Assembly: GCA_000018565.1 (NCBI GenBank)
Contig: CP000875.1
Location: 2,929,199-2,993,198, forward strand
From: Herpetosiphon aurantiacus DSM 785
GTDB lineage: Bacteria > Chloroflexota > Chloroflexia > Chloroflexales > Herpetosiphonaceae
Direction: 5' to 3'
DNA: 64,000 nt
The notes below the pieces were generated by a model. The model saw nothing but the letters and a program-made list of their open reading frames with translations, was not told where the DNA came from and did no database searches. A program made the position numbers and the translations under genes. Shown here one piece after another: positions 1 to 64,000 of the stretch. How positions within the stretch are numbered: the first letter of the stretch is position 1; every line of letters begins with the position of its first letter.

Positions 1-51
1 TTAGTATGGTAGAACTTAATTACTTGCTTAATTGAGAGGATATCAGCAGCG

Positions 52-2232
52 ATGCGTTCTACTATCCGCTTATTAATCGGTCTAGCTATTGCGGGAGTGC
101 TCTTGCTCGGCTCACGCTTGGGGGTGAATGCCTACCAACCAGCTAGAGGCTTACCAATTGCAGGAACATGGGACACCACATTTGCCCAAAACTTGCAGCA
201 ACCAGCAACAATCTCCTCATTGACGATCGACCAAAACGGAGATTTGTATGTGCTGGGGGATTTTCACTATGTTAATGGTCAAGCAATTAATGGATTAACC
301 AAATGGGATGGGACAACGTGGGAAACCTTTAACTTGGAACCCGATGATATTAATAAAATTCGCGCAGTTACGACCTATAGCGATACGCTCTATATCGCTG
401 GACGATTTAAGACCCTTCAACAGCAGATCCTCAATGGGGTTGCGGCTTGGAATGACACGACCTTCCAAGCCTTAGGTTCAGGCCTCAGCGGAACGCTTGA
501 AGAAGCCGCAGCCGAACCAATCGCCTATGCCCTGCACGTTTATAGCGATACATTGTATATTGGAGGGAACTTTAGTTTTTTTAATGGTGGTGAGTCCTAT
601 GGGATTGCCCAATGGAATGGAGCCGGGATTGCCCAATCTGTTGAATTCAATAGTACTGTTGGCAGCTTCATCAGCACACCAGAAGGAATAATTGCTGCTG
701 GAGAATTCTGGACTGTTAACTTTGAACCTGCCCAGCTTGCTCGGCGTGAATACAATCGCTGGACTCCGATCAATTTTGGCTGGCCCAGCATGACACTACA
801 AGCCTATACCATTCATGACACGCCGTATCTTGTAACACGATCACGGTATGCACCCTATCCAAGCCAACTGTATCGTTGGCAGAATAGTCAAAGACAGCTA
901 ATTGGGCCAACTCATCCTGGGGCAATTGATATGCTGGTTGGCTTTGATGATACGTTTTATATGCAAAGCGGGAATAAACTTTGGTTCTTAAATCAAAATC
1001 AATGGGTTCCAGCTCAATTGCCTTTCGAGATATCAAAACTTACTGCGTTAGCATCGGATGGGGAAACGCTGTACCTGGCTGGCGATTTAACCGTTGATGG
1101 TCAATCGCGCCAATTGGTTGCGTGGGATGGCTCCACCACCCAATCACTTGGGAGCTTTGTTGGTAAACAGAATGTACAGAGCATAACTGGGGATTTTGGG
1201 CAACCCATGATCGCGACCAAGCCGATAACTGTTAGCAATTCAGGCACGATTCAACGCTGGAATGGCAGCCAATGGAATACACTAGCCTTTGGCGATACAA
1301 CTATCAGTGAAGCCCAGCTGCAAACGTTGGGACAACGGGCGTATGTGTTGTTGAACGTTCCCCGTGCATTGAATAGTGCTGCTCCGGCCAGCAATATTTG
1401 GCATTGGGAGAATGAGAGCTGGCAAAGTGGTGTGCTCAGCACTACTAGCTCTATTAAATGGCATCGATCGGGCCAACAATTGTTTACCGTTCTTCTTCCA
1501 CTCCAATCGAATCTCCCAATTACTGGGGTAGTGGAGTTTGACGGAGAAACCTTGACCCAACGACTAGCTATTAACTCGCTCTCGCCCTATGAGGAACAAG
1601 TTTTTGTCCATCACAATGAGTTTTACTTGCTGATTATTGCGCCATGGCAGTGGGTTGATTTTCTCCATATTTACAAATGGGATGGAATTTATTGGCAATC
1701 GCTGCCAACCCAAAGCTTAGCCAAAATTGATCATTATTTTGCTGCATGGAACAATCAGTTGTATATGGCCAATACCGATGGTCAATTGTATCGCTTTGAT
1801 CAAGCGATGCAACCAATTCAAATCGCCCAATTTGACGGGCCGATTACTACCATGCAAAGCCTCGAAGGTGGTGGTTTATATATCGGTGGCGATTTTATGC
1901 AGGTCGATGGCGTAACAACTGGCCCAATCGCTCGTTTTGATGGCACAACCTTTCGTGGCTTGCCAAGCTATCCCAATGGTACAGTGCGTAAACTTGCCGT
2001 CGATTATAACCAGTTATATATAGTTGGCGACTTTAGCAAAGTCGGCCAAGTTGATTCATTAGGCGTTGCCGTATTCAGCTTTGCTACGCCAGAATTAACC
2101 CCAACACCGACCAATACGCCAACGCCCACCAGCACGCCAACGCCAACACCAACAGCGACTATTTCACCTACACCAGCAGAAATATCATATCGAGTTTATG
2201 CACCGCTTACATGGGCTAAGCCAGAAGAATAA
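52..2232 (+). CDS. secreted beta-propeller-like protein with Thr/Pro stalk
   Basis: Probable exported surface protein of 726 residues, function unknown. Residues 1-27 form a signal peptide (basic start, hydrophobic core, cleavage likely after VNA). The body carries many repeats of the form LY-[IV]-x-G-[DN]-F followed about 20 residues later by a W-[DN]-G-T-T motif (for example near residues 65-90, 110-140, 165-190, 610-640, 650-675), a pattern of blade-like repeats in secreted propeller proteins. Residues about 690-715 are a TPTPTNTPTP-type stalk, followed by a short tail containing RVYAPLTW. The ATG has GAGAGGA 11 bases upstream. The tail resembles those of two other secreted proteins in this window. 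Repeat family assignment is by eye; ligand unknown. Confidence 0.8.
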   Translation: MRSTIRLLIGLAIAGVLLLGSRLGVNAYQPARGLPIAGTWDTTFAQNLQQPATISSLTIDQNGDLYVLGDFHYVNGQAINGLTKWDGTTWETFNLEPDDINKIRAVTTYSDTLYIAGRFKTLQQQILNGVAAWNDTTFQALGSGLSGTLEEAAAEPIAYALHVYSDTLYIGGNFSFFNGGESYGIAQWNGAGIAQSVEFNSTVGSFISTPEGIIAAGEFWTVNFEPAQLARREYNRWTPINFGWPSMTLQAYTIHDTPYLVTRSRYAPYPSQLYRWQNSQRQLIGPTHPGAIDMLVGFDDTFYMQSGNKLWFLNQNQWVPAQLPFEISKLTALASDGETLYLAGDLTVDGQSRQLVAWDGSTTQSLGSFVGKQNVQSITGDFGQPMIATKPITVSNSGTIQRWNGSQWNTLAFGDTTISEAQLQTLGQRAYVLLNVPRALNSAAPASNIWHWENESWQSGVLSTTSSIKWHRSGQQLFTVLLPLQSNLPITGVVEFDGETLTQRLAINSLSPYEEQVFVHHNEFYLLIIAPWQWVDFLHIYKWDGIYWQSLPTQSLAKIDHYFAAWNNQLYMANTDGQLYRFDQAMQPIQIAQFDGPITTMQSLEGGGLYIGGDFMQVDGVTTGPIARFDGTTFRGLPSYPNGTVRKLAVDYNQLYIVGDFSKVGQVDSLGVAVFSFATPELTPTPTNTPTPTSTPTPTPTATISPTPAEISYRVYAPLTWAKPEE

Positions 2233-2254
2233 TCAAGCAGAAAGAGATCGGGCA

Positions 2255-2739
2255 ATGAAGTTTCGCTTTCAGCCAATTGAATGTGGTGCGATTACAGCAT
2301 TGATCGTTAATTATTACAACCAACTACCCACTCATGTCGATTCATTTTTTGAGGATCGTTTGCTGCATGCCGAGGTTCCAGCTTTGGCTCGATCAAACAG
2401 TGATTGGATTAACAGCCATACACGACGCTCGCACGATTGGGCATTTTTCGCTCCATAAAGGCTATCAACAATATGGTCAACTAGCATTTGAGCAGGCCAA
2501 AAAAGTAGCCAAGGAACAAGCAGCATTTGTTCCAAACCAACGATCATCGGTATGCATATCAATCAAGCCTATCGACAACAAGGTTTTGGTACGCGCCTCA
2601 TTCAAGCTCTGATTCGCCATTGTCAAAGCCAATAGATTCAGTCAAGCGCTGGTTGCTGGTACTACAACCACAATTCCAAAAAACCTTAGAACGCGCAGGG
2701 ATGGATAGCCCAACCCGCTTATTGAAGGTTGAATTCTGA
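2255..2739 (+). pseudogene. degraded GNAT acetyltransferase
   Basis: Relic of a GNAT N-acetyltransferase split over all three forward frames. It starts MKFRFQPIECG in one frame, continues near 2376 in another (QLWLDQTVIGLTAIHDARTI), and near 2545 returns to the first frame, where INQAYRQQGFGTRLIQALIR gives the acetyl-CoA binding motif (Q-x-x-G-x-G). That frame stops at 2635, while the likely continuation ANRFSQALVAGTT lies in a third frame. At least two and probably three frame breaks therefore separate the parts, and no intact product is possible. It lies directly behind the propeller gene and before rpe. Sequencing error is the alternative, but several breaks in 500 bases argue for decay. 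Confidence 0.7.
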
Positions 2740-2813
2740 TCGTGCTGCTGCCAAACGACTGGAAAATGTATGCTTTAATAGGGAGTGCCTAGTTAAACAC
2801 AACGAGGAGTTTT

Positions 2814-3497
2814 ATGCCAATCGGATACCATGCTGGACGCGCTATCGAACTAACCCCATCAATTTTATCGGCCAATTTTGCCAACCTTGGAGCCGATGTT
2901 CAAGCTGCCGACGAAGTGGGCTGTAGCTGGATTCAGGTCGATGTGATGGATGGACATTTTGTGCCCAACCTAACCTTTGGCCCACCCGTGATTCAGGCAA
3001 TTCGGCCTTTTTTCAAAGGCACGTTGGATGTCCACTTGATGGTCAGCAACCCCGATGCACTGCTTGAAGCATATGCCAAGGCCGGAGCTAACCATATCAC
3101 AGTGCATCAAGAGGCGAGTGTGCATCTCCATCGCACCATTCAGCGCATCCACGAGCTTGGTTGTACCGCAGGCGTAGCACTCAATCCAGCAACGCCGGTC
3201 AGCAGCCTCGACGATATTATTGAAGACCTCGATTTGGTATTAATTATGTCGGTCAATCCTGGTTTTGGTGGCCAGAGCTTTATCGAACGCAGCTTGGCTA
3301 AAATTGCAGCCGTGCGAAGTTTACTCGATCAGCGTCACCATGAAGCGGTAATTCAGGTTGATGGGGGGGTTAAACCTAGCAATATCGCCAGCGTCGTGCA
3401 GGCAGGTGCGACTAACCTGATTGCAGGCTCGGCTTTTTACTCATCAACCATCACGCCCCACCAAGCGTGGGATGCTTTTGTCGCCGCTTTAGCATGA
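2814..3497 (+). CDS. rpe: ribulose-phosphate 3-epimerase
   Basis: Interconverts ribulose 5-phosphate and xylulose 5-phosphate in the pentose phosphate pathway; cytoplasmic TIM barrel. At 227 residues it has the usual length. Visible motifs are PSILSANFANLGADV, DVMDGHFVPN, DVHLMV, MSVNPGFGGQSF, VDGGV near residue 182 and AGSAFY. The two catalytic aspartates (D43 and the D of VDGGV) and the histidine of DVHLM are present. The first metal-ligand histidine of the family (normally H in I-H-V-D) is Gln here (IQVD). The ATG follows GAGGAG by 6 bases. It is a single-gene unit with a strong terminator about 100 bases downstream. Confidence 0.95.
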   Translation: MPIGYHAGRAIELTPSILSANFANLGADVQAADEVGCSWIQVDVMDGHFVPNLTFGPPVIQAIRPFFKGTLDVHLMVSNPDALLEAYAKAGANHITVHQEASVHLHRTIQRIHELGCTAGVALNPATPVSSLDDIIEDLDLVLIMSVNPGFGGQSFIERSLAKIAAVRSLLDQRHHEAVIQVDGGVKPSNIASVVQAGATNLIAGSAFYSSTITPHQAWDAFVAALA

Positions 3498-3596
3498 CTT
3501 AAGTCACCCACGAAATCACCCATGATAGGGAATGTCAATCTAGGAGTAATGGCCTATACTCGTTGGCATCTCCTTCTCCTCTCTTCTCTCGCTAGA

Positions 3597-3617
3597 GCCC
3601 CGCAACTGCGGGGTTTT
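3597..3617 (+). terminator. rho-independent terminator after rpe
   Basis: A CCCCGC/GCGGGG stem (3598-3603 and 3608-3613) with an AACT loop is followed directly by TTTT. It lies about 100 bases after the rpe stop codon. Confidence 0.75.
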
Positions 3618-3650
3618 GGCGTTAATGGGCTTTTTTAAATGCGGTGCTGA

Positions 3651-3682
3651 CAGGTTGGTAAAGTCCCACGTTTACCAACCTG
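3651..3682. repeat. 12-bp perfect inverted repeat
   Basis: Arms CAGGTTGGTAAA and TTTACCAACCTG flank an 8-base spacer. The arms are perfect and no T-run follows, so a terminator role is uncertain. A protein-binding site or repeat remnant is possible. Confidence 0.6.
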
Positions 3683-3804
3683 CCAACTGCCCTGATGCTT
3701 CCAAACCACAGGAGCGCCGCAATGAGAGTGTGTAGGCTTAATATAGCAAGTTGCAGTTCCAAGGGTAGTTCCAAGTAGGTAGCATTTTGGTTCCAAGTTG
3801 AATC

Positions 3805-3834
3805 TTGATCCACGAAGGACACGAAGGACACGAA
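3805..3834 (+). repeat. short ACGAAG-type tandem repeat
   Basis: TTGATCCACGAAGGACACGA followed by further CACGAA units: three imperfect 9-base steps of CACGAAGGA. A related copy with the same TTGATCCACGAAG lead-in lies at 30702-30733 in another intergenic region. Function unknown. Confidence 0.6.
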
Positions 3835-3987
3835 ACGGATTGCACGAATTTCACCAACTACTGTGCCTAGCCCCTGAACCCTCGCATTACTCTACGCCCA
3901 TTGCGTTCAATTCCCCTCTGTTCTACGTTCTTTTTTTGCCTCGTAGGCTATACTAAGCCTCGCAGTATTTAGGATGAAAGGTTGATT

Positions 3988-5322
3988 ATGCGATTTCCTT
4001 GGCGGCGGCTAGGTACGATCGTTGGTTGGCTGATATTTGGGGCATGGGTAGGATTTGGCTATAACATCGTCGCGCAGAGTGGGCAACAGGGCGTGCAAAC
4101 TGTCGATTTCCAAAGCTATGCCTTGGCAGCCGAACGCATGCAACAACAGGCAAATCCCTATCCTGAAATCTCTGAGGCGCAAGCGATGTGGCGCAGCGTG
4201 CATCTGTGGGAGCAGCGCATGCTCAATGCGCCAGATCCTACGGCCAAACTGGCGGTTAAAGCCCAGTATGATCAAGTTGGGCAGATCGTTGGGCCATATT
4301 TGTACCCGCCCACTTTAGCCTCAATTGTGGCTGGTTTGCAGCTTAGCGGCCTTGGTATGGCTACAATCTTGAGTATTGCAACGATTATATTTGTGGGATT
4401 TTGGCTCTACCTAACCAACCAAAGTAGTGCTTGGACAATTTGGGTTATACTCAGCATGGAGTGTTTGATTGGTATTGTAGCGGGCAATATCGAGTTTGTA
4501 CTGCTGCTTGGCAGTTTGGTTGGCGGTTACTGGGCGCTCTATCACTCACGTCTTGCTGCCGCCCTCATTATTGCGCTCATGCTCTTGATCAAGCCGTTTT
4601 ATGCCTTGTTTTTTGTGGCTTTGGCGCTGCTGGCCTATTGTAATCTCGCCGATCAGGCTGCTCGCCATGCCTTGATTAAACGGATTGCGAGCATCGCAGC
4701 AATCGCCTTGGGACTCATTGGACTCGAAATTTGGCGCTGGGATCGTGCGCTGCGGCAGGAAACGTTTAACTATTTAACCCATACCTTGGAATATCAATGG
4801 TTCAACTTTCCAGCTGCCGAGCAAAGCCCAATGAGCATGTGGAATCGCACACCCTTGCAAGGCTTGATTAATCTTGGAATTGCGCCAAGTGTTGCCCAAA
4901 CCCTAGCATTTGGGTTATGGCTATTGGTGTTGGGGCTAAGTTGTTGGTTAGTTTGGCGCAAACAATTGGGCTTTACCATGCTCTATGGTCTGAGCTTTAT
5001 CTTGTTGTATTGGGGGCGGCCTGTGGGTTGGTCGTTTTCATTTATCGAATTGATTGTGCTGAGTTTGGCGTGGCCTTGGCTCAAAATGTGGGGCAAAATT
5101 AGCCTTGGTAGCGCCATGCTTGGCCTCATTGGCTCGCGTTGGATCGCGCTCATGCTCACGGCCCAAGCCCAGGGGATGCCACTCAACACCCTACAAACCA
5201 ACACCTTCGCATGGGAATCGTGGTTGGTGTTACCACTGTGTCTAGGCTGTTTAGGCTATGCTATTCATCAGCAATCCCAACAACCTAGCACCTTGAACAA
5301 GCAACAAATGGTCATTAATTAG
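3988..5322 (+). CDS. GT87-like (DUF2029) membrane glycosyltransferase
   Basis: Integral membrane protein of 444 residues with roughly ten hydrophobic segments starting at residues 8-25. The N-terminal extracytoplasmic loop has FQSYALAAERM and ANPYPE, followed by YLYPPTLAS near residue 100 and LLIKPFYALFF near residue 200. This order (aspartate/tyrosine loop, NPY, YPP, KP-F) is typical of the DUF2029/GT87 polyprenol-phosphate-sugar-dependent glycosyltransferases. The expected role is extracytoplasmic transfer of a sugar to an envelope glycan; the substrate is unknown. A TTG six bases upstream could also be read as start, but AAAGG sits 6 bases before the ATG at 3988 and abuts the TTG, so the ATG is preferred. 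It stands alone on this strand before sodA. Confidence 0.75.
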   Translation: MRFPWRRLGTIVGWLIFGAWVGFGYNIVAQSGQQGVQTVDFQSYALAAERMQQQANPYPEISEAQAMWRSVHLWEQRMLNAPDPTAKLAVKAQYDQVGQIVGPYLYPPTLASIVAGLQLSGLGMATILSIATIIFVGFWLYLTNQSSAWTIWVILSMECLIGIVAGNIEFVLLLGSLVGGYWALYHSRLAAALIIALMLLIKPFYALFFVALALLAYCNLADQAARHALIKRIASIAAIALGLIGLEIWRWDRALRQETFNYLTHTLEYQWFNFPAAEQSPMSMWNRTPLQGLINLGIAPSVAQTLAFGLWLLVLGLSCWLVWRKQLGFTMLYGLSFILLYWGRPVGWSFSFIELIVLSLAWPWLKMWGKISLGSAMLGLIGSRWIALMLTAQAQGMPLNTLQTNTFAWESWLVLPLCLGCLGYAIHQQSQQPSTLNKQQMVIN

Positions 5323-5428
5323 CTCATTTTCAATAAAATATCAACAATTACCGCTATTTTGGCTAAAACCAAAGCGTGAATTTAGACGAATGGTTGCAAC
5401 AGGAACTGTCTATTGGAGGTTGTTGATA

Positions 5429-6196
5429 ATGTCAGAACGTTTCAATCTATCGCGGCGAGGATTTTTGGGCGCAGTAGGCTTGGGCAGTTTGGCGGCGATT
5501 TGGGGCAGCAAAGGGGCCAGTGCCAAAAAATATGGTGGCGTAGGCAAAACCTTCGATCAAGCTACCGTTCCAACCAATGGCAAATTTACACTTCCAGCGT
5601 TGCCCTATGATTATGGCGATTTGGAGCCGCACCTCGATGCTGAAACGATGTACATTCATCATCAAAAACACCATCAAGCACTTGTTACCAATTTAAATGC
5701 AGCCTTGGCCGATTACCCTAAATTGCAAAGCATGAATGTTGCCGAACTACTGCATGGCTTGAGCAGCTTGCCGAGCGCGATTCAAACCGCTGTGCGAAAC
5801 AACGCTGGCGGTCATGCCAACCATGCAATTTGGTGGGCAACCCTCTCGCCAAAAGGTGGCGGCAATGCTGGTGGCGCATTGGCCGCTGCAATTAATGCCA
5901 AATATGGCTCATTCAATAGTTTCAAAACCACGTTTAATGATATTGCGGCACGGCGGTTTGGTTCAGGCTGGGGTTGGCTCTCAACCGATAGCAAAGGCAC
6001 GCTCTATCTGGCCAGCTATCCCAACCAAGATAGCCCGTATATGGAAGGCTTAACCCCGTTGCTTGGGGTTGATGTGTGGGAGCATGCCTACTACTTGAAG
6101 TTCCGCCAAAAACGCGCCGAATTTTTGAGCGCTTGGTGGAATGTGATCAATTGGGGCGAAGTTGGGCGACGCTACGATCTGGCAATCGCTAAATAA
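5429..6196 (+). CDS. Tat-exported Mn/Fe superoxide dismutase
   Basis: Converts superoxide to hydrogen peroxide and oxygen. The 255-residue protein starts with a twin-arginine signal (SRRGFLG at residues 8-14, hydrophobic stretch, cleavage region GASAKK), so the enzyme probably acts outside the membrane. Mature SOD motifs follow: LPYDYGDLEPHLD, IHHQKHH (metal ligand H77), GGHANHAIWW (second His), RFGSGWGWL, and DVWEHAYYLKFRQ with ligands Asp and His. The NNAGGHANH and PNQDSPY contexts are those of Mn-type enzymes, so Mn is inferred. The ATG at 5429 is chosen because GGAGG lies 9 bases upstream and it gives a clean Tat signal; a longer upstream frame adds a non-signal extension. It ends at a bidirectional terminator shared with ruvB. 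Confidence 0.93.
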   Translation: MSERFNLSRRGFLGAVGLGSLAAIWGSKGASAKKYGGVGKTFDQATVPTNGKFTLPALPYDYGDLEPHLDAETMYIHHQKHHQALVTNLNAALADYPKLQSMNVAELLHGLSSLPSAIQTAVRNNAGGHANHAIWWATLSPKGGGNAGGALAAAINAKYGSFNSFKTTFNDIAARRFGSGWGWLSTDSKGTLYLASYPNQDSPYMEGLTPLLGVDVWEHAYYLKFRQKRAEFLSAWWNVINWGEVGRRYDLAIAK

Positions 6197-6202
6197 TCCA
6201 GC

Positions 6203-6238
6203 AAAACAGGCTGTTGGTATCAATCAACAGCCTGTTTT
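6203..6238. terminator. bidirectional terminator between sod and ruvB
   Basis: A 14-bp perfect stem (AAAACAGGCTGTTG / CAACAGCCTGTTTT) with an 8-base loop runs into a T-tract on the + strand and an A/T-rich end on the other. It lies between the convergent SOD and ruvB genes. Confidence 0.85.
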
Positions 6239-6250
6239 TATGTCAACTAT

Positions 6251-7315
6251 CTACTGCTCTAAATTAAAGCTAGCTTGTTGAGTATCGGCTGGGCGCGACG
6301 CTTCGGGAAAGCTCAAGCCCAGATGATCGTAGGCGCGGCGTGTGGCAATCCGTCCGCGTGGAGTGCGCTGAATAAAGCCAAGCTGTAAGAGATATGGCTC
6401 GTACACATCTTCAATCGCATCAACTTCTTCAGCGGTTGCCGCCGCGAGGGTGGTTAAGCCAACTGGCCCACCATTAAACGTTTCGATCAAGGTGCGCAAC
6501 ACCCGCCGATCGTTCTCATCAAGCCCTAGATCATCGATTTCAAGGCTAGCCAGCGCTGCTTGAGCAACTTCGAGTGTAATGTGATTATCGGCCATGACCA
6601 AGGCAAAATCACGCACCCGCCGCAACAGACGATTGACGACCCGTGGTGTGCCACGCGCCCGCCGCGCAATCTCCAACGCCCCAGCATCATCCATTGGCGA
6701 TTTGAGCAAGGCTGCCGAACGTCGCACAATATCAGTCATGGCTTCGAGCGAGTAGAATTCCAGCCGATGCACCGAGCCAAAGCGATCGCGCAAGGGCGAG
6801 GTGAGCAAAGCGAGACGGGTTGTCGCCCCAACCACGGTAAAACGCGGTAACTTCAGGCGCAAATTGCGAGCACTTGGGCCTTTGCCCACAATAATATCCA
6901 GCGCAAAATCTTCCATCGCTGGATACATCACTTCCTCGACGGCGCGATTCAGGCGATGAACTTCATCAATAAAGAGCAGATCATCTTTTTTGAGGTTGGT
7001 TAAAATTGCCGCCAAATCGCCAGCGCGTTCGATCGCAGGGCCAGAGGTAATTTTGATATTCACGCCCATTTCGTTGGCCAAAATGGTTGAGAGCGTGGTT
7101 TTACCCAAGCCAGGCGGGCCATAAAACAGGGTATGATCAAGCGGCTCTTTGCGTTGTTTGGCCGCAGCAATCGCAATTTTGAGGTTGGCCAACACTTTTT
7201 CTTGACCAATATATTCGGCCAACTTTTTTGGCCGCAAACTTTTCTCCACCACTTGATCCTCTTCGCGAGGCTTGGGTGAAATCATTCGTTGAGCTTGATC
7301 AAACGCATCCGACAT
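6251..7315 (-). CDS. ruvB: Holliday junction branch migration helicase RuvB
   Basis: Hexameric AAA+ motor that drives branch migration with RuvA during recombinational repair. At 354 residues it matches the family. Walker A is GPPGLGKTT at residues 66-74, Walker [11 protein letters not shown] near residue 115, sensor GATTR near 170, and the C-terminal winged helix carries the [10 protein letters not shown] motif. The N-terminal [12 protein letters not shown] is characteristic. The start follows TAGGAGGATGCC, a strong ribosome site. A TATAAT-like box on the minus strand lies just upstream (7333-7338). Neither ruvA nor ruvC is in the window. Confidence 0.98.
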
Positions 7316-7364
7316 GGCATCCTCCTACAGCGATTATAGCACAGACGGTCGCATGCAGGCAGGC

Positions 7365-7395
7365 TTGAATCATCAGCAAAAAAGCCTGTTATAAT
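7365..7395 (+). promoter_or_regulatory. putative sigma-70-type promoter
   Basis: TTGAAT (7365-7370) and TATAAT (7390-7395) are separated by 19 bases, with the STAS-protein ATG 36 bases downstream. The -10 box is perfect but the spacing is long, so this is tentative. Confidence 0.45.
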
Positions 7396-7431
7396 GCGCC
7401 ATGCCCAATTTACTCAATAGGTATACCGCGC

Positions 7432-8460
7432 ATGGCCGATCGTCAAATTGCCCTCTGGAATGAAGAACGTGAACAGCGCAAGCGAGCCTTGCAACGTATT
7501 TTGATTACTGGCAGTAGTTTTATTTTCCTACTGATTTTATATTATGTGTTCGGGGTTGATCTCAGTGTTGGCCGCAATCAGCTAGCGCTCGGCTGTTTGA
7601 TTGGAGTGCTGGTTGCCGCCGCGATTTCGGGCTGGCTGGTCAGCATCGATCAGCCAGAATGGGCCACCCACGCGATGTTTATTCCCTACATGCTGATTAT
7701 TTTGGTGGTGGCAACTCCGGTCGGGGTAACGAGCCGTGGCATGTATGGGTTATTTATTCCAATTGTAGCGGCGGCACTGCTCTTGCCAGCCCGTTGGAGT
7801 CTAATTTATGCAGCGCTGGCAGTGGTAGTTTTCGTCAGCACCGATATGTTAAGCCCTCAGCCATTTTCATTAAATACAACTATTCTGAATACATTGTTCG
7901 CAGGCGGATGTTTTGGCACCGCCGCCGCTACCACTTCGTTTACTGCCCGCCGCTTACGCCAATTGCTCAAAACTAGCATTGAACATAGCAAGGAGCTTGA
8001 GCGCAATCAGGCGGTGCTTGAGGAACGAGTACAAAAACGCACGCTGTATCTTGAAAAAGCGCTCGATGAATTACAACGCTCCAGCGAGACGATTCGCCAA
8101 ATGAGTGTACCAGTGCTGCCAATCGCCGAACGGGTTTTGGTGTTGCCGCTGGTTGGCAGCATTGACCTCTCACGGGCGGCCTTGCTCAGCGATGAACTGC
8201 TGAATACAATCTATCAACGCCGCCCACATACAATTTTGATCGACTTAACGGGATTAACGACGATTGATCAGGTGGTGGCTGAATCGTTGGTACAAACCTT
8301 GAGTGCGGTGCGCTTGCTTGGCACCGAGCCAATTGTGGTTGGTTTACGCAGCGAAACCGTCCAAGCCTTGCTCGATACCGGCATTGATATCAGCCATATT
8401 CGCACCTTCCGCGATGTGCAAAGTGGGCTGGGTTACGCCACCAGCAAAATTAGTTATTAA
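7432..8460 (+). CDS. membrane protein with C-terminal STAS domain
   Basis: A 342-residue protein with about six hydrophobic segments in residues 20-175, a charged coiled coil (about 180-225, rich in E, R, Q) and a STAS domain from about 228 to the end. The STAS part contains LVLPLVGSIDLSRA and LIDLTGLTTIDQVVAESL, the region that carries the phosphorylatable Thr in RsbR-type stressosome proteins. Similar STAS proteins sense signals and scaffold anti-anti-sigma signalling, here probably from the membrane. No RsbS, RsbT or anti-sigma kinase gene lies nearby. The STAS domain resembles that of the Cache-HAMP-STAS protein at 33771-35336. Function beyond signalling is not deducible. Confidence 0.75.
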   Translation: MADRQIALWNEEREQRKRALQRILITGSSFIFLLILYYVFGVDLSVGRNQLALGCLIGVLVAAAISGWLVSIDQPEWATHAMFIPYMLIILVVATPVGVTSRGMYGLFIPIVAAALLLPARWSLIYAALAVVVFVSTDMLSPQPFSLNTTILNTLFAGGCFGTAAATTSFTARRLRQLLKTSIEHSKELERNQAVLEERVQKRTLYLEKALDELQRSSETIRQMSVPVLPIAERVLVLPLVGSIDLSRAALLSDELLNTIYQRRPHTILIDLTGLTTIDQVVAESLVQTLSAVRLLGTEPIVVGLRSETVQALLDTGIDISHIRTFRDVQSGLGYATSKISY

Positions 8461-8493
8461 GTTCCTGCCCATCATATTTACAAAGGTCTTACG

Positions 8494-8564
8494 ATCACCA
8501 CCCTTCCGTCCCGCCTCAAGGCGGGAAACGCCAGGGGCTTTAATCCCCCGGCACCCCCTCAAGG
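8494..8564 (+). repeat. dispersed two-hairpin repeat, copy A
   Basis: First of four copies (others at 21371, 54018 in reverse, 57472). The first hairpin is TCCCGCCT-CA-AGGCGGGA (8509-8526). The second is GCCAGGGG-CTTTAAT-CCCCCGGC, where the third pair is C-G in place of the A-T of the other copies. It sits between the STAS gene and a membrane-protein relic. Confidence 0.8.
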
Positions 8565-8653
8565 ACAATTAGCGTGGAGCAAGCATCGATTGATGAAGTA
8601 CAGAATCGTTGGCAGGAAGGGGCAACATAAAAAACAGCACAATCATTGCACGC

Positions 8654-9094
8654 TCAATTCAACCAGGCTTTACCAAATTGACGTTCAGCAACAAGTGGAA
8701 TGCTACGCCAGCCATCAGTAAACATCCACCAGCTATAGATCGCAAACAATCCAACCAATAGCACCACAAAGCCTGCCAAATAGCGTGGATTAACCCGTAA
8801 AATCACACTGAACAGCAAAACTATTCACATCAACGCAAAAGCCTGAAGCAACACTCCTTGTTGGAATTTCCACTCCATAACCACTATCCGGCTAGCTTCA
8901 GTCAAACTATACAACTGAGGTCGGTTCCAAGCATAATCAACTTCAACCCCCAAAATGATCCAAACCACAGGCATCAGGAAAATAACCACAAGTGCAATCG
9001 CATCAATCGAGTTCAATGGCTGCTTAAGCCGATTTTTCAAGCGGATGGCAAGCCGATAAATCCAGGGCAACACCAGCGTAAGGCTCTTTTTCAT
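8654..9094 (-). pseudogene. small membrane protein interrupted by in-frame TGA
   Basis: Reading leftward from an ATG with GGAG 9 bases upstream (MKKSLTLVLPW...), the frame stays open for 89 codons, meets TGA at 8825-8827, and continues in the same frame for another 56 codons (IVLLFSVILRVNP... to QFGKAWLN) before a normal TGA stop. Both halves are membrane-like: hydrophobic segments around residues 35-55 and 80-125 in the joined product. The simplest reading is a recent nonsense mutation in a gene of about 146 residues of unknown function. A truncated but translated 89-residue protein is the alternative. No Sec-type hairpin was identified, and readthrough is not claimed. Confidence 0.6.
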
Positions 9095-9336
9095 AAATCC
9101 AGTCTCCATTCACTCATTAATTTTGAGGTTGACCAAGAGGTTTATCCATCAGCCATCGCTATTCTAGCGCAACAGCATCCCAATACTATTAAAATTTCCT
9201 GAGTGGCCTATCTTAATTATATGACGAGGCAGATATTCCATAAGCCGCAGCAACAAATGCCGCTTATGCACTATAATGCATCTGAACCAGATGGCGTTTG
9301 GTCATCGGTGCAACTAGCGTGTTATTGGGGGCGATG

Positions 9337-10524
9337 ATGCCGCATTCATTTGAAGCATATCTTGATGAGCAACTGAATAGTTTGCGTGAGCAGGGGGTTT
9401 TTCGCACATTGCGCGAATTGCAAAGCCCAACTGGCCCACGCTCAACCATCGATGGCAAATCGGTGATCAATCTCTCATCAAATAATTATTTGGGCTTGGC
9501 TAATCATCCCGCCTTGAAAGCCGCCGCAATCAAAGCAATCGAGGAATGGGGCGTTGGTTCAGGCGCAGTTCGCACAATTATTGGCACCATGAGCATCCAC
9601 GAGGAGCTTGAACAACGCTTAACTGAATTCAAGCATACCGAAGCGGTGTTGGTGCTGCAATCGGGATTTACTGCCAATGCTGCTGTGTTGGGCGTTGTGC
9701 TCAACGATGGCGATTTGGTGATCAGTGATGCACTAAATCATGCCTCGATCATCGATGGAATTCGCCTCACCAAAGCGGCGCGGGCGGTCTATCAACACAA
9801 TGATATGGACGATTTGGAACGGGTTTTGCAGGCCAACCAAGGCAAATATCGCAACACGGTAATTGTGACCGACGGCGTATTTAGCATGGATGGTGATATT
9901 GCGCCCTTGCCACGCATCGCCGAGCTAGCCGAGCATTACGGTGCAATCACCATGGTCGATGATGCCCACGCTTCGGGCGTGTTGGGCAAAAATGGCAGCG
10001 GCACAGTCAGCCATTATGGCATCAACCATTGGGATATTCAGGTTGGTACGCTTTCCAAGGCAATTGGCGCGGTTGGCGGCTACGTTGCCACATCGAGCAA
10101 ATTACGCCAATTGATGGAGCATCGCGCCCGACCATTTTTATTCAGCACCTCGCACCCACCAGCGGTTGTTGCCAGCTGTTTGGCGGCCATCAAACTGCTG
10201 CAAAGTGCCGAGGGCGAGCAATTGCACCAACAACTTTGGGAAAATACCAAATTTTTCAAGGCTGGGTTGAACAAGCTTGGTTTCAACACTGGCATCTCTG
10301 AAACCCCGATTACCCCCGTAATTGTGGGCGATGGAGCCAAGTCGATGCAATTCTCCAATGCGTTGTTCCAAGCAGGCGTATTTGCCCAAGGCATCGCCTT
10401 CCCAACCGTGGCGCGAGACAAAGGGCGGGTGCGCACAATCGTCACTGCCAGCCATAGCAACGCCGATCTAGCTGAAGCCCTCAACATCTTCGAACATGTT
10501 GGACGGAGCATGCAGCTAATTTAA
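9337..10524 (+). CDS. glycine C-acetyltransferase / alpha-oxoamine synthase
   Basis: PLP-dependent fold-type I enzyme of 395 residues that condenses an amino acid with an acyl-CoA. The closest remembered relatives are 2-amino-3-ketobutyrate CoA ligase (Kbl) and the Thermus enzyme that also works as 8-amino-7-oxononanoate synthase. Motifs are [62 protein letters not shown] and [11 protein letters not shown], with PLP lysine K241. [13 protein letters not shown] matches the Thermus type closely. Either threonine/glycine metabolism or biotin synthesis is possible; no bio or tdh genes are nearby. The second of two adjacent ATGs is chosen because GGGGG lies 5 bases before it. rsfS follows 57 bases later. 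Confidence 0.85.
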
Positions 10525-10581
10525 GGTTTCATGGTACACTGGAAGCAGAAAATACAGTTCTAGAAATGTGGAGGTCCACCT

Positions 10582-10926
10582 ATCGAAGCGCAAGTTCTTG
10601 CCCGCCGTGCTGTTGATTTAGCAGACTCGAAGCAGGCAAATGATATTATAATGCTCGACGTTCGCCCATTAGCCACCTTCGCCGATTTTCTGGTGATTTG
10701 TACGGCTGGCAATGAGCGGATGGTGCGGGCAGTCGTAAAAGAAATTGATGATCAATTAGTCCAAGAAGGCGCAGCCACCCCCAAAATCGAAGGTTCACCC
10801 GAAACTGGCTGGGTTTTGCTCGATTTTGGCGATGTGGTTGTGCACATATTTAGCCCTGAACAACGCGATTTTTACAAGCTCGATAAATTGTGGCAAAAAG
10901 CTACGCCAGTTGTCGTTCTTCAGTAA
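10582..10926 (+). CDS. rsfS: ribosomal silencing factor RsfS
   Basis: Binds ribosomal protein L14 and blocks subunit joining when growth slows. The family core is clear: DIIMLDVRPLATFADFLVIC, TAGNERM, GSPETGWVLLDFGDVVVHIF and YKLDKLW. The conserved first helix (IEAQVLARRAVDLADSKQAN) lies upstream of the first ATG (10651), and between the in-frame TAG at 10561 and that ATG there is no ATG, GTG or TTG codon. A perfect GGAGGT (10570-10575) sits 6 bases before an ATC at 10582, which is therefore the proposed start, giving 114 residues, normal for the family. Starting at 10651 would remove the first helix and leave the ribosome site unused. Confidence 0.85.
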   Translation: MEAQVLARRAVDLADSKQANDIIMLDVRPLATFADFLVICTAGNERMVRAVVKEIDDQLVQEGAATPKIEGSPETGWVLLDFGDVVVHIFSPEQRDFYKLDKLWQKATPVVVLQ

Positions 10927-10962
10927 TCGGCGGGTCAAGGACGATCACGTGCGAGGTACACC

Positions 10963-11157
10963 ATGAACAAATCTACACAACGCGAACGCTATGTCGTCTT
11001 TGCGCTTGGAGCAGCAGCCGGAAGTGCCCTAGGCTTGATTCTCGGTTCGGTCTTAGCTTATTCGTTAGGCGAGGATACGGTTCGAGCAATCGGGCGAGGC
11101 TTCCGCCGCCTCACAGGCCGCGACCGGAAACCCAACTTCGAGCTATTTCTTCAATGA
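10963..11157 (+). CDS. small glycine-rich single-pass membrane protein
   Basis: 64 residues with one transmembrane segment at about 11-33, rich in small residues (ALGAAAGSALGLILGSVLAY), then a basic cytoplasmic tail (RRLTGRDRKPN). It resembles the short YtxH-like envelope proteins found in many Gram-positive-type bacteria, but I cannot assign it to a family with certainty. GAGG lies 7 bases before the ATG. It follows rsfS by 36 bases and precedes a very strong terminator, so the two are probably co-transcribed. Confidence 0.7.
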   Translation: MNKSTQRERYVVFALGAAAGSALGLILGSVLAYSLGEDTVRAIGRGFRRLTGRDRKPNFELFLQ

Positions 11158-11161
11158 TAAT

Positions 11162-11199
11162 AACAGCAAGGCCGACTCGTTTGAGTCGGCCTTGCTGTT
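11162..11199. terminator. strong bidirectional terminator
   Basis: A perfect 17-bp stem (AACAGCAAGGCCGACTC and its complement) with a GTTT loop lies between the rsfS operon and the convergent cold-shock gene. It is the strongest hairpin in the window. Confidence 0.9.
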
Positions 11200-11222
11200 T
11201 GAGTGGATATGCAAAACCCAAT

Positions 11223-11816
11223 TTAGAACTCAAGTGAGTTGGCACGTAAGCCACGATCACTTGCCGAAACACTGACCCGCACGGTATCACCGACTTGCAC
11301 CCGATTGCTGACATGGTTGAATAGGGTCGAATGAACATAGGCATCGCCGTGGTTATCGCTCAGCGCCACAAACATAAACCGCCCTTGAGGGTCGATATAA
11401 TCAACCCGCGCATTAAGCACGCCGGTTGGCGCATTGCCGGTAAAGGTGCGATTGCGCTCACGGGGGCCATTGCTCCACTCGCGCCGCTGGCCAGGTTGGC
11501 TTGGGCGAGCTGAACCAAAGCGATCACGACGTTCAAATGAGCGTTCGCTGCTATAGCCACCAGCCTCGCGCTGTTCATAAGCACGAATGCGTGGTGTTGG
11601 CGGCAAGGCGCTTGTCACCAAAACATCGTTAGCTTCATCACCCTTCATGCCGCGAACCACCACAAAACTAACTTCTTCCCCCTCAACTAACCAGCGTCGT
11701 CCATCGCCCAAGGCCCGTCGATGGACAAACAGCGATGCGCCTGCATGGGTTGTGATAAAGCCATACGATTTTTCCGGATCAAACCACGCCACCGTGCCAG
11801 TACTACGCTCATTCAT
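11223..11816 (-). CDS. double cold-shock-domain RNA-binding protein
   Basis: 197-residue protein with a canonical CspA-like domain at residues 1-68 (TGTVAWFDPEKSYGFI, SLFVHRRAL, VEGEEVSFVV), a low-complexity Arg/Ser/Gly linker (about 75-130), and a second OB-like domain at about 131-197 (GRFMFVALSD, DAYVHSTLF, GDTVRVSVSAS, DRGLRA). Single-stranded nucleic acid binding is expected from the first domain. The second domain is divergent but follows the same strand order. The frame opens further upstream, but MNERSTGTV matches the usual CSD start and has GGAG 9 bases before it. An R-rich disordered linker is unusual for bacterial Csps, which are normally 65-70 residues. Confidence 0.8.
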   Translation of the reverse strand: MNERSTGTVAWFDPEKSYGFITTHAGASLFVHRRALGDGRRWLVEGEEVSFVVVRGMKGDEANDVLVTSALPPTPRIRAYEQREAGGYSSERSFERRDRFGSARPSQPGQRREWSNGPRERNRTFTGNAPTGVLNARVDYIDPQGRFMFVALSDNHGDAYVHSTLFNHVSNRVQVGDTVRVSVSASDRGLRANSLEF

Positions 11817-12193
11817 GACCCATGTCTCCATGTTGTATTGGTGCTCGCCATAGCCATATGACGAATCAGGATTTATATTGATACAAAGTATCATTAAATG
11901 TAAAGCTTGTCAAGCGTATAGAGCATGCTGAATTTGCACACATCAAAGCAGGCCAAATTACACCAACTCAATTCCTCGCAGAGGTGATCGCCTTCACCTG
12001 GCTAGCAAGGATCATGGTTAGCTCTTTAGTCCTGTTTTGCAGCTAGCGTTATGGCCTAGATTTCTTAGGAAACGCCAATACTTTGGGTATTGATCTTGCT
12101 TCTAAAGCCATGTAGGATAGAGTTACAAGGATTCGGACGCAGAGGAAATGCAACGGAGCCGTTGTATTTTGGAATGCACAAAGGAGTGCCATA
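11817..12193. other. intergenic region between two divergent genes
   Basis: No gene seen. It contains a palindrome TGATAC-AAA-GTATCA (11879-11893), a shorter AGGTGA-N6-TCACCT repeat (11982-11999), and a possible promoter TTGATC-N17-TAGGAT (12090-12118) for the CBM48 gene. The 17 bases at 11873-11889 match 12542-12558 at 16 positions. Confidence 0.5.
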
Positions 12194-12478
12194 ATGCTGA
12201 AGAAACGCCTCGAGGGTACGGTCGTGCGGGTAACCTTCAACATCCCAGCCCCACTCACCGCCCAGACGATCACACTTGTTGGCGAGTTCAATAATTGGAG
12301 CGAAACCGCGACCCCGCTGTTGCGCTCTGGGGAAGGCTGGAGTACCACCATGGATCTGCCACCCAATCACAGTTACCAGTATCGCTATCTTGCCGATGGA
12401 CGCTGGCTGAACGATTGGAGCGCTGATCGTTACGAGCCAAACGAGTTTGGCGGTGCGAATTCGGTGGTTTACACTTAA
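12194..12478 (+). CDS. stand-alone CBM48/AMPK-type glycogen-binding domain protein
   Basis: 94 residues forming one early-set beta-sandwich: VRVTFNIPAP, ITLVGEFNNW (the V-G-x-F-N-x-W signature), GWSTTMDLPPNHSYQYRYL and DWSADRYEPNEFGGANSVV. This is the N-terminal domain of isoamylases and branching enzymes and the glycogen-binding module of AMPK beta. Here it stands alone with no catalytic domain, so it may target a partner to glycogen or act as a sensor; that is inference. The ATG is preceded by AAGGAG at 7 bases. It lies alone on its strand, with the next gene driven by its own promoter. Confidence 0.85.
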   Translation: MLKKRLEGTVVRVTFNIPAPLTAQTITLVGEFNNWSETATPLLRSGEGWSTTMDLPPNHSYQYRYLADGRWLNDWSADRYEPNEFGGANSVVYT

Positions 12479-12546
12479 ACCAGCCACGAACGACGAGGCA
12501 TCAATGAGGATGGCTCGTTGTTTTATTGTTCTCAATAGGTGTTATA

Positions 12547-12576
12547 TTGACACAAAGTCACTCAATCGCATATGAT
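12547..12576 (+). promoter_or_regulatory. sigma-70-type promoter for the duplicated-repeat protein
   Basis: A perfect TTGACA (12547-12552) is separated by 18 bases from TATGAT (12571-12576), about 78 bases before the ATG at 12654. The -35 lies within TTATATTGAYACAAAGT, which also occurs at 11873-11889. Confidence 0.65.
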
Positions 12577-12653
12577 AGCAACAGGTTTGATTTTGCGTAT
12601 CAAGCTTAATCAAGCCTGTTGTTTTGCTTGCTAGTTAAAAAGGATAGATTGCC

Positions 12654-13286
12654 ATGCTCGATCTCCACCCAAGCTTTGAACGTGCTACCACCGATGCTGT
12701 GGCCCATTTCACCCCTTTGATCGAGGTGATCGCCGCGATTGCCCATGGCGATGCCACCCGCCGCGCTGAGGTCGAATTTTTGTTGCCACAAATTGATAAT
12801 AATGGCTGGCAAATTCAGGCAGCAGTTGAAGCTATTTGGGCTGGCGAACGCAATTTTAGCCAACTCAGCGCTGGCCTCGACACCAATAGCGCGGCGATTG
12901 TGCAAGCAATTTTGGTCGCCGTTAGCCAAACGCCTGATCCAGAGGAAGCGCGTTTGTCCAAGCTGATCGGCGAATGGCGACCAATTATTTTGACCGTCGC
13001 TGCTGCTCATTTTGGGGTTCAGCATGCCTATACTGATCTCGATGGATTTTTGCCCCAGCTTGAAGCTCAGGCTCAATGGCAAACTCTCGCTCAACGACTA
13101 CGATTGCTCGTAGCAGGTGATACCAACCGCCAACGGCTCTTGGCAGATCTTGACACAACTGATACCGTTATCATGCAGGCAATTTTCCATGCGCTGGATG
13201 ATCAAGCAACAACCTTGCAACTAATTCGCGAGGAACGGGATCGGGCTGCGGCCCAAGAGGAAGCCCATGAGCAACAACAGGCTTGA
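12654..13286 (+). CDS. internally duplicated helical protein of unknown function
   Basis: 210 residues that I do not recognise. Two halves align with each other: residues about 21-90 (FLLPQIDNNGW, LSAGLDTNSAAIVQAILVAV) and 110-180 (GFLPQLEAQAQW, LLADLDTTDTVIMQAIFHAL). Each half has the pattern F-L-P-Q, W, A-G, L-D-T, I-[VM]-Q-A-I. The last 30 residues are charged and Gln-rich (RDRAAAQEEAHEQQQ). No signal peptide or membrane segment is visible, so it is probably cytoplasmic and all-helical. The start has AAGGAT 8 bases upstream. Its 3' end overlaps the alpha/beta hydrolase start by 20 bases, so the two are translationally coupled and may work together. Confidence 0.75.
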   Translation: MLDLHPSFERATTDAVAHFTPLIEVIAAIAHGDATRRAEVEFLLPQIDNNGWQIQAAVEAIWAGERNFSQLSAGLDTNSAAIVQAILVAVSQTPDPEEARLSKLIGEWRPIILTVAAAHFGVQHAYTDLDGFLPQLEAQAQWQTLAQRLRLLVAGDTNRQRLLADLDTTDTVIMQAIFHALDDQATTLQLIREERDRAAAQEEAHEQQQA

Positions 13287-14058
13287 ATATTGGCAATACT
13301 TGCCGAAAAAGCCGCTCTATCAACGACCTTTAGTGCTGCTCCACGGCGCTTGGCATGGCGCTTGGTGCTGGCAAAACGCCGCCCACGACTTCGCTGAACG
13401 TGGGTTTGAGGTGCATACACTCAGTTTGCGCGGCCACGGTGGCAGCAGTATGCCTCGATTGTTTAACTTGGTTGGGCTACAACATTACATCGACGATTTA
13501 CTAGCGCTGGTTGATACTCTTCAGCCAGCGCCAATTGTGGTTGCTCACAGCCTTGGCGGCTATGTGTTACAGCATGCCTTGCTCCAGCGCCAATTGCCAG
13601 CAGCGGTATTACTGGCTAGCATGCCCCAAACTGGGGCATTGGGTTTCACCTTGCGCACTATCAGCAATCAACCAAACGTGGCTTTACGCACGTTGTTGAC
13701 CGCCGACGGGTTTAGTTTTGTGCGCACGCCAGCCTTAGCCAAAGCCCTCTTTCTCCGTGATAACGCTTCCGCCAGCCAAGCTCAGGCACTGCACAGCCAA
13801 CTAAACAGCGAATCGATCAAGGTTTTGCTCGATGCACTCATGCATAAACCTGAGCCAAGCAAGATTAAAACCCCCATTATGGTAATTGCGGCTGAACGTG
13901 ATCGCGCATTTACTCTGGCGGAACAGCGTTCATTAGCCAATGCCTATCAAGCACCATTGATCGTCGTGCCACAGGCCGCCCACGATTTGATGTTTGACCC
14001 AGCTTGGCCCTTAGTCGCCGATGCGATCGAAGGCTGGGCCAGTCGCCATCAAAAATAG
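13267..14058 (+). CDS. alpha/beta-hydrolase fold esterase-like protein
   Basis: 263-residue cytoplasmic hydrolase. The oxyanion-hole motif LLHGAWHGAWCW lies at residues 24-35, the nucleophile elbow is VVAHSLGGYV with S95, and the catalytic His is in PQAAHDLMFDP near residue 244, with an Asp in AAERDRAF. The HGAWHGAWCW motif resembles plant methylesterase/hydroxynitrile lyase and bacterial lactone or ester hydrolases. The substrate cannot be told. The ATG lies inside the end of the preceding gene and is preceded by GAGGAAG. Its stop codon abuts the stop of the convergent acyl-CoA-dehydrogenase-like gene with no gap. Confidence 0.85.
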   Translation: MSNNRLEYWQYLPKKPLYQRPLVLLHGAWHGAWCWQNAAHDFAERGFEVHTLSLRGHGGSSMPRLFNLVGLQHYIDDLLALVDTLQPAPIVVAHSLGGYVLQHALLQRQLPAAVLLASMPQTGALGFTLRTISNQPNVALRTLLTADGFSFVRTPALAKALFLRDNASASQAQALHSQLNSESIKVLLDALMHKPEPSKIKTPIMVIAAERDRAFTLAEQRSLANAYQAPLIVVPQAAHDLMFDPAWPLVADAIEGWASRHQK

Positions 14059-15237
14059 TTATTCAACCAACCACGCACCCAAGCCAACCAAGGCTGCATC
14101 CATCGTCGGCGGATGAAACAAACCAGCTCGCACATCACGGGCATAGCGCTCTAAGGCCAAATCCGGCGAGAGCGAAGCGCCACCAACCACAATCATGGCT
14201 TGCTCAACTGCGGCGATCGCATGCTCAATCGCTGTGGCTTTGGTTGTGGCAATTAGTGGCCGCAAATTATTACGTTCGGAAGGCGCTTGTTCCCACAATT
14301 GAGCGGTTTGGTAGAGCAAACTTCGCGCACTCAACAATAATTGCTCGACCTTACCAAGCTGGCGTTGAATCGATTCCAGTTCGCTAATCGCTTTGCCAGC
14401 CAAGGCGGTTGGGCGACGTTCACGGGCATAATCGCGGGCGGCATCACGCGCTGCTTGGGCAATTCCCAAATAGACCGCCGCCATATTCAGTTGAAACCAT
14501 GCCCCAGCATTGTTGCGGCTTGGATCAACCAGCCCAGGCTGGCGACGCTGCACAAGATTCGCCTCAGCCACAAACACAGCATCAAGCACAATATCGTCAT
14601 TGCGAGCCGCCCGCATCGCCGTGCCATTCCAAGTTGGCTCAATCGTAATCCCTACTTGTTTAAGATCGACCAAAAAAATCGCCGTATCGCTGGTATCAGC
14701 AATCGTCGCGCTAATTAGGGCGTGGGTCAGGGCTGGCGCACCAGTTGTATAGATTTTGCGGCCATGCAACAACCAACCACCCTCGACCTGCCGCGCAACC
14801 GTCGCAAACAAACCACCACGGGCAGGGCTGCCCATTTCGCGTTCGCTGGCCGCCGAATTGAGCACTATCGACTGATCGACCACCAAACGGCTAATCCGTT
14901 CGATTTGGCTTGGCTGCCACGCGCCACCTTCGATAATTCCCCCAAGCACATGAATCGGCATGGCCATCACCAAGGCTAGCGAGCCATCGCCATAGGCCAA
15001 TTGCTCTTGAGCCAAAATTGCCTCAAACAAGCTTGCACCATGGCCGCCGAATTCCGCTGGAACGCTCAAGGCCTGATACCGAGCAGCAAAAAAGGCTGAT
15101 AAATGCTCAAAGGGAAAGCTCGCAGCTTGATCATGCAAGCCAGCACTTGGTTTAATCAACGCCGCCAAATCCTGCCCAAGTTGCACAAAGCCGCGCTGAC
15201 GTTCAGTCAAGCCGCGATGCAGTAAATCTATCGTCAT
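14059..15237 (-). CDS. acyl-CoA-dehydrogenase-like flavoprotein
   Basis: 392 residues with the acyl-CoA dehydrogenase fold: helical N-domain, a central beta part (NSAASEREMGSPARGG, GWLLHGRKIYTTGA) and a C-terminal helical bundle. In ordinary dehydrogenases a Glu of an EGT-type motif is the catalytic base; here the equivalent stretch reads RYARDVRAGLFHPPTMDAAL, with His-Pro-Pro and no Glu. That end is closer to the DszC/SfnB-like flavin-dependent monooxygenases of the same superfamily, so an oxidation other than acyl-CoA beta-oxidation is possible. A GAGGAAT ribosome site is present. Neighbours give no pathway clue. Confidence 0.75.
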   Translation of the reverse strand: MTIDLLHRGLTERQRGFVQLGQDLAALIKPSAGLHDQAASFPFEHLSAFFAARYQALSVPAEFGGHGASLFEAILAQEQLAYGDGSLALVMAMPIHVLGGIIEGGAWQPSQIERISRLVVDQSIVLNSAASEREMGSPARGGLFATVARQVEGGWLLHGRKIYTTGAPALTHALISATIADTSDTAIFLVDLKQVGITIEPTWNGTAMRAARNDDIVLDAVFVAEANLVQRRQPGLVDPSRNNAGAWFQLNMAAVYLGIAQAARDAARDYARERRPTALAGKAISELESIQRQLGKVEQLLLSARSLLYQTAQLWEQAPSERNNLRPLIATTKATAIEHAIAAVEQAMIVVGGASLSPDLALERYARDVRAGLFHPPTMDAALVGLGAWLVE

Positions 15238-15400
15238 TGGTTAATTCCTCAATTAATTGTTGCCCTTCAAAAGCTTAGCACAAACCAATGGTCACTCATC
15301 AAATTATTAACTTAGCAGTGATGATTGTCGAATTTGTATCACAATCGTTTTTTATAGTACTGCCATTGAAACCAATTAGCGGTTGACAAGGAGTTCGGAC

Positions 15401-16231
15401 ATGCGTAAACATTTAGCGGTGGCTGTTGGGGTAGTATCGTTGGCCTGTGGTGGCTATCTCTGGACGAACAACACTGCGGCCTTTGCTGCCAATAAAAACG
15501 ATCAGCCAGCCGAAACCATCACGATCAGCTCAAATCCTGAAGAAGTTACAATTGAATGCAATATGGCTGGCGGTGAAGGAATGTTCATGCCTACAATGCA
15601 CGGCGAAATCGCAGCGAGCACCCACGCAAGCCACATGCCCGCCATGGCAGTGCATAAACCGCTGGTTAGTGGCACATTACATCATCGTAGCGCCGCTGGC
15701 GCATCAGCCGATCCGCTTGCAATAACCAGCCAAATCAGCAGCACACACGTGACCAAGCCATTTGCCATGCTAGGTAATGCTGATGCTGAATCAAGCGATT
15801 GTGGTATCGCAGTACCAGTTGGGATCGATTGGTTTGAATTGGCTGCTGAAACGATTGGCGTTAGCAGCGATGAACTGCTGGCTGGGATTGAGAATGAAGT
15901 TAGCATCGCCGATCAAGCCGCCGCCAAGGGTGTGAGCAAACAAACCGTGATCGATGCAATCGTGGCTGCCGAAACTGCCAACATCAATCAACTGGTAATC
16001 GATGGTCAACTTAGTGCCGAAGATGCGGCATTATTTACCGCCGATCTGCCCGAAATGATCGAGCATTTCGTCAGTACTGCGTCGCATTTCATTCCAAGCG
16101 AAGGCGTTGCATGCGTCATGGTTGAACTTGATGAATCGGGCACCAGCACAACTGAAGAAGCAGTTGACTGCGAAGCAATCGAAGCTGTGCCCGCGCTACC
16201 AGTCGCACCAACCACCGATTCAAGTCGTTAG
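15401..16231 (+). CDS. secreted protein with LGIS-type helical repeat
   Basis: 276 residues, function unknown. Residues 1-29 form a signal peptide ending TAAFA. The middle (40-135) is His/Met-rich with few recognisable features. Residues 146-225 hold a helical module: ETIGVSSDELLAGI, then SIADQAAAKGVSKQTVIDAI, then INQLVIDGQLSAEDAALF and LPEMIEHFV. This is the pattern of a repeat found in secreted proteins of Actinobacteria and Chloroflexota (L-G-[IV]-S-x-x-E-L ... G-V-S). Four cysteines lie outside the signal. AAGGAG lies 7 bases before the ATG. It is followed directly by a response regulator and a kinase whose ectodomain contains the same repeat, so it may be a ligand or co-sensor. Confidence 0.75.
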   Translation: MRKHLAVAVGVVSLACGGYLWTNNTAAFAANKNDQPAETITISSNPEEVTIECNMAGGEGMFMPTMHGEIAASTHASHMPAMAVHKPLVSGTLHHRSAAGASADPLAITSQISSTHVTKPFAMLGNADAESSDCGIAVPVGIDWFELAAETIGVSSDELLAGIENEVSIADQAAAKGVSKQTVIDAIVAAETANINQLVIDGQLSAEDAALFTADLPEMIEHFVSTASHFIPSEGVACVMVELDESGTSTTEEAVDCEAIEAVPALPVAPTTDSSR

Positions 16232-16297
16232 ATCGCATGGCTGGTTGCAACATTCACCACGCCTGCAACCAGCCTTAATCCACACCAAGGAAGCAGC

Positions 16298-16975
16298 ATG
16301 GCCGCGACAATCATCATTATTGAAGATGAAGAACGGATTGCCCATTGGATGCAGTTGTATCTTGAGCAAGCGGGCTTTACAACCTATTTGGCCAGCGACG
16401 GCCTAGCAGGCTTGGCTTTGGTGCAGCAACACCAGCCAAGTTTAGTCGTTTTAGATCTGATGTTGCCCAAATTGGATGGCTTAGCGGTCTTCAAGACGAT
16501 TCGCCAAACTAGCAATACGCCAATTATTATGGTAACTGCGCGTAGCAGTGATGAAGAACGAATCCATGGCTTGGAGCTTGGCGCTGATGATTATGTTGGC
16601 AAGCCCTTCAATGCTCGCGAATTGGTGGCGCGAGTGCGGGCGGTTTTGCGGCGCAGCCAGCCAATTCAAGCTAGCCAAATGTTGAAACGCGGCCCGATCG
16701 AATTGGATTTGGAGCAACATTCATGCACCGTCAATCAGCAACCTGTCGAATTGAGCAAAATTCAATTGGCCTTGCTGGCGACATTTATGCGCCATCCCAA
16801 CCAAATTCTCAGCCGCGAACAGTTGCTTGAAGCCGTATTTGCTGGCGATTATGCTGGCTTTGATCGTTCGCTTGATGCGCATATCGCGCGTTTGCGCCAA
16901 CGGATCGAACATGATCGCACCAATCCACAGTATATTGTGACGGTGTATGGACTTGGCTATAAATTTGTTGATTAG
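16298..16975 (+). CDS. OmpR-family response regulator
   Basis: 225 residues. Receiver domain: acidic pocket IIEDEE at residues 7-12, phospho-acceptor Asp in VVLDLMLP (about residue 52), T in MVTARS and K in VGKPF. The C-terminal winged helix (about 130-225) contains NQILSREQLLEAVF and the recognition helix in SLDAHIARLRQRIE, ending with VYGLGYKFVD. It binds DNA when phosphorylated by its cognate kinase, encoded 10 bases downstream. AAGGAAG precedes the ATG. Targets are unknown; the adjacent secreted-protein gene is a natural candidate. Confidence 0.95.
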   Translation: MAATIIIIEDEERIAHWMQLYLEQAGFTTYLASDGLAGLALVQQHQPSLVVLDLMLPKLDGLAVFKTIRQTSNTPIIMVTARSSDEERIHGLELGADDYVGKPFNARELVARVRAVLRRSQPIQASQMLKRGPIELDLEQHSCTVNQQPVELSKIQLALLATFMRHPNQILSREQLLEAVFAGDYAGFDRSLDAHIARLRQRIEHDRTNPQYIVTVYGLGYKFVD

Positions 16976-16985
16976 GTAGGGTGTT

Positions 16986-18986
16986 ATGGGCAAATCGTTA
17001 CGCTGGAAATTAGGGGCAGCATTTGGCTTGGTGATTAGCGCAACCCTCTTGTTGAGCGGGCTAAGCGCATATTTGCTCACGACTCAACGCTTTGATATTT
17101 TTGTGGGCGACCAAAGCCAATTGCGCACCGAACAGCTTGCGCCATGGCTCGAAGCCAGTCATGCCTATAACGCTGATTGGTCGGCAATATCAACCTTATT
17201 GCGGCAAAGCGAAAATTTGAGCCAAACCCACACCCTGAGCCTAGCCCCAGCCATTTTCAGTATTGACAGCGGACAACTCTGGCAGGATAGCGCCGAGGTC
17301 ATTGGCATTAGTCCTGAGCATTTGCAAGGCGAGGTTGGTAGCGGCGGCAGCATCGAGAGCGTCGCATTAGCGCATAATGTCGATCCTGAGGCGTTGATCG
17401 TGAGCCTTGAGCAAGCCCAACTGCCAATGACCACCATCCCGACGACCATGGCCGTGGTCGGAGCCACGCCAACTGGCGCTGGCATCGACTTACAATCGCA
17501 AATTCGCTATTTTGTTGAATATCAAACCAGCCCCGATTGGCTCAGCCTAATTCAAAAACAACTGAATGCTAGCCCCGCTGAAATTCAACAAAGCTTGCAA
17601 CACCCCCAAGGCTTCGTGGCACTAGCTCAGCGCTATCAAAGCGAGCCACGGCTGCTCGTTCAGGCCATTGTTGAGGCCGAACTGGCACGCCTAAAATCCA
17701 TGTCGAGCATTCCAATCAGCAGCATTTTGAATGAACTCCCGCTGATCGCCCAATCAGCCTGGAGTTTTATCGATCCTCAAGGCCTAGCGCAGCCAAATAA
17801 TAGCCGAATGGGGCTGCTGCATCATGACAGCATGTTGCTGCAATGGGAATTACAAGCGCTCCTGCATGGCGATGAACGGCTGATTATTCTCGATCCAATG
17901 GGCAATGTGAGTTATGACAGCGCTCAGCAACTCAATAACGATCAGCAACTAGACAACGATTTGCGCCAGCATGCCGTGCCACTTTATGATTTAATCAGCA
18001 ACCAACCAATTGGCTCAGCCCTGATTGTGACTGGCACGCACGCGTACACCGAGCATCAAGGGGCATTTTTGCGTAGCACTGGACAGGCCTTGGTGATGAG
18101 CGGTGGTATCGTCGGAATGATCGTTTTGGCCTTAGGGTTTGTCTTGGTTCGCACCATTACCGCGCCAGTTTTGGCATTAATCCAAGCCACTAAGCAAATT
18201 ATCGCCGGCAATTGGCAAACGCAAGTGCCAATCCGGTCGCACGATGAGCTAGGCCAAATGAGCAAGGCCTTCAATCATATGGCCAATTCACTGGCCCAAC
18301 AGCGCATGTTACAAACCCGCCTAATTCACGATTTGACCCATGAATTGCACACTCCACTCAGCGTAATTCAGCTTGAAATGGAAGGCTTGGCCGATCAATT
18401 ACAAAGTGCCGATGAAGCTGCTCGCCATGTTGAGCATGAAATTAAATTGATTGTTAGCTTGCTCGATGATTTGACCTTGCTGCTCAAAACCGAATCACAC
18501 AGCCTAGAATTTAACCAAGAAGCATTAGATGTTGAGCAATTGCTCCACGAAACCCATCAACGTTGGCAACAACCAGCGCTCAATGCAGGCATCCAATTGA
18601 AACTTAGCATCGAGCAACCACTCCCCAAGATCGCTGTTGATCGCACGCGGATTGTGCAGGCCTTGGGTAATTTGCTGAAAAATGCGATTCGCCACACGCC
18701 AGCCAATGGCACGATCAGCATCAGTTGTAGTAGCGATCAGTCATCGATCAACCTAAGCATCCACGATACTGGCGAGGGAATTGCGGCTCATGATTTGCCG
18801 CATATTTTTGAGCGTTTCTATCGGGCCGATGCCTCGCGCAACCGCGATACAGGCGGGCGGGGCTTGGGTTTAGCGATTGTCAAGCAAATTATCGAGGCTC
18901 ATGGCGGCACAATTGAGGTGAGCAGCACACTTGGTCAAGGCAGCAATTTCCAAATATCGTTACCAATTAACCCAAGCCTCGACTGA
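16986..18986 (+). CDS. sensor histidine kinase with repeat-containing ectodomain
   Basis: 666 residues. A transmembrane segment at about 10-32, a large extracytoplasmic domain (33-365), a second segment at about 368-390, HAMP (391-440), HisKA with phospho-acceptor H452 in THELHTPLSV, and an HATPase domain with NLLKNAIRHTP, DTGEGI and GRGLGLAIVKQI. The ectodomain contains two copies of the repeat of the neighbouring secreted protein: residues about 98-144 (EVIGISPEHL, SIESVALAHNVDPEALI) and 185-235 (QLNASPAEIQQSL, FVALAQRYQSEPRLLVQAI). Shared repeats plus operon order suggest that kinase and secreted protein sense the same thing or each other. Its 3' end overlaps the convergent CPBP gene by 20 bases. 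Confidence 0.9.
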   Translation: MGKSLRWKLGAAFGLVISATLLLSGLSAYLLTTQRFDIFVGDQSQLRTEQLAPWLEASHAYNADWSAISTLLRQSENLSQTHTLSLAPAIFSIDSGQLWQDSAEVIGISPEHLQGEVGSGGSIESVALAHNVDPEALIVSLEQAQLPMTTIPTTMAVVGATPTGAGIDLQSQIRYFVEYQTSPDWLSLIQKQLNASPAEIQQSLQHPQGFVALAQRYQSEPRLLVQAIVEAELARLKSMSSIPISSILNELPLIAQSAWSFIDPQGLAQPNNSRMGLLHHDSMLLQWELQALLHGDERLIILDPMGNVSYDSAQQLNNDQQLDNDLRQHAVPLYDLISNQPIGSALIVTGTHAYTEHQGAFLRSTGQALVMSGGIVGMIVLALGFVLVRTITAPVLALIQATKQIIAGNWQTQVPIRSHDELGQMSKAFNHMANSLAQQRMLQTRLIHDLTHELHTPLSVIQLEMEGLADQLQSADEAARHVEHEIKLIVSLLDDLTLLLKTESHSLEFNQEALDVEQLLHETHQRWQQPALNAGIQLKLSIEQPLPKIAVDRTRIVQALGNLLKNAIRHTPANGTISISCSSDQSSINLSIHDTGEGIAAHDLPHIFERFYRADASRNRDTGGRGLGLAIVKQIIEAHGGTIEVSSTLGQGSNFQISLPINPSLD

Positions 18987-19599
18987 AAAAATAGTGGCCC
19001 AAGCCAACCGTAAACATCAAATTGCCATACAACGCATGCTCCAAACACACCAAACGCAACGAGCGGGTTTGGCGATAGGTATCAGCAAATAGCCAACCGC
19101 CAATCAGGGTCAACAGCACAGCGTAGGGATTACGAAAAATAATATGCGCCCAGCCAAACAGCATAGCACTGAGCAGCAGCAGCCAACGCTCATTCAACAA
19201 ATCGCGGTAGCGCTCGAAAAACAAACCACGAAAGACCAATTCTTGAATGTAGACCGAAAAGATCGGGTAGACTAACAGAATCGTGAGCCAAAGCCAAGGC
19301 TGTTGGCGCGGCAAATTGAATAAATTGGCTGGTTGCCAAAACCACACTAACAGCACCGCCAACAGACTGGCCAAGCCAAAACGTTGCAGCAAACGCCAAA
19401 ACTGAGCTTGTTCGAGCGGATTAAACCACCCTTGCCAAAGCCCAATTGGCACTGCTCGCCGCCGCAACCAAAACCACGCCCCAAGCGCCGCCAAACCCAG
19501 TACCCCAAACCACCAACGGGCTGGCACAACAAAGCGCAGCACCAACGGCACGAGGCCAAACAAAACCAGCATTTCAAGCCACAGCCACCAACGCCGCAT
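18967..19599 (-). CDS. CPBP-family intramembrane metalloprotease
   Basis: 210-residue integral membrane protein with about six hydrophobic segments. The family's three motifs can be placed: motif 1 reads QELVFRG (usual EExxxR), motif 2 FGWAH (FxxxH) and motif 3 EHALYGN (HxxxN/D). The family (Rce1/ABI type) cleaves prenylated proteins in eukaryotes and has roles in bacteriocin immunity or signalling in bacteria. The first Glu of motif 1 is Gln here, which could lower or change activity. It is convergent with, and overlaps, the histidine kinase; substrates unknown. Confidence 0.8.
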   Translation of the reverse strand: MRRWWLWLEMLVLFGLVPLVLRFVVPARWWFGVLGLAALGAWFWLRRRAVPIGLWQGWFNPLEQAQFWRLLQRFGLASLLAVLLVWFWQPANLFNLPRQQPWLWLTILLVYPIFSVYIQELVFRGLFFERYRDLLNERWLLLLSAMLFGWAHIIFRNPYAVLLTLIGGWLFADTYRQTRSLRLVCLEHALYGNLMFTVGLGHYFFSRGLG

Positions 19600-19724
19600 A
19601 CAGTCCCATCCTATCCTTTAGCAATTACAAGCAATAAAACATTGATCATGCCTGTTTTACCTACCCAAACCAAGTGCTAAAGTGCTAGCAAATAATGAAC
19701 ATGTATGGCAATAATTAAATACAA

Positions 19725-19752
19725 AATGGTGGATCAAGTTTGATCCACCATT
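19725..19752 (-). terminator. terminator after nadB
   Basis: A 13-bp perfect inverted repeat (AATGGTGGATCAA and its complement) read leftward ends in ATTTTG. It lies 19 bases after the nadB stop codon. Confidence 0.7.
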
Positions 19753-19770
19753 CTCGCTGTAAATAAATAA

Positions 19771-21294
19771 TTAGCCTTGCTTCAAGACCAAGTAGCGTTG
19801 CCAAACCTCGCGGGTTTCAGTGAAATCGCGGCGGGCATGCGCTCCACGGCTTTCCTCGCGCAATAAGGCGGCATAGGTCAACAGGGTTGCGGTTACCAAC
19901 AAATTAGCATCTTCATACTCGCGAACAGTGGCTGGCTCGGCTTGGGCATCACGCCAAGCAACCAACTGCCGCAAGGCCGAACCCAAACCATCGGCTTCGC
20001 GCACAATGCCCACATTGCGCCACATCAGGCGTTGCAAAGCAGCCCGACTAAATGGCGTATCATCGGCTTCGGCGGCCATGGTGATCGCTTGGGTCGTTTG
20101 GGGAAAGGTTGGTGCTTCGATTGGGCCATCAGGAGCTTCAATCACCCGTTTGGCCCAAACCAACACCTCGAGCAAGGAGTTCGAGGCCAAACGGTTGGCT
20201 CCATGCACGCCTGTCATCGAAACTTCGCCAACCGCAAATAAATTGGGCACGCTGGTGCGGCCATGCAAATCGGTGACCACGCCGCCAGTCATGTAGTGAG
20301 CAGCAGGCGCAACCGGAATTGGTTCTTTGGTAATATCCAAGCCATGGCTGCGACAGACTTTGGCAATCGTAGGGAAGCGCAACAGCACCAAATCGGCTGG
20401 CAAGTGCGTCACATCAAGATAGACATGATCAGCATCGGTTGAAACCATTTCGGCGGCAATCCCCCGTGCAACCACATCACGTGGCGCTAATTCAGCATCG
20501 GGGTGCAATTTGAGCATAAAGCGTTCGCCTGCCACATTGCGCAAAAAGCCGCCTTCGCCGCGCACTGCCTCGGAAATCAAAAAGCCAGGTGCGCCAGCCA
20601 ACCGCAAAGCCGTTGGGTGAAATTGGAAGAACTCCATATTTGAGACACCCGCACCAGCGCGATAGGCCAAGGCTACGCCATCGCCAGTGGCGACAGTTGG
20701 GTTGGTTGTAGCTTGGAATAATTGGCCAGCCCCACCAGTTGCTAGCACAATCCGCTTGGCGCGAACCTCGCCGCGCTCGCCAGTCCGCGCATCAAGCGTT
20801 CGCACACCAACCGCTTGGCCGTTTTCTAGCATAATTTCGGTGGCTAAAGTCCAAGCCCGCACATCAACATTGGTATTCGCAACCACGCCTGCCAAGGTTG
20901 TTTCGATCGCTGCGCCTGTTGCATCACCACCAGCGTGCAAAATGCGGCGTTCGGAGTGGGCGGCTTCACGAGTCAGAGCGATTGCACCATCGTGGGTATC
21001 AAACGGCACACCCAAATTGATCAACTCGTGCACCCGCGCTGGGCCTTCTTCGCACAAAACGCGCACGGCTGCTGGATCGCTGATGCCAGCGCCAGCGACC
21101 AAAGTATCTTCAATGTGCAATTCGGGCGAATCGTGCTCACCAATCGCGGCGGCAATTCCACCTTGGGCATAGCGCGTGTTACATTCCTCAACTGCCTCTT
21201 TGGTCACCAACACAATTTTGAGATTATGTTGAGCAGCAAGTTGGGCAGTGTATAAACCAGCGATGCCTGAGCCAACAATAATATAATCGTTCAT
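19771..21294 (-). CDS. nadB: L-aspartate oxidase
   Basis: Flavoenzyme that oxidises L-aspartate to iminoaspartate, first step of de novo NAD synthesis; cytoplasmic. 507 residues. The FAD-binding GSGIAGLYTAQLA lies at residues 8-20, then CNTRYAQGGIAAAIG (the succinate-dehydrogenase-like active-site region), HAGGDATGAAI, LATGGAGQLF, FQFHPTAL, GGVVTDLHGRTSVPNLFAVGE and NRLASNSLLE. The C-terminal helical domain is complete. AAAGGA precedes the ATG. nadD lies upstream on the same strand, 227 bases away across a dispersed repeat; nadA and nadC are not in the window. Confidence 0.96.
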   Translation of the reverse strand: MNDYIIVGSGIAGLYTAQLAAQHNLKIVLVTKEAVEECNTRYAQGGIAAAIGEHDSPELHIEDTLVAGAGISDPAAVRVLCEEGPARVHELINLGVPFDTHDGAIALTREAAHSERRILHAGGDATGAAIETTLAGVVANTNVDVRAWTLATEIMLENGQAVGVRTLDARTGERGEVRAKRIVLATGGAGQLFQATTNPTVATGDGVALAYRAGAGVSNMEFFQFHPTALRLAGAPGFLISEAVRGEGGFLRNVAGERFMLKLHPDAELAPRDVVARGIAAEMVSTDADHVYLDVTHLPADLVLLRFPTIAKVCRSHGLDITKEPIPVAPAAHYMTGGVVTDLHGRTSVPNLFAVGEVSMTGVHGANRLASNSLLEVLVWAKRVIEAPDGPIEAPTFPQTTQAITMAAEADDTPFSRAALQRLMWRNVGIVREADGLGSALRQLVAWRDAQAEPATVREYEDANLLVTATLLTYAALLREESRGAHARRDFTETREVWQRYLVLKQG

Positions 21295-21370
21295 AGAACG
21301 GGTAAATCCTTTCGTGATGAAACACCAGGATATATGTTCTTGATTCTATAGCTGAAAGATTAGGATTCTC

Positions 21371-21440
21371 CACCCTTCCGTCCCGCCTCAAGGCGGGAAA
21401 CGCAGGGGGTCTTCATCCCCCTGCACCCACTAAAGGGCAA
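21371..21440 (+). repeat. dispersed two-hairpin repeat, copy B
   Basis: Between nadB and nadD. First hairpin TCCCGCCT-CA-AGGCGGGA, second hairpin GCAGGGGG-TCTTCAT-CCCCCTGC, both perfect. Same orientation as copies A and D. Confidence 0.8.
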
Positions 21441-21521
21441 CCATCAGAAGCTGATCGAATTCAGATCTATCTTCGGTAAGATTGTAGGCAAGAACATATA
21501 AACCGTAGGTTAAGCGCTACA

Positions 21522-22118
21522 TTAAGCAAGATAGAGCTGTTGCTGGGCAATATAGCTGGCAACAGCATCAGGGACGAGATAGCGCACAGGCAAGCCAGCC
21601 TGCAAGCGACTACGTAATTCAGTCGCCGAAAGATCCATACGTGGGCCTTGAATCCGCACGCTGCGCTTGGCTAGCTCTGGAAATTGATCAAGCAAGGCTG
21701 GCCAATCCAACTCAAAGCCAGGTCGTTCTAAAATGGCAAAATGGGCCAATTGAACTAAATCGTGGGCAGCATGCCAACGCGACAGAGTCGCCAAACTATC
21801 CGAGCCAACAATCAGCCACCACTCAATATGAGGTTGATCCTGGTGCAGCGTTTGGATGGTATCGATGGTGTAAGAAACGCCACTACGCTCAACTTCGATC
21901 GTGGAAACCGAAAAGGCTGGATTATCAGCAATCGCCAGTTTAGTCATGGCCAGGCGCTGGTAGGCCGAGCTAAAGTGTTGTTGCTTCAAGGGCTGTTGAG
22001 CCGTTGGAATAAACACCACCTGACTTAAACCCAAGACCACCCGCGCCTCTTCGGCAATCGCCAAATGCGCAAAATGAATTGGGTCGAAGGTTCCGCCCAA
22101 AATCCCAACCCGTTGCAT
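21522..22118 (-). CDS. nadD: nicotinate-nucleotide adenylyltransferase
   Basis: Transfers AMP from ATP to nicotinate mononucleotide in NAD synthesis. 198 residues. The nucleotidyltransferase motif GILGGTFDPIHFAHL lies at residues 5-19, followed by FIPTAQQPLK, WWLIVGSDSL, and the ISxTxxR-like DLSATELRSRL near residue 167. The frame is open farther upstream, but a good promoter (TTGACA/TATACT) lies inside that extension and AAGGA sits 6 bases before the ATG at 22118, so the short start is preferred. It pairs functionally with nadB downstream. Confidence 0.93.
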   Translation of the reverse strand: MQRVGILGGTFDPIHFAHLAIAEEARVVLGLSQVVFIPTAQQPLKQQHFSSAYQRLAMTKLAIADNPAFSVSTIEVERSGVSYTIDTIQTLHQDQPHIEWWLIVGSDSLATLSRWHAAHDLVQLAHFAILERPGFELDWPALLDQFPELAKRSVRIQGPRMDLSATELRSRLQAGLPVRYLVPDAVASYIAQQQLYLA

Positions 22119-22162
22119 AGCCATTCCTTCTTTAATAGTCAATATGACACCAAGTGCAGAGT

Positions 22163-22190
22163 AGTATAGCGCGATTCTGCTTTTTGTCAA
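22163..22190 (-). promoter_or_regulatory. sigma-70-type promoter of nadD
   Basis: On the minus strand TTGACA (22190-22185) and TATACT (22168-22163) are spaced by 16 bases, about 45 bases upstream of the chosen nadD ATG. Confidence 0.7.
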
Positions 22191-22203
22191 TATCACACTA
22201 ATG

Positions 22204-22259
22204 GAAGGCAAAAATCAGAAGGCAAAAATCAGAAGGCAAAAATCAGAAGGCAAAATTGA
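22204..22259 (+). repeat. four-copy 14-bp tandem repeat
   Basis: Unit GAAGGCAAAAATCA, three perfect copies and a fourth diverged one. A related GGCAAAAGTCAGAAGGCAAAA stretch occurs at 30663-30684. Confidence 0.85.
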
Positions 22260-22350
22260 AGGCACGATAAAATAGGCGAGAGAGATCGGGATAAATTTAA
22301 AAACTAGGGCTATGTTCCTAGATTGAGGTAATTAAAGAGCAAAATCAGGC

Positions 22351-22379
22351 TTGACGCTGGATTTTGAATGTAGTATATA
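22351..22379 (+). promoter_or_regulatory. sigma-70-type promoter of the AT-rich gene
   Basis: TTGACG (22351-22356) and TATATA (22374-22379) with an ideal 17-base spacer, 59 bases before the ATG at 22439. Confidence 0.65.
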
Positions 22380-22438
22380 CAGTAGACATGTGTTAGGCAC
22401 TGGTGCGAAGCGCGGTTTTAGCTTGCTGGAGTACAACT

Positions 22439-23077
22439 ATGACTGATGCAATTGAGCAATTAGCCAGCAAACTCTCAGTTGAGAACACAGAGATCGAGGA
22501 TTTTCTTCAAGAGTTAAGTGTTCGGTTTGATCAATCAGTCACGGCAGAAGAGGTGTTAGGGTTGATCGAACCATTTAAGAAAATTTTCAGTTTCGCTACT
22601 CTTACTCAGCATATAGAACAAAAATTAATAAATAACTATATACATAAAAATAATCACTTAATTAATGAATTCAAAAACAAGAAACTTGATAATATAAATT
22701 TATTTAAATCAAGAATTATTTTATATAATAAGATAACAAATTATTCTAACAAGGATATCTTTGAACTACATATATTCCTTAATAAAAATCGTTATATTAC
22801 TGACTTGCACCTCAAAGATACAATTACTTATCTATCAAAAATGAATATAGTCCAAACCTACACTTTTGAGTATATTCAGCTAGTTGCAAAGTTTCGAAAA
22901 CCAAACTTCCCGTTTAAGAATCCAGATCTATTAATAAACAACATTTTCTATAAAACAGGATTAAAGATTAATATTCAACAACTATTAAGTATAGTAGAAA
23001 ATTACAACACAGCCTTCGAGTTTCTTGATTATTGCTATATATATATATTTATATATTATAAAATTTACATCACGTAA
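22439..23077 (+). CDS. AT-rich unknown protein, N-terminal part (likely frameshifted)
   Basis: 213 residues, not recognised. The first 50 residues are acidic and of normal base composition (MTDAIEQLASKLSVENTEIE). From about residue 52 the DNA becomes very AT-rich and the protein Asn/Lys/Ile/Tyr-rich, unlike every neighbour. The ATG has GGAG 7 bases upstream and a good promoter. The frame ends in a low-complexity TATATA tract (CYIYIFIYYKIYIT), and the frame offset from it is open from 23062 onward without a start codon until 23293. That is the pattern of one gene of roughly 540 codons broken by a single-base change near 23034-23075. Alternatively, this is a short complete gene. Confidence 0.6.
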   Translation: MTDAIEQLASKLSVENTEIEDFLQELSVRFDQSVTAEEVLGLIEPFKKIFSFATLTQHIEQKLINNYIHKNNHLINEFKNKKLDNINLFKSRIILYNKITNYSNKDIFELHIFLNKNRYITDLHLKDTITYLSKMNIVQTYTFEYIQLVAKFRKPNFPFKNPDLLINNIFYKTGLKINIQQLLSIVENYNTAFEFLDYCYIYIFIYYKIYIT

Positions 23078-23292
23078 AAAATATCCCTAAATATTTATTA
23101 CGCATACCAAAGAGATTTGAATCTTTCAAAGCTTCTCTAGATCAATCTAGTAATAATAGATTATCAAATAATTCAAATCCCATAAATAAAAACCTTGAAA
23201 TCATTGAAACCAAAAATACTACTTCGATTTTAGCAAGCTACTTTAATAAGCTCTATGTCAAAAATGATCACTTTTTATTAGATAGAGTAAGT

Positions 23293-24042
23293 ATGTTATG
23301 GAAAGACATTACTTCAAATAAACGAGAATATGCGATTCCATCTCAAGGGATTTTAGTTATTGAAACAGAAAATGATATAGCAGAGTATACGTATCTTAAA
23401 TCTTTAAGGTTCATTCAAGAAGGTTTTTATGCACCTAGTATTAAAATAGAATTATATTTTCATATACCCACAATAAAATATGATACCGTTGAGAATGTTA
23501 TTATTCAAAAAGATAGTTCAATTACAGGTTTCATCGACAAGATTAACAATCAAGGCTATATAACTATGCTCAGATATCTACTTATTGCCACATATCATGC
23601 TCTTGTTGTGCCTGAAACTAGTAAGCCGACGCATGGATCAAGATATTCTTACAGAGGTCAGAGCAGCAACAATTATTATAGTGATTCGCGCAGATCATTG
23701 CCTAGAACAAAAGGGGAATCCAATCGGGTAAGTATTCATAATTGGCATCAAAGTCTATCAAAATCACAGCATATAGTTGTCGCACATAAACGATTTATTG
23801 AGGATGGTTACGATGCACCCCATGATAAATATCTACAAGCCAAAGCAGCAGGGGTTATCCTTGAGTTGGGTTATACATGGGTTCAAGAACACACACGAGG
23901 CGGTATAGATTCACATCCAAATAATAATCAAGCTCTAGTAACAAGATTTGAAACACCAGTATCCGTTACCAGTAATATACGAAAATGCTTACCCTCGGCC
24001 TCAGCTTCATTGCAACAACCCAAACCCAAAAAAAGAAGATAG
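23293..24042 (+). CDS. AT-rich unknown protein, C-terminal part (likely frameshifted)
   Basis: 249 residues from the first ATG, but the same frame is open from 23062 (VKNIPKYLLRIPKRF...), so this is more likely the 3' portion of the gene that starts at 22439. Residues 1-115 are AT-rich in coding sequence; after about residue 120 the composition returns towards normal. The last 100 residues (HKRFIEDGYDAPHD, ILELGYTWVQEHTRGG) end in a basic QPKPKKRR tail. The GYTWVQEHTRGG segment recalls a G-x-T-[FWY]-V-x-x-H-x-R-G motif I remember at the C-terminus of uncharacterised bacterial proteins, but I cannot name a family. No good ribosome site precedes the ATG at 23293. Confidence 0.5.
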   Translation: MLWKDITSNKREYAIPSQGILVIETENDIAEYTYLKSLRFIQEGFYAPSIKIELYFHIPTIKYDTVENVIIQKDSSITGFIDKINNQGYITMLRYLLIATYHALVVPETSKPTHGSRYSYRGQSSNNYYSDSRRSLPRTKGESNRVSIHNWHQSLSKSQHIVVAHKRFIEDGYDAPHDKYLQAKAAGVILELGYTWVQEHTRGGIDSHPNNNQALVTRFETPVSVTSNIRKCLPSASASLQQPKPKKRR

Positions 24043-24094
24043 TAGAGATGTGGATATGGTAATGAATTATCAGTCACTTAGCGACAATGCAATT

Positions 24095-24135
24095 ACCTGC
24101 ATCGCGTGACAACACTCATAGCACACGATGCAGGT
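24095..24135. terminator. long inverted repeat, possible terminator
   Basis: Arms ACCTGCATCGCGTG and CACACGATGCAGGT pair at 13 of 14 positions plus one G-T wobble, with a 13-base loop. It lies between the AT-rich gene and the convergent lyase gene. There is no T-run, so termination is tentative. Confidence 0.5.
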
Positions 24136-24200
24136 AGATTTCGTCTCCGTCCAGCCCAGCTTAACGCATTAGCAAACGCCGCAGGCAGTTCGATCAGGGC

Positions 24201-26645
24201 TTACTCTATTACCAAAACTCCACCGCTATCGCTCATTTGCGAGCCACCTTGGCTGATACTGACATTATTGCCATTGCGCTGGACGGTGTAGCCCGTGTTT
24301 GGTTGCAATCCTGTGATTAATTGCAGGTTGGCAGCGTTCGCGGTGCTATATTCGATTGTGGCAAAAGCCTGATCAAGATTAATTGGGAAGAGCACCACCT
24401 GCGAGCCAATTTGTGCCCCAGCATAATTGCCAGAACTAGCCTGAATGAGGCTGACGTTGGCTGGCGTGACTCCACTGTTAGCAGCTTGCAATACCTGCAA
24501 AAAGCGTACATCCTGTGGGTTGCCAGGAGCATCAATTCGCAATCGCACTTTCATGGGGTCGTCGCTGGCCGCAGTATTCTCCGATTGTTGGTCGGCAATG
24601 TTGACGGCGCTTAATGTCGCACCCGCTGGCAATAAACTGGTTACATTCAACGTCTGTCCACCAGCAGTTGTCATCGTAGCGCGGTTGCCGTTAACGGTTG
24701 CTGGTGTGGGCAATTGTAGCCACCAGCGTTTGAAGCGGTTGGCGGTTTGCGATGTGCCACGATCATAGGTCACAATCGTGTCGGGTTTGAGCCAGACAAT
24801 CGAACGACTAGCGTGGCTAATATCGGTCGTTGCCTCGTTTTCGCTATTGTAGAGGTTGGTTGCATCGCCCAAAGCATAGGTAAAACGGCTATCAAGGCTA
24901 TGTGCAACTAAGTTTGGATCACCAGTTGGCACTAAATTCCATTGTGAGCCACGTTGCCATAGATCGATCCGCCAATCGGATGGATCACGATCAGGCTGAT
25001 CATTTTCGAGTGCGATCAGGTTGCGAAACTCGGAGCTGGCGATGCCCTCGGCGATATCAGCGTAGCCAGTGCGAGCTTTGGTTAGCCATTCGCCGTTGCG
25101 AAACCACTCAAAATGATTGCCATCGGCCTGTTGATGGTCGATAAAATTCCAACTTAGGCTGAAATTGAACCAACCTGTATCATCGGCCCAACTGGTACGC
25201 GAGAAAATTTTGTGCATGCCTTCAGCGTAGAAATCCAGCGGTAGGCTTGGCCGTGGGTCGCTTGCCACAGCAGCCGTCGGATCAAACAGCATGAAATAGA
25301 TAATGGCATCGCGAAAATCATTGGGGTTGCCAACTCGTTCGATCAAGCCCTCAGCTCCACCTGGCGGGGTGACGGTTTCGATCCAGCGCACTTTGGCCAA
25401 ACGGGCAGCATTGCCAGTCCGTTGATCGTAAATCCCCAATGAACCAAAGGCATTGATAAAATCGACCAAGTGATAGCTCTGGGCATCGCCATACCAGGCT
25501 GGCTGATAGACCAAACCATGATTAGGATCTTCGGTTGGGTTGGAACTCAACGAGTGTAAGTAGCTGGTAACAAAATCATCCCAAAATGGATTTTCGGTCA
25601 GTTTGCAGTGCGGGCCACAGGTATCTTTGCCTGCGGTTTGCAAAGCCAACAGAAATTGAATCGCATAGCTGGCGGTTTGTGGGCTATACTCAAAGCCTTC
25701 CGGCAATAGGCCACCCTTGCTATCGGTACGGGTCAGATGATCAAAAATATACAGCCAAGCACCGGTGGCGTTGTTCAAATAATCGCGCAGTTGATTATTT
25801 GGGTCGTCATTGGCATCAAATGCTAGTGCCATCATGCCCAAATTGCGCATATGGGCCACAAAATAGTTATTGCCAGACCAACGTACTTGAGCTGTATCGG
25901 CAATCAAACTTGGATCGTTGATCACGCCAACTGGCTCGGGATGATGATAGGCACGTTGGACAATTTCATCTGACCAGCGTAAAAAGACCCCGCGAATCGC
26001 CGCTTTATCGCTAGCACTCAAGACTGGGTAAATCCAATCGACGACCAAGGGAAAGGCCTCGCCATGCCAACGGGCGCGGTTTGAATCCTCGGTAAAAAAG
26101 CGTGGGCTACGAAATGGCGGGTAGCCTGTCGATTGAGTTTCAGGGCACAGATAATCATCATTTTCAGCTGGGCCTTGCGCCGCAATATTAATGATGTACA
26201 TCAACAGGGTTCGCGCTCGTTGCGCATAATCGGCGCGAGCCGCCTCATTGGGATCAATCAACGACATAAAAGCGAAGAGTTCAGCATACATTTCGGTTGG
26301 AAACTCTTCGTATTCGGTGCTGCCACAATCACGGATTGGCACATCGCCAGCATCCATGGTAATTTTGGCCTCTTCAGCCACCAACTTCAAGCCATCACGA
26401 TACATTGGGTTGGAATCACTGGCCCACGCTCGCAATCGCGGCAAATCGGCTTGAGTTAGCCATAAACGTGGGTGAGCATTCGGATCACCGGTCATGATCA
26501 CTGGCAAACTGGTTTTGGTTGAATCGGGCGGCAAATTGGTGGCCTCGCCGCTCACACTGGTTACGGCAGGGTTCGTGGGCGCTGGAGCAGCCACCCCACA
26601 GCCGACCAGAATCATCAGCAAGATCAAACTTGAAATACGTCGCAT
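24201..26645 (-). CDS. heparinase II/III-fold polysaccharide lyase-like lipoprotein
   Basis: 814 residues. The lipoprotein signal has lipobox LVGC (about residues 14-17), then a Pro/Thr/Ser linker. Residues 60-450 look like the alpha/alpha-toroid of heparinase II/III and alginate lyases (HPRLWLTQADLPRLRAW, YEEFPTEMYAE, RWSGNNYFVAHMRNLGMMAL, LPEGFEYSP). Residues 450-800 are beta-rich and include FIDHQQADGNHFEWFRNGEW, the region with the conserved His, Asp and aromatic residues in this fold. It is expected to act on an acidic or uronate-containing polysaccharide at the cell surface; substrate unknown. The start is set by GGAGG 5 bases before MRRISS. It lies 18 bases after the beta-helix gene, so they form one operon. 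Confidence 0.75.
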   Translation of the reverse strand: MRRISSLILLMILVGCGVAAPAPTNPAVTSVSGEATNLPPDSTKTSLPVIMTGDPNAHPRLWLTQADLPRLRAWASDSNPMYRDGLKLVAEEAKITMDAGDVPIRDCGSTEYEEFPTEMYAELFAFMSLIDPNEAARADYAQRARTLLMYIINIAAQGPAENDDYLCPETQSTGYPPFRSPRFFTEDSNRARWHGEAFPLVVDWIYPVLSASDKAAIRGVFLRWSDEIVQRAYHHPEPVGVINDPSLIADTAQVRWSGNNYFVAHMRNLGMMALAFDANDDPNNQLRDYLNNATGAWLYIFDHLTRTDSKGGLLPEGFEYSPQTASYAIQFLLALQTAGKDTCGPHCKLTENPFWDDFVTSYLHSLSSNPTEDPNHGLVYQPAWYGDAQSYHLVDFINAFGSLGIYDQRTGNAARLAKVRWIETVTPPGGAEGLIERVGNPNDFRDAIIYFMLFDPTAAVASDPRPSLPLDFYAEGMHKIFSRTSWADDTGWFNFSLSWNFIDHQQADGNHFEWFRNGEWLTKARTGYADIAEGIASSEFRNLIALENDQPDRDPSDWRIDLWQRGSQWNLVPTGDPNLVAHSLDSRFTYALGDATNLYNSENEATTDISHASRSIVWLKPDTIVTYDRGTSQTANRFKRWWLQLPTPATVNGNRATMTTAGGQTLNVTSLLPAGATLSAVNIADQQSENTAASDDPMKVRLRIDAPGNPQDVRFLQVLQAANSGVTPANVSLIQASSGNYAGAQIGSQVVLFPINLDQAFATIEYSTANAANLQLITGLQPNTGYTVQRNGNNVSISQGGSQMSDSGGVLVIE

Positions 26646-26663
26646 AGGTTCCTCCACAATCAA

Positions 26664-28289
26664 TTAACGGATTGCTAATGGCAAATAAACTTGGGGTAAT
26701 TGCACCGCCGCTTCGACCGCGCCAACATCACAGCCAGCCACTCGTGTCGCGCCCCGTTGATCAGTCGTTGGACAAAGATTAGGATCGGCACTATCAATTA
26801 ATGGGCTGCCCGTCAGCGGCGTATAAACTGGCATGGCCACGCGCCCGCCATTCACTTGGAGCGCCGAAAGCAGCAGATTATTGGTATTTTGCTGATCGCT
26901 GGCCGTATCGAGCCCAGCGCATGTACCATCGCTAAAATTGAAGCCCAACGATTGGACAGCGCTGCCGCCACAATTATTGCTAGCGCCAGCCACGACACTA
27001 TTGCCAATTTGAATAATGCCTGGTTGCTCACTGGTCAGCGGCGAATCCTCGTACCATTCGTTGCCAGCCAAAGCGGTGTTGTTGTAAAAAGTGCTGTTGG
27101 TAATCACCGCATAACGCGCTTTGTGATAAAGGCCACCACCAAATTGATCGGCCTGATTTTCGGCGACTGTCACGTTGGTCAGGGTCAAGTTGTCGTCGGA
27201 ATTTTGGTAGATTGCGCCACCATGGCCAGCACTTGCTTGGTTACGAATTAGGCTAGCATTGCTGATAAACAGTGTGCCGCTAGAATGGTAAATTGCTCCA
27301 CCGCCATTTGTGCCAGTTGCTTGATTCGCCTCGATCAATAGATCGACGAGTTCGGCGTGTGTACCATAGCTACTAATTGCGCCACCCTCATCGGCCTGAT
27401 TGCCCAGCAGGCGTGAGCGTTTGAGCAACAAGCGCCCACCGCTATTCCAAATTGCGCCGCCAGTGCCACTAACCGTGTTGGCTTGCAATAAACTATCGGT
27501 GATCGTCAGTCCGCCAGTGTTTTCGAGCGCACCGCCATAACCACCAGTATTTTCGAGAAAGTTGCTATAACGAATGGTTGCTGAGGCTTGAGTGTGAATG
27601 AAGATCGCACCGCCATCACGGGCTTGATTGCGATAAAAACGGCTGTTGGTGATCGTGGTTGGGCCAACGCTATAAATCGCTCCCCCAAATGAAGTAACGG
27701 TGTTGGTCGGAGCTATATTGGCAGTAAAATCGCTATTGTCAATAGCCAAATCGCAGCCATCGTTATAAATCGCGCCGCCCGAAGCTGAGCGATTGCCCTG
27801 AAAACTGCTATTGCGAATCGTTAAACTACCGCCGCTGCCTTGAAAGCAATAGATCGCCCCGCCTTGATCGGTTGCTTGATGATTTTTGAGAATCACCTTA
27901 TCGAGCACAACCTCGGCTCCAACCAACTCCAATGCCCCGCCGCCAACCGCCGAAAACCCTGCTTCTAGGGTCAAATTTCGGAGATTTAGCTGAATTGCGC
28001 CGTTGGCTACAAACAAGCGATTGAGATTGCGCCCGCTCAGCGTGATTTGATTTGCCCCATCAATCGTGGTAGAACTAACCAAAATTTTATCGCTTGTAAG
28101 ATTGATCGTGGCTGCGCCACCACAATTAAAGCTAATAATGCCGCCGTTGGTTAGCGCCGCATCCAGAGCAGCTTCGGTACAACTAGCGGGCGTACCAGTG
28201 CCAACCACGCCAGCAGAGGGCGCAGCCTGAACCTGAATTGCCGCAACTAACGTACAACAAACGATCAACAAAACCTTTAAAAAGTGCAT
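26664..28289 (-). CDS. secreted right-handed beta-helix protein
   Basis: 541 residues with a signal peptide (residues 1-22, ending VQAAPS). The N-terminal part (GTPASCTEAALDAALTNGG) is typical of secreted beta-helix proteins with a choice-of-anchor tail. From residue 90 to about 400 there are more than ten turns with G-G-A-[IL]-[YWE]-N motifs (GGAIYNDGC, GGAIYSVG, GGAIFIHT, GGALENTG, GGAIWNSG), the polymorphic-membrane-protein-like repeat. The end has SPLIDSADPNLCPTTDQRG and DVGAVEAA, then a final PQVYLPLAIR. Probably a surface adhesin or polysaccharide-binding or -cleaving partner of the lyase encoded next. GGAGG precedes the ATG. Confidence 0.85.
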   Translation of the reverse strand: MHFLKVLLIVCCTLVAAIQVQAAPSAGVVGTGTPASCTEAALDAALTNGGIISFNCGGAATINLTSDKILVSSTTIDGANQITLSGRNLNRLFVANGAIQLNLRNLTLEAGFSAVGGGALELVGAEVVLDKVILKNHQATDQGGAIYCFQGSGGSLTIRNSSFQGNRSASGGAIYNDGCDLAIDNSDFTANIAPTNTVTSFGGAIYSVGPTTITNSRFYRNQARDGGAIFIHTQASATIRYSNFLENTGGYGGALENTGGLTITDSLLQANTVSGTGGAIWNSGGRLLLKRSRLLGNQADEGGAISSYGTHAELVDLLIEANQATGTNGGGAIYHSSGTLFISNASLIRNQASAGHGGAIYQNSDDNLTLTNVTVAENQADQFGGGLYHKARYAVITNSTFYNNTALAGNEWYEDSPLTSEQPGIIQIGNSVVAGASNNCGGSAVQSLGFNFSDGTCAGLDTASDQQNTNNLLLSALQVNGGRVAMPVYTPLTGSPLIDSADPNLCPTTDQRGATRVAGCDVGAVEAAVQLPQVYLPLAIR

Positions 28290-28491
28290 AATTTCCTCCA
28301 GAGTTGGCTTTGACTCATTCTGAAGGAGTTATAGCAGCTCCACCGATAGAAAACTTGACATTTCCTACCAAATCTAACCAAAGTGCAATGATTTAATGAA
28401 AAACGTATGGAGATCGCGTTGCGGCAACAGTGGAATGCAATGAGATTGGCATTCGTCCGTTAATGGGGCGCGTTAAGCAGTTATTAGCTGA

Positions 28492-28517
28492 CGTGGTAGC
28501 ATCCAAGCGCTACCACG
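28492..28517. repeat. 9-bp inverted repeat
   Basis: CGTGGTAGC and GCTACCACG with an 8-base spacer, just past the stop of the NTF2-like gene. It may serve as a weak terminator, although no T-run follows. Confidence 0.5.
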
Positions 28518-28537
28518 CAACTGATTGATTATGCTAG

Positions 28538-28942
28538 TTAGCGATGAAGATCCTGATCGTGATAAGCCCACAGCACATTAATCACTGTCCATTGATCGTT
28601 GATTTTAACCAGATGCATATAATCGATCCACTCGTCAGCGGTAAGTTTCACGCTAGCAACGCTCGCTTGAACATCTAAAATTTCAACCGTTTTGCGCGGT
28701 GTTGCGGGAAATTTATCGCCATCTCGATTATAGCTAGCTGCCAGCAAAATCATTTCCTCGGCGCTCGCTTCACGCAAATATTGTTTGCCAGTGCCCCGAT
28801 GCGTCCAGAATGTGCGTTTGACCATGCGTGGATGAATACTACGTTGCATTTGTGCAGGATCGAGGTTGTGCTGAGATTCCAGATAATCCAAGGCTGCTTG
28901 CTGAATCGCTGCGATATCGTCGTTCGTTGAGCTGTGGTGCAT
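28538..28942 (-). CDS. NTF2-like (putative lumazine-binding) protein
   Basis: 134 residues with the small alpha+beta cone fold of SnoaL/NTF2-like proteins. The N-terminal helix is DDIAAIQQAALDYLESQH, then HPRMVKRTFW, VEILDVQASVASVKL, and the final strands WIDYMHLVKINDQWTVINVLW. The QWTVINVLW ending is characteristic of the PF12893-type family annotated as putative lumazine-binding. No catalytic residues can be named. No signal peptide. GGAG lies 7 bases before the ATG. It is a monocistronic gene with no informative neighbours. Confidence 0.75.
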   Translation of the reverse strand: MHHSSTNDDIAAIQQAALDYLESQHNLDPAQMQRSIHPRMVKRTFWTHRGTGKQYLREASAEEMILLAASYNRDGDKFPATPRKTVEILDVQASVASVKLTADEWIDYMHLVKINDQWTVINVLWAYHDQDLHR

Positions 28943-29053
28943 TCCATACTCCGCTTGTTCAGAAACACTAATGCTTCACCCATGAAGCGCTGTTAGTGTA
29001 GTAGCCCAGCCAAGTGCATGTCAATCGGTCGTTGGCATGATTGCATTTAAATC

Positions 29054-29087
29054 AAAAAAAGCCAGCGATCAACAATTGATCGCTGGC
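29054..29087 (-). terminator. rho-independent terminator of the sigma-factor operon
   Basis: A 12-bp perfect stem (GCCAGCGATCAA and its complement) with a 3-base loop, read leftward and followed by seven T residues. It lies 14 bases after the stop of the LolA-like gene. Confidence 0.9.
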
Positions 29088-29101
29088 TTAAGGCTAAATG
29101 C

Positions 29102-29980
29102 TTATTCGGTAACGTCGATTGGAGCGCCTGCTGGTGGGGCGAAGAAGTCGGCAGGATACGAACCATTAACTTCGAATTCAGTATAGGCTGATTCAACGAA
29201 TAAATCGCCGTTGGTCTCGTAGTACTCCGACTTCAACACCACAAACAACTCATCGTCGATCCAGAATTTGAGCCGCGTATTGGCTTGGTCGCTATCGCCA
29301 CCAATCACACATTCGATCACCAAGGCATCACGGCCCAAGAAGCTTTCTTGGCCAACAGTTGAAAGCTGATCGCCTGGTTGAGCGCACAAACCTTCGCTAT
29401 TGCCATTCGAGTCGAGCGAAGCGGTTGGATTGGGAATCACATACAACGCGCCATCCAACTCGCTCGCAGCGAATTGCGAGACCGTACCATCAACCAGGTT
29501 GGGCTGGCCAGCTGGCGAGATCCATGCCCAAGCATCGTCGCCATTCATAATTTGGGTTTCGTATTGCTCAGGCATTGTGTTGCCGCTTGGCCAAATAATT
29601 TCTTTGCGCAATTTGTTTGGCTGTTGCACCCAAATTTTTTCGCTGACTACGCTGCCAGTGCCGGGTACATGGGTTTCGAGCACGCCATGCAGCGAATCAA
29701 TCCCCGTCAAACCAAAAGCGGTTACTTGTTCGGCACGGCGCAAGGCCTCTTGAGCACTCACTTGGTTAACTTGGCTGGGCAATAAGCCAAAACCAACCGC
29801 TGCCAAGGCCACCCCACACGCGGCCATCATGGCGGGGCGCAACCAACCAACCCGCCGTGTTGCTTGAGGCTTGAGCGCAACTTGGGCTTGAATTGGCTTG
29901 AGCAAATTGAGCGAACCTTCAGGCACTTCATGCTCAGCGATGCTGGTGAGTGCTTGTGAAATATGCTTATCGTTATGCAT
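29102..29980 (-). CDS. membrane-anchored LolA/RseB-like protein, sigma-factor partner
   Basis: 292 residues. A short cytoplasmic N-terminus (1-45), one transmembrane segment (about 47-68, AMMAACGVALAAVGFGLL) and an extracytoplasmic domain (70-292) with LolA/RseB-like beta-sheet features: GVLETHVPG, VVSEKIWVQQPNKLRKEI, DGDAWAWISP-like turns, and LKFWIDDELFVVLKSEYY. RseB/MucB proteins bind lipids or lipoproteins and tune release of an ECF sigma factor. The gene follows an ECF sigma gene by 14 bases, so a sensing or anti-sigma role is inferred. The N-terminal 45 residues would be the sigma-binding part, but no zinc-type HxxxCxxC motif is present. GAGGAG precedes the ATG. Confidence 0.7.
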   Translation of the reverse strand: MHNDKHISQALTSIAEHEVPEGSLNLLKPIQAQVALKPQATRRVGWLRPAMMAACGVALAAVGFGLLPSQVNQVSAQEALRRAEQVTAFGLTGIDSLHGVLETHVPGTGSVVSEKIWVQQPNKLRKEIIWPSGNTMPEQYETQIMNGDDAWAWISPAGQPNLVDGTVSQFAASELDGALYVIPNPTASLDSNGNSEGLCAQPGDQLSTVGQESFLGRDALVIECVIGGDSDQANTRLKFWIDDELFVVLKSEYYETNGDLFVESAYTEFEVNGSYPADFFAPPAGAPIDVTE

Positions 29981-29994
29981 TGCAGACTCCTCGA

Positions 29995-30561
29995 CTACAC
30001 AGATTCATTAATAATTGGGGCTAAGAGCCGACGTAACCGTTCGCGAGCACCGAACAAGCGTTGTTTGATTGCGCCTGCGCTGGTGGCGGCATCATCGGCC
30101 ATTTCGGCCTCGCTCATTCCAAGGTAATAGCGTTGCACAATTGCTGCCCGTTGCAACGGTGTTAGTTGGTTCAAGGCTTGCATGACGCTTTCGCGCAGTG
30201 CATCTTGCTCCAGCAAGGCCTCTGGTTGGGGTTCGTTGCTCATTAATTCTTCGAACAACGCCAAGCCAGCAGCGTTTGATTGATCAAGTGAGCTTTGGCG
30301 TTCGCGGCGTTGGGCATCTTTGAGTGCATCGTTCAACACAATTTTCATAAACCACGGGCCGAAGGCGCGTTGGCTATCAAATTGTTGGATGCGCTGCACC
30401 ACCCGCAGAAAAGCCGATTGAACAATATCTTCAGCAGCAGCCCGATCGCGGACAACCAAGATCGCTGCGCGGACAGCCTGATATTGATATTGATGAACAA
30501 GGGGGGCTAGCCCAGCGATATCACCTTGTTTGAGTCGAGCTATAGCTTCGTGATCGTGCAT
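29995..30561 (-). CDS. ECF RNA polymerase sigma factor
   Basis: 188 residues. Region 2 (about residues 15-85) contains AAEDIVQSAFLRVVQRI and RAFGPWFMKIVLNDALKDAQRR. Region 4 (about 130-180) contains LTPLQRAAIVQRYYLGMSEAEMA and the helix-turn-helix SAGAIKQRLFGARERLRRLL. It directs RNA polymerase to a small regulon, often including its own operon. The ATG at 30561 with AAGGAAGGAT in front is preferred over an upstream TTG. It is followed by its probable membrane regulator. Confidence 0.92.
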   Translation of the reverse strand: MHDHEAIARLKQGDIAGLAPLVHQYQYQAVRAAILVVRDRAAAEDIVQSAFLRVVQRIQQFDSQRAFGPWFMKIVLNDALKDAQRRERQSSLDQSNAAGLALFEELMSNEPQPEALLEQDALRESVMQALNQLTPLQRAAIVQRYYLGMSEAEMADDAATSAGAIKQRLFGARERLRRLLAPIINESV

Positions 30562-30655
30562 ATCCTTCCTTTCAGCCAATTGTTGAGTGCGCCCTCACTA
30601 GATATATCCAAGCACAGGCTAAAAAGTTAGGCCACCACAAAGCGAACATAGAACA

Positions 30656-30733
30656 AATCAAAAGGCAAAAGTCAGAAGGCAAAAGCAGAGGCGCAGAGCA
30701 TTTGATCCACGAAGCGCACGAAGGCCACGAAGG
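30656..30733 (+). repeat. cluster of short dispersed repeats
   Basis: AATCAAAAGGCAAAAGTCAG and AAGGCAAAAGC resemble the 14-bp tandem unit at 22204. TTGATCCACGAAGCGCACGA plus AGGCCACGAAGG resembles the ACGAAG repeat at 3805. No gene seen in this gap between divergent sigma-factor and AraC genes. Confidence 0.55.
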
Positions 30734-30832
30734 GGATAAATATCAGGAATTTGTGGATGATTGAACAATCAACCTATGGCAGCTAAAATACGATCTTGAA
30801 TCCATCATCATCACGCCATACGAGGAGCCTGC

Positions 30833-31669
30833 ATGAGTTTGGTTAGCCTGCCAGTCAATCGTGCGTTACGCCCATTGATTCGTTCGATCGTCTTGCATCA
30901 AGCACATGGATCTGAAGCCTCAGCCTATCCGGTCTTGCCAACGCCATTTCCGGTGGCAGGAATCCAATATCAAGGGCGTTTGGGCGTACATCAGCAGCCA
31001 ACAAATACGTTTAAACACTTAAATCGCCTAGGCTTGACGGGATTACAATCAACAATTCGCCAATTTCAGCCTGACCAACAAACCCAAACAATCTTGCTGG
31101 TTTTTCAACCATACGGCGTATTTGCTAGTTTCAAGCATACGATGGCCGATTTGCACGATCAGCATGTGCCATTGCACGAATTTATAGCCGCGAGCCAGCT
31201 CGAATATCTGATTGAGCAAATCGACACGCTGGCCTTACAATCGGCTGATTTAACCAGCGTTGCCGAACTAGTCAGTCAATTTGTATATGATCAACTCATG
31301 CCACAAGCCTGCTCACCCCATGCTAGCCTCATCAATGCAGTAAATATTCTGCTAGCAGCCAAGGGCACATATCCGATTAGCCAGCTTGCGCGTGAGGTCA
31401 ACCTCAGTCGGCGACAACTAGAACGGCTATTCAAACAGCAAATTGGCTTGCAACCGAAGGCCTATGCCAGCTTAGTGCAATTTGATCAGGCGCTGAGATC
31501 ATTGGCCAAACGTAATTCTTGGGCTAGCCTTGCCCATGATTCGGGCTACGCTGATCAAGCCCATTTTATTCGCCAATTTGCTGCCCGCGTCGGTCAATCG
31601 CCAGCAGCCTATGCAGCCACAAGCAAGGATGTCGCATTTCTTCAATCATTGCTGTTGGCCGAGAACTAA
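30833..31669 (+). CDS. AraC-family transcriptional regulator
   Basis: 278 residues. The N-terminal 160 residues are a sensor region of the type often found with this AraC subgroup (LPVNRALRPLIRSIVLHQA, FGVFASF-like VFQPYGVFASF). The C-terminal 100 residues contain two helix-turn-helix motifs: YPISQLAREVNLSRRQLERLF and WASLAHDSGYADQAHFIRQF, the latter the conserved AraC signature. GAGGAG lies 5 bases before the ATG. The DUF1398-like gene follows within 36 bases and may be its target or partner. Ligand unknown. Confidence 0.9.
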   Translation: MSLVSLPVNRALRPLIRSIVLHQAHGSEASAYPVLPTPFPVAGIQYQGRLGVHQQPTNTFKHLNRLGLTGLQSTIRQFQPDQQTQTILLVFQPYGVFASFKHTMADLHDQHVPLHEFIAASQLEYLIEQIDTLALQSADLTSVAELVSQFVYDQLMPQACSPHASLINAVNILLAAKGTYPISQLAREVNLSRRQLERLFKQQIGLQPKAYASLVQFDQALRSLAKRNSWASLAHDSGYADQAHFIRQFAARVGQSPAAYAATSKDVAFLQSLLLAEN

Positions 31670-31704
31670 ACTTGCTCCATAGCATTCTGTTATGGAGCAA
31701 CACC

Positions 31705-32106
31705 ATGTCAACGTTTGATCAAACACTGCTGCAAGCCTGTGCCGAGAGCACCCTCAACGGAACCTTACCCTTTCCTGAGGTGATTCAGCGGCTAAGCCCA
31801 AGTGTCGAGCAATATCATGTTGATCTGATTCGGCTTGAAATGACCTACTATGGTCATCAAGGCCAAAGCTTCGTCTACCCATTAAACCTAAACAAGCTGC
31901 CAGCAATTGCGAGCCAACTGGATTTAGTCGCCTTTCAAACAGCCCTCAAGGCCTCGCAACGCGGCGAAATCAGCTATCCCACATTTTTGCAGCAGAGCAT
32001 GGCAGCAGGAGTAAGCAGCTATCTGGTCTTTCTTAGTGGGCGTTTGGCGATCTATGTTGGCCGCAACGGAGCCTATTCAGTCGAGCCATTTCCAACGCAA
32101 CCATAA
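31705..32106 (+). CDS. DUF1398-family protein
   Basis: 133 residues. The pattern VIQRLSPSVEQYHVDLIRLE, TYYGHQGQSFVYPL, GEISYPTFLQQSMAAGVSSY and GRLAIYVGRNG matches the DUF1398 family (YbcV-like), small cytoplasmic proteins of unknown role that often sit beside AraC regulators. The start at 31705 is chosen because GGAG precedes it; the frame extends 11 codons further up. It follows the AraC gene closely and is likely co-transcribed with it. Confidence 0.8.
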   Translation: MSTFDQTLLQACAESTLNGTLPFPEVIQRLSPSVEQYHVDLIRLEMTYYGHQGQSFVYPLNLNKLPAIASQLDLVAFQTALKASQRGEISYPTFLQQSMAAGVSSYLVFLSGRLAIYVGRNGAYSVEPFPTQP

Positions 32107-32107
32107 T

Positions 32108-32629
32108 CTAGCTTTTGGCAATTGAATAAAGCAGCGCGGGCGAGCCATCAAGCACCAACTCGCGCTCCAACTGCATGCCCATTTTTTCAGCTACCCGAAT
32201 CGAAGCAGCATTTTCGGGGATTGGTAGGCAAATCAAACGATCAAAGTGAAGCTGATCGAACCCATAGGCAACAATTGCTTGAGCAGCCTCGCTTGCCAAA
32301 CCCTGTCCCCAATAGGCTTGATCGAGCAAATAGGCTACTTCAACTTCTTGGCGCTCGTCGATCACCCATGGCAGTAAACCACAGCGCCCAATAAAAGCTC
32401 CAGTTGGTTTATAAATCGTTGCCCACAAGCCATAGCCATAGTCGCCGTAATAAACCTTAATAATCCAATCAAGCTCGGCTTGAGTTTCTTCACGGCTCAA
32501 CACACCCTCAGGGAAGTGCTCACGAATGATCGGATCACGATATAGTCGGAATAAGGCCTCAAGATCATCAGGGGTTAATTTGCACAATATCAAGCGCTCA
32601 GTTTCCAGAATTTGCCGATCATCTACCAT
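32108..32629 (-). CDS. GNAT N-acetyltransferase, RimJ/RimL type
   Basis: 173 residues. It starts LETERLILCKLTPDDLEALF, the standard RimJ/RimL-like opening, then AFIGRCGLLPW, VEVAYLLDQAYWGQGLASEA (acetyl-CoA motif with Q-G-x-A) and LPIPENAASIRVAEKMGM. It transfers an acetyl group from acetyl-CoA to an amine; the substrate could be a protein N-terminus, a small amine or an antibiotic. AAAGGAG precedes the ATG. Convergent with the DUF1398 gene, whose stop lies 1 base away. Confidence 0.9.
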   Translation of the reverse strand: MVDDRQILETERLILCKLTPDDLEALFRLYRDPIIREHFPEGVLSREETQAELDWIIKVYYGDYGYGLWATIYKPTGAFIGRCGLLPWVIDERQEVEVAYLLDQAYWGQGLASEAAQAIVAYGFDQLHFDRLICLPIPENAASIRVAEKMGMQLERELVLDGSPALLYSIAKS

Positions 32630-32781
32630 CGTTGCAACTCCTTTAACGAATCAACTGAATGCTAACAGGCATGGCGCTGCAGCAAATCAATCGCTTGATG
32701 GAGCTTTAACCGGGCAACCCGCCCTTCATGCTATAATCTGTAGCAGCTTGCAGCCCAACGGTGTAGTGAGGAATTACGGCG

Positions 32782-33762
32782 ATGAATCAGCTTGGTCGGC
32801 TTAAACGGGTTCCCATTCATGATGCTTGGCGGCAGGCAGCTAGCCATTTTACCCACTGGCTCACCCAAGCCGAAAATATCGCTCAGCTCAACACTGCCAC
32901 CAACCTCGAATTACGCTTCGAAGCACTCAATAAAGGCACTGGCAATTTACGCCAAAGTCTGGTGTGCTACGATCGACGTACCGAAACCAAGGTCTTGATC
33001 GAAAATCAATTAGCTGGCAGCGATCATGCCCATCTTGGGCAATTGCTCACCACCGCCAGCACGGTCAAGGCGACGATTTTAATTTGGATTGCTGAGCATT
33101 TTACGCCTGAGCATCGTGCTACGATCGAATGGCTCAACCAACAAACGCTCCCTCATTTATTGTTTTTTGCAATCGAATTGGAGTTATGGCAAATTGATGA
33201 TTCGCCATTTGCCCCGCACTTCAAGCTGATTTGCAAGCCAGCCGATTGGGAACTAGCAATCACTAACGAGCCAGTGCCAGTAGCGCCGCCAGCTCCGGCC
33301 AGCCCCAGCAAAAATATCTATTTAGGCTATTGGATGCGCTTTAATGCCATGTTACGTGAGCGTAATAGCCATCTTGGGGCAAAAAAACCGCATTCCGAGC
33401 CAAGCACCAGCTTTGCGCTAGGCCGTGCCGATTGCAGCTTACAAGCGGTCTTGAATCAACGCGATAATTGGATTGGCGTGGCGGTAATGCTCAGTGGTAT
33501 TTCAGCCAAATTACGTTTTCGGTGGTTACGCCAACAACGGGTGGCAATCGAGCAACAATTAGGGGTTGGCCTTGAATGGCGCGAAAATCCTTTGACCAAA
33601 GAATATCAAATTTGGCTAATTCGGCGCAACGCCAATTTGCACGATCATCAGCACTGGGCCGACCATCACGTTTGGATGATCGACACCCTCGAACGCTTTT
33701 ACCGCGTATTTACACCGCTACTCAAGCAACTCTACATTCGCAACGAACCAGAGCATAATTGA
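32782..33762 (+). CDS. DUF4268 protein with nuclease-like N-terminal domain
   Basis: 326 residues. The N-terminal half contains TETKVLIENQLAGSDHAHLG, ATILIWIAEHFTPEHRATIEW and LFFAIELELW, the PD-(D/E)xK-like arrangement (E-N-Q catalytic strand) seen upstream of DUF4268 domains. The C-terminal half (SKNIYLGYWMRFNAML, RADCSLQAVLNQRDNWIGV, LEWRENPLTKEYQIWL, TLERFYRVFTPLLKQL) is the DUF4268 domain. Such proteins are found alone or near restriction systems; nuclease activity is unproved. Here it is not beside any methylase. GAGG precedes the ATG. Confidence 0.8.
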   Translation: MNQLGRLKRVPIHDAWRQAASHFTHWLTQAENIAQLNTATNLELRFEALNKGTGNLRQSLVCYDRRTETKVLIENQLAGSDHAHLGQLLTTASTVKATILIWIAEHFTPEHRATIEWLNQQTLPHLLFFAIELELWQIDDSPFAPHFKLICKPADWELAITNEPVPVAPPAPASPSKNIYLGYWMRFNAMLRERNSHLGAKKPHSEPSTSFALGRADCSLQAVLNQRDNWIGVAVMLSGISAKLRFRWLRQQRVAIEQQLGVGLEWRENPLTKEYQIWLIRRNANLHDHQHWADHHVWMIDTLERFYRVFTPLLKQLYIRNEPEHN

Positions 33763-33770
33763 TTTTCAAT

Positions 33771-35336
33771 TTAGCGCCGACGCTTTTGCAAATACTCAGT
33801 GCCACGGCTAAAGGCTTGGGCCAAGGTTGCCTCCGTATCAATCACTGAAAGATCAAGCTGTAAATTAACCAAGGTTTCGGCCATATCGGGGCGAATCCCC
33901 GCCAAAATCACCCGCGCTCCCAGCAATTGCGCTGCATGCGAAGCACTGATCAAGGCTCGCGCCACCGATTGATCGACAACTGGCACGCCGGTAATATCCA
34001 TAATTACAACTTTGGCTTGTTGTTGTTCGATCGATTTGAGCAGCGTTGCATTAATATCGCCAGCCCGATTAGCGCTAAATTCACCAACCAACGGCATCAC
34101 CAGCATATGCTTAGTAATTGGGATGGTTGGCATGCTCAAACGGCGCACGGTTTCGAGCAAGCGTTCTTGTTCAAGATTTTGGGCTTGCACCTCAGCCAAC
34201 GCCTGATTCAACTCGCCAGTTCTGGTCACAACCAGCGTTTCAAGCTCTTCATTCATTTTAGAAAGCCGTGTTTGCGAGGCATTGAGGCCAACCACCATCG
34301 TATTGAAGGCCTCGCCAAGGCTAGCCAATTCGTCGCGGGTGTTGAGGTGCACCGGAGTATAGGCATTGGGATCATCGGTAAAACGGGTAACGCTCGCATA
34401 TAATTTTTGCACGGGCAAGGCCAATCGCCGCCCAACATACCAACCAATCGCCGCCACAATCGGCAAGGCAATCCCAATCACAATCAACAAACTAATTGCC
34501 AAGGTTTGAACATTACTATAAATAACCTCAAGCGGTCGTTCAACGATCAAAATCCAATCGGTAGGATCAAGCGAGGTGCGCACACCTAAAACTTCTTCGC
34601 CAAATGGGCTACGATAGGTTTCAATCGAATTGCCAGTTTGCAGCAAGGGTAAGCTGGATAAATCTTGATTCTCGATTAGCGCTTGGGTATTGGCGGCGCT
34701 AATTAATTGGCCTTGTTGATTAACCACCAACACCCGCATCTGGGCGGCTGATTCTATCCGCGAAGTCGTTTCCCAAATTCGATCCATGCTGATATCGGCG
34801 ACCAGAATTAATTGGGCGTTGGCATTGCCCAAAATTGGCAAGGCCATCCGAAAGTGCGGCACTTCGCTGGGAGCAAGTGGCAAGGAGAGGGCTTGCAAGG
34901 GCGCAGGGTTTTCAATCGCAACTTGGCGATTTTGCACCATTTGCAATAATGGTGAGCCTGCCAACGATTCGGGCATGCGCACGCCGCGCAAGCGTGCCGC
35001 CACTGCGATTCGTTCGCCATTCAGGCTATACACCCCAACTTCAGAAAAACTTGAGCCAAATAGCACTTGCGAACCCAACTGCAAATCGCTCAACTGACTG
35101 GGATTCCCATTATTCCCAAGCGTTTCAGCAGCGCCGCGCAACTCATCCATACTATTCAGCACAAAGCGTCGATAATCTTCAGCGGCTAGGTTAGTGAGCG
35201 CCACTTGTTGATTTTGCGCCGAACGCTGCTGCGCTCGATAGCTAATCGTCAAGGCGATTGCCCACACCGCTAATAACGGCAACAACGCCGCAAGCAAGAT
35301 AATCCAGGTAACTCGTTGGCGAACCCGTGCCCGCAT
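33771..35336 (-). CDS. membrane receptor with Cache, HAMP and STAS domains
   Basis: 521 residues. Transmembrane segment at about 11-31, extracytoplasmic double-Cache-type domain (32-270; VGVYSLNGERIAVAARL, LILVADISMDRIWETTSRI, MRVLVVNQQGQLI, VLGVRTSLDPTDWILIVERP), second segment (about 274-296), HAMP (297-350; LALPVQKLYASV, TRDELASLGEAFNTMV), coiled coil (350-395) and STAS (400-515). The STAS motif VVIMDITGVPVVDQSVARAL is that of RsbR-type stressosome proteins. It probably passes an external small-molecule signal to a stress partner-switch. A LIV-type binding lipoprotein gene lies 66 bases upstream on the same strand. Confidence 0.85.
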   Translation of the reverse strand: MRARVRQRVTWIILLAALLPLLAVWAIALTISYRAQQRSAQNQQVALTNLAAEDYRRFVLNSMDELRGAAETLGNNGNPSQLSDLQLGSQVLFGSSFSEVGVYSLNGERIAVAARLRGVRMPESLAGSPLLQMVQNRQVAIENPAPLQALSLPLAPSEVPHFRMALPILGNANAQLILVADISMDRIWETTSRIESAAQMRVLVVNQQGQLISAANTQALIENQDLSSLPLLQTGNSIETYRSPFGEEVLGVRTSLDPTDWILIVERPLEVIYSNVQTLAISLLIVIGIALPIVAAIGWYVGRRLALPVQKLYASVTRFTDDPNAYTPVHLNTRDELASLGEAFNTMVVGLNASQTRLSKMNEELETLVVTRTGELNQALAEVQAQNLEQERLLETVRRLSMPTIPITKHMLVMPLVGEFSANRAGDINATLLKSIEQQQAKVVIMDITGVPVVDQSVARALISASHAAQLLGARVILAGIRPDMAETLVNLQLDLSVIDTEATLAQAFSRGTEYLQKRRR

Positions 35337-35402
35337 ATGTATTCCTACCTCTGCTGAAATGGTGCTTTGCGACGTTGGATCGAACGACGTGCTCAGATCG
35401 AT

Positions 35403-36554
35403 TTAGGGCAATTGGCTAGGATCAAGTTTATCCAAAAAGGTAAAGGCTCCTCGTTCAATTTTGACGAACAGCACGGTTTTATTAACTTCACGTTCAGGCG
35501 TAAAGACAATTGCGCCCGTCACCCCTTCGTAGGTTTGGGTTGCCGCCAAAGTATCACGAATCGCGCTTGAGCTGCTGTCTGGGCTACGTTTGAAGGCATC
35601 GATCAACAAATTGGTAGCATCATAGGTTGATGAAGCTACAACGTCGGGATCAATTCCGTGGGCATTACGATATTCGCGAATAAAATTCTGTACAATTGAT
35701 CGTGGATCATTGCGCGAAAAATCGGTTGCCAAAATCACGCCTTCAACATCGCTACCACCAAGCTCGACCAACGACGGCGAATCCAAGCCATCGGAGCCAA
35801 TAATTGGCAAGGTAATGCCTGCCTGACGCACTTGTTTAATGATATCAGCACTCTGGGCATAATAACCCACCAAAATCAAGGCATCGGCTGGTTTGGCCTT
35901 AATCGTCGCAATTTGGCTGCTAAAATCAGTGGCATCACTGGCATATTCGCTCGCGCTGACGATTGTTGAATGATTGGCTTGAGCAGTTTTGGTAAAGGCT
36001 TCGGTGATGCTCCGCCCATAATCATTATTAATATTCAGCACGTGGAAATTACGATAATTGAGCTTGGTTGTGGCATAAACCGCCAATGCATTACCTTGGA
36101 CTGTCGTTATATAAATGACGCGAAAGATCATCGAACCAGTTTTGGTAACCTCAGGATGGGTGGCATAAGCCGCTAACATGGGGATGCCAGCTTGTTGGAA
36201 GACTGGCGCGGCTGCGCGGGTTGTGCTGCTGTAGGAGCCGCCAATCACGGCGCGAACTTTATCTTCAGTGACGAGTTTCTGGGCAACCGTAATTGCTTGA
36301 TTGGGATCAAGTTGATCATCATAGGTTATCAACTCGAAGGTCTTGCCGGGCACAGTTTGGTTGGCGTTTGCTTGATCAATCGCCAATTTCGCAGCATACA
36401 TCGAGTGCGTGCCATCGCTAGCACTGTTGCCGCTCATTGGGCCAAAAAAGCCGATTTTGATCGTCTCGGCTTGAGGTTGTGAAGCACCCCCACACGCACT
36501 AACCAAGGCCAAACCGATGATTACCAGCATCCCCAATGCGGTTCGTCTTAGCAT
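35403..36554 (-). CDS. LIV-type periplasmic-binding lipoprotein
   Basis: 383 residues. Lipoprotein signal with lipobox VSAC (residues about 17-20), then a type-I binding fold: IKIGFFGPMSGNSASDG, KLAIDQANAN, ELITYDDQLDPNQAITVAQK, RAVIGGSYSSTTRAAAPVF, VNINNDYGRSI-type LNINNDYGRS, PIIGSDGLDSPSLVELGG and DPDVVASSTYDATNLL. This is the branched-chain amino acid/amide-binding family. No permease or ATPase genes are adjacent; instead a Cache-HAMP-STAS receptor gene follows, so a signalling rather than a transport role is possible. The start at MLRRTA is chosen from the signal peptide and GGAGG 10 bases upstream. Confidence 0.85.
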   Translation of the reverse strand: MLRRTALGMLVIIGLALVSACGGASQPQAETIKIGFFGPMSGNSASDGTHSMYAAKLAIDQANANQTVPGKTFELITYDDQLDPNQAITVAQKLVTEDKVRAVIGGSYSSTTRAAAPVFQQAGIPMLAAYATHPEVTKTGSMIFRVIYITTVQGNALAVYATTKLNYRNFHVLNINNDYGRSITEAFTKTAQANHSTIVSASEYASDATDFSSQIATIKAKPADALILVGYYAQSADIIKQVRQAGITLPIIGSDGLDSPSLVELGGSDVEGVILATDFSRNDPRSIVQNFIREYRNAHGIDPDVVASSTYDATNLLIDAFKRSPDSSSSAIRDTLAATQTYEGVTGAIVFTPEREVNKTVLFVKIERGAFTFLDKLDPSQLP

Positions 36555-36753
36555 GTTCAAGACTCCTCCATGTGCTACCACATGGCTTAGTAGGCCACTA
36601 CCCAAGAACAATGTTAATTTACTCACCCTGCTGCATGGCCAGTGTAACACAGAACATGTCAAATGAGCAGTTGAGTTTTGGCGTGAATTTTAAGCACTTC
36701 ACAACCCTGCTTGGCTATTGGCCTACTAGGAGTATTAGGCTAATGCTGATGAT

Positions 36754-38088
36754 TCAGCGAGCAACCGCGACCATCTTAATACCATGGCGTGGCCGTAGGG
36801 TAATCACAGGTTGCAAGGCTACCGGATGCCCAGGCATCAGCTTTAAGCGCCAGCGTTGACCAATCGTTGCCAACAATAAAATCCCTTCCATCCAAGCAAA
36901 TTGTTCGCCAATGCAAATCCGCGAGCCACCACCAAACGGAATATAGCTCCACTTCGGACGTTGAGCAATTTGCTCCGCTGTCCAACGTTCAGGATTAAAT
37001 TGATAGGCATTGGGAAACCAACGTTCATCGTGATGCACCACAAACGGCGAAACGGTCAGGCCAATCCCAGCAGGAAAAATATAATCACCAACGTGATAGT
37101 CGGCCAAGGCTTCGCGCCCCATAATCCACGCTGGGGGATACATGCGAATTGATTCAGCCAAAATCATGCGGGTATAGCTCAGGTTTTGAACATCATCCAT
37201 GGTTGGAATGCGCCCCGCCAACACCTCGTCGAGTTCGCGATACCAACGTTCAGCAATTGCAGGATGTTGACTAAGCAAATACCATGTCCAACTCAAAGCA
37301 TTCGCGGTGGTTTCATGGCCAGCCAAAAATAGCGTAATTGCTTCATCGCGCACTTGTTGATTATCCATCCCTGTGCCATCGCCCTCGGTATCTTGGGCCA
37401 GCAGCAGCATCGAGAGCAAATCGCCATGGTCGCGTTGATCGTGGCGGCGTTCTTCGATCACCCGAAACATCAATTGATCAAGATATTGGATGCTGGCTTG
37501 AACCCGCCGATTCGAGGCTAACGGCAAGCGTTCGATCAACTCAGCAAAGGGCAGAATCATCACATTAAAGCGATTGAGCAAATGTTCGAGCGCCTCGCCA
37601 ACCGCTTGGGCATCACGCTCAACATCGGCATCGAACAAGGTTTTAGCCACAATTCGCAAGGTCAAGCGCATCATCTCAGCATGGACATCAAAAACTTGGC
37701 CTGGTTGCCATTGTTCGCGCATTTCGGCAGCATAGTTTGCCATCACCTCAGCATAGCCTGCGATCCGTTTGCGATGAAAAGCGGGCTGCACCAAACGGCG
37801 CTGGCGCATATGTTGCTCGCCTTCACTGGTTAACAAGCCATTGCCCAATAAACGTTTGGAGCGTTGCAAAACCACACTTTTAGCCAAAATCTTCTGATTG
37901 GTTACCAACATCGCATGAATATCATCAGGGTGATTTAACAAAATTAATTCACGCGGCCCAAATTTCAAACGCACCACATCGCCATATTCACGCGCGGCTT
38001 GAGTTAAAAAAAGTAAAGGATTACGCCGAAAGCGCATCAACAAATTGGGAAAACGCGGGGTTGGCCCAGGTGGTTGCTGTCGTAACAT
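36754..38088 (-). CDS. cytochrome P450 monooxygenase
   Basis: 444 residues, soluble bacterial P450. Oxygen-binding I-helix LFLAGHETTANALSW near residue 250, ExxR in ILAESIRMYPP near 305, and the haem-thiolate loop FGGGSRICIGEQFAW with C392. The N-terminus PPGPTPRFPNLLMRFRRNPL is that of CYP102/CYP1xx-like class fed by separate ferredoxins or flavodoxins. The substrate is probably a fatty acid or terpenoid, but nothing nearby tells. AAGGAG precedes the ATG. No ferredoxin gene is adjacent. Confidence 0.95.
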   Translation of the reverse strand: MLRQQPPGPTPRFPNLLMRFRRNPLLFLTQAAREYGDVVRLKFGPRELILLNHPDDIHAMLVTNQKILAKSVVLQRSKRLLGNGLLTSEGEQHMRQRRLVQPAFHRKRIAGYAEVMANYAAEMREQWQPGQVFDVHAEMMRLTLRIVAKTLFDADVERDAQAVGEALEHLLNRFNVMILPFAELIERLPLASNRRVQASIQYLDQLMFRVIEERRHDQRDHGDLLSMLLLAQDTEGDGTGMDNQQVRDEAITLFLAGHETTANALSWTWYLLSQHPAIAERWYRELDEVLAGRIPTMDDVQNLSYTRMILAESIRMYPPAWIMGREALADYHVGDYIFPAGIGLTVSPFVVHHDERWFPNAYQFNPERWTAEQIAQRPKWSYIPFGGGSRICIGEQFAWMEGILLLATIGQRWRLKLMPGHPVALQPVITLRPRHGIKMVAVAR

Positions 38089-38281
38089 GTGGCTACTCCT
38101 TAGTACGAATAACCCCGATCATACGCCGAACGATCAGGCTTGTCGAGAGCAATTGATCAATGTTCACACCCTGATCACAAATAGACCACGATTATGATCA
38201 AGTATTAATCGCCTGTTTAAACGTCGTTAGCCAATTACGTGGTAGCATGAGACCGGATTCATCGACTGTTGGAGAACATTC

Positions 38282-39265
38282 ATGCAACAACTCAAATGGG
38301 GGCTACTCGGAACAGGCTGGATCGCTGAACAATTTGCCAATGCCTTGGCCGATTTGCCGAATGCCCAACGTTGGAGCGTGCTTTCGCGCAATCAAGCCTC
38401 GGCTGAAAACTTCGCCCAAACCCATCAATTTGCCCATGCCTATAGCGATCAGGCAGCCTTTTTGGCCGACCCCGAATTGGATGTGGTGATTATTGGTTCG
38501 CCGCACCCACGCCATGCTGAACAAACGATCGCCTGTTTGAATGCTGGCAAACATGTGCTGTGCGAAAAACCAATGGGCATCAACAGTCAACAAGTTGAAG
38601 CGATGATCGCCGCAGCCCAAGCTAACCAACGCTTTTTGATGGAAGCTATGTGGATGTGGTTTCACCCTAGCACAATCAAGGCTAAACAATTAATTGAGGC
38701 CGGGGCAATTGGCAAGCCACACCTATTCCATGCCGATTTCAGCGTACACTTCCCGTTTGATCCAAGCCATCGCATGTATGATCCAGCGCTTGGTGGTGGG
38801 GCATTGCTCGATATTGGGATTTACCCCTTGGCCTTGGCCTTGTATCTTTTTGGTGCGCCAACCAGCGTTTATGGTCAAGCCCAACTTGGGCAAACTGGGG
38901 TTGATGAACAAGAAAGTATTATTTTGGAATATGGCGATGATCGCCAAGCCAACTGTGTTGCCAGCGTGAGAGCAGCGGGGCCATGCGAAGCAACCGTCAC
39001 TGGCAGCAGCGGCTATATTCGCTTTCAACGCAATTTTTGGCACTCGCAACAATTAGTAGTACAAAACAACGGCCAACCAAGTGAAACCCTTGATCTGCCA
39101 TTCATTGGCAATGGCTATGTTACCGAAGTTGCCCATGTGGCCGAATGTATTCAAGCAGGCTTAATCGAAAGCCCCATTGTTTCGTGGGCAGCTTCGCGCA
39201 GCTTGATCAATACCATGGATCAATTGCGTCAAAGCTGGGGCATAACCTATCCCGATGAGCGTTAG
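38282..39265 (+). CDS. Gfo/Idh/MocA-family NAD(P)-dependent oxidoreductase
   Basis: 327 residues. N-terminal Rossmann domain (WGLLGTGWIAEQFANAL, residues 6-22; VVIIGSPHPRHAEQ; GKHVLCEKPMGINS with the family EKP), then the C-terminal alpha/beta domain containing RFLMEAMWMWFHP and GGGALLDIGIYPLAL (the conserved D-x-G-x-[HY]). Close in style to trans-dihydrodiol dehydrogenase/xylose dehydrogenase-like members. Oxidises or reduces a sugar or cyclitol; substrate unknown. GGAG lies 7 bases before the ATG. Confidence 0.92.
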   Translation: MQQLKWGLLGTGWIAEQFANALADLPNAQRWSVLSRNQASAENFAQTHQFAHAYSDQAAFLADPELDVVIIGSPHPRHAEQTIACLNAGKHVLCEKPMGINSQQVEAMIAAAQANQRFLMEAMWMWFHPSTIKAKQLIEAGAIGKPHLFHADFSVHFPFDPSHRMYDPALGGGALLDIGIYPLALALYLFGAPTSVYGQAQLGQTGVDEQESIILEYGDDRQANCVASVRAAGPCEATVTGSSGYIRFQRNFWHSQQLVVQNNGQPSETLDLPFIGNGYVTEVAHVAECIQAGLIESPIVSWAASRSLINTMDQLRQSWGITYPDER

Positions 39266-39279
39266 GCTTTAGCAACAAT

Positions 39280-39318
39280 CGCTGTGATCAAGCGTACCGT
39301 ATAGGCTTGATCACGGCG
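39280..39318. repeat. 14-bp inverted repeat after oxidoreductase gene
   Basis: CGCTGTGATCAAGC pairs with GCTTGATCACGGCG (one T-G wobble) around an 11-base loop. It could act as a terminator, although no T-run follows. Confidence 0.55.
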
Positions 39319-39350
39319 GCTAACGCCACAAATGATGATTTGAGGGAAGT

Positions 39351-39782
39351 ATGCACGATCCAATTTTTCAGTTTATGCTGTTTCTTTTTGGTGTTACGAT
39401 CTTCTTGATCGTTGCAATGGGCCTGCCATTTTTTAAAGCAACTGCACCAAAAACGGCAATTGCTGAGCTTAAAGCCAATGGAACATTGCTCTATAAGAAA
39501 AAAATTAAGCTTGAAGCCAAATGGAATGTGAGCAAAGGCCAAGCACTGCCGATCGAAATCTATAGCAATGGGATCATCATCTATCCATTATTTATTCGGG
39601 AAATTCCAATTGATCGAACTGAGATTAAACGGACAATCTTGGAACGTCCGTTTATTTTTCAAAGAATTAAACTGATCCATAGCTCGAAGTTTACGCATAG
39701 TCCTTTATACTTTAACTATAATCCTGAGTTATGGAATGTGCTGCAACATTATTGTGACGCACCTGAGCAAGCGAGCAATTAG
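39351..39782 (+). CDS. membrane-anchored protein of unknown function
   Basis: 143 residues, not recognised. One transmembrane segment near the N-terminus (residues 8-28, QFMLFLFGVTIFLIVAMGLPF), then a basic, beta-rich cytoplasmic-looking part (AELKANGTLLYKKKIKLEAK, PIEIYSNGIIIYPLFIREIP, RPFIFQRIKLIH). The latter pattern (Y-S-N-G-I-x-I-x-P) recalls small membrane-proximal PH-like domains, but that is only a guess. GAGGG lies 5 bases before the ATG. It lies between the oxidoreductase and the convergent kinase; no operon partners. Confidence 0.65.
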   Translation: MHDPIFQFMLFLFGVTIFLIVAMGLPFFKATAPKTAIAELKANGTLLYKKKIKLEAKWNVSKGQALPIEIYSNGIIIYPLFIREIPIDRTEIKRTILERPFIFQRIKLIHSSKFTHSPLYFNYNPELWNVLQHYCDAPEQASN

Positions 39783-39806
39783 GTTATTGGTCAAATGAGC
39801 AAAGCA

Positions 39807-41063
39807 CTACGAACGCCAAGGCTGATAATCGACCAAGGCTGGTTCAGGCCGAACGAAGGGAAAAGTTACCCAAAAACAACTACCCTGGCCCAACGTGCTG
39901 GTCATGCCAACTTGCCCGCCCAAGGCCAGCACCAGTGCCCGCACAATTGCTAAACCTAAGCCCCAGCCTTGGGCGATCGTACTAGCACGCGTGTGGCGTT
40001 CCCAAATCCGCACGCTATCAGCAGGGTTGATGCCAGGCCCGGTATCTTCAATTTCAATCTTCAACATGTGATGATCGTTGGGATAAGCCCGAATCGTAAT
40101 CGTGCCTGCCTCGGTATAGCGCACCGCATTGCTGACAAGATTGTGCACAATTTGCCAAATCCGATCACGATCACTGATCAGCGGCGGGAGATCTGGCGCG
40201 ATCTCCTGATGAATGCGACAGGTTGAACGCAGCATCGTGCTAGCAACAGCCACAATCTCAGAAATTAACGTGCTTAGATCAATTGTATGGCGCACAAATG
40301 AGAGCGTTCCAGTCATCAAGGCAGTGCCATCGACCAAATCGCGCACAAGCCGCTGAATATGCAAGACTGAGTTATAGGCTTGGGGCAACAACGAGCCAAG
40401 CGCATGATCAGCTGGTAATAACGGATCACCTTGCAATAATTCTAAAGTTCCCTGCAAAAAATGCAGTGGATTACGAATATCGTGGGCGACGATTTGGTTA
40501 AGTTCAGCGACACTCAGATTCGTCAGTGCAACGGGCGGCTCATCAGTCGCGGGCGCACGTAGCAGCGGCATCCAGCGGGCAATTTGGTGGGCTAAAAGTT
40601 TAAGCGCTGCCACATGGATTGGTGTAAAGCAATGCGCCTGCGGATCAAAGGTACACAAGGTTGGAGTCAACCCTGCGGTTGAAGCTGGAATTGGCACGCC
40701 CAAATAGGCTCGCACGGGTGTTTCTAGCCGTTCAAGCAAGCGCTGAACCCGCAGATCTAGCTCAGCATCGTCAACCACCAAAGGTTGTGCTGTCACATCA
40801 ATATACTGACAAAAAGTATCTTCACGGGCAAGCGTACTGCCGGCTGCCAAATTGCCGGTCGTCGCTGGATAAATTGCCCGAATATATTGATGGGTTCGAT
40901 TCAAATCGCCAATCAGGGCGGTAGCCGTACCAGTTACTTCACATGCAACTGCCAGATAGGTCTGAATTGCACGATCAACATCATCAAACTGCATCGTGCT
41001 GAGGGTTGCCAAACGCTCCAATATTGCCTGTTCGGCAGCGCGATCATCCTCATGCTGATTCAT
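39807..41063 (-). CDS. soluble GAF-domain sensor histidine kinase
   Basis: 418 residues without transmembrane segments. A GAF domain (residues about 20-170; FCQYIDVTAQPLVVDDAELD and VRAYLGVPI are typical), HisKA with H194 in IVAHDIRNPLHFLQGTLELL, and an HATPase domain (NLVSNAVRYTEAG, IEDTGPGI, GWGLGLAIVRAL). It senses a small ligand or redox state in the cytoplasm and phosphorylates an unknown regulator. The H-box has HDIRNP, a variant found in the GAF-kinase group. There is no response regulator gene nearby, so it is an orphan kinase in this window. Confidence 0.9.
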   Translation of the reverse strand: MNQHEDDRAAEQAILERLATLSTMQFDDVDRAIQTYLAVACEVTGTATALIGDLNRTHQYIRAIYPATTGNLAAGSTLAREDTFCQYIDVTAQPLVVDDAELDLRVQRLLERLETPVRAYLGVPIPASTAGLTPTLCTFDPQAHCFTPIHVAALKLLAHQIARWMPLLRAPATDEPPVALTNLSVAELNQIVAHDIRNPLHFLQGTLELLQGDPLLPADHALGSLLPQAYNSVLHIQRLVRDLVDGTALMTGTLSFVRHTIDLSTLISEIVAVASTMLRSTCRIHQEIAPDLPPLISDRDRIWQIVHNLVSNAVRYTEAGTITIRAYPNDHHMLKIEIEDTGPGINPADSVRIWERHTRASTIAQGWGLGLAIVRALVLALGGQVGMTSTLGQGSCFWVTFPFVRPEPALVDYQPWRS

Positions 41064-41497
41064 TGATAAACTCTCTTTCTAGCACGATTTCCCAAGCCAT
41101 ATATCATCATTTCGCCTTAGCAATTGTTAGTATACAACGCCAATTCACTCCAAAACAAGCGATGATCAGCAAGGCAACGTTTCCAATTTGCTAGCATAAT
41201 CTATTCCATGCGTGGCGCATAATTGCTGCTGAATGGTGCTGGTTATTGCTAGGTTTTTAGCGAGGATTTACGCCTACACGACATATCAAATCTAGCAAGA
41301 ACTTGATTGCTAGCCAGTTGCTGCATCCATTCAAGCTTGATCAAAAAATTGAGCTAATTGTTAACCGCCGCTTCAACAAACCATCATCCTGTGCTTGTAC
41401 CCTTGGGTGTATCCGAAAAATCCTACAATCGGCTATACTTAGGCGCACACCCACGGAACACCCATTCTTCCTCTTGCATGGCACAAGGAGACCACCA
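41064..41497. other. intergenic region upstream of MFS gene
   Basis: 434 bases between divergent genes. The frame of the MFS gene is open back to 41303, but this part has no recognisable protein features and the ribosome site lies at 41485-41490, so I treat it as non-coding. A TATACT box at 41434-41439 may be a -10 element; no matching -35 was found. Confidence 0.5.
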
Positions 41498-42895
41498 GTG
41501 GCCAATTCAGTTCCGAGCACAGATTCAGCTCATCCAGTCAATGATCGACGGGAGATCGCAGGTTGGCGGCTTTACGACTGGGCAAACTCAGGGTTTACCA
41601 CCACCGTGATTGCCGCTTTATTTGGGCCATTTTTAGAGGCCTTGGCCAAAGAAGCGGTTGGCGATGGTGGCACAGTGCTAAGTTTAGGCATCTACAAGGT
41701 TACTGCCGAATCGCTCTACCCCGATGCAGTTTCGTTATCGGTGTTATTGCAATTTCTCTTTTTGCCTTTGCTAGGAGCGTTGGCCGACTATACCAATATC
41801 AAGAAGCAATTGTTGATGTTCTTTTGTTTGCTGGGTGCTGCCGCCACGACCATGCTCTATATCGCCACGCCGGCAACCTATCTGTTTGCGGCGCTAGCGT
41901 TTGTGGTTGCTAACCTCAGTTTTGGCGCTTCAATCGTTTTCTACAATGCCTTCCTCAACGAAATTACCACCGAGGACATGCGCGATAAGGTTTCGAGCCA
42001 AGGTTTTGCGTTTGGCTATATTGGCGGTGGGGTTTTGCTCGCAGTTAATTTGGTGCTGGTGGTGTTTGCCGAAACGTTTGGCCTGACAACCTCCATGGCT
42101 GTGCGCATCTCCTTAGCTTCGGCAGGGCTGTGGTGGGGAATTTTCGGCTATTTCGGCATTCAACGGCTCAAAAATCGCGCTTCAGCTCGCAAGGTTCCGG
42201 CGGGCCAACATTATCTCACGGTCAGTGTGCGCGAACTCCGGAGTGCCTTTCGCGACCTTGGGCGTTTGCGCCAAACCTTGCGCTTTTTGATTGGCTATCT
42301 GCTCTACAACGATGGCATCCAAACTGTGATTGGCATTTCGTCAGTCTTTTTGGTCAACGAGCTATTTATAGCCAAAGGCCAAAGCTCAGACGACGCTCAA
42401 TCGTTTTTGCTCGGTTTGGTGTTGATGATTCAATTTGTGGCTTTTGGCGGAGCCTTGGGCTTCGAACGAATTTCACGTAAAGTTGGCACCAAACGGGCGA
42501 TTTTGATCTCGCTGTTTATCTGGACAGGTGTGATCGTCTATGCCTATGCCTTCTTAGATAGCGTGTTCCAGGCATGGTTTATGGGTGCGGCAATCGCTTT
42601 GGTGCTCGGCGGTTCACAATCGCTTTCCCGCGCTTTGTTCTCACGTATGATCCCGCATGGTCGCGAAGCTGCCTTCTATGGCATTTACGAAATTTCCGAG
42701 CGTGGCACATCGTGGATTGGGCCGTTTATTTTTGCGCGGGTAATTGCCGCCACTGGCTCGTATCGCCAAGCAATTCTTTCGTTGATTGCGCTGTTTGCAG
42801 GTGGGATTGTGATTCTATTGCTCACCAACACCACCAAAGCCATTCACGATGCTGGCAATCAATTGCCAGAAGAAGCCGCCGCCAGCCATAGCTAA
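41498..42895 (+). CDS. UMF1/Atg22-like MFS transporter
   Basis: 465 residues with about twelve membrane segments. The start region REIAGWRLYDWANSGFTTTV is the hallmark of the UMF1 family related to yeast Atg22, a vacuolar amino acid effluxer. Further features: LGALADYTNIKKQLL, NLSFGASIVFYNAFLNEI, FIGYLLYNDGIQTVIGISSV and the final GGSQSLSRALFSRMIPHGRE, EISERGTSWIGPFIFA. Likely an efflux carrier for amino acids or related compounds; substrate unproved. The start is GTG at 41498, set by AAGGAG 7 bases upstream. A terminator separates it from cobB. Confidence 0.9.
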   Translation: MANSVPSTDSAHPVNDRREIAGWRLYDWANSGFTTTVIAALFGPFLEALAKEAVGDGGTVLSLGIYKVTAESLYPDAVSLSVLLQFLFLPLLGALADYTNIKKQLLMFFCLLGAAATTMLYIATPATYLFAALAFVVANLSFGASIVFYNAFLNEITTEDMRDKVSSQGFAFGYIGGGVLLAVNLVLVVFAETFGLTTSMAVRISLASAGLWWGIFGYFGIQRLKNRASARKVPAGQHYLTVSVRELRSAFRDLGRLRQTLRFLIGYLLYNDGIQTVIGISSVFLVNELFIAKGQSSDDAQSFLLGLVLMIQFVAFGGALGFERISRKVGTKRAILISLFIWTGVIVYAYAFLDSVFQAWFMGAAIALVLGGSQSLSRALFSRMIPHGREAAFYGIYEISERGTSWIGPFIFARVIAATGSYRQAILSLIALFAGGIVILLLTNTTKAIHDAGNQLPEEAAASHS

Positions 42896-42916
42896 ATTGG
42901 TCAATTAATCAAGTTT

Positions 42917-42949
42917 GCCAAGCATCAGCAATTGGTGCTTGGCTTTTTT
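42917..42949 (+). terminator. terminator after MFS gene
   Basis: An 11-bp stem with one wobble pair (GCCAAGCATCA / TGGTGCTTGGC), 5-base loop, then six T residues. It ends 7 bases before the ribosome site of cobB. Confidence 0.88.
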
Positions 42950-42966
42950 GTGGATAGGAGTATTGT

Positions 42967-44331
42967 TTGACTGCCCGTGTGATTATTGCTGCCGCCCATA
43001 GTGGCAGCGGCAAAACCTTGTTAACTGCTGGCTTGATTGGGGCGATTCGGCGGCTGGGCCTTAACGTTCAGCCCTTTAAATGTGGCCCCGATTATATCGA
43101 TCCTGGCCATCATAGCTTAGTTGCCCAGCGCCCGTGTCGCAATTTGGATGCCTGGTTATTTACGCCAGAGCAATTGCAACGCCATTTTTGCCAAATCGCT
43201 GCCCCTGCCGATCTGGCAATTATCGAGGGCGTGATGGGGCTATTCGATGGCTATGGCGCACTCGATGATACTGGCAGCACCGCCCATATCGCCCGCTTAT
43301 TGCAAGCACCAGTCGTTTTGGTGGTCGATGCTGGCGGCATGGCCCGCAGCGCCGCCGCCGTAGTAGCAGGTTTTCAGCACTTCGATCCACAGGTGCAGAT
43401 CGGCGGGGTGTTGCTGAACAAGGTTGGCAGCGCACGCCATGCCGATTTATGTGCTACAGCGATTGAGCAACACACCGGCATTAAATGCTTGGGCTATTTG
43501 CCCCGCCAAGCTCAATTCAACCTACCTGAACGTCATCTCGGTTTAGTAACTGCTGAATCTGCGAAGCAGACTATTTTAGAAACGCTTGATGCAGTGGCAA
43601 CGACGCTAAGCAGCACCTGCCAGCTTGAGCAATTGGTCAGTTTAGCCCAAAGTGCCCCACCAATTCAGTTAGAGCCACTGCCAATCAGCCCAATTGAGTA
43701 TGCACAGCGGCCAGTCATTGCAGTGGCTTATGACGCAGCATTTAGTTTTATCTACCCTGAGATGCAAGAATGTTTGCAGGCCGCCGGAGCCGAAATCGCC
43801 TTATTCAGCCCAATCGCCGATCAGCAGTTGCCCACCAATTGCGCTGGAATCATTTTGAGTGGCGGCTATCCTGAGTTGTATGCTGCTGAGTTGAGCACTA
43901 ATCAGGCCATGCTCAATGCATTACGTCAAGCTCATGCTGCGAATGTGCCGATGTATGCTGAATGTGGCGGGCTGATGTACTTGACCGAGGCGATTGTTGA
44001 TCAAGCAGGTCAGCCTTGGCCGATGGTAGGTTTACTGCCAGGCAGCAGCCAGATGCATCAAAAAGTCAGTTTGGGCTATCGCACAATCAGCGTTTGCAAT
44101 GATAATCCCTTGTTCAGTGCTAACAGCCAAGTGCGCGGCCATGAATTCCACTATTCGCGCTGGGAAAACCCTGAGCCAGCCACAGCAGCCTATTGCATAA
44201 TTGCGCCCGACGGCACGCCTCAGCAGCATGAAGGCTACCAAGCTGGCAATTTACTAGCAAGTTATATCCATCTGCATTGGCTAGCCAACCCAAGCATGGC
44301 CCAACGGTTCGTTGCCTCGTGCTGTTCTTGA
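42967..44331 (+). CDS. cobB: cobyrinic acid a,c-diamide synthase
   Basis: Amidates carboxylates a and c of (hydrogeno)cobyrinic acid with glutamine and ATP in cobalamin synthesis; CbiA/CobB family, 454 residues. P-loop AAAHSGSGKT at residues 8-17, FKCGPDYIDPGHH near 37, EGVMGLFDG near 85, and the C-terminal glutaminase domain with the nucleophile C333 in YAECGGLMYL and the triad His in RGHEFHYSRWE. The start is TTG, with AGGAG 6 bases upstream and MTARVIIAAAHSG beginning exactly at the domain. Other cobalamin genes are not in the window, so this is a lone gene, possibly part of a scattered pathway or salvage. Confidence 0.95.
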   Translation: MTARVIIAAAHSGSGKTLLTAGLIGAIRRLGLNVQPFKCGPDYIDPGHHSLVAQRPCRNLDAWLFTPEQLQRHFCQIAAPADLAIIEGVMGLFDGYGALDDTGSTAHIARLLQAPVVLVVDAGGMARSAAAVVAGFQHFDPQVQIGGVLLNKVGSARHADLCATAIEQHTGIKCLGYLPRQAQFNLPERHLGLVTAESAKQTILETLDAVATTLSSTCQLEQLVSLAQSAPPIQLEPLPISPIEYAQRPVIAVAYDAAFSFIYPEMQECLQAAGAEIALFSPIADQQLPTNCAGIILSGGYPELYAAELSTNQAMLNALRQAHAANVPMYAECGGLMYLTEAIVDQAGQPWPMVGLLPGSSQMHQKVSLGYRTISVCNDNPLFSANSQVRGHEFHYSRWENPEPATAAYCIIAPDGTPQQHEGYQAGNLLASYIHLHWLANPSMAQRFVASCCS

Positions 44332-44698
44332 TAACATTATGGGAATAGGTTTTTAATGCTTCACTAGGGAGCACGGCTGGGAACGGGGCTAGGTAATAGG
44401 TATCATGGTTCATTGGGCCTCTCACCCCCAGCCCTGCTCCCACTGCGGCGGGCAAAAAAGCGGACTAGGGATAAGGGTATGCTGACCATTGTTCATGCGA
44501 TAAACCATTACAGAGTTCGCATTCATGTTTAGTTAGAATATCAAGCTGGGATGGCTCCGAATGCACATGCCGCAGCGTCAATCACGCCCATGCCCTTGGC
44601 CCAAGCACAGCATGGCCCCCGATCCTCATGCCCATCATAGCTTAAAAACCTTCCCCTGCCGCTCAGCTCCCATTGTTGGATTAACAAACCCCCTACTT
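44332..44698. other. intergenic region with imperfect inverted repeat
   Basis: 367 bases between convergent cobB and the beta-helix gene. Arms at about 44367-44382 (GGGAGCACGGCTGGGA) and 44426-44441 pair at nearly all positions around a 43-base loop. No gene is supported; a minus-strand stretch at 44519-44690 is open but lacks a start. Confidence 0.5.
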
Positions 44699-47296
44699 TT
44701 AGTTGGTAACCCATGGCGCATAAACATGATGGGTTGACGGCACTGGAGTCGTAACCGTGGTTGTCGCCGTTGGTGTATTGCTTGGTGTAACACTTGGCTC
44801 AAGCGTCGCCGTAGGTGTCTCAGTCAGCGTTGCAGTTGCAGTATTAGTCGGTGTATTGGTTGGTGTGTTCGTTAATGTTGCCGTAATCGTCGCTGTCGCC
44901 GTAGCTGTAGCAATTTCTGTCGCAGTGACCGTGGCAACGTCAGTCGCGGTTGCGGTGATCGTGGCGATTTCGGTTGGTGTGGCCGTCGCCACTTCCGTTA
45001 CCGTGGCCGTGGGCGTTGCAATCTCAGTTGGCGTATTAGTCGCGGTTGCAATTGCTGTTGCCGTTGGCGTGTTGGTTGCCGTATTGGTCGGCGTGTTGGT
45101 TGGCGTGTTCGTTGCAGTTGCGGTCGCGGTTGGTACAGTTGGTACAGGGGTATTGGTGTTGGTTGGAATTGGCGTAGCCGTGGCATTACTATCAACAATA
45201 TTAATCACAATTTGATAGGGTGTGCCTTGTGTGCCAGTTCCACCTGAACCTGTGTAGGTGGCTGCTTTGATCACATGGGTTCCATGGGCCAAGGCCGGAT
45301 TCATCGGCAAGAAATCTGTACCATTGGTTTGATCGCCAGCGATTGAATAAGGCCGACCACTTTCGGTGCGATAAACCACGCTATCAACCCAAAAACGCAC
45401 GCTGCCAATCCCGCTCGAAGGCGCGGTTGGAGCAACAATGCTGATATTACGGGTTCCCAGCGTCGCATAATTAATTGTCACGCCATTGGGAATTGGATCA
45501 TACATAACTTGATCAGTATCGGCATTGTACATAATCAAGCGTGGCACATACGAACCAGTTGGGGTTGGAGTGTTGGTTGGCGCGATTGTAGCAGTCGCAG
45601 TTGGTTGAATATTGGTTGGCGTTGGTGTGATCACCGCGCCTGGTGCAGTGAAAATATTGCCAGTGGCGACGGTGTTGGGGCCAATCACTACCAAATTATT
45701 GCTTGGGTGGTTATAAATCGTGTTATTGGTGATCGTGTTGAAATCGGTCAGATAATCAACTGGGGTGGTGGGTGGCACAGCCAAGTTGACCTCACGAATC
45801 CCAAAGAGTTGGTTACTGCCCGCTGTGTTTTCAACAATATTATCTTGGATGATATAGCGTTGGACTGGGCCGCGCTTGGAAAGCAAGTTAATGCCAGCAT
45901 AATCTTGATTGCCAGTGTTGTTATTGCGAATCACGTTGCGGCGAATAATGTTATTGGCCGTATTGCCACCACCATTAACCTCAATCCCAGCGCGGAAATT
46001 GCCTTCCATAATGCTATCTTCAATGATGTTATCGGTATCACGTGAGGAATTATCGGTATCGCCACCACCTAAATCGCCAACGCCTGAGCCAGCATTATTA
46101 CGGAAAACGCTCTGGCGAATATTAACTCGTTGGTTAGCCCAACAATAGTACAAACCATCGCCAGCAGTCCCACGTGCTGCATAGCCCAAATTGCCAATCC
46201 CTTGAATTTTGAAAAATTCAATATCGCGTGAAGCAGTACCTGGATGGAAGCCATGGCCACGATTAGCAGTTGCCAGACTATTGCTGACCGTGCTTTGATC
46301 ACACGATTGCAAGCTTACGCCATCGCTATGCCAATAGCGCACGGTGATGTTATCGATCGTCACAAAGCGGCAATAGACAAAGTTAATCGCTCCAATATAA
46401 AACTCATAGAAGGCCGGCTTTTGGTTGGTGTTCCAGCCCTCAATCGTCAAATCGCGTACACCCATATTTTGCAAGCGATTGTTGAAATTGGTTCCAAGCG
46501 CAAAAATCGCCGAATAGGCGTGCGATACGACTGAGTTATTGGGCACTGAAAGCGTCAAAGGCTTTTTGAGGGTCAGCGTGTTGTTGCTGGTATTGATCGA
46601 ATCGACCATATTTTGCTCAACACCCCAATTGCCAATGCCTGTACCTTCAGTTCCTTTAATAATGATGCCTTCGCCTGGATTGAACACGCTGGTATCGGCC
46701 ACGCTGATCACATTGGTTCCTTGGGTGGCAGCACCGGTCAATTTGGTGTACAAACCATACGACACTTGCGAAACATTAGCAGTCAGCGGGTAATTGACCG
46801 CGCGATCAAGCGTGATCGTTTGATTAGTACTATTGATGCTCATAATTTCATAGGAGCCAGGCAAGAAGCGCAATTCTGTCGAACGCCAGACATAGACGAT
46901 CATACCAACTCGAAATGGCGTAACGCTGGCAACTTTAATTGTTGAAAGATTGCTGCCAGTTTGCGTGACAAAAACCCGTTGCTCGTTACGACCAGCCTTT
47001 AAAATCGTCTCAGCCCCGACCCCTTGCAAAGTCACGCCAGTTTTAAGATCGAGGTAGGTTTCGAGGGTAAAGCTACCAGCGGGTAAGCGCACCGTGCCGC
47101 CCCCCTGAGCAGCCGCAGCATCAATCGCCGCTTGAATGCCAAAATCGGGCGCTAATGGATTTAAATATGGTGTTGCATCAATCGTATTGGCAAACGCCGA
47201 TTGTAACAGCCAACTAAATGAACCAAGACCAAACGTTAAAATGATAAGAGCACTAACTACTGACCTGAATCGTTGTTGCACAAAGCTTGGCTGCAT
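44699..47296 (-). CDS. large secreted beta-helix protein with Thr-rich stalk
   Basis: 865 residues with a signal peptide (about 1-36, ending SAFA). Residues 45-560 form a right-handed parallel beta-helix of the pectate lyase/tailspike type: FGIQAAIDAAAAQGGGTVRLPAG and SFTLETYLDLKTGVTLQG, then turns such as DNIIEDSIMEGNFRAGIEV and ANNIIRRNVIRNNNTGN. A Thr/Pro linker follows, then an all-beta domain (about 585-690; VRFWVDSVVYRTESGRPY, HGTHVIKAATYTG). Residues about 695-850 are a long Thr/Ala/Pro stalk, ending HHVYAPWVTN. Surface polysaccharide binding or cleavage is likely; catalytic residues are not clear. The start is set by the signal peptide and GGAGGG close to the ATG. Confidence 0.8.
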   Translation of the reverse strand: MQPSFVQQRFRSVVSALIILTFGLGSFSWLLQSAFANTIDATPYLNPLAPDFGIQAAIDAAAAQGGGTVRLPAGSFTLETYLDLKTGVTLQGVGAETILKAGRNEQRVFVTQTGSNLSTIKVASVTPFRVGMIVYVWRSTELRFLPGSYEIMSINSTNQTITLDRAVNYPLTANVSQVSYGLYTKLTGAATQGTNVISVADTSVFNPGEGIIIKGTEGTGIGNWGVEQNMVDSINTSNNTLTLKKPLTLSVPNNSVVSHAYSAIFALGTNFNNRLQNMGVRDLTIEGWNTNQKPAFYEFYIGAINFVYCRFVTIDNITVRYWHSDGVSLQSCDQSTVSNSLATANRGHGFHPGTASRDIEFFKIQGIGNLGYAARGTAGDGLYYCWANQRVNIRQSVFRNNAGSGVGDLGGGDTDNSSRDTDNIIEDSIMEGNFRAGIEVNGGGNTANNIIRRNVIRNNNTGNQDYAGINLLSKRGPVQRYIIQDNIVENTAGSNQLFGIREVNLAVPPTTPVDYLTDFNTITNNTIYNHPSNNLVVIGPNTVATGNIFTAPGAVITPTPTNIQPTATATIAPTNTPTPTGSYVPRLIMYNADTDQVMYDPIPNGVTINYATLGTRNISIVAPTAPSSGIGSVRFWVDSVVYRTESGRPYSIAGDQTNGTDFLPMNPALAHGTHVIKAATYTGSGGTGTQGTPYQIVINIVDSNATATPIPTNTNTPVPTVPTATATATNTPTNTPTNTATNTPTATAIATATNTPTEIATPTATVTEVATATPTEIATITATATDVATVTATEIATATATATITATLTNTPTNTPTNTATATLTETPTATLEPSVTPSNTPTATTTVTTPVPSTHHVYAPWVTN
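44757..45170 (-). repeat. low-complexity coding repeat for Thr/Ala stalk
   Basis: DNA built of imperfect GT[TC]GC[ACGT]GT-like units (plus strand) coding TATATNTPTNTPTNT and TEIATPTATVTEVAT-type repeats in the beta-helix protein. Length variation by slippage is likely. Confidence 0.8.
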
Positions 47297-48187
47297 AGTC
47301 CCTCCGCGCGTGAACCTTGGTGCTGAACAATAAAAAAGGAGCCTTTCAATAGCCCCCATGCACCGAGTTCTCTGAGCCTTTAATCAAACTGGGAAGTATT
47401 CACAATGAGTTTGATCTTCTGACTCTTATTGTACTATGGCATACCATAGCGCATATTGGCCTTTTTTCCTACAGGACTTTAGGCCTACTTGACAAACTAT
47501 CCCACTTTTAACCCGCTTTACGCTACCCCATGCGAGTGATTGGCACTAGCCCAATCTAGCTATATAGCTCGATTAACCGCAAAAACACCTAGAGCAACAC
47601 TGCCCTGGGTGTTTAGCATTTAATGGTTAACATATTAGGAAACCTATTCAAATAGGGCTAACTGCCACCAGCACTCATTGCTAATCAGCCAATGTTCTGC
47701 CTATTTGAGCAATTCAGTCAACGTCGGGATGAATGTGTGCGTTTGAAGCCTCGCTTACGCTCACCGTTGGTCGCCTGCTTGGGCAGTAGTATAGAGCAAT
47801 TCGACTGCTTGTCGAGTGCTCTGCTTAAGATGTTGCCTCTTTTACCAGTGATTAATAAACGATTATTATGGCTTTGTTAAGCCTTAAATCGTTTGTTCCA
47901 TACTTCCATGCTCATGTCGTTTTTTCTATAGTACCCAGCAGTACCCAGCTAACTAGCTTGTACAACCTGCACAAAAACCCAACAAGCAGCACTGGTAGAA
48001 TTGCCCGATAGCCACAAACCAGCACTATGGTATTGTATATGCGAAGCCTCTGCTACACTCCTTGTACCAATACCTCACCTCGCCTGCCCATGCTCTCAAC
48101 GTTGCGAGCGTAGGCAGCAGCGATGCTCATGTTCGGCAATGACTGCCCCCAAACGTCGATCCTCCACATCAACGAAAGGACGGGGTC
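47297..48187. other. long intergenic region before nitrate locus
   Basis: About 890 bases without a supported gene. It contains a CTATGG-CATA-CCATAG palindrome (47434-47449), an imperfect hairpin with AAACACC/GGTGTTT arms (47583-47614), another at 47791-47821 (AGAGCA...TGCTCT), and a 10-bp direct repeat GTACCCAGCA/GTACCCAGCT at 47931-47950. This last contains the spacing GTA-N8-TAC (47931-47944). A short open frame at 47692-47880 has no protein-like character. Confidence 0.5.
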
Positions 48188-48538
48188 ATGGGCATGTTTA
48201 TGGGTGAGGGCACTCCAGTGCTCCTGCATACAATCATCGAATTCGAAGGCAAGGGTTTTTTCAACCCACAAATGCTCGATCTGCGCTATGTTGTGCCAGC
48301 AGATCGCACCACGGGCATGCTCTATTTTCGAGCTGGCAGCACCGTAAGCAGCTTGGTCAATGTTTCAATTTTGCGCAATGGTCAAGTTCTACGCTACTTT
48401 CCGGTAGCCGCCGATTCAGCAATTCATGTGTCACTTGCCATCGTTGAGGAACACTCCGCCGGAACCGTGCTCGACGTGTGCGTCGCCGGTGAAGGTAGCG
48501 GCCTGTTGATTCTCGACATTGGCTACCTAGAAGTGTAG
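48188..48538 (+). CDS. unknown small protein heading the nitrate locus
   Basis: 116 residues, not recognised. No signal peptide or membrane segment. The sequence alternates like a small beta-sandwich: VLLHTIIEFEGKGFFNPQML, DLRYVVPADRTTGMLYFRAG, VNVSILRNGQVLRYF, IHVSLAIVEEHSAGTVLDVC and SGLLILDIGYLEV. AAGGA lies 9 bases before the ATG. It is 7 bases upstream of the AraC regulator and thus the first gene of the putative nitrate operon. It could be an accessory or regulatory partner; the start could also be the ATG two codons later. Confidence 0.65.
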   Translation: MGMFMGEGTPVLLHTIIEFEGKGFFNPQMLDLRYVVPADRTTGMLYFRAGSTVSSLVNVSILRNGQVLRYFPVAADSAIHVSLAIVEEHSAGTVLDVCVAGEGSGLLILDIGYLEV

Positions 48539-48545
48539 GCCGACC

Positions 48546-49481
48546 ATGAATGGATTGGTGCGTTTTCGGAATAACTTGCAATGGGCGACAACGCTGCCGC
48601 TCTTTCGCCGCCCAGGCCTGACCATCGAACGTCGGCGCTTTACCGACCAACGCCCGCTGATGCCGCAAATCGAGCGTTGGCGCAGTTGGTCGATGCAATT
48701 GACCTTGAGTGGCACACGCTATGTCAGCTATGGCGACCGCAGCTTTTGTCAAGCTCCAACCTCGTTGGTCTTGACTAGCCCGCAGATCGACCCGATGCGG
48801 ATTCGCTACTTGCCTGGTGCAACGACCGATTGGCTCAACTTGACTTGGACGAACGATGGTTGGCAGCATTTTCTGAACCAACATCCACAATTCAATCAGC
48901 GCCATGCCTATTTGATCAAAGATGCAGTTCGTTCGCCCTTGTTGGCAGTCCGCTACGTGCCACCACCAGCGCTCCATGCAGCCCGTCAATTAATCACGAT
49001 CGCAGCCCTGCCCGAAGCTCCACCAGCGACGTTGGAAAACGCGGCCACAACCTTTTTGGCGCTGTTAAGTGCGCTCGATTTCCAAACAACCTTAAATGGT
49101 TATGCACCAACCCAAGCTCAGTCGGTCGAAAAAGCCCAAGCTTTGATGATGAAAAACTTAGAGCGGCCACCAAGTATTAGTCAATTGGCTTCAACCTTAC
49201 ACATCAGCCCACGCCAATTGCAACGTGATTTTCTGGCTTGTACTGGGCTTAGCCCACTTAGTTATTTACAAATGTTGCGGCTCAGCGAGGCCAATATGCT
49301 GCTTGCCAGCACCAATTTGCCGATTGGAACGATCGCCAGCCGCTTGGGCTACGCCAGCGCCGCCCACTTTAGCGCCGCCTTCCGCCGTTTATACGATTGC
49401 ACGCCGCGCCAAATTCGCGAATACGACGATGACTTGATGCTTGAGGCTGTTATGGAGGAAGCTCATGGCTGTTCAAATTGA
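48546..49481 (+). CDS. AraC-family regulator in nitrate locus
   Basis: 311 residues. The N-terminal 190 residues resemble a cupin-like sensor (LTLSGTRYVSYGDRSFCQAP, TSLVLTSPQIDPMRIRYLPG). The C-terminal domain carries the two helix-turn-helix motifs: PPSISQLASTLHISPRQLQRDF and TIASRLGYASAAHFSAAFRRLY (AraC signature). It lies inside the operon, 7 bases after the small unknown gene and overlapping the nitrite reductase start by 17 bases. It is therefore probably autogenously linked to nitrate assimilation, sensing an intermediate or nitrogen status; that is inference. Confidence 0.9.
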   Translation: MNGLVRFRNNLQWATTLPLFRRPGLTIERRRFTDQRPLMPQIERWRSWSMQLTLSGTRYVSYGDRSFCQAPTSLVLTSPQIDPMRIRYLPGATTDWLNLTWTNDGWQHFLNQHPQFNQRHAYLIKDAVRSPLLAVRYVPPPALHAARQLITIAALPEAPPATLENAATTFLALLSALDFQTTLNGYAPTQAQSVEKAQALMMKNLERPPSISQLASTLHISPRQLQRDFLACTGLSPLSYLQMLRLSEANMLLASTNLPIGTIASRLGYASAAHFSAAFRRLYDCTPRQIREYDDDLMLEAVMEEAHGCSN

Positions 49482-50943
49482 AACCATCAAAAAGGTCAAA
49501 AATGGGCTTGATGTCTTGCCTGATCTGTATCGCTATGCTCGCTTAGGCTTCGATGCGATTCCCGAAGATGAGCTTGAGCGCTTGAAATGGTATGGATTGT
49601 TACACCGCAAGCAAACGCCTGGCTTCTTTATGCAACGCCTGCGCATTCCCAATGGCATTCTGAGCACGCGCCAAATGCGGGCAATCGTCAGCATCTCGCG
49701 CGATTTTGGCCGCAACACCATGGATTTGACCACCCGCGAAAATATTCAATTGCGCTGGTTGCGCATCGAAGATGTGCCAGAAGTGTTTCAACGCTTGCAA
49801 AATGTTGGCCTAACATCCCAACAAACTGGGCTTGATAACTATCGCAATGTGATGGGCTGCCCCTTGGCTGGCCTGCACCACGCAGAAATTTTCAACGCTG
49901 CCCCCATTGCCCAAAGCGTTTCGTTGGCCTTGCTTGGCCGCGAGTTCAGCGATTTGCCGCGCAAATTCAATATTACGATCAGCGGTTGCTCGCACGATTG
50001 TGCCCATAGCCGAGCCAACGATATTGGCATGACTCCTGCCGCCAAAGAAATTAATGGCTATCGTGTGCTCGGTTTCCACGTAGCGCTGGGCGGAGCATTG
50101 GGCGGCACATCGCCGCAACTGGGCCAAGATGCAGGCATCTTCTTAACCACTGAACAAGCCTTGCCTTTCTGTCGCGCGGTCTTGACGGTGTTCCGCGACA
50201 ATGGCTCACGCGAAAAACGCACCGAAGCCCGCTTGAAATGGCTGATTCGCGAATGGGGCATGCCGCGCTTTATGGCCGAAGTTGAAAAGGTGTTTGGTCA
50301 AGCCTTCTTCAGCGCTGGCGAATCGTTGTTGATTGAGCATAGCGGCGACCACTTGGGCATTCATCAACAACAAGAGGCTGGCTTTGTAACGGTTGGTTTA
50401 TTAGTGCCAGTTGGTCGAACTAACGCCGAGCAAATGGTCGAAATCGCTGATTTGGCCGATGCCTATGGCACTGGCGAACTGCGCTTGACCCCCGATCAAA
50501 ACATTCTGATTCCGAATGTGCACGAAACCTGCCTCGAACGCTTGTTGGCTGAGCCATTGCTACAAGTGCTGCAACCACATGCACCTGGGGCGTTGCGCGG
50601 TTTGGTCAGTTGTACAGGTCGCGATTATTGCCACTTTGCCTTGAGCGATACCAAAGAATTATCGTTGCAAGTTGCCACCGAATTGGCCAGCTTAATTCCT
50701 GCTGAACGCCGCGTCGATTTGAAAGTTTCGGGCTGCGTACACGCCTGTGGTCAGCATCACGTTGGCGAAATTGGTTTGCAAGCTCAGCGTTTGCGGCTCG
50801 AAGATGGCACAATCGTCGATGCTTTCGATCTATTTGTTGGTGGCAACCATCAGCAACTGGCAACCCTTAAAGCTCGCAAAATCCCAGTTGATCAATTGGC
50901 TGGGCGGATTGCTGCTGAACTCGCCGTTATGGATGGGGAATAA
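49465..50943 (+). CDS. nirA: ferredoxin-nitrite reductase
   Basis: Siroheme and 4Fe-4S enzyme reducing nitrite to ammonium with six electrons. 492 residues, two ferrodoxin-like half repeats: first NTMDLTTRENIQLRWL and NVMGCPLAGL, second ELRLTPDQNILIPN. The cluster and siroheme cysteines are in CTGRDYCHFA (C-x5-C) and SGCVHACGQHH (C-x3-C). Sulfite reductase is the close alternative; nitrite is preferred because of the adjacent nitrate reductase and nitrate transporter. The ATG at 49465 has GGAGGA 5 bases upstream and lies inside the end of the AraC gene. The nitrate reductase gene follows after 5 bases. Confidence 0.9.
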   Translation: MAVQIETIKKVKNGLDVLPDLYRYARLGFDAIPEDELERLKWYGLLHRKQTPGFFMQRLRIPNGILSTRQMRAIVSISRDFGRNTMDLTTRENIQLRWLRIEDVPEVFQRLQNVGLTSQQTGLDNYRNVMGCPLAGLHHAEIFNAAPIAQSVSLALLGREFSDLPRKFNITISGCSHDCAHSRANDIGMTPAAKEINGYRVLGFHVALGGALGGTSPQLGQDAGIFLTTEQALPFCRAVLTVFRDNGSREKRTEARLKWLIREWGMPRFMAEVEKVFGQAFFSAGESLLIEHSGDHLGIHQQQEAGFVTVGLLVPVGRTNAEQMVEIADLADAYGTGELRLTPDQNILIPNVHETCLERLLAEPLLQVLQPHAPGALRGLVSCTGRDYCHFALSDTKELSLQVATELASLIPAERRVDLKVSGCVHACGQHHVGEIGLQAQRLRLEDGTIVDAFDLFVGGNHQQLATLKARKIPVDQLAGRIAAELAVMDGE

Positions 50944-50948
50944 GCATC

Positions 50949-53099
50949 ATGAGTAACGTTGTGCGTTCACAATGCCCATATTGTGGCGTTGGCTGTGGAA
51001 TTGAATTGACCGTCAACGATGGCAAGGTCGTGCGGGTCAACGGCGATAGCGCTCACCCCGCCAATCAAGGCAAGCTGTGCATCAAAGGCGCAACCATTGA
51101 GCAAATGCTCACGCCCACGACACGGCTAATTCATGCCCAGATTCGCAGCGATCGCAATGCAGCGCTACACTCGGTTGGCCTCGATCAAGCCCTCGACCAC
51201 GCTGCCCAACGGCTGAACGCAATTCGCCAACAACATGGCAATGAGGCGATTGGCTTTTATCTTTCGGGCCAACTAACCAACGAAACCAGCTACTTGGTGA
51301 CCAAGCTTTGCAAGGGCTTGATGGGCACCAACACCATGGATGCTAATTCGCGTTTGTGTATGGCCAGCGCCGTTGCCGCCTACACTCGCACTTTGGGAAC
51401 CGATGGCCCACCCTGTAGCTATAGCGATATTGAACAAGCCGATTGTTTCTTGATTGTTGGCTCGAATACCGCCGAATGCCATCCAATTGTCTATCGCCGA
51501 ATCGAGCAGCAAGTGCGCAAGCATGGCGCTAAATTGATTGTAGTTGATCCACGACGCACCCAAACTTCGCGCTATGCCAGCTTACATTTGGCCGCCGCCC
51601 CAGGCAGCGATACAGCGTTACTCAACGGTTTATTGCACATTCTAATTCGTGATGGCGCAGTTGATTATGAATTTATTGCCCAACACACTACTGGCTGGAG
51701 CGAAATCGCCGAGGCTGTGGCTGGTTGGACACCTGCCCAAACCGCCTTGGCCACAGGTTTGACGGTTGAGGAAATCGAAACCGCTGGGGCAATGCTGGTT
51801 GCCAGCCAACGTACCCTGAGTATGTGGAGCATGGGAGTTAATCAAAGTCGCAATGGAGTTGCCAAAGCCACCGCAATCATCAACATGCACTTGGCAACAG
51901 GCCGAATCGGCAAGCCTGGCTGTGGGCCATTCTCGCTAACCGGCCAACCCAATGCCATGGGTGGTCGCGAAGTTGGCTACCTCGCACATCAATTGCCAGG
52001 CTATCGGCGGGTTGATGTAGCAGAACATCGCAGCGCCATCGAGCAAGCCTGGGGCATTCCGATTGGCAGTATCAGCGCTACGCCTGGCCCTGATGCCCAA
52101 ACCATGTTCAGCCAATTGGCCGAAGGCAAACTCAAAGCAATTTGGATTATCGGCACCAACCCGTTGCACTCGATGCCCAATAACAGCACCATCCGTGCTG
52201 CCCTCGAAAAAGCCGAATTGGTGATTGTGCAGGATGTGTATCATACCAGCTCATGTTTGGCCTACGCCGATATTGCCTTGCCTGCTGCCCAATGGGCGGA
52301 AAGCATCGGCACCTTCACCGCCTCGGATCGGCATATTACCTTGCTGAATCCAGCCTATCCAGCGCCAGGCGATGCCATGCCCGATTGGTGGCTGGTGCAA
52401 GCAGTCGCCCAGCGCATGGGCTTCGAGCTTAATTTTGCCAACGCTGAAGCGATTTGGGATGAATATCGAGGATTGACCGCTGGCCGCTACCCACTTGATG
52501 TGAGCGGTGTGAGCTACGAACGGCTACGTAACGGCCCATTGCAATGGCCATGCCCCGCCGAAGATCATGCAGGCACTGTGCGTTTGTATAGCGATGGTCG
52601 TTTTGCAACCGCCAATGGTCGCGCCAACTTCCAAGTGACGATTCCGGTTGAGCCAGCCGAAGTACCAAGCTACGAATTTCCATTTTGGCTGACGACCGGA
52701 CGGGTATTGGAGCAATGGCATACCCGCACTCGCACCGCCAACGTGGCCAAGCTCAATCAACGCCATAACGGCAGCTTTATCGAAATCCACCCCGACGATG
52801 CGAATACGCTCGGTGTGAGCGCTGGCGAAAAAATCGCCGTGATCGGGCGGCGTGGCAGTTGCACCTCAATCGTGCAAATCAATCCCGAAATCATGCCAGG
52901 CTGTTTGTTTATGCCAATTCACTGGGAAGATGGCAACCCGAATGTGCTAAGCATCAACGCCGCCGACCCAATGAGCAAGCAACCTGAACTCAAGGCATGT
53001 GCGGTACAATTACGGCCAATCGTCGAAGGTATCAATATCAAATTTGGCGAAGCCGCCTCAGTTCCAGCAATGGCCGCTGGCAAACGGAGCAGCCAATGA
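50949..53099 (+). CDS. narB: assimilatory nitrate reductase, molybdopterin subunit
   Basis: 716-residue Mo-bis-MGD enzyme reducing nitrate to nitrite in the cytoplasm. The N-terminal 4Fe-4S site is CPYCGVGCGIE (residues 9-19) plus the fourth Cys in GKLCIKG. Further motifs: SGQLTNETSYLVTKLCKGLM, DANSRLCMASAV, CFLIVGSNTAECHPIV, VVDPRRTQTS, PNAMGGREVGYL and a C-terminal dinucleotide-binding domain (LTTGRVLEQWHTRTRT, FIEIHPDDANTLGV). No C-terminal BFD or flavin domain, so ferredoxin is the likely donor, as in cyanobacterial NarB. It starts 5 bases after nirA and its stop overlaps the next gene's start (ATGA). Confidence 0.93.
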   Translation: MSNVVRSQCPYCGVGCGIELTVNDGKVVRVNGDSAHPANQGKLCIKGATIEQMLTPTTRLIHAQIRSDRNAALHSVGLDQALDHAAQRLNAIRQQHGNEAIGFYLSGQLTNETSYLVTKLCKGLMGTNTMDANSRLCMASAVAAYTRTLGTDGPPCSYSDIEQADCFLIVGSNTAECHPIVYRRIEQQVRKHGAKLIVVDPRRTQTSRYASLHLAAAPGSDTALLNGLLHILIRDGAVDYEFIAQHTTGWSEIAEAVAGWTPAQTALATGLTVEEIETAGAMLVASQRTLSMWSMGVNQSRNGVAKATAIINMHLATGRIGKPGCGPFSLTGQPNAMGGREVGYLAHQLPGYRRVDVAEHRSAIEQAWGIPIGSISATPGPDAQTMFSQLAEGKLKAIWIIGTNPLHSMPNNSTIRAALEKAELVIVQDVYHTSSCLAYADIALPAAQWAESIGTFTASDRHITLLNPAYPAPGDAMPDWWLVQAVAQRMGFELNFANAEAIWDEYRGLTAGRYPLDVSGVSYERLRNGPLQWPCPAEDHAGTVRLYSDGRFATANGRANFQVTIPVEPAEVPSYEFPFWLTTGRVLEQWHTRTRTANVAKLNQRHNGSFIEIHPDDANTLGVSAGEKIAVIGRRGSCTSIVQINPEIMPGCLFMPIHWEDGNPNVLSINAADPMSKQPELKACAVQLRPIVEGINIKFGEAASVPAMAAGKRSSQ

Positions 53100-53911
53100 G
53101 TAGCTTACACGGTCAACGAATTGCAATTCTCGAAGCTCGCCGCGCTTCAGAATTAGCCAACTTGCTCAGTCGCCATGGTGCGAACCCAATCCATGCCCCA
53201 GCTTTACGCGAGGTCAGCGTCGATGCGGCTCCAGTCGCTCAGGCAGTGTTGCAAGAGCTTGAAGCAGGCCAGATCGATCTGTTGATTTTGTTGACTGGGG
53301 TTGGCACGCAGCAATTAATTGATGCTGCTGCCAGTGTGGGGCTTGAGCAAGCCATGTTGACTGGGTTAGCCAAAACCACCCTCGTTTGCCGTGGCCCTAA
53401 GCCAACCGCCGTGTTACGCCGTTATGAATTACGCCCAAGCATCAGCGCTGCCTCGCCCTACACCATCAACGATCTGATCAACAGCCTTGATCAAGTTGAG
53501 TTGGCCGAACGTGGCGTTGGCTTGTTGCACTATGGCGAACGCGATCGCAAATTAGCCGATTATTGCCGCGAACGCGGGGCGGTGCTCCACGAACATAGTG
53601 TGTATGAATGGCAATTGCCTGCTGATATCAGCCCACTGCTCGCGCTGATCGAACAAGCAATTGCTGGTCAGGTCGATATTTTTACCTTTACCAGCCAAAT
53701 TCAAGTGCGCCATTTGTTGCACGTTGCCGAGCAACAAGGCCAAGCCCAAGCATTAATTGCGGCCATGCAACAGGCCTTGGTCGCAGCGGTCGGCCCATCG
53801 TGCGCCCAAGCATTAATCAATCTTGGCATTCAACAGGTAATTATGCCTGAACAGCCGTTTATGGGCCAGATGGTGCAACGAATTCTCGACCATGTGAGCG
53901 TCAATATTTAG
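53096..53911 (+). CDS. hemD: uroporphyrinogen-III synthase
   Basis: 271 residues with the two-domain HemD fold: QRIAILEARRASELANLLSR at the start, LLILLTGVGTQQLIDAA, LVCRGPKPTAVLRRYEL, LLHYGERDRKLADYCRERGA, IFTFTSQIQVRHLL and VAAVGPSCAQALINLGIQQV. It cyclises hydroxymethylbilane to uroporphyrinogen III, precursor of siroheme for nitrite reductase and of haem. Its place as the last gene of the nitrate reduction operon, with ATGA overlap to narB, fits a role in siroheme supply. A second HemD for general haem synthesis may lie elsewhere. Confidence 0.85.
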   Translation: MSSLHGQRIAILEARRASELANLLSRHGANPIHAPALREVSVDAAPVAQAVLQELEAGQIDLLILLTGVGTQQLIDAAASVGLEQAMLTGLAKTTLVCRGPKPTAVLRRYELRPSISAASPYTINDLINSLDQVELAERGVGLLHYGERDRKLADYCRERGAVLHEHSVYEWQLPADISPLLALIEQAIAGQVDIFTFTSQIQVRHLLHVAEQQGQAQALIAAMQQALVAAVGPSCAQALINLGIQQVIMPEQPFMGQMVQRILDHVSVNI

Positions 53912-53913
53912 TG

Positions 53914-53948
53914 TCCCTCACTCTTGTCCTTACAAGGGGTGGGTTTTA
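53914..53948 (+). terminator. possible terminator after hemD
   Basis: CTTGT-CCTT-ACAAG core with flanking partly paired C- and G-rich arms, then GTTTT. It lies 3 bases after the hemD stop codon. Confidence 0.45.
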
Positions 53949-54017
53949 ATCGTTTTCTATTGTGAACCACCAATTCCGTGGTTTATCGGTAGATGCCTGT
54001 TCACCACTCCATGTACT

Positions 54018-54088
54018 TGAGGGGGTGCAGGGGGATTAAAGCCCCCTGCGTCTCCCGCCTTGAGGCGGGACGGAAGGGTGGTGATCAA
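54018..54088 (-). repeat. dispersed two-hairpin repeat, copy C (inverted)
   Basis: Opposite orientation to the other copies. The reverse complement shows hairpins TCCCGCCT-CA-AGGCGGGA and GCAGGGGG-CTTTAAT-CCCCCTGC, both perfect. It lies between hemD and the nitrate transporter genes. Confidence 0.8.
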
Positions 54089-54356
54089 TGGATTGTAAAA
54101 TCTACCCTTAAAAGCACCCTTGTCCCCGCCGAGCGATCGAGGGGCAAAGCTCATAGCTCAACTCCCTGCAATGAATGCAGTTTCCACCAATGACGGTGCG
54201 CTAACAAACCTGTTCGTTTCGCGATAGCTCCTGCAACGCCATGCAGCCTCACCAATGTGGGTGAATCGTGCCCAATTATTGATCTAACGACTAGATGAAT
54301 AATTGCTATCTCCCAAGCGTTTGATGTGTGCCACAGGTTTCACGGAGGAGCTTCCA

Positions 54357-55580
54357 ATGTCAAAAATCAGCCGTCGCAATTTTCTTAAAACCGCAGCTTC
54401 ACTTGGTGCTGCCGTTGCCATGCCCAGCTTTTTGACCGCCTGTGGTGGTAGCGAAAGTGCTAGCGAAACTGGTGAGCGCCCAATCAAAATTGGCTTTATT
54501 CCGCTGACCGACTGTGCTTCGGTGGTGATGGCACATACCTTGGGCTTATACCAAAAATATGGGGTTAACGTTGAGGTGGTTAAAGAGGCTTCGTGGGCCA
54601 ATGTACGCGATAAGCTGTTAACTGGCGACCTCGATGCTGCCCACTGTTTGTTTGGAATGCCCTTCTCGGTCTACACTGGTGTTGGCGGCAAGGCCGAAAG
54701 CGAACTCAAAATTGCCATGATTTTGAACCAAAATGGTCAAGGCATTACGCTCAGCAGTGCCCTCGCCAAAGAGGTGGGGTATGGCGACCCCAGCAAACTC
54801 AAAGCGCTGATCAGCCAACGCCCTGCTGATAAACCCGCCACCTTTGCAGGCACCTTCCCAGGCGGAACCCACGATATTTGGCTGCGCTACTGGCTTGCTG
54901 CCGCTGGCGTTGATCAAAATAGCGTCAAAATTATCACAATTCCACCACCGCAAATGGTTGCCAATATGCGCATCGGCGAGATGGATGGCTTCTGCGTGGG
55001 CGAGCCATGGAACGGGGTCGCAGTCAAAGAGGGCATTGGCGAAACTGTGTTAGCAACCCAAGATCTGTGGGCGGGACACCCAGAGAAAGCCTTGGTGGTC
55101 AATCCAAGTTTTGCCGAAAAACGCCGCGATGACCTCAAGAAAATCATGAAGGCCATCCTTGAGGCCTCAAAATGGCTTGACGATTTCAATAATCGTAGCG
55201 AAGCCGCTAAAGTTATTGGCGGTCAAGCCTATGTCAACGCTCCAGCCGATGTGATCGAAGCGCGTTTGAAGGGCCAATACAACCTTGGGGCAACCTTAGG
55301 CGAACGCACGTTTGAGCCAAGCAAAAGCATGGTTTTTTATCAGGATGGTGCGGTCAATGCGCCGCAACGCAGCCATGCAATTTGGTTTATGGCCCAGTAT
55401 GTGCGCTTTGGCCTCTTGCCAAGCGCTCCCGACTACACCGCCATCGCCGACAAGTTGATTATGCGTGATTTGTATGCTGAAGTCGCCAAAGAAATGAGCC
55501 TCACCGTGGCAGGCGACGATTTACAGCCATTCACCGTCACGCTCGATCAACAAACCTTCGATCCCAAAAGCCCATCCTAG
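54357..55580 (+). CDS. nrtA: nitrate ABC transporter substrate-binding lipoprotein
   Basis: 407 residues. The signal peptide combines a twin-arginine motif (SRRNFLK, residues 5-11) with a lipobox LTAC (about 25-28), so it is probably exported folded and anchored as a lipoprotein. The NrtA/CmpA-type binding domain follows: IKIGFIPLTDCASVVMAHTL, GDLDAAHCLFGMPFS, TFPGGTHDIWLRYWL, MRIGEMDGFCVGEPWN and GHPEKALVVNPSF. It captures nitrate (or nitrite, bicarbonate in relatives). GGAGGAG lies 6 bases before the ATG. Permease and ATPase genes follow; the position behind the reduction operon supports nitrate. Confidence 0.9.
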   Translation: MSKISRRNFLKTAASLGAAVAMPSFLTACGGSESASETGERPIKIGFIPLTDCASVVMAHTLGLYQKYGVNVEVVKEASWANVRDKLLTGDLDAAHCLFGMPFSVYTGVGGKAESELKIAMILNQNGQGITLSSALAKEVGYGDPSKLKALISQRPADKPATFAGTFPGGTHDIWLRYWLAAAGVDQNSVKIITIPPPQMVANMRIGEMDGFCVGEPWNGVAVKEGIGETVLATQDLWAGHPEKALVVNPSFAEKRRDDLKKIMKAILEASKWLDDFNNRSEAAKVIGGQAYVNAPADVIEARLKGQYNLGATLGERTFEPSKSMVFYQDGAVNAPQRSHAIWFMAQYVRFGLLPSAPDYTAIADKLIMRDLYAEVAKEMSLTVAGDDLQPFTVTLDQQTFDPKSPS

Positions 55581-55679
55581 CCCGCAGGCCATCACGACAC
55601 ACCTTCGCGACTGAAGTAACACGGCTTCAGTCGCTGACACACCAGCCACTCGATTGCCAACCAGACAAGGAGCACTTCC

Positions 55680-56528
55680 ATGGCACAAATGATCGAAGTT
55701 ATTCCACGGCGTGAGAGTTCAGCGCCAACCCTCATCCGCCGCTGGCTCAACGCAATTTGGCAAACACTTAGCCCAGTTTTGATGGGAATGTTGATTTTGG
55801 CCGGGTTATGGCAAGTTGCGGCATGGATTTCTGGCGGCACATTGCCAACCCCGCTGGCAACCGCCAGCACCTTACGTGAGCTTTTGAGCGATCCCTTCTA
55901 CGACAACGGACCCAATGATAAAGGCATCGGGATTCAGTTGATGGCTTCGTTGGGGCGGGTCTTCACTGGCTGGGGGATTGGCATCGCGATCGCCATCCCA
56001 CTAGGTATGTTGCTTGGAAGTAGTGCTGCGCTGCGCAAAATGCTGGCTCCAGTCATCGAGATTTTGCGGCCTGTCTCGCCGTTGGCATGGTATCCGTTGG
56101 GATTGGCAGTGCTGCATAATGCGCCCAAAGCTGTGGTTTTTGCGATTGTGATCACCTCGCTTTGGCCAACCTTGGTCAACACCACCATGGGCGTGCAAAA
56201 TATTCCTGCCGACCTCAAGGCTGTTTCCAAGGTCTTTCGGTTTAGTCGTTGGCGCTATATCAGCAAAGTGTTGTTGCCCGCAGCTTTTCCAGCCATTTTA
56301 ACTGGCATGCGGCTCTCGATGGGGATTGCCTGGATGGTGATTGTGGCAGGCGAGATGTTGGCTGGGGGCACAGGTTTGGGCTTCTTCGTTTGGGATTCAT
56401 GGAACGCGCTTTCGTTGGAACGGGTTATGAGTGCTATTTTGGTTATCGGGATTACCGGTTTAGCCCTGGATCGTTTGTTTAGTTTGATTGGTCAACGTAT
56501 GGCCGCTTGGCAAGAAGGAGGTCACTAA
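55680..56528 (+). CDS. nrtB: nitrate ABC transporter permease
   Basis: 282 residues with about six transmembrane segments (first at residues 32-52). The permease signature region reads MGVQNIPADLKAVSKVFRF followed by KVLLPAAFPAILTGMRLSMGIAWMVIVAGEML, the NrtB/SsuC/TauC-type EAA loop. It forms the membrane channel for NrtA-bound substrate. CAAGGAG precedes the ATG. The stop codon overlaps the ATPase start (TAATG), so the two are translationally coupled. Confidence 0.92.
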   Translation: MAQMIEVIPRRESSAPTLIRRWLNAIWQTLSPVLMGMLILAGLWQVAAWISGGTLPTPLATASTLRELLSDPFYDNGPNDKGIGIQLMASLGRVFTGWGIGIAIAIPLGMLLGSSAALRKMLAPVIEILRPVSPLAWYPLGLAVLHNAPKAVVFAIVITSLWPTLVNTTMGVQNIPADLKAVSKVFRFSRWRYISKVLLPAAFPAILTGMRLSMGIAWMVIVAGEMLAGGTGLGFFVWDSWNALSLERVMSAILVIGITGLALDRLFSLIGQRMAAWQEGGH

Positions 56529-57358
56529 TGGCTCCACGTTTGTTACCGCGCACCACGCCCAACACCGCAATTCTACCGATGGAGCCTGCTCCGCTGCTTG
56601 AAATTAGCAGCGTGGGCAAAAATTATCCTAGTGGTCAAGGCCAAATTAACATCCTGCACGATATTGATCTGACGATTCAATCGGGCGAATTTATTAGTTT
56701 TATCGGCCACTCCGGCTGTGGCAAAAGCACCCTTTTAAATATGATCGCTGGCCTCACCAGCATCAGCACTGGCACGATGCTATTTGATGGTAAATCAATC
56801 GCTGCGCCCAGCCCTGAGCGAGCCATGGTATTTCAGCATTATTCGTTGTTGCCATGGCTTTCGGTCTATCAAAATGTCTACGAAGCGGTCGATTCAGTCC
56901 AGACTGAAATGAGCAAAGCCGAGCGTAAAGCCCTGACCAACGATGTCTTGGCGCGGGTTGGTTTGAGCAACCATATGCACAAAAAACCAATGCAACTCTC
57001 CGGCGGTATGCGCCAACGGGTGGCGATTGCCCGCGCTTTTGCCGTTCACCCCCGCATGCTCCTGCTTGACGAGCCATTTGGAGCGCTCGATGCGCTGACT
57101 CGTGGCAGCCTGCAAGAAGAATTATTGGGCCTCTGGAGTGGCGATGCCCGCACCGAAACCGTGGTGATGGTCACCCACGATATTGATGAAGCGATCTACC
57201 TCAGCGACCGAATTGTGGTTTTCTCCGATGGCCCTGGAGCCACAATTAAAGAAGTGATTACGGTCGATCTGCCCCGCCCTCGCGACAAGCAAAGCCTCAT
57301 GAACAGCCCAACCTGGAATAACCTGCGCACCCACCTGCTCCTTTCGCTGCACTGCTAA
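56528..57358 (+). CDS. nrtC: nitrate ABC transporter ATPase
   Basis: 276 residues, single ABC domain. Walker A GHSGCGKST, Q-loop MVFQHYSLLPWLS, signature LSGGMRQRVAIARA, Walker B MLLLDEPFGALDALTR and the switch His in VTHDIDEA. This is the NrtD/SsuB type; the regulatory NrtA-like C-terminal domain of cyanobacterial NrtC is absent, so nrtD could equally be used. AAGGAGG lies 6 bases before the ATG, which overlaps the permease stop. It is followed by a good terminator. Confidence 0.92.
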   Translation: MAPRLLPRTTPNTAILPMEPAPLLEISSVGKNYPSGQGQINILHDIDLTIQSGEFISFIGHSGCGKSTLLNMIAGLTSISTGTMLFDGKSIAAPSPERAMVFQHYSLLPWLSVYQNVYEAVDSVQTEMSKAERKALTNDVLARVGLSNHMHKKPMQLSGGMRQRVAIARAFAVHPRMLLLDEPFGALDALTRGSLQEELLGLWSGDARTETVVMVTHDIDEAIYLSDRIVVFSDGPGATIKEVITVDLPRPRDKQSLMNSPTWNNLRTHLLLSLHC

Positions 57359-57395
57359 ATAACCAAATAACCAGTACACAGCGTTGTGTATGGTG

Positions 57396-57425
57396 GGCTG
57401 TCTCGATGCTGCGACAGCCTTTTTT
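57396..57425 (+). terminator. terminator after nitrate transporter genes
   Basis: GGCTGTC/GACAGCC stem (57396-57402, 57413-57419) with a 10-base loop and six T residues, 38 bases after the ATPase stop. Confidence 0.85.
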
Positions 57426-57471
57426 GATCCTATAAATTTATGATTCCTCAATCAAATCCATGCATAGCTCA

Positions 57472-57543
57472 TGATCACCACCCCTCCGCCCCGCCTCAAG
57501 GCGGGGAACGCAGGGTGTTTTCATCCCCCTGCACCCCCTAAAG
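57472..57543 (+). repeat. dispersed two-hairpin repeat, copy D
   Basis: First hairpin CCCCGCCT-CA-AGGCGGGG: the outer T-A pair of the other copies is C-G here, a compensatory change. Second hairpin GCAGGGTG/CCCCCTGC has one mismatch. It lies between nrtC and the FAD monooxygenase gene. Confidence 0.8.
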
Positions 57544-57618
57544 CGCAACTGGTGATATCCCTAAAATCATCGTTCTTTCAAGAATCAATCAAGGCTATTT
57601 GTTTTCTCGTTAATATTT

Positions 57619-58785
57619 TTAAAAATTCAATTCATAGATACCATTGGTTTGGCGTTGACCGAAGCTACGAGGTACAAGCCGCAACAGCCGATTGCGCCAA
57701 GTTTGTTGCCATGCATACGGCAAATGCACCAATGAGCCTATCCGCCACGAGGTATCAACAATTGTGCGGGCTTTTTTGATGCGGCATCGTTGATAGTGCA
57801 AAAATGCGAGCTGTGATTGTTCGTAACGCTCCAACATTTCGGCCAAAACCCAAGCATCCTCGATGGCTTGGCAACCACCTTGGCCCAGATTCGGTGTGGT
57901 GGCATGAGCAGCATCACCCAGCAAACCAACTCGCCCATAATACCAATTTTTCAAATGCGCCAAATCGCTAATATCGGTGCGCAATAACGCCGCATCGGGT
58001 GTACGTTCAATCAAGGTTTTAACCACGGTTGGCAAATCGTGAGCTTGGGTTAGCAACAGTTCACGGGCGGCAGCAGGCGAAACATCGCGCTGGCCTTGAG
58101 CAGCAAGGCTAGTTGCATACCAATACACCAAATTTCCCCCAACGGGAGTGTAGCCAAAACGCAGTTGAGCGCCCCAAATTTCGGCGGCCACGGGCTGGCC
58201 CAATTCGTGATAATCAAACTCAACCAAGGCTCGATGCGAGGTTTGACCCGAATACCGCAAGCGTTGATTGGGAAAAATCTGCTCGCGCACGGCTGAGCGC
58301 AAGCCATCCGCCCCAATCAAGCAAGCCGTTTCGATGGTTGTGCCATCAGCAAATTGCACTTTGACCGAATCAGCCGTTTGTTGCAAGCCAACCAAGCGCT
58401 TATCGATGTGCAAACAATCGGCGGGCAAGGCTTCAAGCAGCAGTTGATGCAAGGCAGCACGGCTGATCGTCACCAATTCTTGGCCAAAGCGCTCACGCAT
58501 CACATTCAGATCAAAGCCAGCCAGCAAACTTCGGCCTTGCGCATCCAAAACCCCAAATTCGCTGCCGCCCAAGTTGCTTAAACACAACCCGCGCTGCCGC
58601 GCAGTTTCCGCTAAGCCCCAGCGTTCGAGCAAATTCATGGCATTAGGAGCGAGTAAAATGCCCGCACCAACAGGCCGTAATACTGGCGCAGCCTCATAGA
58701 TTTGCACTGGAATCTGGCGTTGTTGCAGGCCAATCGCCAAACATAAACCGCCAATTCCCCCACCGATAATTGTGATAGCTTGCAT
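57619..58785 (-). CDS. FAD-dependent aromatic-ring-type monooxygenase
   Basis: 388 residues of the PHBH/UbiH-like group A flavoprotein monooxygenases. FAD-binding ITIIGGGIGGLCLAIGL at residues 4-20, GVFLIGADGLRSAVRE-type motif CLIGADGLRSAVREQI near residue 155, and GRVGLLGDAAHATTPNLGQG near 285 (the GD motif). It hydroxylates an aromatic or quinoid compound using NAD(P)H. It is divergent from a ring-cleaving dioxygenase-like gene, with a palindromic operator in the promoter region between them; a joint aromatic or quinone detoxification role is inferred. GAGG precedes the ATG. Confidence 0.88.
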   Translation of the reverse strand: MQAITIIGGGIGGLCLAIGLQQRQIPVQIYEAAPVLRPVGAGILLAPNAMNLLERWGLAETARQRGLCLSNLGGSEFGVLDAQGRSLLAGFDLNVMRERFGQELVTISRAALHQLLLEALPADCLHIDKRLVGLQQTADSVKVQFADGTTIETACLIGADGLRSAVREQIFPNQRLRYSGQTSHRALVEFDYHELGQPVAAEIWGAQLRFGYTPVGGNLVYWYATSLAAQGQRDVSPAAARELLLTQAHDLPTVVKTLIERTPDAALLRTDISDLAHLKNWYYGRVGLLGDAAHATTPNLGQGGCQAIEDAWVLAEMLERYEQSQLAFLHYQRCRIKKARTIVDTSWRIGSLVHLPYAWQQTWRNRLLRLVPRSFGQRQTNGIYELNF

Positions 58786-58817
58786 TGTATCCTCGTTCGA
58801 TTGAATTTAGCTACAAC

Positions 58818-58841
58818 AAAACATACCTTATAGTATGTTTT
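58818..58841. promoter_or_regulatory. palindromic operator in divergent promoter region
   Basis: Perfect 9-bp arms AAAACATAC and GTATGTTTT with spacer CTTATA. Position and symmetry fit a dimeric TetR-, MarR- or HxlR-type repressor controlling the FAD monooxygenase and the VOC dioxygenase genes together. No repressor gene is in the window. Confidence 0.7.
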
Positions 58842-58944
58842 AAGTCAAGCGTTAGATTTCCAAAGCTTATGTCAATCTCAAAATAGTTGTACAATACAAG
58901 TGGAAGTGAAGACGAGCTAGAATCCTGTAACGAGGCCTGCACCT

Positions 58945-59898
58945 ATGCAATTAACCGGAATCCACCATCTTACGGCAGTAACCGCCAATGTGCGCGAAAA
59001 TTATCGTTTTTATACCCAAGTTTTAGGCATGCGACTGGTCAAGCGCACCGTCAACCAAGATGATGTGAGTGCCTATCACCTATTTTATGCTGATGGCGCA
59101 GGCACGCCAGGCAGCGACATCACCTTTTTCGATTGGCCAACTCCGCCTGAAAAACGCGGCACGCATAGCATTTGCAACACCGCGCTGCGGGTCACGGGCA
59201 AAGCCAGCCTCGAATGGTGGGCTGAGCATTTGAGCCAACAAGCAGTCAAACATAGTGGGTTGATCGAACGTGATGGCCGTTTAACCATCGATTTTGCTGA
59301 TAATGAAGGCCAACGCCTGAGCTTAATTGATGATGCTGGCACTGGCGATGCCAACACGCCATGGGATGCCAGCCCAGTGCCAGCCGAACACCAAATTCGT
59401 GGGCTTGGGCCAATTCGGCTGAGCATACCGCAGCTCGAATATACCGATATTGTGCTGACCAAAGCCCTGAATATGCGCCAAGTTCGTCAATATAGCCTCA
59501 ACGAAGGCAACGAATATCCAGTTTATGTCTATGAAATGGGTGCTGGTGGAGCCGCCGCCGAATTGCATGTTGTCGTCCAGCCTGATTTGGCTCCAGCTCA
59601 GCCTGGCGCTGGTGGCGTGCATCATGTGGCGTTTCGCACCCCCAACGAAGCAGAATATCATGGCTGGACCCAACGCTTGCGCGAATTAAGCATCCGCACC
59701 AGCGGCGAAATTGATCGCTACTATTTCCGCAGCCTCTACTTCCGTGAGCCAAATGGCATTTTGTTTGAAATTGCCACCGATGGGCCAGGCTTTGCCGTCG
59801 ATGAAGATCCTGCGACGCTGGGTGAATCGGTGGTATTGCCGCCATTCCTTGAGCCACGCCGCGCAGCGATCGTCGCCAACCTCAAACCTCTGGTTTAA
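58945..59898 (+). CDS. VOC-family ring-cleaving dioxygenase (MhqO-like)
   Basis: 317 residues with two vicinal-oxygen-chelate modules. Start [20 protein letters not shown] with metal-ligand His, then [32 protein letters not shown], and in the second module [20 protein letters not shown] and [22 protein letters not shown] with His and Glu ligands. This matches the MhqA/MhqO/YdfO group linked to hydroquinone and quinone resistance. GAGG is 10 bases before the ATG. Divergent from the monooxygenase across a shared operator. Confidence 0.9.
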
Positions 59899-59904
59899 TT
59901 CAAA

Positions 59905-59944
59905 AATCGAGAGCGCTTACGCTACATGGTAAGCGCTCTTGATT
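59905..59944. terminator. long hairpin after dioxygenase gene
   Basis: A stem of 16 bp with one wobble (AATCGAGAGCGCTTAC / GTAAGCGCTCTTGATT) and an 8-base loop, 6 bases after the stop. No T-run follows on the + strand. Confidence 0.65.
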
Positions 59945-60013
59945 ATGTTGCTAAATTCGCCAACTGGATTAAAATAACACATCTGTTCGTTTAGTCCTGC
60001 GAGGTTGAATTTC

Positions 60014-60697
60014 ATGGTACGCCCACGCCGCAAACGCTATCAAGGCATCACGCCACCCCAACATTGCCCTCCAGCCGAGCTAAAAACCGTCAGCGAACTC
60101 AGCTTGAGCGATAACAGCAACTACGCTCAATTAATTATTCAGCAGCTTAATTTCAATCAACAACGCGCCAAAGATATTTTTATGGAGCAATCGCTAGTAC
60201 GTCAATGCCAATTCAATCAAGTGGTATTGCAACAATCGCAACTAGTCGATAGCAGCTTTGAGCAATGTGATCTAAGCCACGCCAATTGGGAGAAAAGCCA
60301 CCTAGAGCGGCTAGAATGGCGCAATTCGCGCTTAGGCGGCATGAAATTTGTCGAGGCTCAAGCTGAACATCTGGTGTTTAGCACATGCCAACTTGATTAT
60401 AGCGTGTGGTGGTCGGCGCGACTTGAGCATGTCCGCTTCGAAGATTGCCGTATGCTTGAAATCAGTTTTGAAGCAGCCAAACTCAGCGATATTTGTTTTC
60501 GTAACTGCGACCTGAGTCGAGCCAATTTTCGCCAAGCAACCCTGAGCAATGTTGATATTCGCGGCTCGCAGATTGGGGGCATGCAAATCGAGCCTAAGCA
60601 ACTACAAGGCTTAATTATTGAACCACGCCAAGCACTGGAAATTGCCCAATCCTTAGGCTTAACCATTCGTGAACTAGAAACTGAGGATCAAGCTTAA
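60014..60697 (+). CDS. pentapeptide-repeat protein
   Basis: 227 residues. After a basic N-terminus (VRPRRKRYQG) the region from about 45 to 200 follows the A(D/N)LXX-type quadrilateral beta-helix pattern, degenerate but regular: SFEQCDLSHANWEKSHLERL, VRFEDCRMLEISFEAAKLSD and CFRNCDLSRANFRQATLSNV. Related proteins mimic DNA (Qnr, MfpA) or have structural roles; nothing here shows which. The ATG has GAGG 9 bases upstream; a TTG three codons earlier is less likely. The racemase-like gene follows after 54 bases. Confidence 0.85.
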   Translation: MVRPRRKRYQGITPPQHCPPAELKTVSELSLSDNSNYAQLIIQQLNFNQQRAKDIFMEQSLVRQCQFNQVVLQQSQLVDSSFEQCDLSHANWEKSHLERLEWRNSRLGGMKFVEAQAEHLVFSTCQLDYSVWWSARLEHVRFEDCRMLEISFEAAKLSDICFRNCDLSRANFRQATLSNVDIRGSQIGGMQIEPKQLQGLIIEPRQALEIAQSLGLTIRELETEDQA

Positions 60698-60751
60698 AGG
60701 TAGTTTCATGGATCTCAAGCTGCAAAACAATTTGCTGAGGTTAGCAACAGT

Positions 60752-61390
60752 ATGATTAGTAGCATCGGGTTTATTCACACCGCCAGCATGCATGTCGCTA
60801 CATTTGAGCAATTGGTTGGCGAAATCCAGCCAAACTGTACGGTTGAGCATGTCGTTATGCCAACCTTGCTTGAACAAGCTCGTCAAGAAGGATTAACGTC
60901 CGCCATTAGCCAACAACTCACTCAAATAATTAAGCAACTCCAAGCCAATGGCGTAGAACGGATCGTTTGCACATGCTCGACGCTGGGCGGCTTGGCCGAA
61001 ACTTTAGACCCCACCGTGATACGAGTTGATCGGGCGATGGCAGAACAAGCAATTGCAACTGGCTCGCGAATCGCGGTAGTTGCGGCTTTAACCAGCACAC
61101 TTGAGCCAACCTATGCCCTCCTCAATGCAATCGCGCAACACCAAGCCAAAACCATCGAAATTCGTGATTATTGCTGTTTGGATGCATGGAAGTCCTTTCT
61201 CGCCAACGATCAAGCCAGCTATTTGCAACAGATTGCCATTGTGCTTGAAACAATCGATCAGGTTGATGTGATTGTATTGGCTCAAGCATCGATGGCAGGA
61301 GCAATTCAATTATGTCAACAAAATATTCCAATTTTGAGCAGCCCGCGCATTGCAATCGAAGCTTTATTTAAGCCAAAACAAGCAGCCTGA
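60752..61390 (+). CDS. Asp/Glu racemase superfamily protein
   Basis: 212 residues. The fold features are ISSIGFIHTASMHVATFEQL, RIVCTCSTLGGLAETL (first catalytic Cys region, residues about 73-80), RIAVVAALTSTLEPTYALL and DVIVLAQASMAG near residue 175. In true racemases a second Cys lies at the last motif (G-C-T/S); here it is A-Q-A-S. One-base racemisation is thus doubtful, and a decarboxylase- or isomerase-like reaction using a single Cys (arylmalonate decarboxylase, maleate isomerase relatives) is possible. GAGG lies 11 bases before the ATG. Confidence 0.7.
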   Translation: MISSIGFIHTASMHVATFEQLVGEIQPNCTVEHVVMPTLLEQARQEGLTSAISQQLTQIIKQLQANGVERIVCTCSTLGGLAETLDPTVIRVDRAMAEQAIATGSRIAVVAALTSTLEPTYALLNAIAQHQAKTIEIRDYCCLDAWKSFLANDQASYLQQIAIVLETIDQVDVIVLAQASMAGAIQLCQQNIPILSSPRIAIEALFKPKQAA

Positions 61391-61477
61391 TTCACCTATA
61401 GCGTCGAATGTAAAGAACTGCTATACCTGATCATTGCAATAGTGGGAGCAATTGATCATCTATCACTCCTCAGCAAT

Positions 61478-61512
61478 AAAAAATGCTCAATGCTTATTTC
61501 GGCATTGAGCAT
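61478..61512 (-). terminator. terminator after OmpR-type regulator
   Basis: An 11-bp perfect stem (ATGCTCAATGC / GCATTGAGCAT) read leftward and followed by six T residues, 18 bases after the regulator's stop codon. Confidence 0.88.
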
Positions 61513-61529
61513 CTACGCGTAAATAGGCG

Positions 61530-62261
61530 TTATTCGTCGTGCTTCTTCTTGAAATCAACAAAGCGATAGCCAACCCCGCGTTCGGTTAAGATATAGTGTG
61601 GGTTAGCGGGGTCTTCTTCGATTTTTTGGCGCAGATAGGTCACATACAAGCGCAAATAATGGCTTTCGTCGCGATATTCTGGCCCCCAAACTTTGGCTAG
61701 CAAGGTTTCGTGCGGCATCACAAAGCCAGCATTTTGCACCAAATGATAGAGCAAGCGGTATTCGGTTGGCCGCAAGCTGATCCGTTCACCATTGACCAAG
61801 ACCTCGCGCCGATCAAAATCGACGGTCAAACGGTCGTCGATTTTGGTGGTCGAAACCGCTTGAGTTGGGGTCACATAATGGCGACGCAGCACTGCCCGCA
61901 AGCGGCTGACCAACTCGCGATGGCTAAATGGCTTGCCAATATAATCATCAGCACCAAGCTCCAAACCGCGAATCCGATCATCCTCTTCATCTTTGGCAGT
62001 CAGAAAAATCACTGGAATCGACGAAAATTCCCGTAAGCGGCGCAGGGTTTCATAGCCATCCAAGCCAGGCATCATAATATCCAACAGCACCGCATCGGGC
62101 ATATCTTCGCGCACTTTTTCCAGCGCTTTGCGGCCATTTTCGGCGCTAATCACGCGGCAACCCTCGGCTTCGAGATTAACGCGCATAAATGTGACTAAAC
62201 GTGGTTCATCATCAACCACCAGAATGAGCTTATCTCGTAGCTCAACATTGAACGTATCCAC
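61530..62261 (-). CDS. OmpR/PhoB-family response regulator
   Basis: 243 residues. Receiver with VVDDEPRLV at residues 15-23, phospho-acceptor Asp in [12 protein letters not shown] near 60, T in FLTAKDE and K in [10 protein letters not shown]. The winged helix covers 140-235 ([49 protein letters not shown]). No kinase gene is adjacent, so its partner is elsewhere. The start codon is GTG, with AAGGAG 6 bases upstream. It is followed by its own terminator. Confidence 0.94.
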
Positions 62262-62300
62262 AACAGACTCCTTCTGTAGGCGAATGTTTACGGCAATCTT

Positions 62301-62726
62301 CTAATCAACAATTGCAAACATTAGCCCACCTTCGGCAACCACTGTGCCATCAACCGTGGCCTTAGCCTGGCCTTTGCCAATGCGACGGCGCATTTTATCA
62401 AGGCTTACTTCTAATTTAAGTGTATCACCAGGCGTAACTGGGCGCTTGAAACGAAAATCATCAATCCCAGCAAACATCACAATTTTGCCAACATACTCTG
62501 GCTGGCGCAAAATGATTACCGCCCCAACTTGAGCTAGGGCTTCGACAATCAATACGCCAGGCATCACAGGCCGACCTGGAAAATGGCCCACGAAAAATGG
62601 CTCGTTCATGGTGACGTTTTTCAAGCCCACTGCTCGCAGGCCATCTTCGATCTCTAAAATGCGGTCAACCAACAGAAATGGCGGGCGATGGGGCAAAATT
62701 GCCAAAATATCTTCAACGGTCAGCAT
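62301..62726 (-). CDS. fabZ: 3-hydroxyacyl-ACP dehydratase FabZ
   Basis: Dehydrates beta-hydroxyacyl-ACP in type II fatty acid synthesis. 141 residues, hot-dog fold. Catalytic His in [13 protein letters not shown] (residue 13) and Glu in [13 protein letters not shown] near 62; also [12 protein letters not shown] and [19 protein letters not shown] lies 7 bases before the ATG. It is upstream of, and on the same strand as, the response regulator, and divergent from the prenyl synthase gene. Other fab genes are not in the window. Confidence 0.95.
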
Positions 62727-62900
62727 TGCGTATACTCCTAGCGGCTTTCAAAACCTCTCACAAAGCTCTCAGATAGCCTAGGCCTTAGTGTAACCGAGCC
62801 TAAAGCCAGCGGCAAATCCGTTGACGCTAGGATCGTTTTCGGGTATGCTTTGCTGTACGCGATAACTTTCACAAAGACCGAATTTATTAGGAAGCGTGCT

Positions 62901-63881
62901 ATGACGCACACATTAAAACAATTGGAAATCCCAAGCACGTTACGCCATGATCTGCAAGCCGTCGAAGATCGCATTATGCAGCGAGTCGAATCGCAATCGG
63001 CGCTGATCACGGCTGCTGGTCAACACATTGTTAGCTCTGGTGGCAAGCGTTTACGAGCCATGATGGTTCTGCTTGCATCACAATTAGGGCGCTACCGTTT
63101 GAGCGATAGCTTGCATGCGGCAACTGCTGTCGAGTTGATTCATGCAGCCAGTTTGGTTCACGACGATTTAGTCGATGATGCCGACCGCCGCCGCGGCAAA
63201 GTTACCGTCCATGCCAAATGGGATCAAGGCGTAGCATTGATGGTTGGTGATTACCTGTTTGCGGTGGCTGCTGGCGAAATGGCACTAGCTCCCGATCCAC
63301 GCGTAATTCAGATTTTCGCCGAATCGGTTATGACGATTTCAGCCTCTGAATTACACCCCGTCATGGCCACGCTCCCAACGGCAACAGCCCTCGAACAATA
63401 TTACGCCAAAATTGGTGGCAAAACTGCCGCTTTATTTGAAGCCGCTGCCGCCGCTGGGGTGGTTTGTGGTGGTGGCAGCCCTGAAGAAATTGAGGCCGCC
63501 GCCCGTTATGGCTATGATATTGGCTTAGCCTTCCAAATTGTCGATGATATTCTCGATTTCGTCAGCACCGAGGAAACCCTCGGCAAGCCTGCTGGCAACG
63601 ATTTACGCGAAGGCACCATCACCTTGCCTTTGATCTTGGCAGTCAAAGATCATCATGAGCATCCGTTGGTCAACTTGCTTGATCAATATGAACAGCTTAG
63701 TGATGAGCAAGTTACCCAAGCAATTAGCCAAGTGAAGCAGCTTGGTGGGATCGATCAAGCCATCGCTCAAGCCCGTGAGATTACCCAACGTGGCTTAGCA
63801 GCACTCGATATCTTCCCGCCATCAGATGCCAAAGAGCTGCTGCGCGAAATCGCCGACTACGTACTCGACCGTAACTTCTAA
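62901..63881 (+). CDS. long-chain polyprenyl diphosphate synthase
   Basis: 326 residues, trans-type isoprenyl synthase making the side chain of quinones or similar prenyl lipids. SSGGKRLRAMMVLLA near residue 45, first Asp-rich motif LVHDDLVDDADRRRG near 93 (DDxxD), GDYLFAVAAG, and second motif FQIVDDILDFVS near 212 (DDxxD), then GKPAGNDLREGTITLPLI. Resembles octaprenyl (IspB) or heptaprenyl (HepT/HepS) synthases; product length cannot be read reliably. The ATG at 62901 is chosen by AGGA 8 bases upstream and homology to family starts; a frame extension upstream is rejected. A terminator follows. Confidence 0.93.
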   Translation: MTHTLKQLEIPSTLRHDLQAVEDRIMQRVESQSALITAAGQHIVSSGGKRLRAMMVLLASQLGRYRLSDSLHAATAVELIHAASLVHDDLVDDADRRRGKVTVHAKWDQGVALMVGDYLFAVAAGEMALAPDPRVIQIFAESVMTISASELHPVMATLPTATALEQYYAKIGGKTAALFEAAAAAGVVCGGGSPEEIEAAARYGYDIGLAFQIVDDILDFVSTEETLGKPAGNDLREGTITLPLILAVKDHHEHPLVNLLDQYEQLSDEQVTQAISQVKQLGGIDQAIAQAREITQRGLAALDIFPPSDAKELLREIADYVLDRNF

Positions 63882-63907
63882 ATTCAACCAATCATTACTT
63901 GTTAAGC

Positions 63908-63937
63908 AAAACCCTGTTGCAATGCAGCAGGGTTTTT
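63908..63937. terminator. terminator after prenyl synthase gene
   Basis: AAAACCCTG...CAGGGTTTT stem (63908-63936) with partly paired top, followed by T. Symmetric A and T runs suggest it may also serve a gene coming from the right edge. Confidence 0.8.
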
Positions 63938-64000
63938 AAATATGTCAGTTAGTCTTCATCTAAGTAGCGAATTGGTACGCTTTCGTCAACCATCTAATCA

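What the first reader, a model, noticed from the sequence alone, without database searches (positions are those of the whole stretch)
15401..18986. Secreted protein and sensor kinase share an extracellular repeat
The secreted protein (residues 146-225) and the kinase ectodomain (98-144 and 185-235) carry the same helical module: L-G-[IV]-S-x-[ED]-x-L ... S-I-x-x-x-A-x-x-x-x-V-[SD]-x-x-x-[LV]-I. They are consecutive with the response regulator. This suggests a sensing system in which the exported protein is a competing ligand decoy, co-receptor or scavenger for the same signal as the kinase. I know of no described two-component system built in this way.
Basis: partly seen in the sequence, partly recalled or inferred. 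Interest (0 to 1): 0.65.

Follow-up and report, generated by a model that had tools for sequence, protein, structure and literature searches.

The report
Sensor kinase carrying its partner's module
A predatory soil bacterium makes an exported protein and, from the next genes, a surface sensor that has two worn copies of the same small helical building block inserted into its outer part; elsewhere the block is mostly found in exported proteins often encoded beside such sensors, which suggests that the two work together outside the cell.

Summary
An ~80-residue helical module (secreted protein residues 145-223) recurs twice, degenerately, in the kinase ectodomain (about 100-144 and 189-239). Plain BLASTP cannot see it, but a profile from 151 copies outside Herpetosiphon finds the window kinase at E=1.9e-9, well above shuffles and other kinases. 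The module has no Pfam or NCBIfam assignment and no convincing PDB match; AlphaFold gives a confident five-helix fold. It is found in 225 of 301 Chloroflexota genomes sampled, and in Actinomycetota and Bacillota.

The three-gene order is kept in 6 of 6 Herpetosiphon, and a secreted module gene lies beside a response regulator plus kinase in 28 of 60 other Chloroflexota genera (19 in the window's own order). None of 59 other kinase frames scored carries the module. A profile of 17 linked kinases aligns to the window kinase on both sides of a ~207-residue insertion that holds the two copies. So an exported protein often encoded next to a two-component system has, in Herpetosiphon, its module built into the sensor as well.

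Most likely this is a three-component system (compare HbpS-SenS-SenR) whose exported protein modulates the kinase; the decoy idea is one rival. Binding and signal are untested. New variant of a known kind.

The parts
15401..16231 (+). Secreted module protein (SEC), 276 aa, N-terminal signal-like hydrophobic stretch (by eye), four Cys after it conserved in 6/6 orthologues (53, 134, 238, 257)
   Evidence: no Pfam, NCBIfam or PHROG match
15833..16069 (+). Complete ~80-aa helical module (residues 145-223)
   Evidence: AlphaFold model of 15815-16093, pLDDT 91.5, five helices
16298..16975 (+). OmpR/PhoB-type response regulator
   Evidence: PF00072 and PF00486 above their cut-offs
16986..18986 (+). 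Membrane histidine kinase: TM1, long ectodomain, TM2, HAMP, HisKA, HATPase
   Evidence: two hydrophobic stretches by a simple hydropathy scan
17244..17864 (+). Insertion (about residues 87-293) relative to linked kinases of other Chloroflexota
   Evidence: profile of 17 linked kinases aligns to residues 3-86 (22 bits) and 294-661 (345 bits)
17283..17417 (+). Degenerate module copy 1 in the kinase ectodomain (residues 100-144)
   Evidence: 21.8 bits; hhalign
17550..17702 (+). Degenerate module copy 2 (residues 189-239; may run to about residue 262 by predicted helices)
   Evidence: 10.9 bits; five helices in model
15324..15345 (.). Candidate operator: inverted repeat ATTGT-N12-ACAAT upstream of the secreted gene
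   Evidence: conserved in 6 of 6 Herpetosiphon; function inferred only

Best explanation
The three genes form a three-component sensing system. The secreted protein is an exported accessory component of the kinase; it probably contacts the kinase ectodomain and sets its activity, and being encoded with the regulator and kinase it can close a feedback loop. In many other genomes the module is a free protein encoded beside two-component genes. In an ancestor of Herpetosiphon two copies were inserted into the ectodomain of a kinase of the same general type, so that a module is now both free and tethered, and sensing may run through module-module contact or through a ligand that both bind. Shown: homology of the modules, the insertion, conserved linkage. 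Inferred: export (from sequence by eye), physical contact, direction of the effect, feedback, signal.
For: Module homology. Linkage: in one locus per genus from 60 other Chloroflexota genera, RR and kinase both near the secreted module gene in 28 of 60, 19 in the order secreted-RR-kinase on one strand (16 with at most 300 nt between open frames); RR density 0.178 per kb in the first kb against 0.010-0.020 per kb at 3-7 kb. After the module proteins, kinases and RRs are the largest neighbour families; the next occurs in 10 of 139 loci. Same linkage in 18 of 79 named loci, including Acidimicrobiia and Clostridia. Insertion. Model of the ectodomain: copy 2 has all five helices, the fifth outside the alignment rows supplied.
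Against: No binding or expression data. 30 of 60 and 57 of 79 module loci have neither RR nor kinase within 3 kb (some loci are cut by contig ends), and Herpetosiphon has a second module protein with no RR or kinase among the ORFs of 150 aa or more in its 9-kb locus: the module also occurs without linked two-component genes. The Herpetosiphon kinase sits on a long branch with unresolved placement, and the linked RR is the best match to the window RR in only 8 of 19 linked genomes, so descent from the linked operon is not proven. The N-terminal flank of the insertion rests on 22 bits.
Confidence: 0.48

Rival explanations
1. Output gene plus domain recruitment: the secreted protein is a target of the response regulator (an envelope-protective protein), and the kinase separately acquired the module because it binds the same envelope or metal component. 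No contact between the two proteins.
For: Many module loci have no linked two-component genes (30 of 60 and 57 of 79); the inverted repeat upstream of the secreted gene is conserved in 6 of 6; one module protein carries what looks by eye like an SH3-type domain.
Against: The secreted-RR-kinase order in 19 of 60 genera suggests more than a regulon member; no ligand is known.
Confidence: 0.27
2. Decoy or scavenger: free and kinase-borne modules bind the same soluble signal and the exported copy competes for it.
For: Free and tethered copies of one module from adjacent genes.
Against: None of 59 other kinase frames scored carries the module, so the linkage exists without it; the kinase copies are degenerate and may have lost any ligand site.
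Confidence: 0.17
3. The resemblance is convergence of short helical sequences, not homology.
For: BLASTP finds nothing; hhalign sees copy 1 only, probability 83%; module profiles also pick up unrelated helical hairpins such as 3-hydroxyacyl-CoA dehydrogenases.
Against: E 1.9e-9, two copies, six kinases in the top seven of 4256 targets, shuffle and other-target controls at 13.4 bits or less.
Confidence: 0.04

Closest known systems
HbpS-SenS-SenR three-component system of streptomycetes (PMC4991794; abstract and Introduction read)
   Same: Secreted protein, sensor kinase and response regulator clustered in one orientation; the secreted protein binds the sensing domain and modulates autophosphorylation.
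   Different: HbpS is a haem/iron-binding protein of GAF/PAS-like fold; the window protein is a helical module with no Pfam match. The paper's Introduction does not describe SenS as carrying an HbpS copy. Gene order there is hbpS-senS-senR, here secreted-RR-kinase.
CpxP-CpxRA and QseG-QseEF accessory-protein systems (CpxP: search listing and recall; QseG: abstract of PMC12691602)
   Same: Extracytoplasmic accessory protein acts on a kinase (QseG-QseE: shown by structure and autokinase assay in that paper's abstract and outline).
   Different: Unrelated accessory families; no shared module with the kinase that I know of (recalled).
Kinases sharing an extracytoplasmic domain with free proteins (PASTA kinases and penicillin-binding proteins; Venus-flytrap kinases and solute-binding proteins), recalled, from no call
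   Same: One extracytoplasmic domain occurs in a kinase and in separate envelope proteins.
   Different: Different folds; the module here is unnamed and has no known ligand.

Membership tests
OmpR/PhoB-type two-component system | RR with receiver plus winged-helix output; kinase with HAMP, HisKA and HATPase | tested here: met
   All over curated cut-offs, HisKA narrowly (27.5 against 26.9)
HbpS-SenS-SenR | Secreted accessory gene clustered with kinase and RR, same orientation | tested here: met
HbpS-SenS-SenR | Accessory protein belongs to the HbpS (haem-degrading type) family | tested here: not met
   0 Pfam families at E<=10; that HbpS has a Pfam model is recalled
HbpS-SenS-SenR | Accessory protein binds kinase and alters autophosphorylation | not testable with these tools
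   needs biochemistry
CpxP/Spy/ZraP (LTxxQ) accessory family | LTxxQ-family match | tested here: not met
   0 Pfam families at E<=10; that this family has a Pfam model is recalled
Unnamed ~80-aa secreted helical module | Full-length match to a profile of copies from other genera | tested here: met
   Secreted protein 64.2 bits over residues 145-223; 60.5 bits with the larger profile
Unnamed ~80-aa secreted helical module | The same for the kinase copies | tested here: inconclusive
   First half clear (21.8 and 10.9 bits); second half not matched by sequence; copy 2 has the helices in the model, whose alignment rows favour that fold over the first half

The most novel reading that the evidence does not exclude
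The kinase captured the module of its own exported partner: free and tethered modules bind each other homotypically, and the system reads occupancy or displacement of that contact by an envelope component. The free module would then be a general, undescribed class of extracellular two-component regulator in Chloroflexota, Actinomycetota and Bacillota.
Probability: 0.25. Interest if true: 0.7.

Novelty: new variant of a known kind. Interest (0 to 1): 0.52.

Why it matters
It points to a widespread, unnamed exported domain whose genes often sit beside two-component genes, in several phyla, and gives one natural case in which that domain has been built into the kinase. Such a fusion suggests, without proving, that partner and sensor act together, and gives a direct place to look for the contact. 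What such systems sense is unknown here.

Tried and rejected
Considered and rejected: conserved order within the genus as proof of linkage (the neighbouring genes are largely conserved too in 6 of 6, so it proves little; the cross-genus survey was done instead). A copper/metal reading of the Met/His-rich stretch (about residues 54-95): it is poorly conserved in the orthologues. An 878-aa match in G033: -0.9 bits with the module profile and by eye an amidase-type secreted protein. Long frames with module matches: those of 691 and 694 aa are GC-rich read-through ahead of lipoprotein-like starts, the 486-aa one a membrane protein with an SH3-like end by eye, the 550-aa one a 3-hydroxyacyl-CoA dehydrogenase by eye, the 840-aa one the read-through frame of L135; no kinase. 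The L072 512-aa frame is also an exported-type protein. A 282-aa Herpetosiphon match is a 3-hydroxyacyl-CoA dehydrogenase by eye, a helical-hairpin false positive; a few of these may be among the 225 genomes, whose threshold was E 0.001.

Led nowhere: Foldseek against PDB, no match at E<=0.001; VIA-align best Z 6.2, within the range the tool says may mean only a common helical arrangement. Kinase tree: Herpetosiphon unresolved; 7 of 28 fetched kinases were dropped because no frame with the H-box pattern was found, and 8 duplicates were removed. Promoter and terminator scan at or below chance level. Aligning linked kinase ectodomains to the window ectodomain with MAFFT failed; the profile search was used instead. 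In one search the script stopped before printing the regulator density for the 79 named loci, so that control exists for the 60 loci only.

Limits: the match list was cut at about E 2e-15, so weaker module-bearing kinases in Chloroflexota could be missed. The ectodomain profile gave 14 matches outside Herpetosiphon in 301 genomes, in 13 frames; all 13 were checked: 12 carry the module, 1 is a solute-binding-type protein without it, none is a kinase. The 60 loci are the best displayed match of one genome per genus, 60 of the 61 other genera on that list (131 other genera matched in all; G252's genus was left out to keep to three fetches). The profile used 17 of the 19 kinases in secreted-RR-kinase order. 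The 79 named loci come from a capped scan and are redundant.
Full report
What is there. The window lies in a 6.79-Mb, three-contig genome; the chromosome length of 6,346,587 is the one I recall for Herpetosiphon aurantiacus DSM 785, and the genus name used throughout rests on that recall (no call names the genome). On the + strand three genes follow one another: a 276-aa protein with an export-type N-terminus by eye (15401-16231), an OmpR/PhoB-type response regulator (16298-16975) and a 666-aa membrane histidine kinase (16986-18986), with gaps of 66 and 10 nt. An acyl-CoA dehydrogenase-like gene is divergent upstream and an Rce1/CPBP-like protease gene convergent downstream.

Is the repeat real? 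BLASTP between the two proteins finds nothing, so the eye saw something that a pairwise search does not. Profile methods do see it. A profile of 27 module copies from other genera matches the secreted protein at residues 145-223 (64 bits) and the window kinase with two domains, 19.6 bits in total, against at most 9.7 in 5000 shuffles of the ectodomain. A profile of 151 copies, none from Herpetosiphon, gives the window kinase 35.8 bits, E 1.9e-9, with copies at 100-144 (21.8 bits) and 189-239 (10.9 bits). The other five Herpetosiphon kinases score 23.0-34.4 bits; the best other target among 4256 has 12.1, the best of 10000 shuffles 13.4, and the best of 59 other histidine kinase frames 5.4. Those 59 are every kinase frame detected in the surveyed loci; three are shorter than 300 aa and two are identical. 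Profile-profile comparison gives 83% probability and E 8.5e-6, for copy 1 only. Pairwise shuffle tests agree. In the other direction the ectodomain profile, searched in 301 Chloroflexota genomes, finds the six Herpetosiphon kinases and then, weakly, 14 matches in 13 frames of 204-452 aa; 12 of these 13 frames carry the module by the module profile, one (G165) does not, and none is a kinase.

What the module is. About 80 residues: a first half of the type LGxS/TxxELxxxLxxGxSLAxIAxxxGVxxxxVIDAxVA, and a second half of the type VxxGxLTQEQADxxL. No Pfam or NCBIfam family reaches its curated cut-off for the window's module; the scattered weak hits of its relatives include DUF2680 and SHOCT-like models. 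The best PDB sequence match is a partial one to ribosomal protein S20 at E 0.0023, which I take as chance. AlphaFold with 54 sequences gives a five-helix fold, mean pLDDT 91.5; Foldseek finds no PDB match at E<=0.001. The module proteins whose frames I read mostly have an export-type N-terminus by eye. Frames with two or more copies over 25 bits: 19 of 60 and 16 of 79, at most four copies. The module is in 225 of 301 Chloroflexota genomes at E<=0.001 and in Actinomycetota, Bacillota and a few others.

Gene neighbourhood. Within Herpetosiphon the three genes are together in 6 of 6 genomes, but their neighbours are largely conserved too. The informative test was elsewhere: one locus from each of 60 other Chloroflexota genera. 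Both a regulator (within 3 kb) and a kinase (within 4.5 kb) lie near the secreted module gene in 28 of 60: secreted-RR-kinase on one strand in 19 (16 with at most 300 nt between open frames), RR-kinase-secreted in 4, opposite orientation in 4, other in 1. Two have only one of the pair and 30 have neither within 3 kb; some loci are cut by contig ends. Regulator density is 0.178 per kb within 1 kb and 0.010-0.020 per kb at 3-7 kb. In 79 named loci from GTDB genomes, a capped and redundant set, both are near in 18, one in 4, neither in 57; those with neither include all 20 loci of Blastococcus, Modestobacter, Geodermatophilus and Trujillonella. Apart from the module proteins themselves, kinases (48 loci) and regulators (35 loci) are the largest neighbour families by BLAST clustering in the 139 loci; the next occur in 10.

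The insertion. A profile of 17 linked kinases from other genera matches the window kinase over residues 3-86 (22 bits) and again over 294-661 (345 bits), E 5e-113 in all, with model positions meeting at about 84-91. About 207 residues, which hold both module copies, are therefore extra. By a simple hydropathy scan, 34 of 48 linked kinases with an estimate have ectodomains of 120-160 residues, 7 are below 80 and the largest is 235, whereas the window kinase has about 340 between its two hydrophobic stretches. The ectodomain model is of low overall confidence (pLDDT 63.9), but residues 66-114 and about 154-233 of the model (kinase 95-143 and 183-262) are mostly confident and helical. Copy 2 shows all five helices, the fifth in a part for which no alignment rows had been supplied. 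The rows supplied were module proteins, so the first four helices are not independent evidence.

Descent. A tree of 67 kinase domains puts the Herpetosiphon kinases on a long branch in a group of 45 that holds 26 of the 44 linked kinases and 13 unlinked ones; the placement within it is not resolved. The linked regulator is the best match to the window regulator in 8 of 19 linked genomes. So it is not shown whether the Herpetosiphon operon descends from the linked operons or was assembled again.

How it may work. The least demanding reading is a three-component system: an exported protein that acts on the kinase ectodomain. HbpS-SenS-SenR is the model for this (PMC4991794, abstract and Introduction read), and an accessory protein that binds and activates its kinase is reported for QseG-QseE (PMC12691602, abstract and outline read). 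The Herpetosiphon insertion is the kind of fusion from which a functional link between a free protein and its partner is often inferred (established reasoning, recalled). The decoy version needs the kinase to bind the same ligand through the module, and 59 of 59 other kinase frames lack a detectable one. An alternative with fair odds is that the secreted protein is an output of the regulator and that the shared module marks a shared envelope target. Nothing here measures binding, regulation or signal.

Novelty. Secreted accessory proteins of two-component systems are known. A kinase with copies of its neighbour's secreted module, and an unnamed module linked to two-component genes across phyla, did not turn up in seven paper searches of the open-access library; most subscription papers are not in that library.

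Noticed in passing
window 15324-15345: Inverted repeat ATTGT-N12-ACAAT upstream of the secreted gene, kept in 6 of 6 Herpetosiphon; candidate operator.
   Followed up: partly
L221:4115-4873 (own genome, about C1:6171114-6171872): A second exported-type protein with two modules; no response regulator or kinase among the ORFs of 150 aa or more listed in its 9-kb locus.
   Followed up: partly
window 18967-19599 (-): Rce1/CPBP-like protease gene convergent with the kinase gene and overlapping its end by 20 nt; by eye, similar protease frames lie next to module proteins in L051 and L053.
   Followed up: no
L225 (G390:C328:4000-9000): Membrane protein with a module and, by eye, a C-terminal SH3-like domain, a hint of an envelope role.
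   Followed up: no
L119-L122, L125, L126, L128, L144, L146, L150, L151, L154, L155, L157-L159, L166, L167, L169, L170: Module proteins of Blastococcus, Modestobacter, Geodermatophilus and Trujillonella, none with RR or kinase within 3 kb.
   Followed up: no
L042:5581-6480: The secreted orthologue of G044 is 293 aa and has extra residues in the variable region before the module.
   Followed up: no
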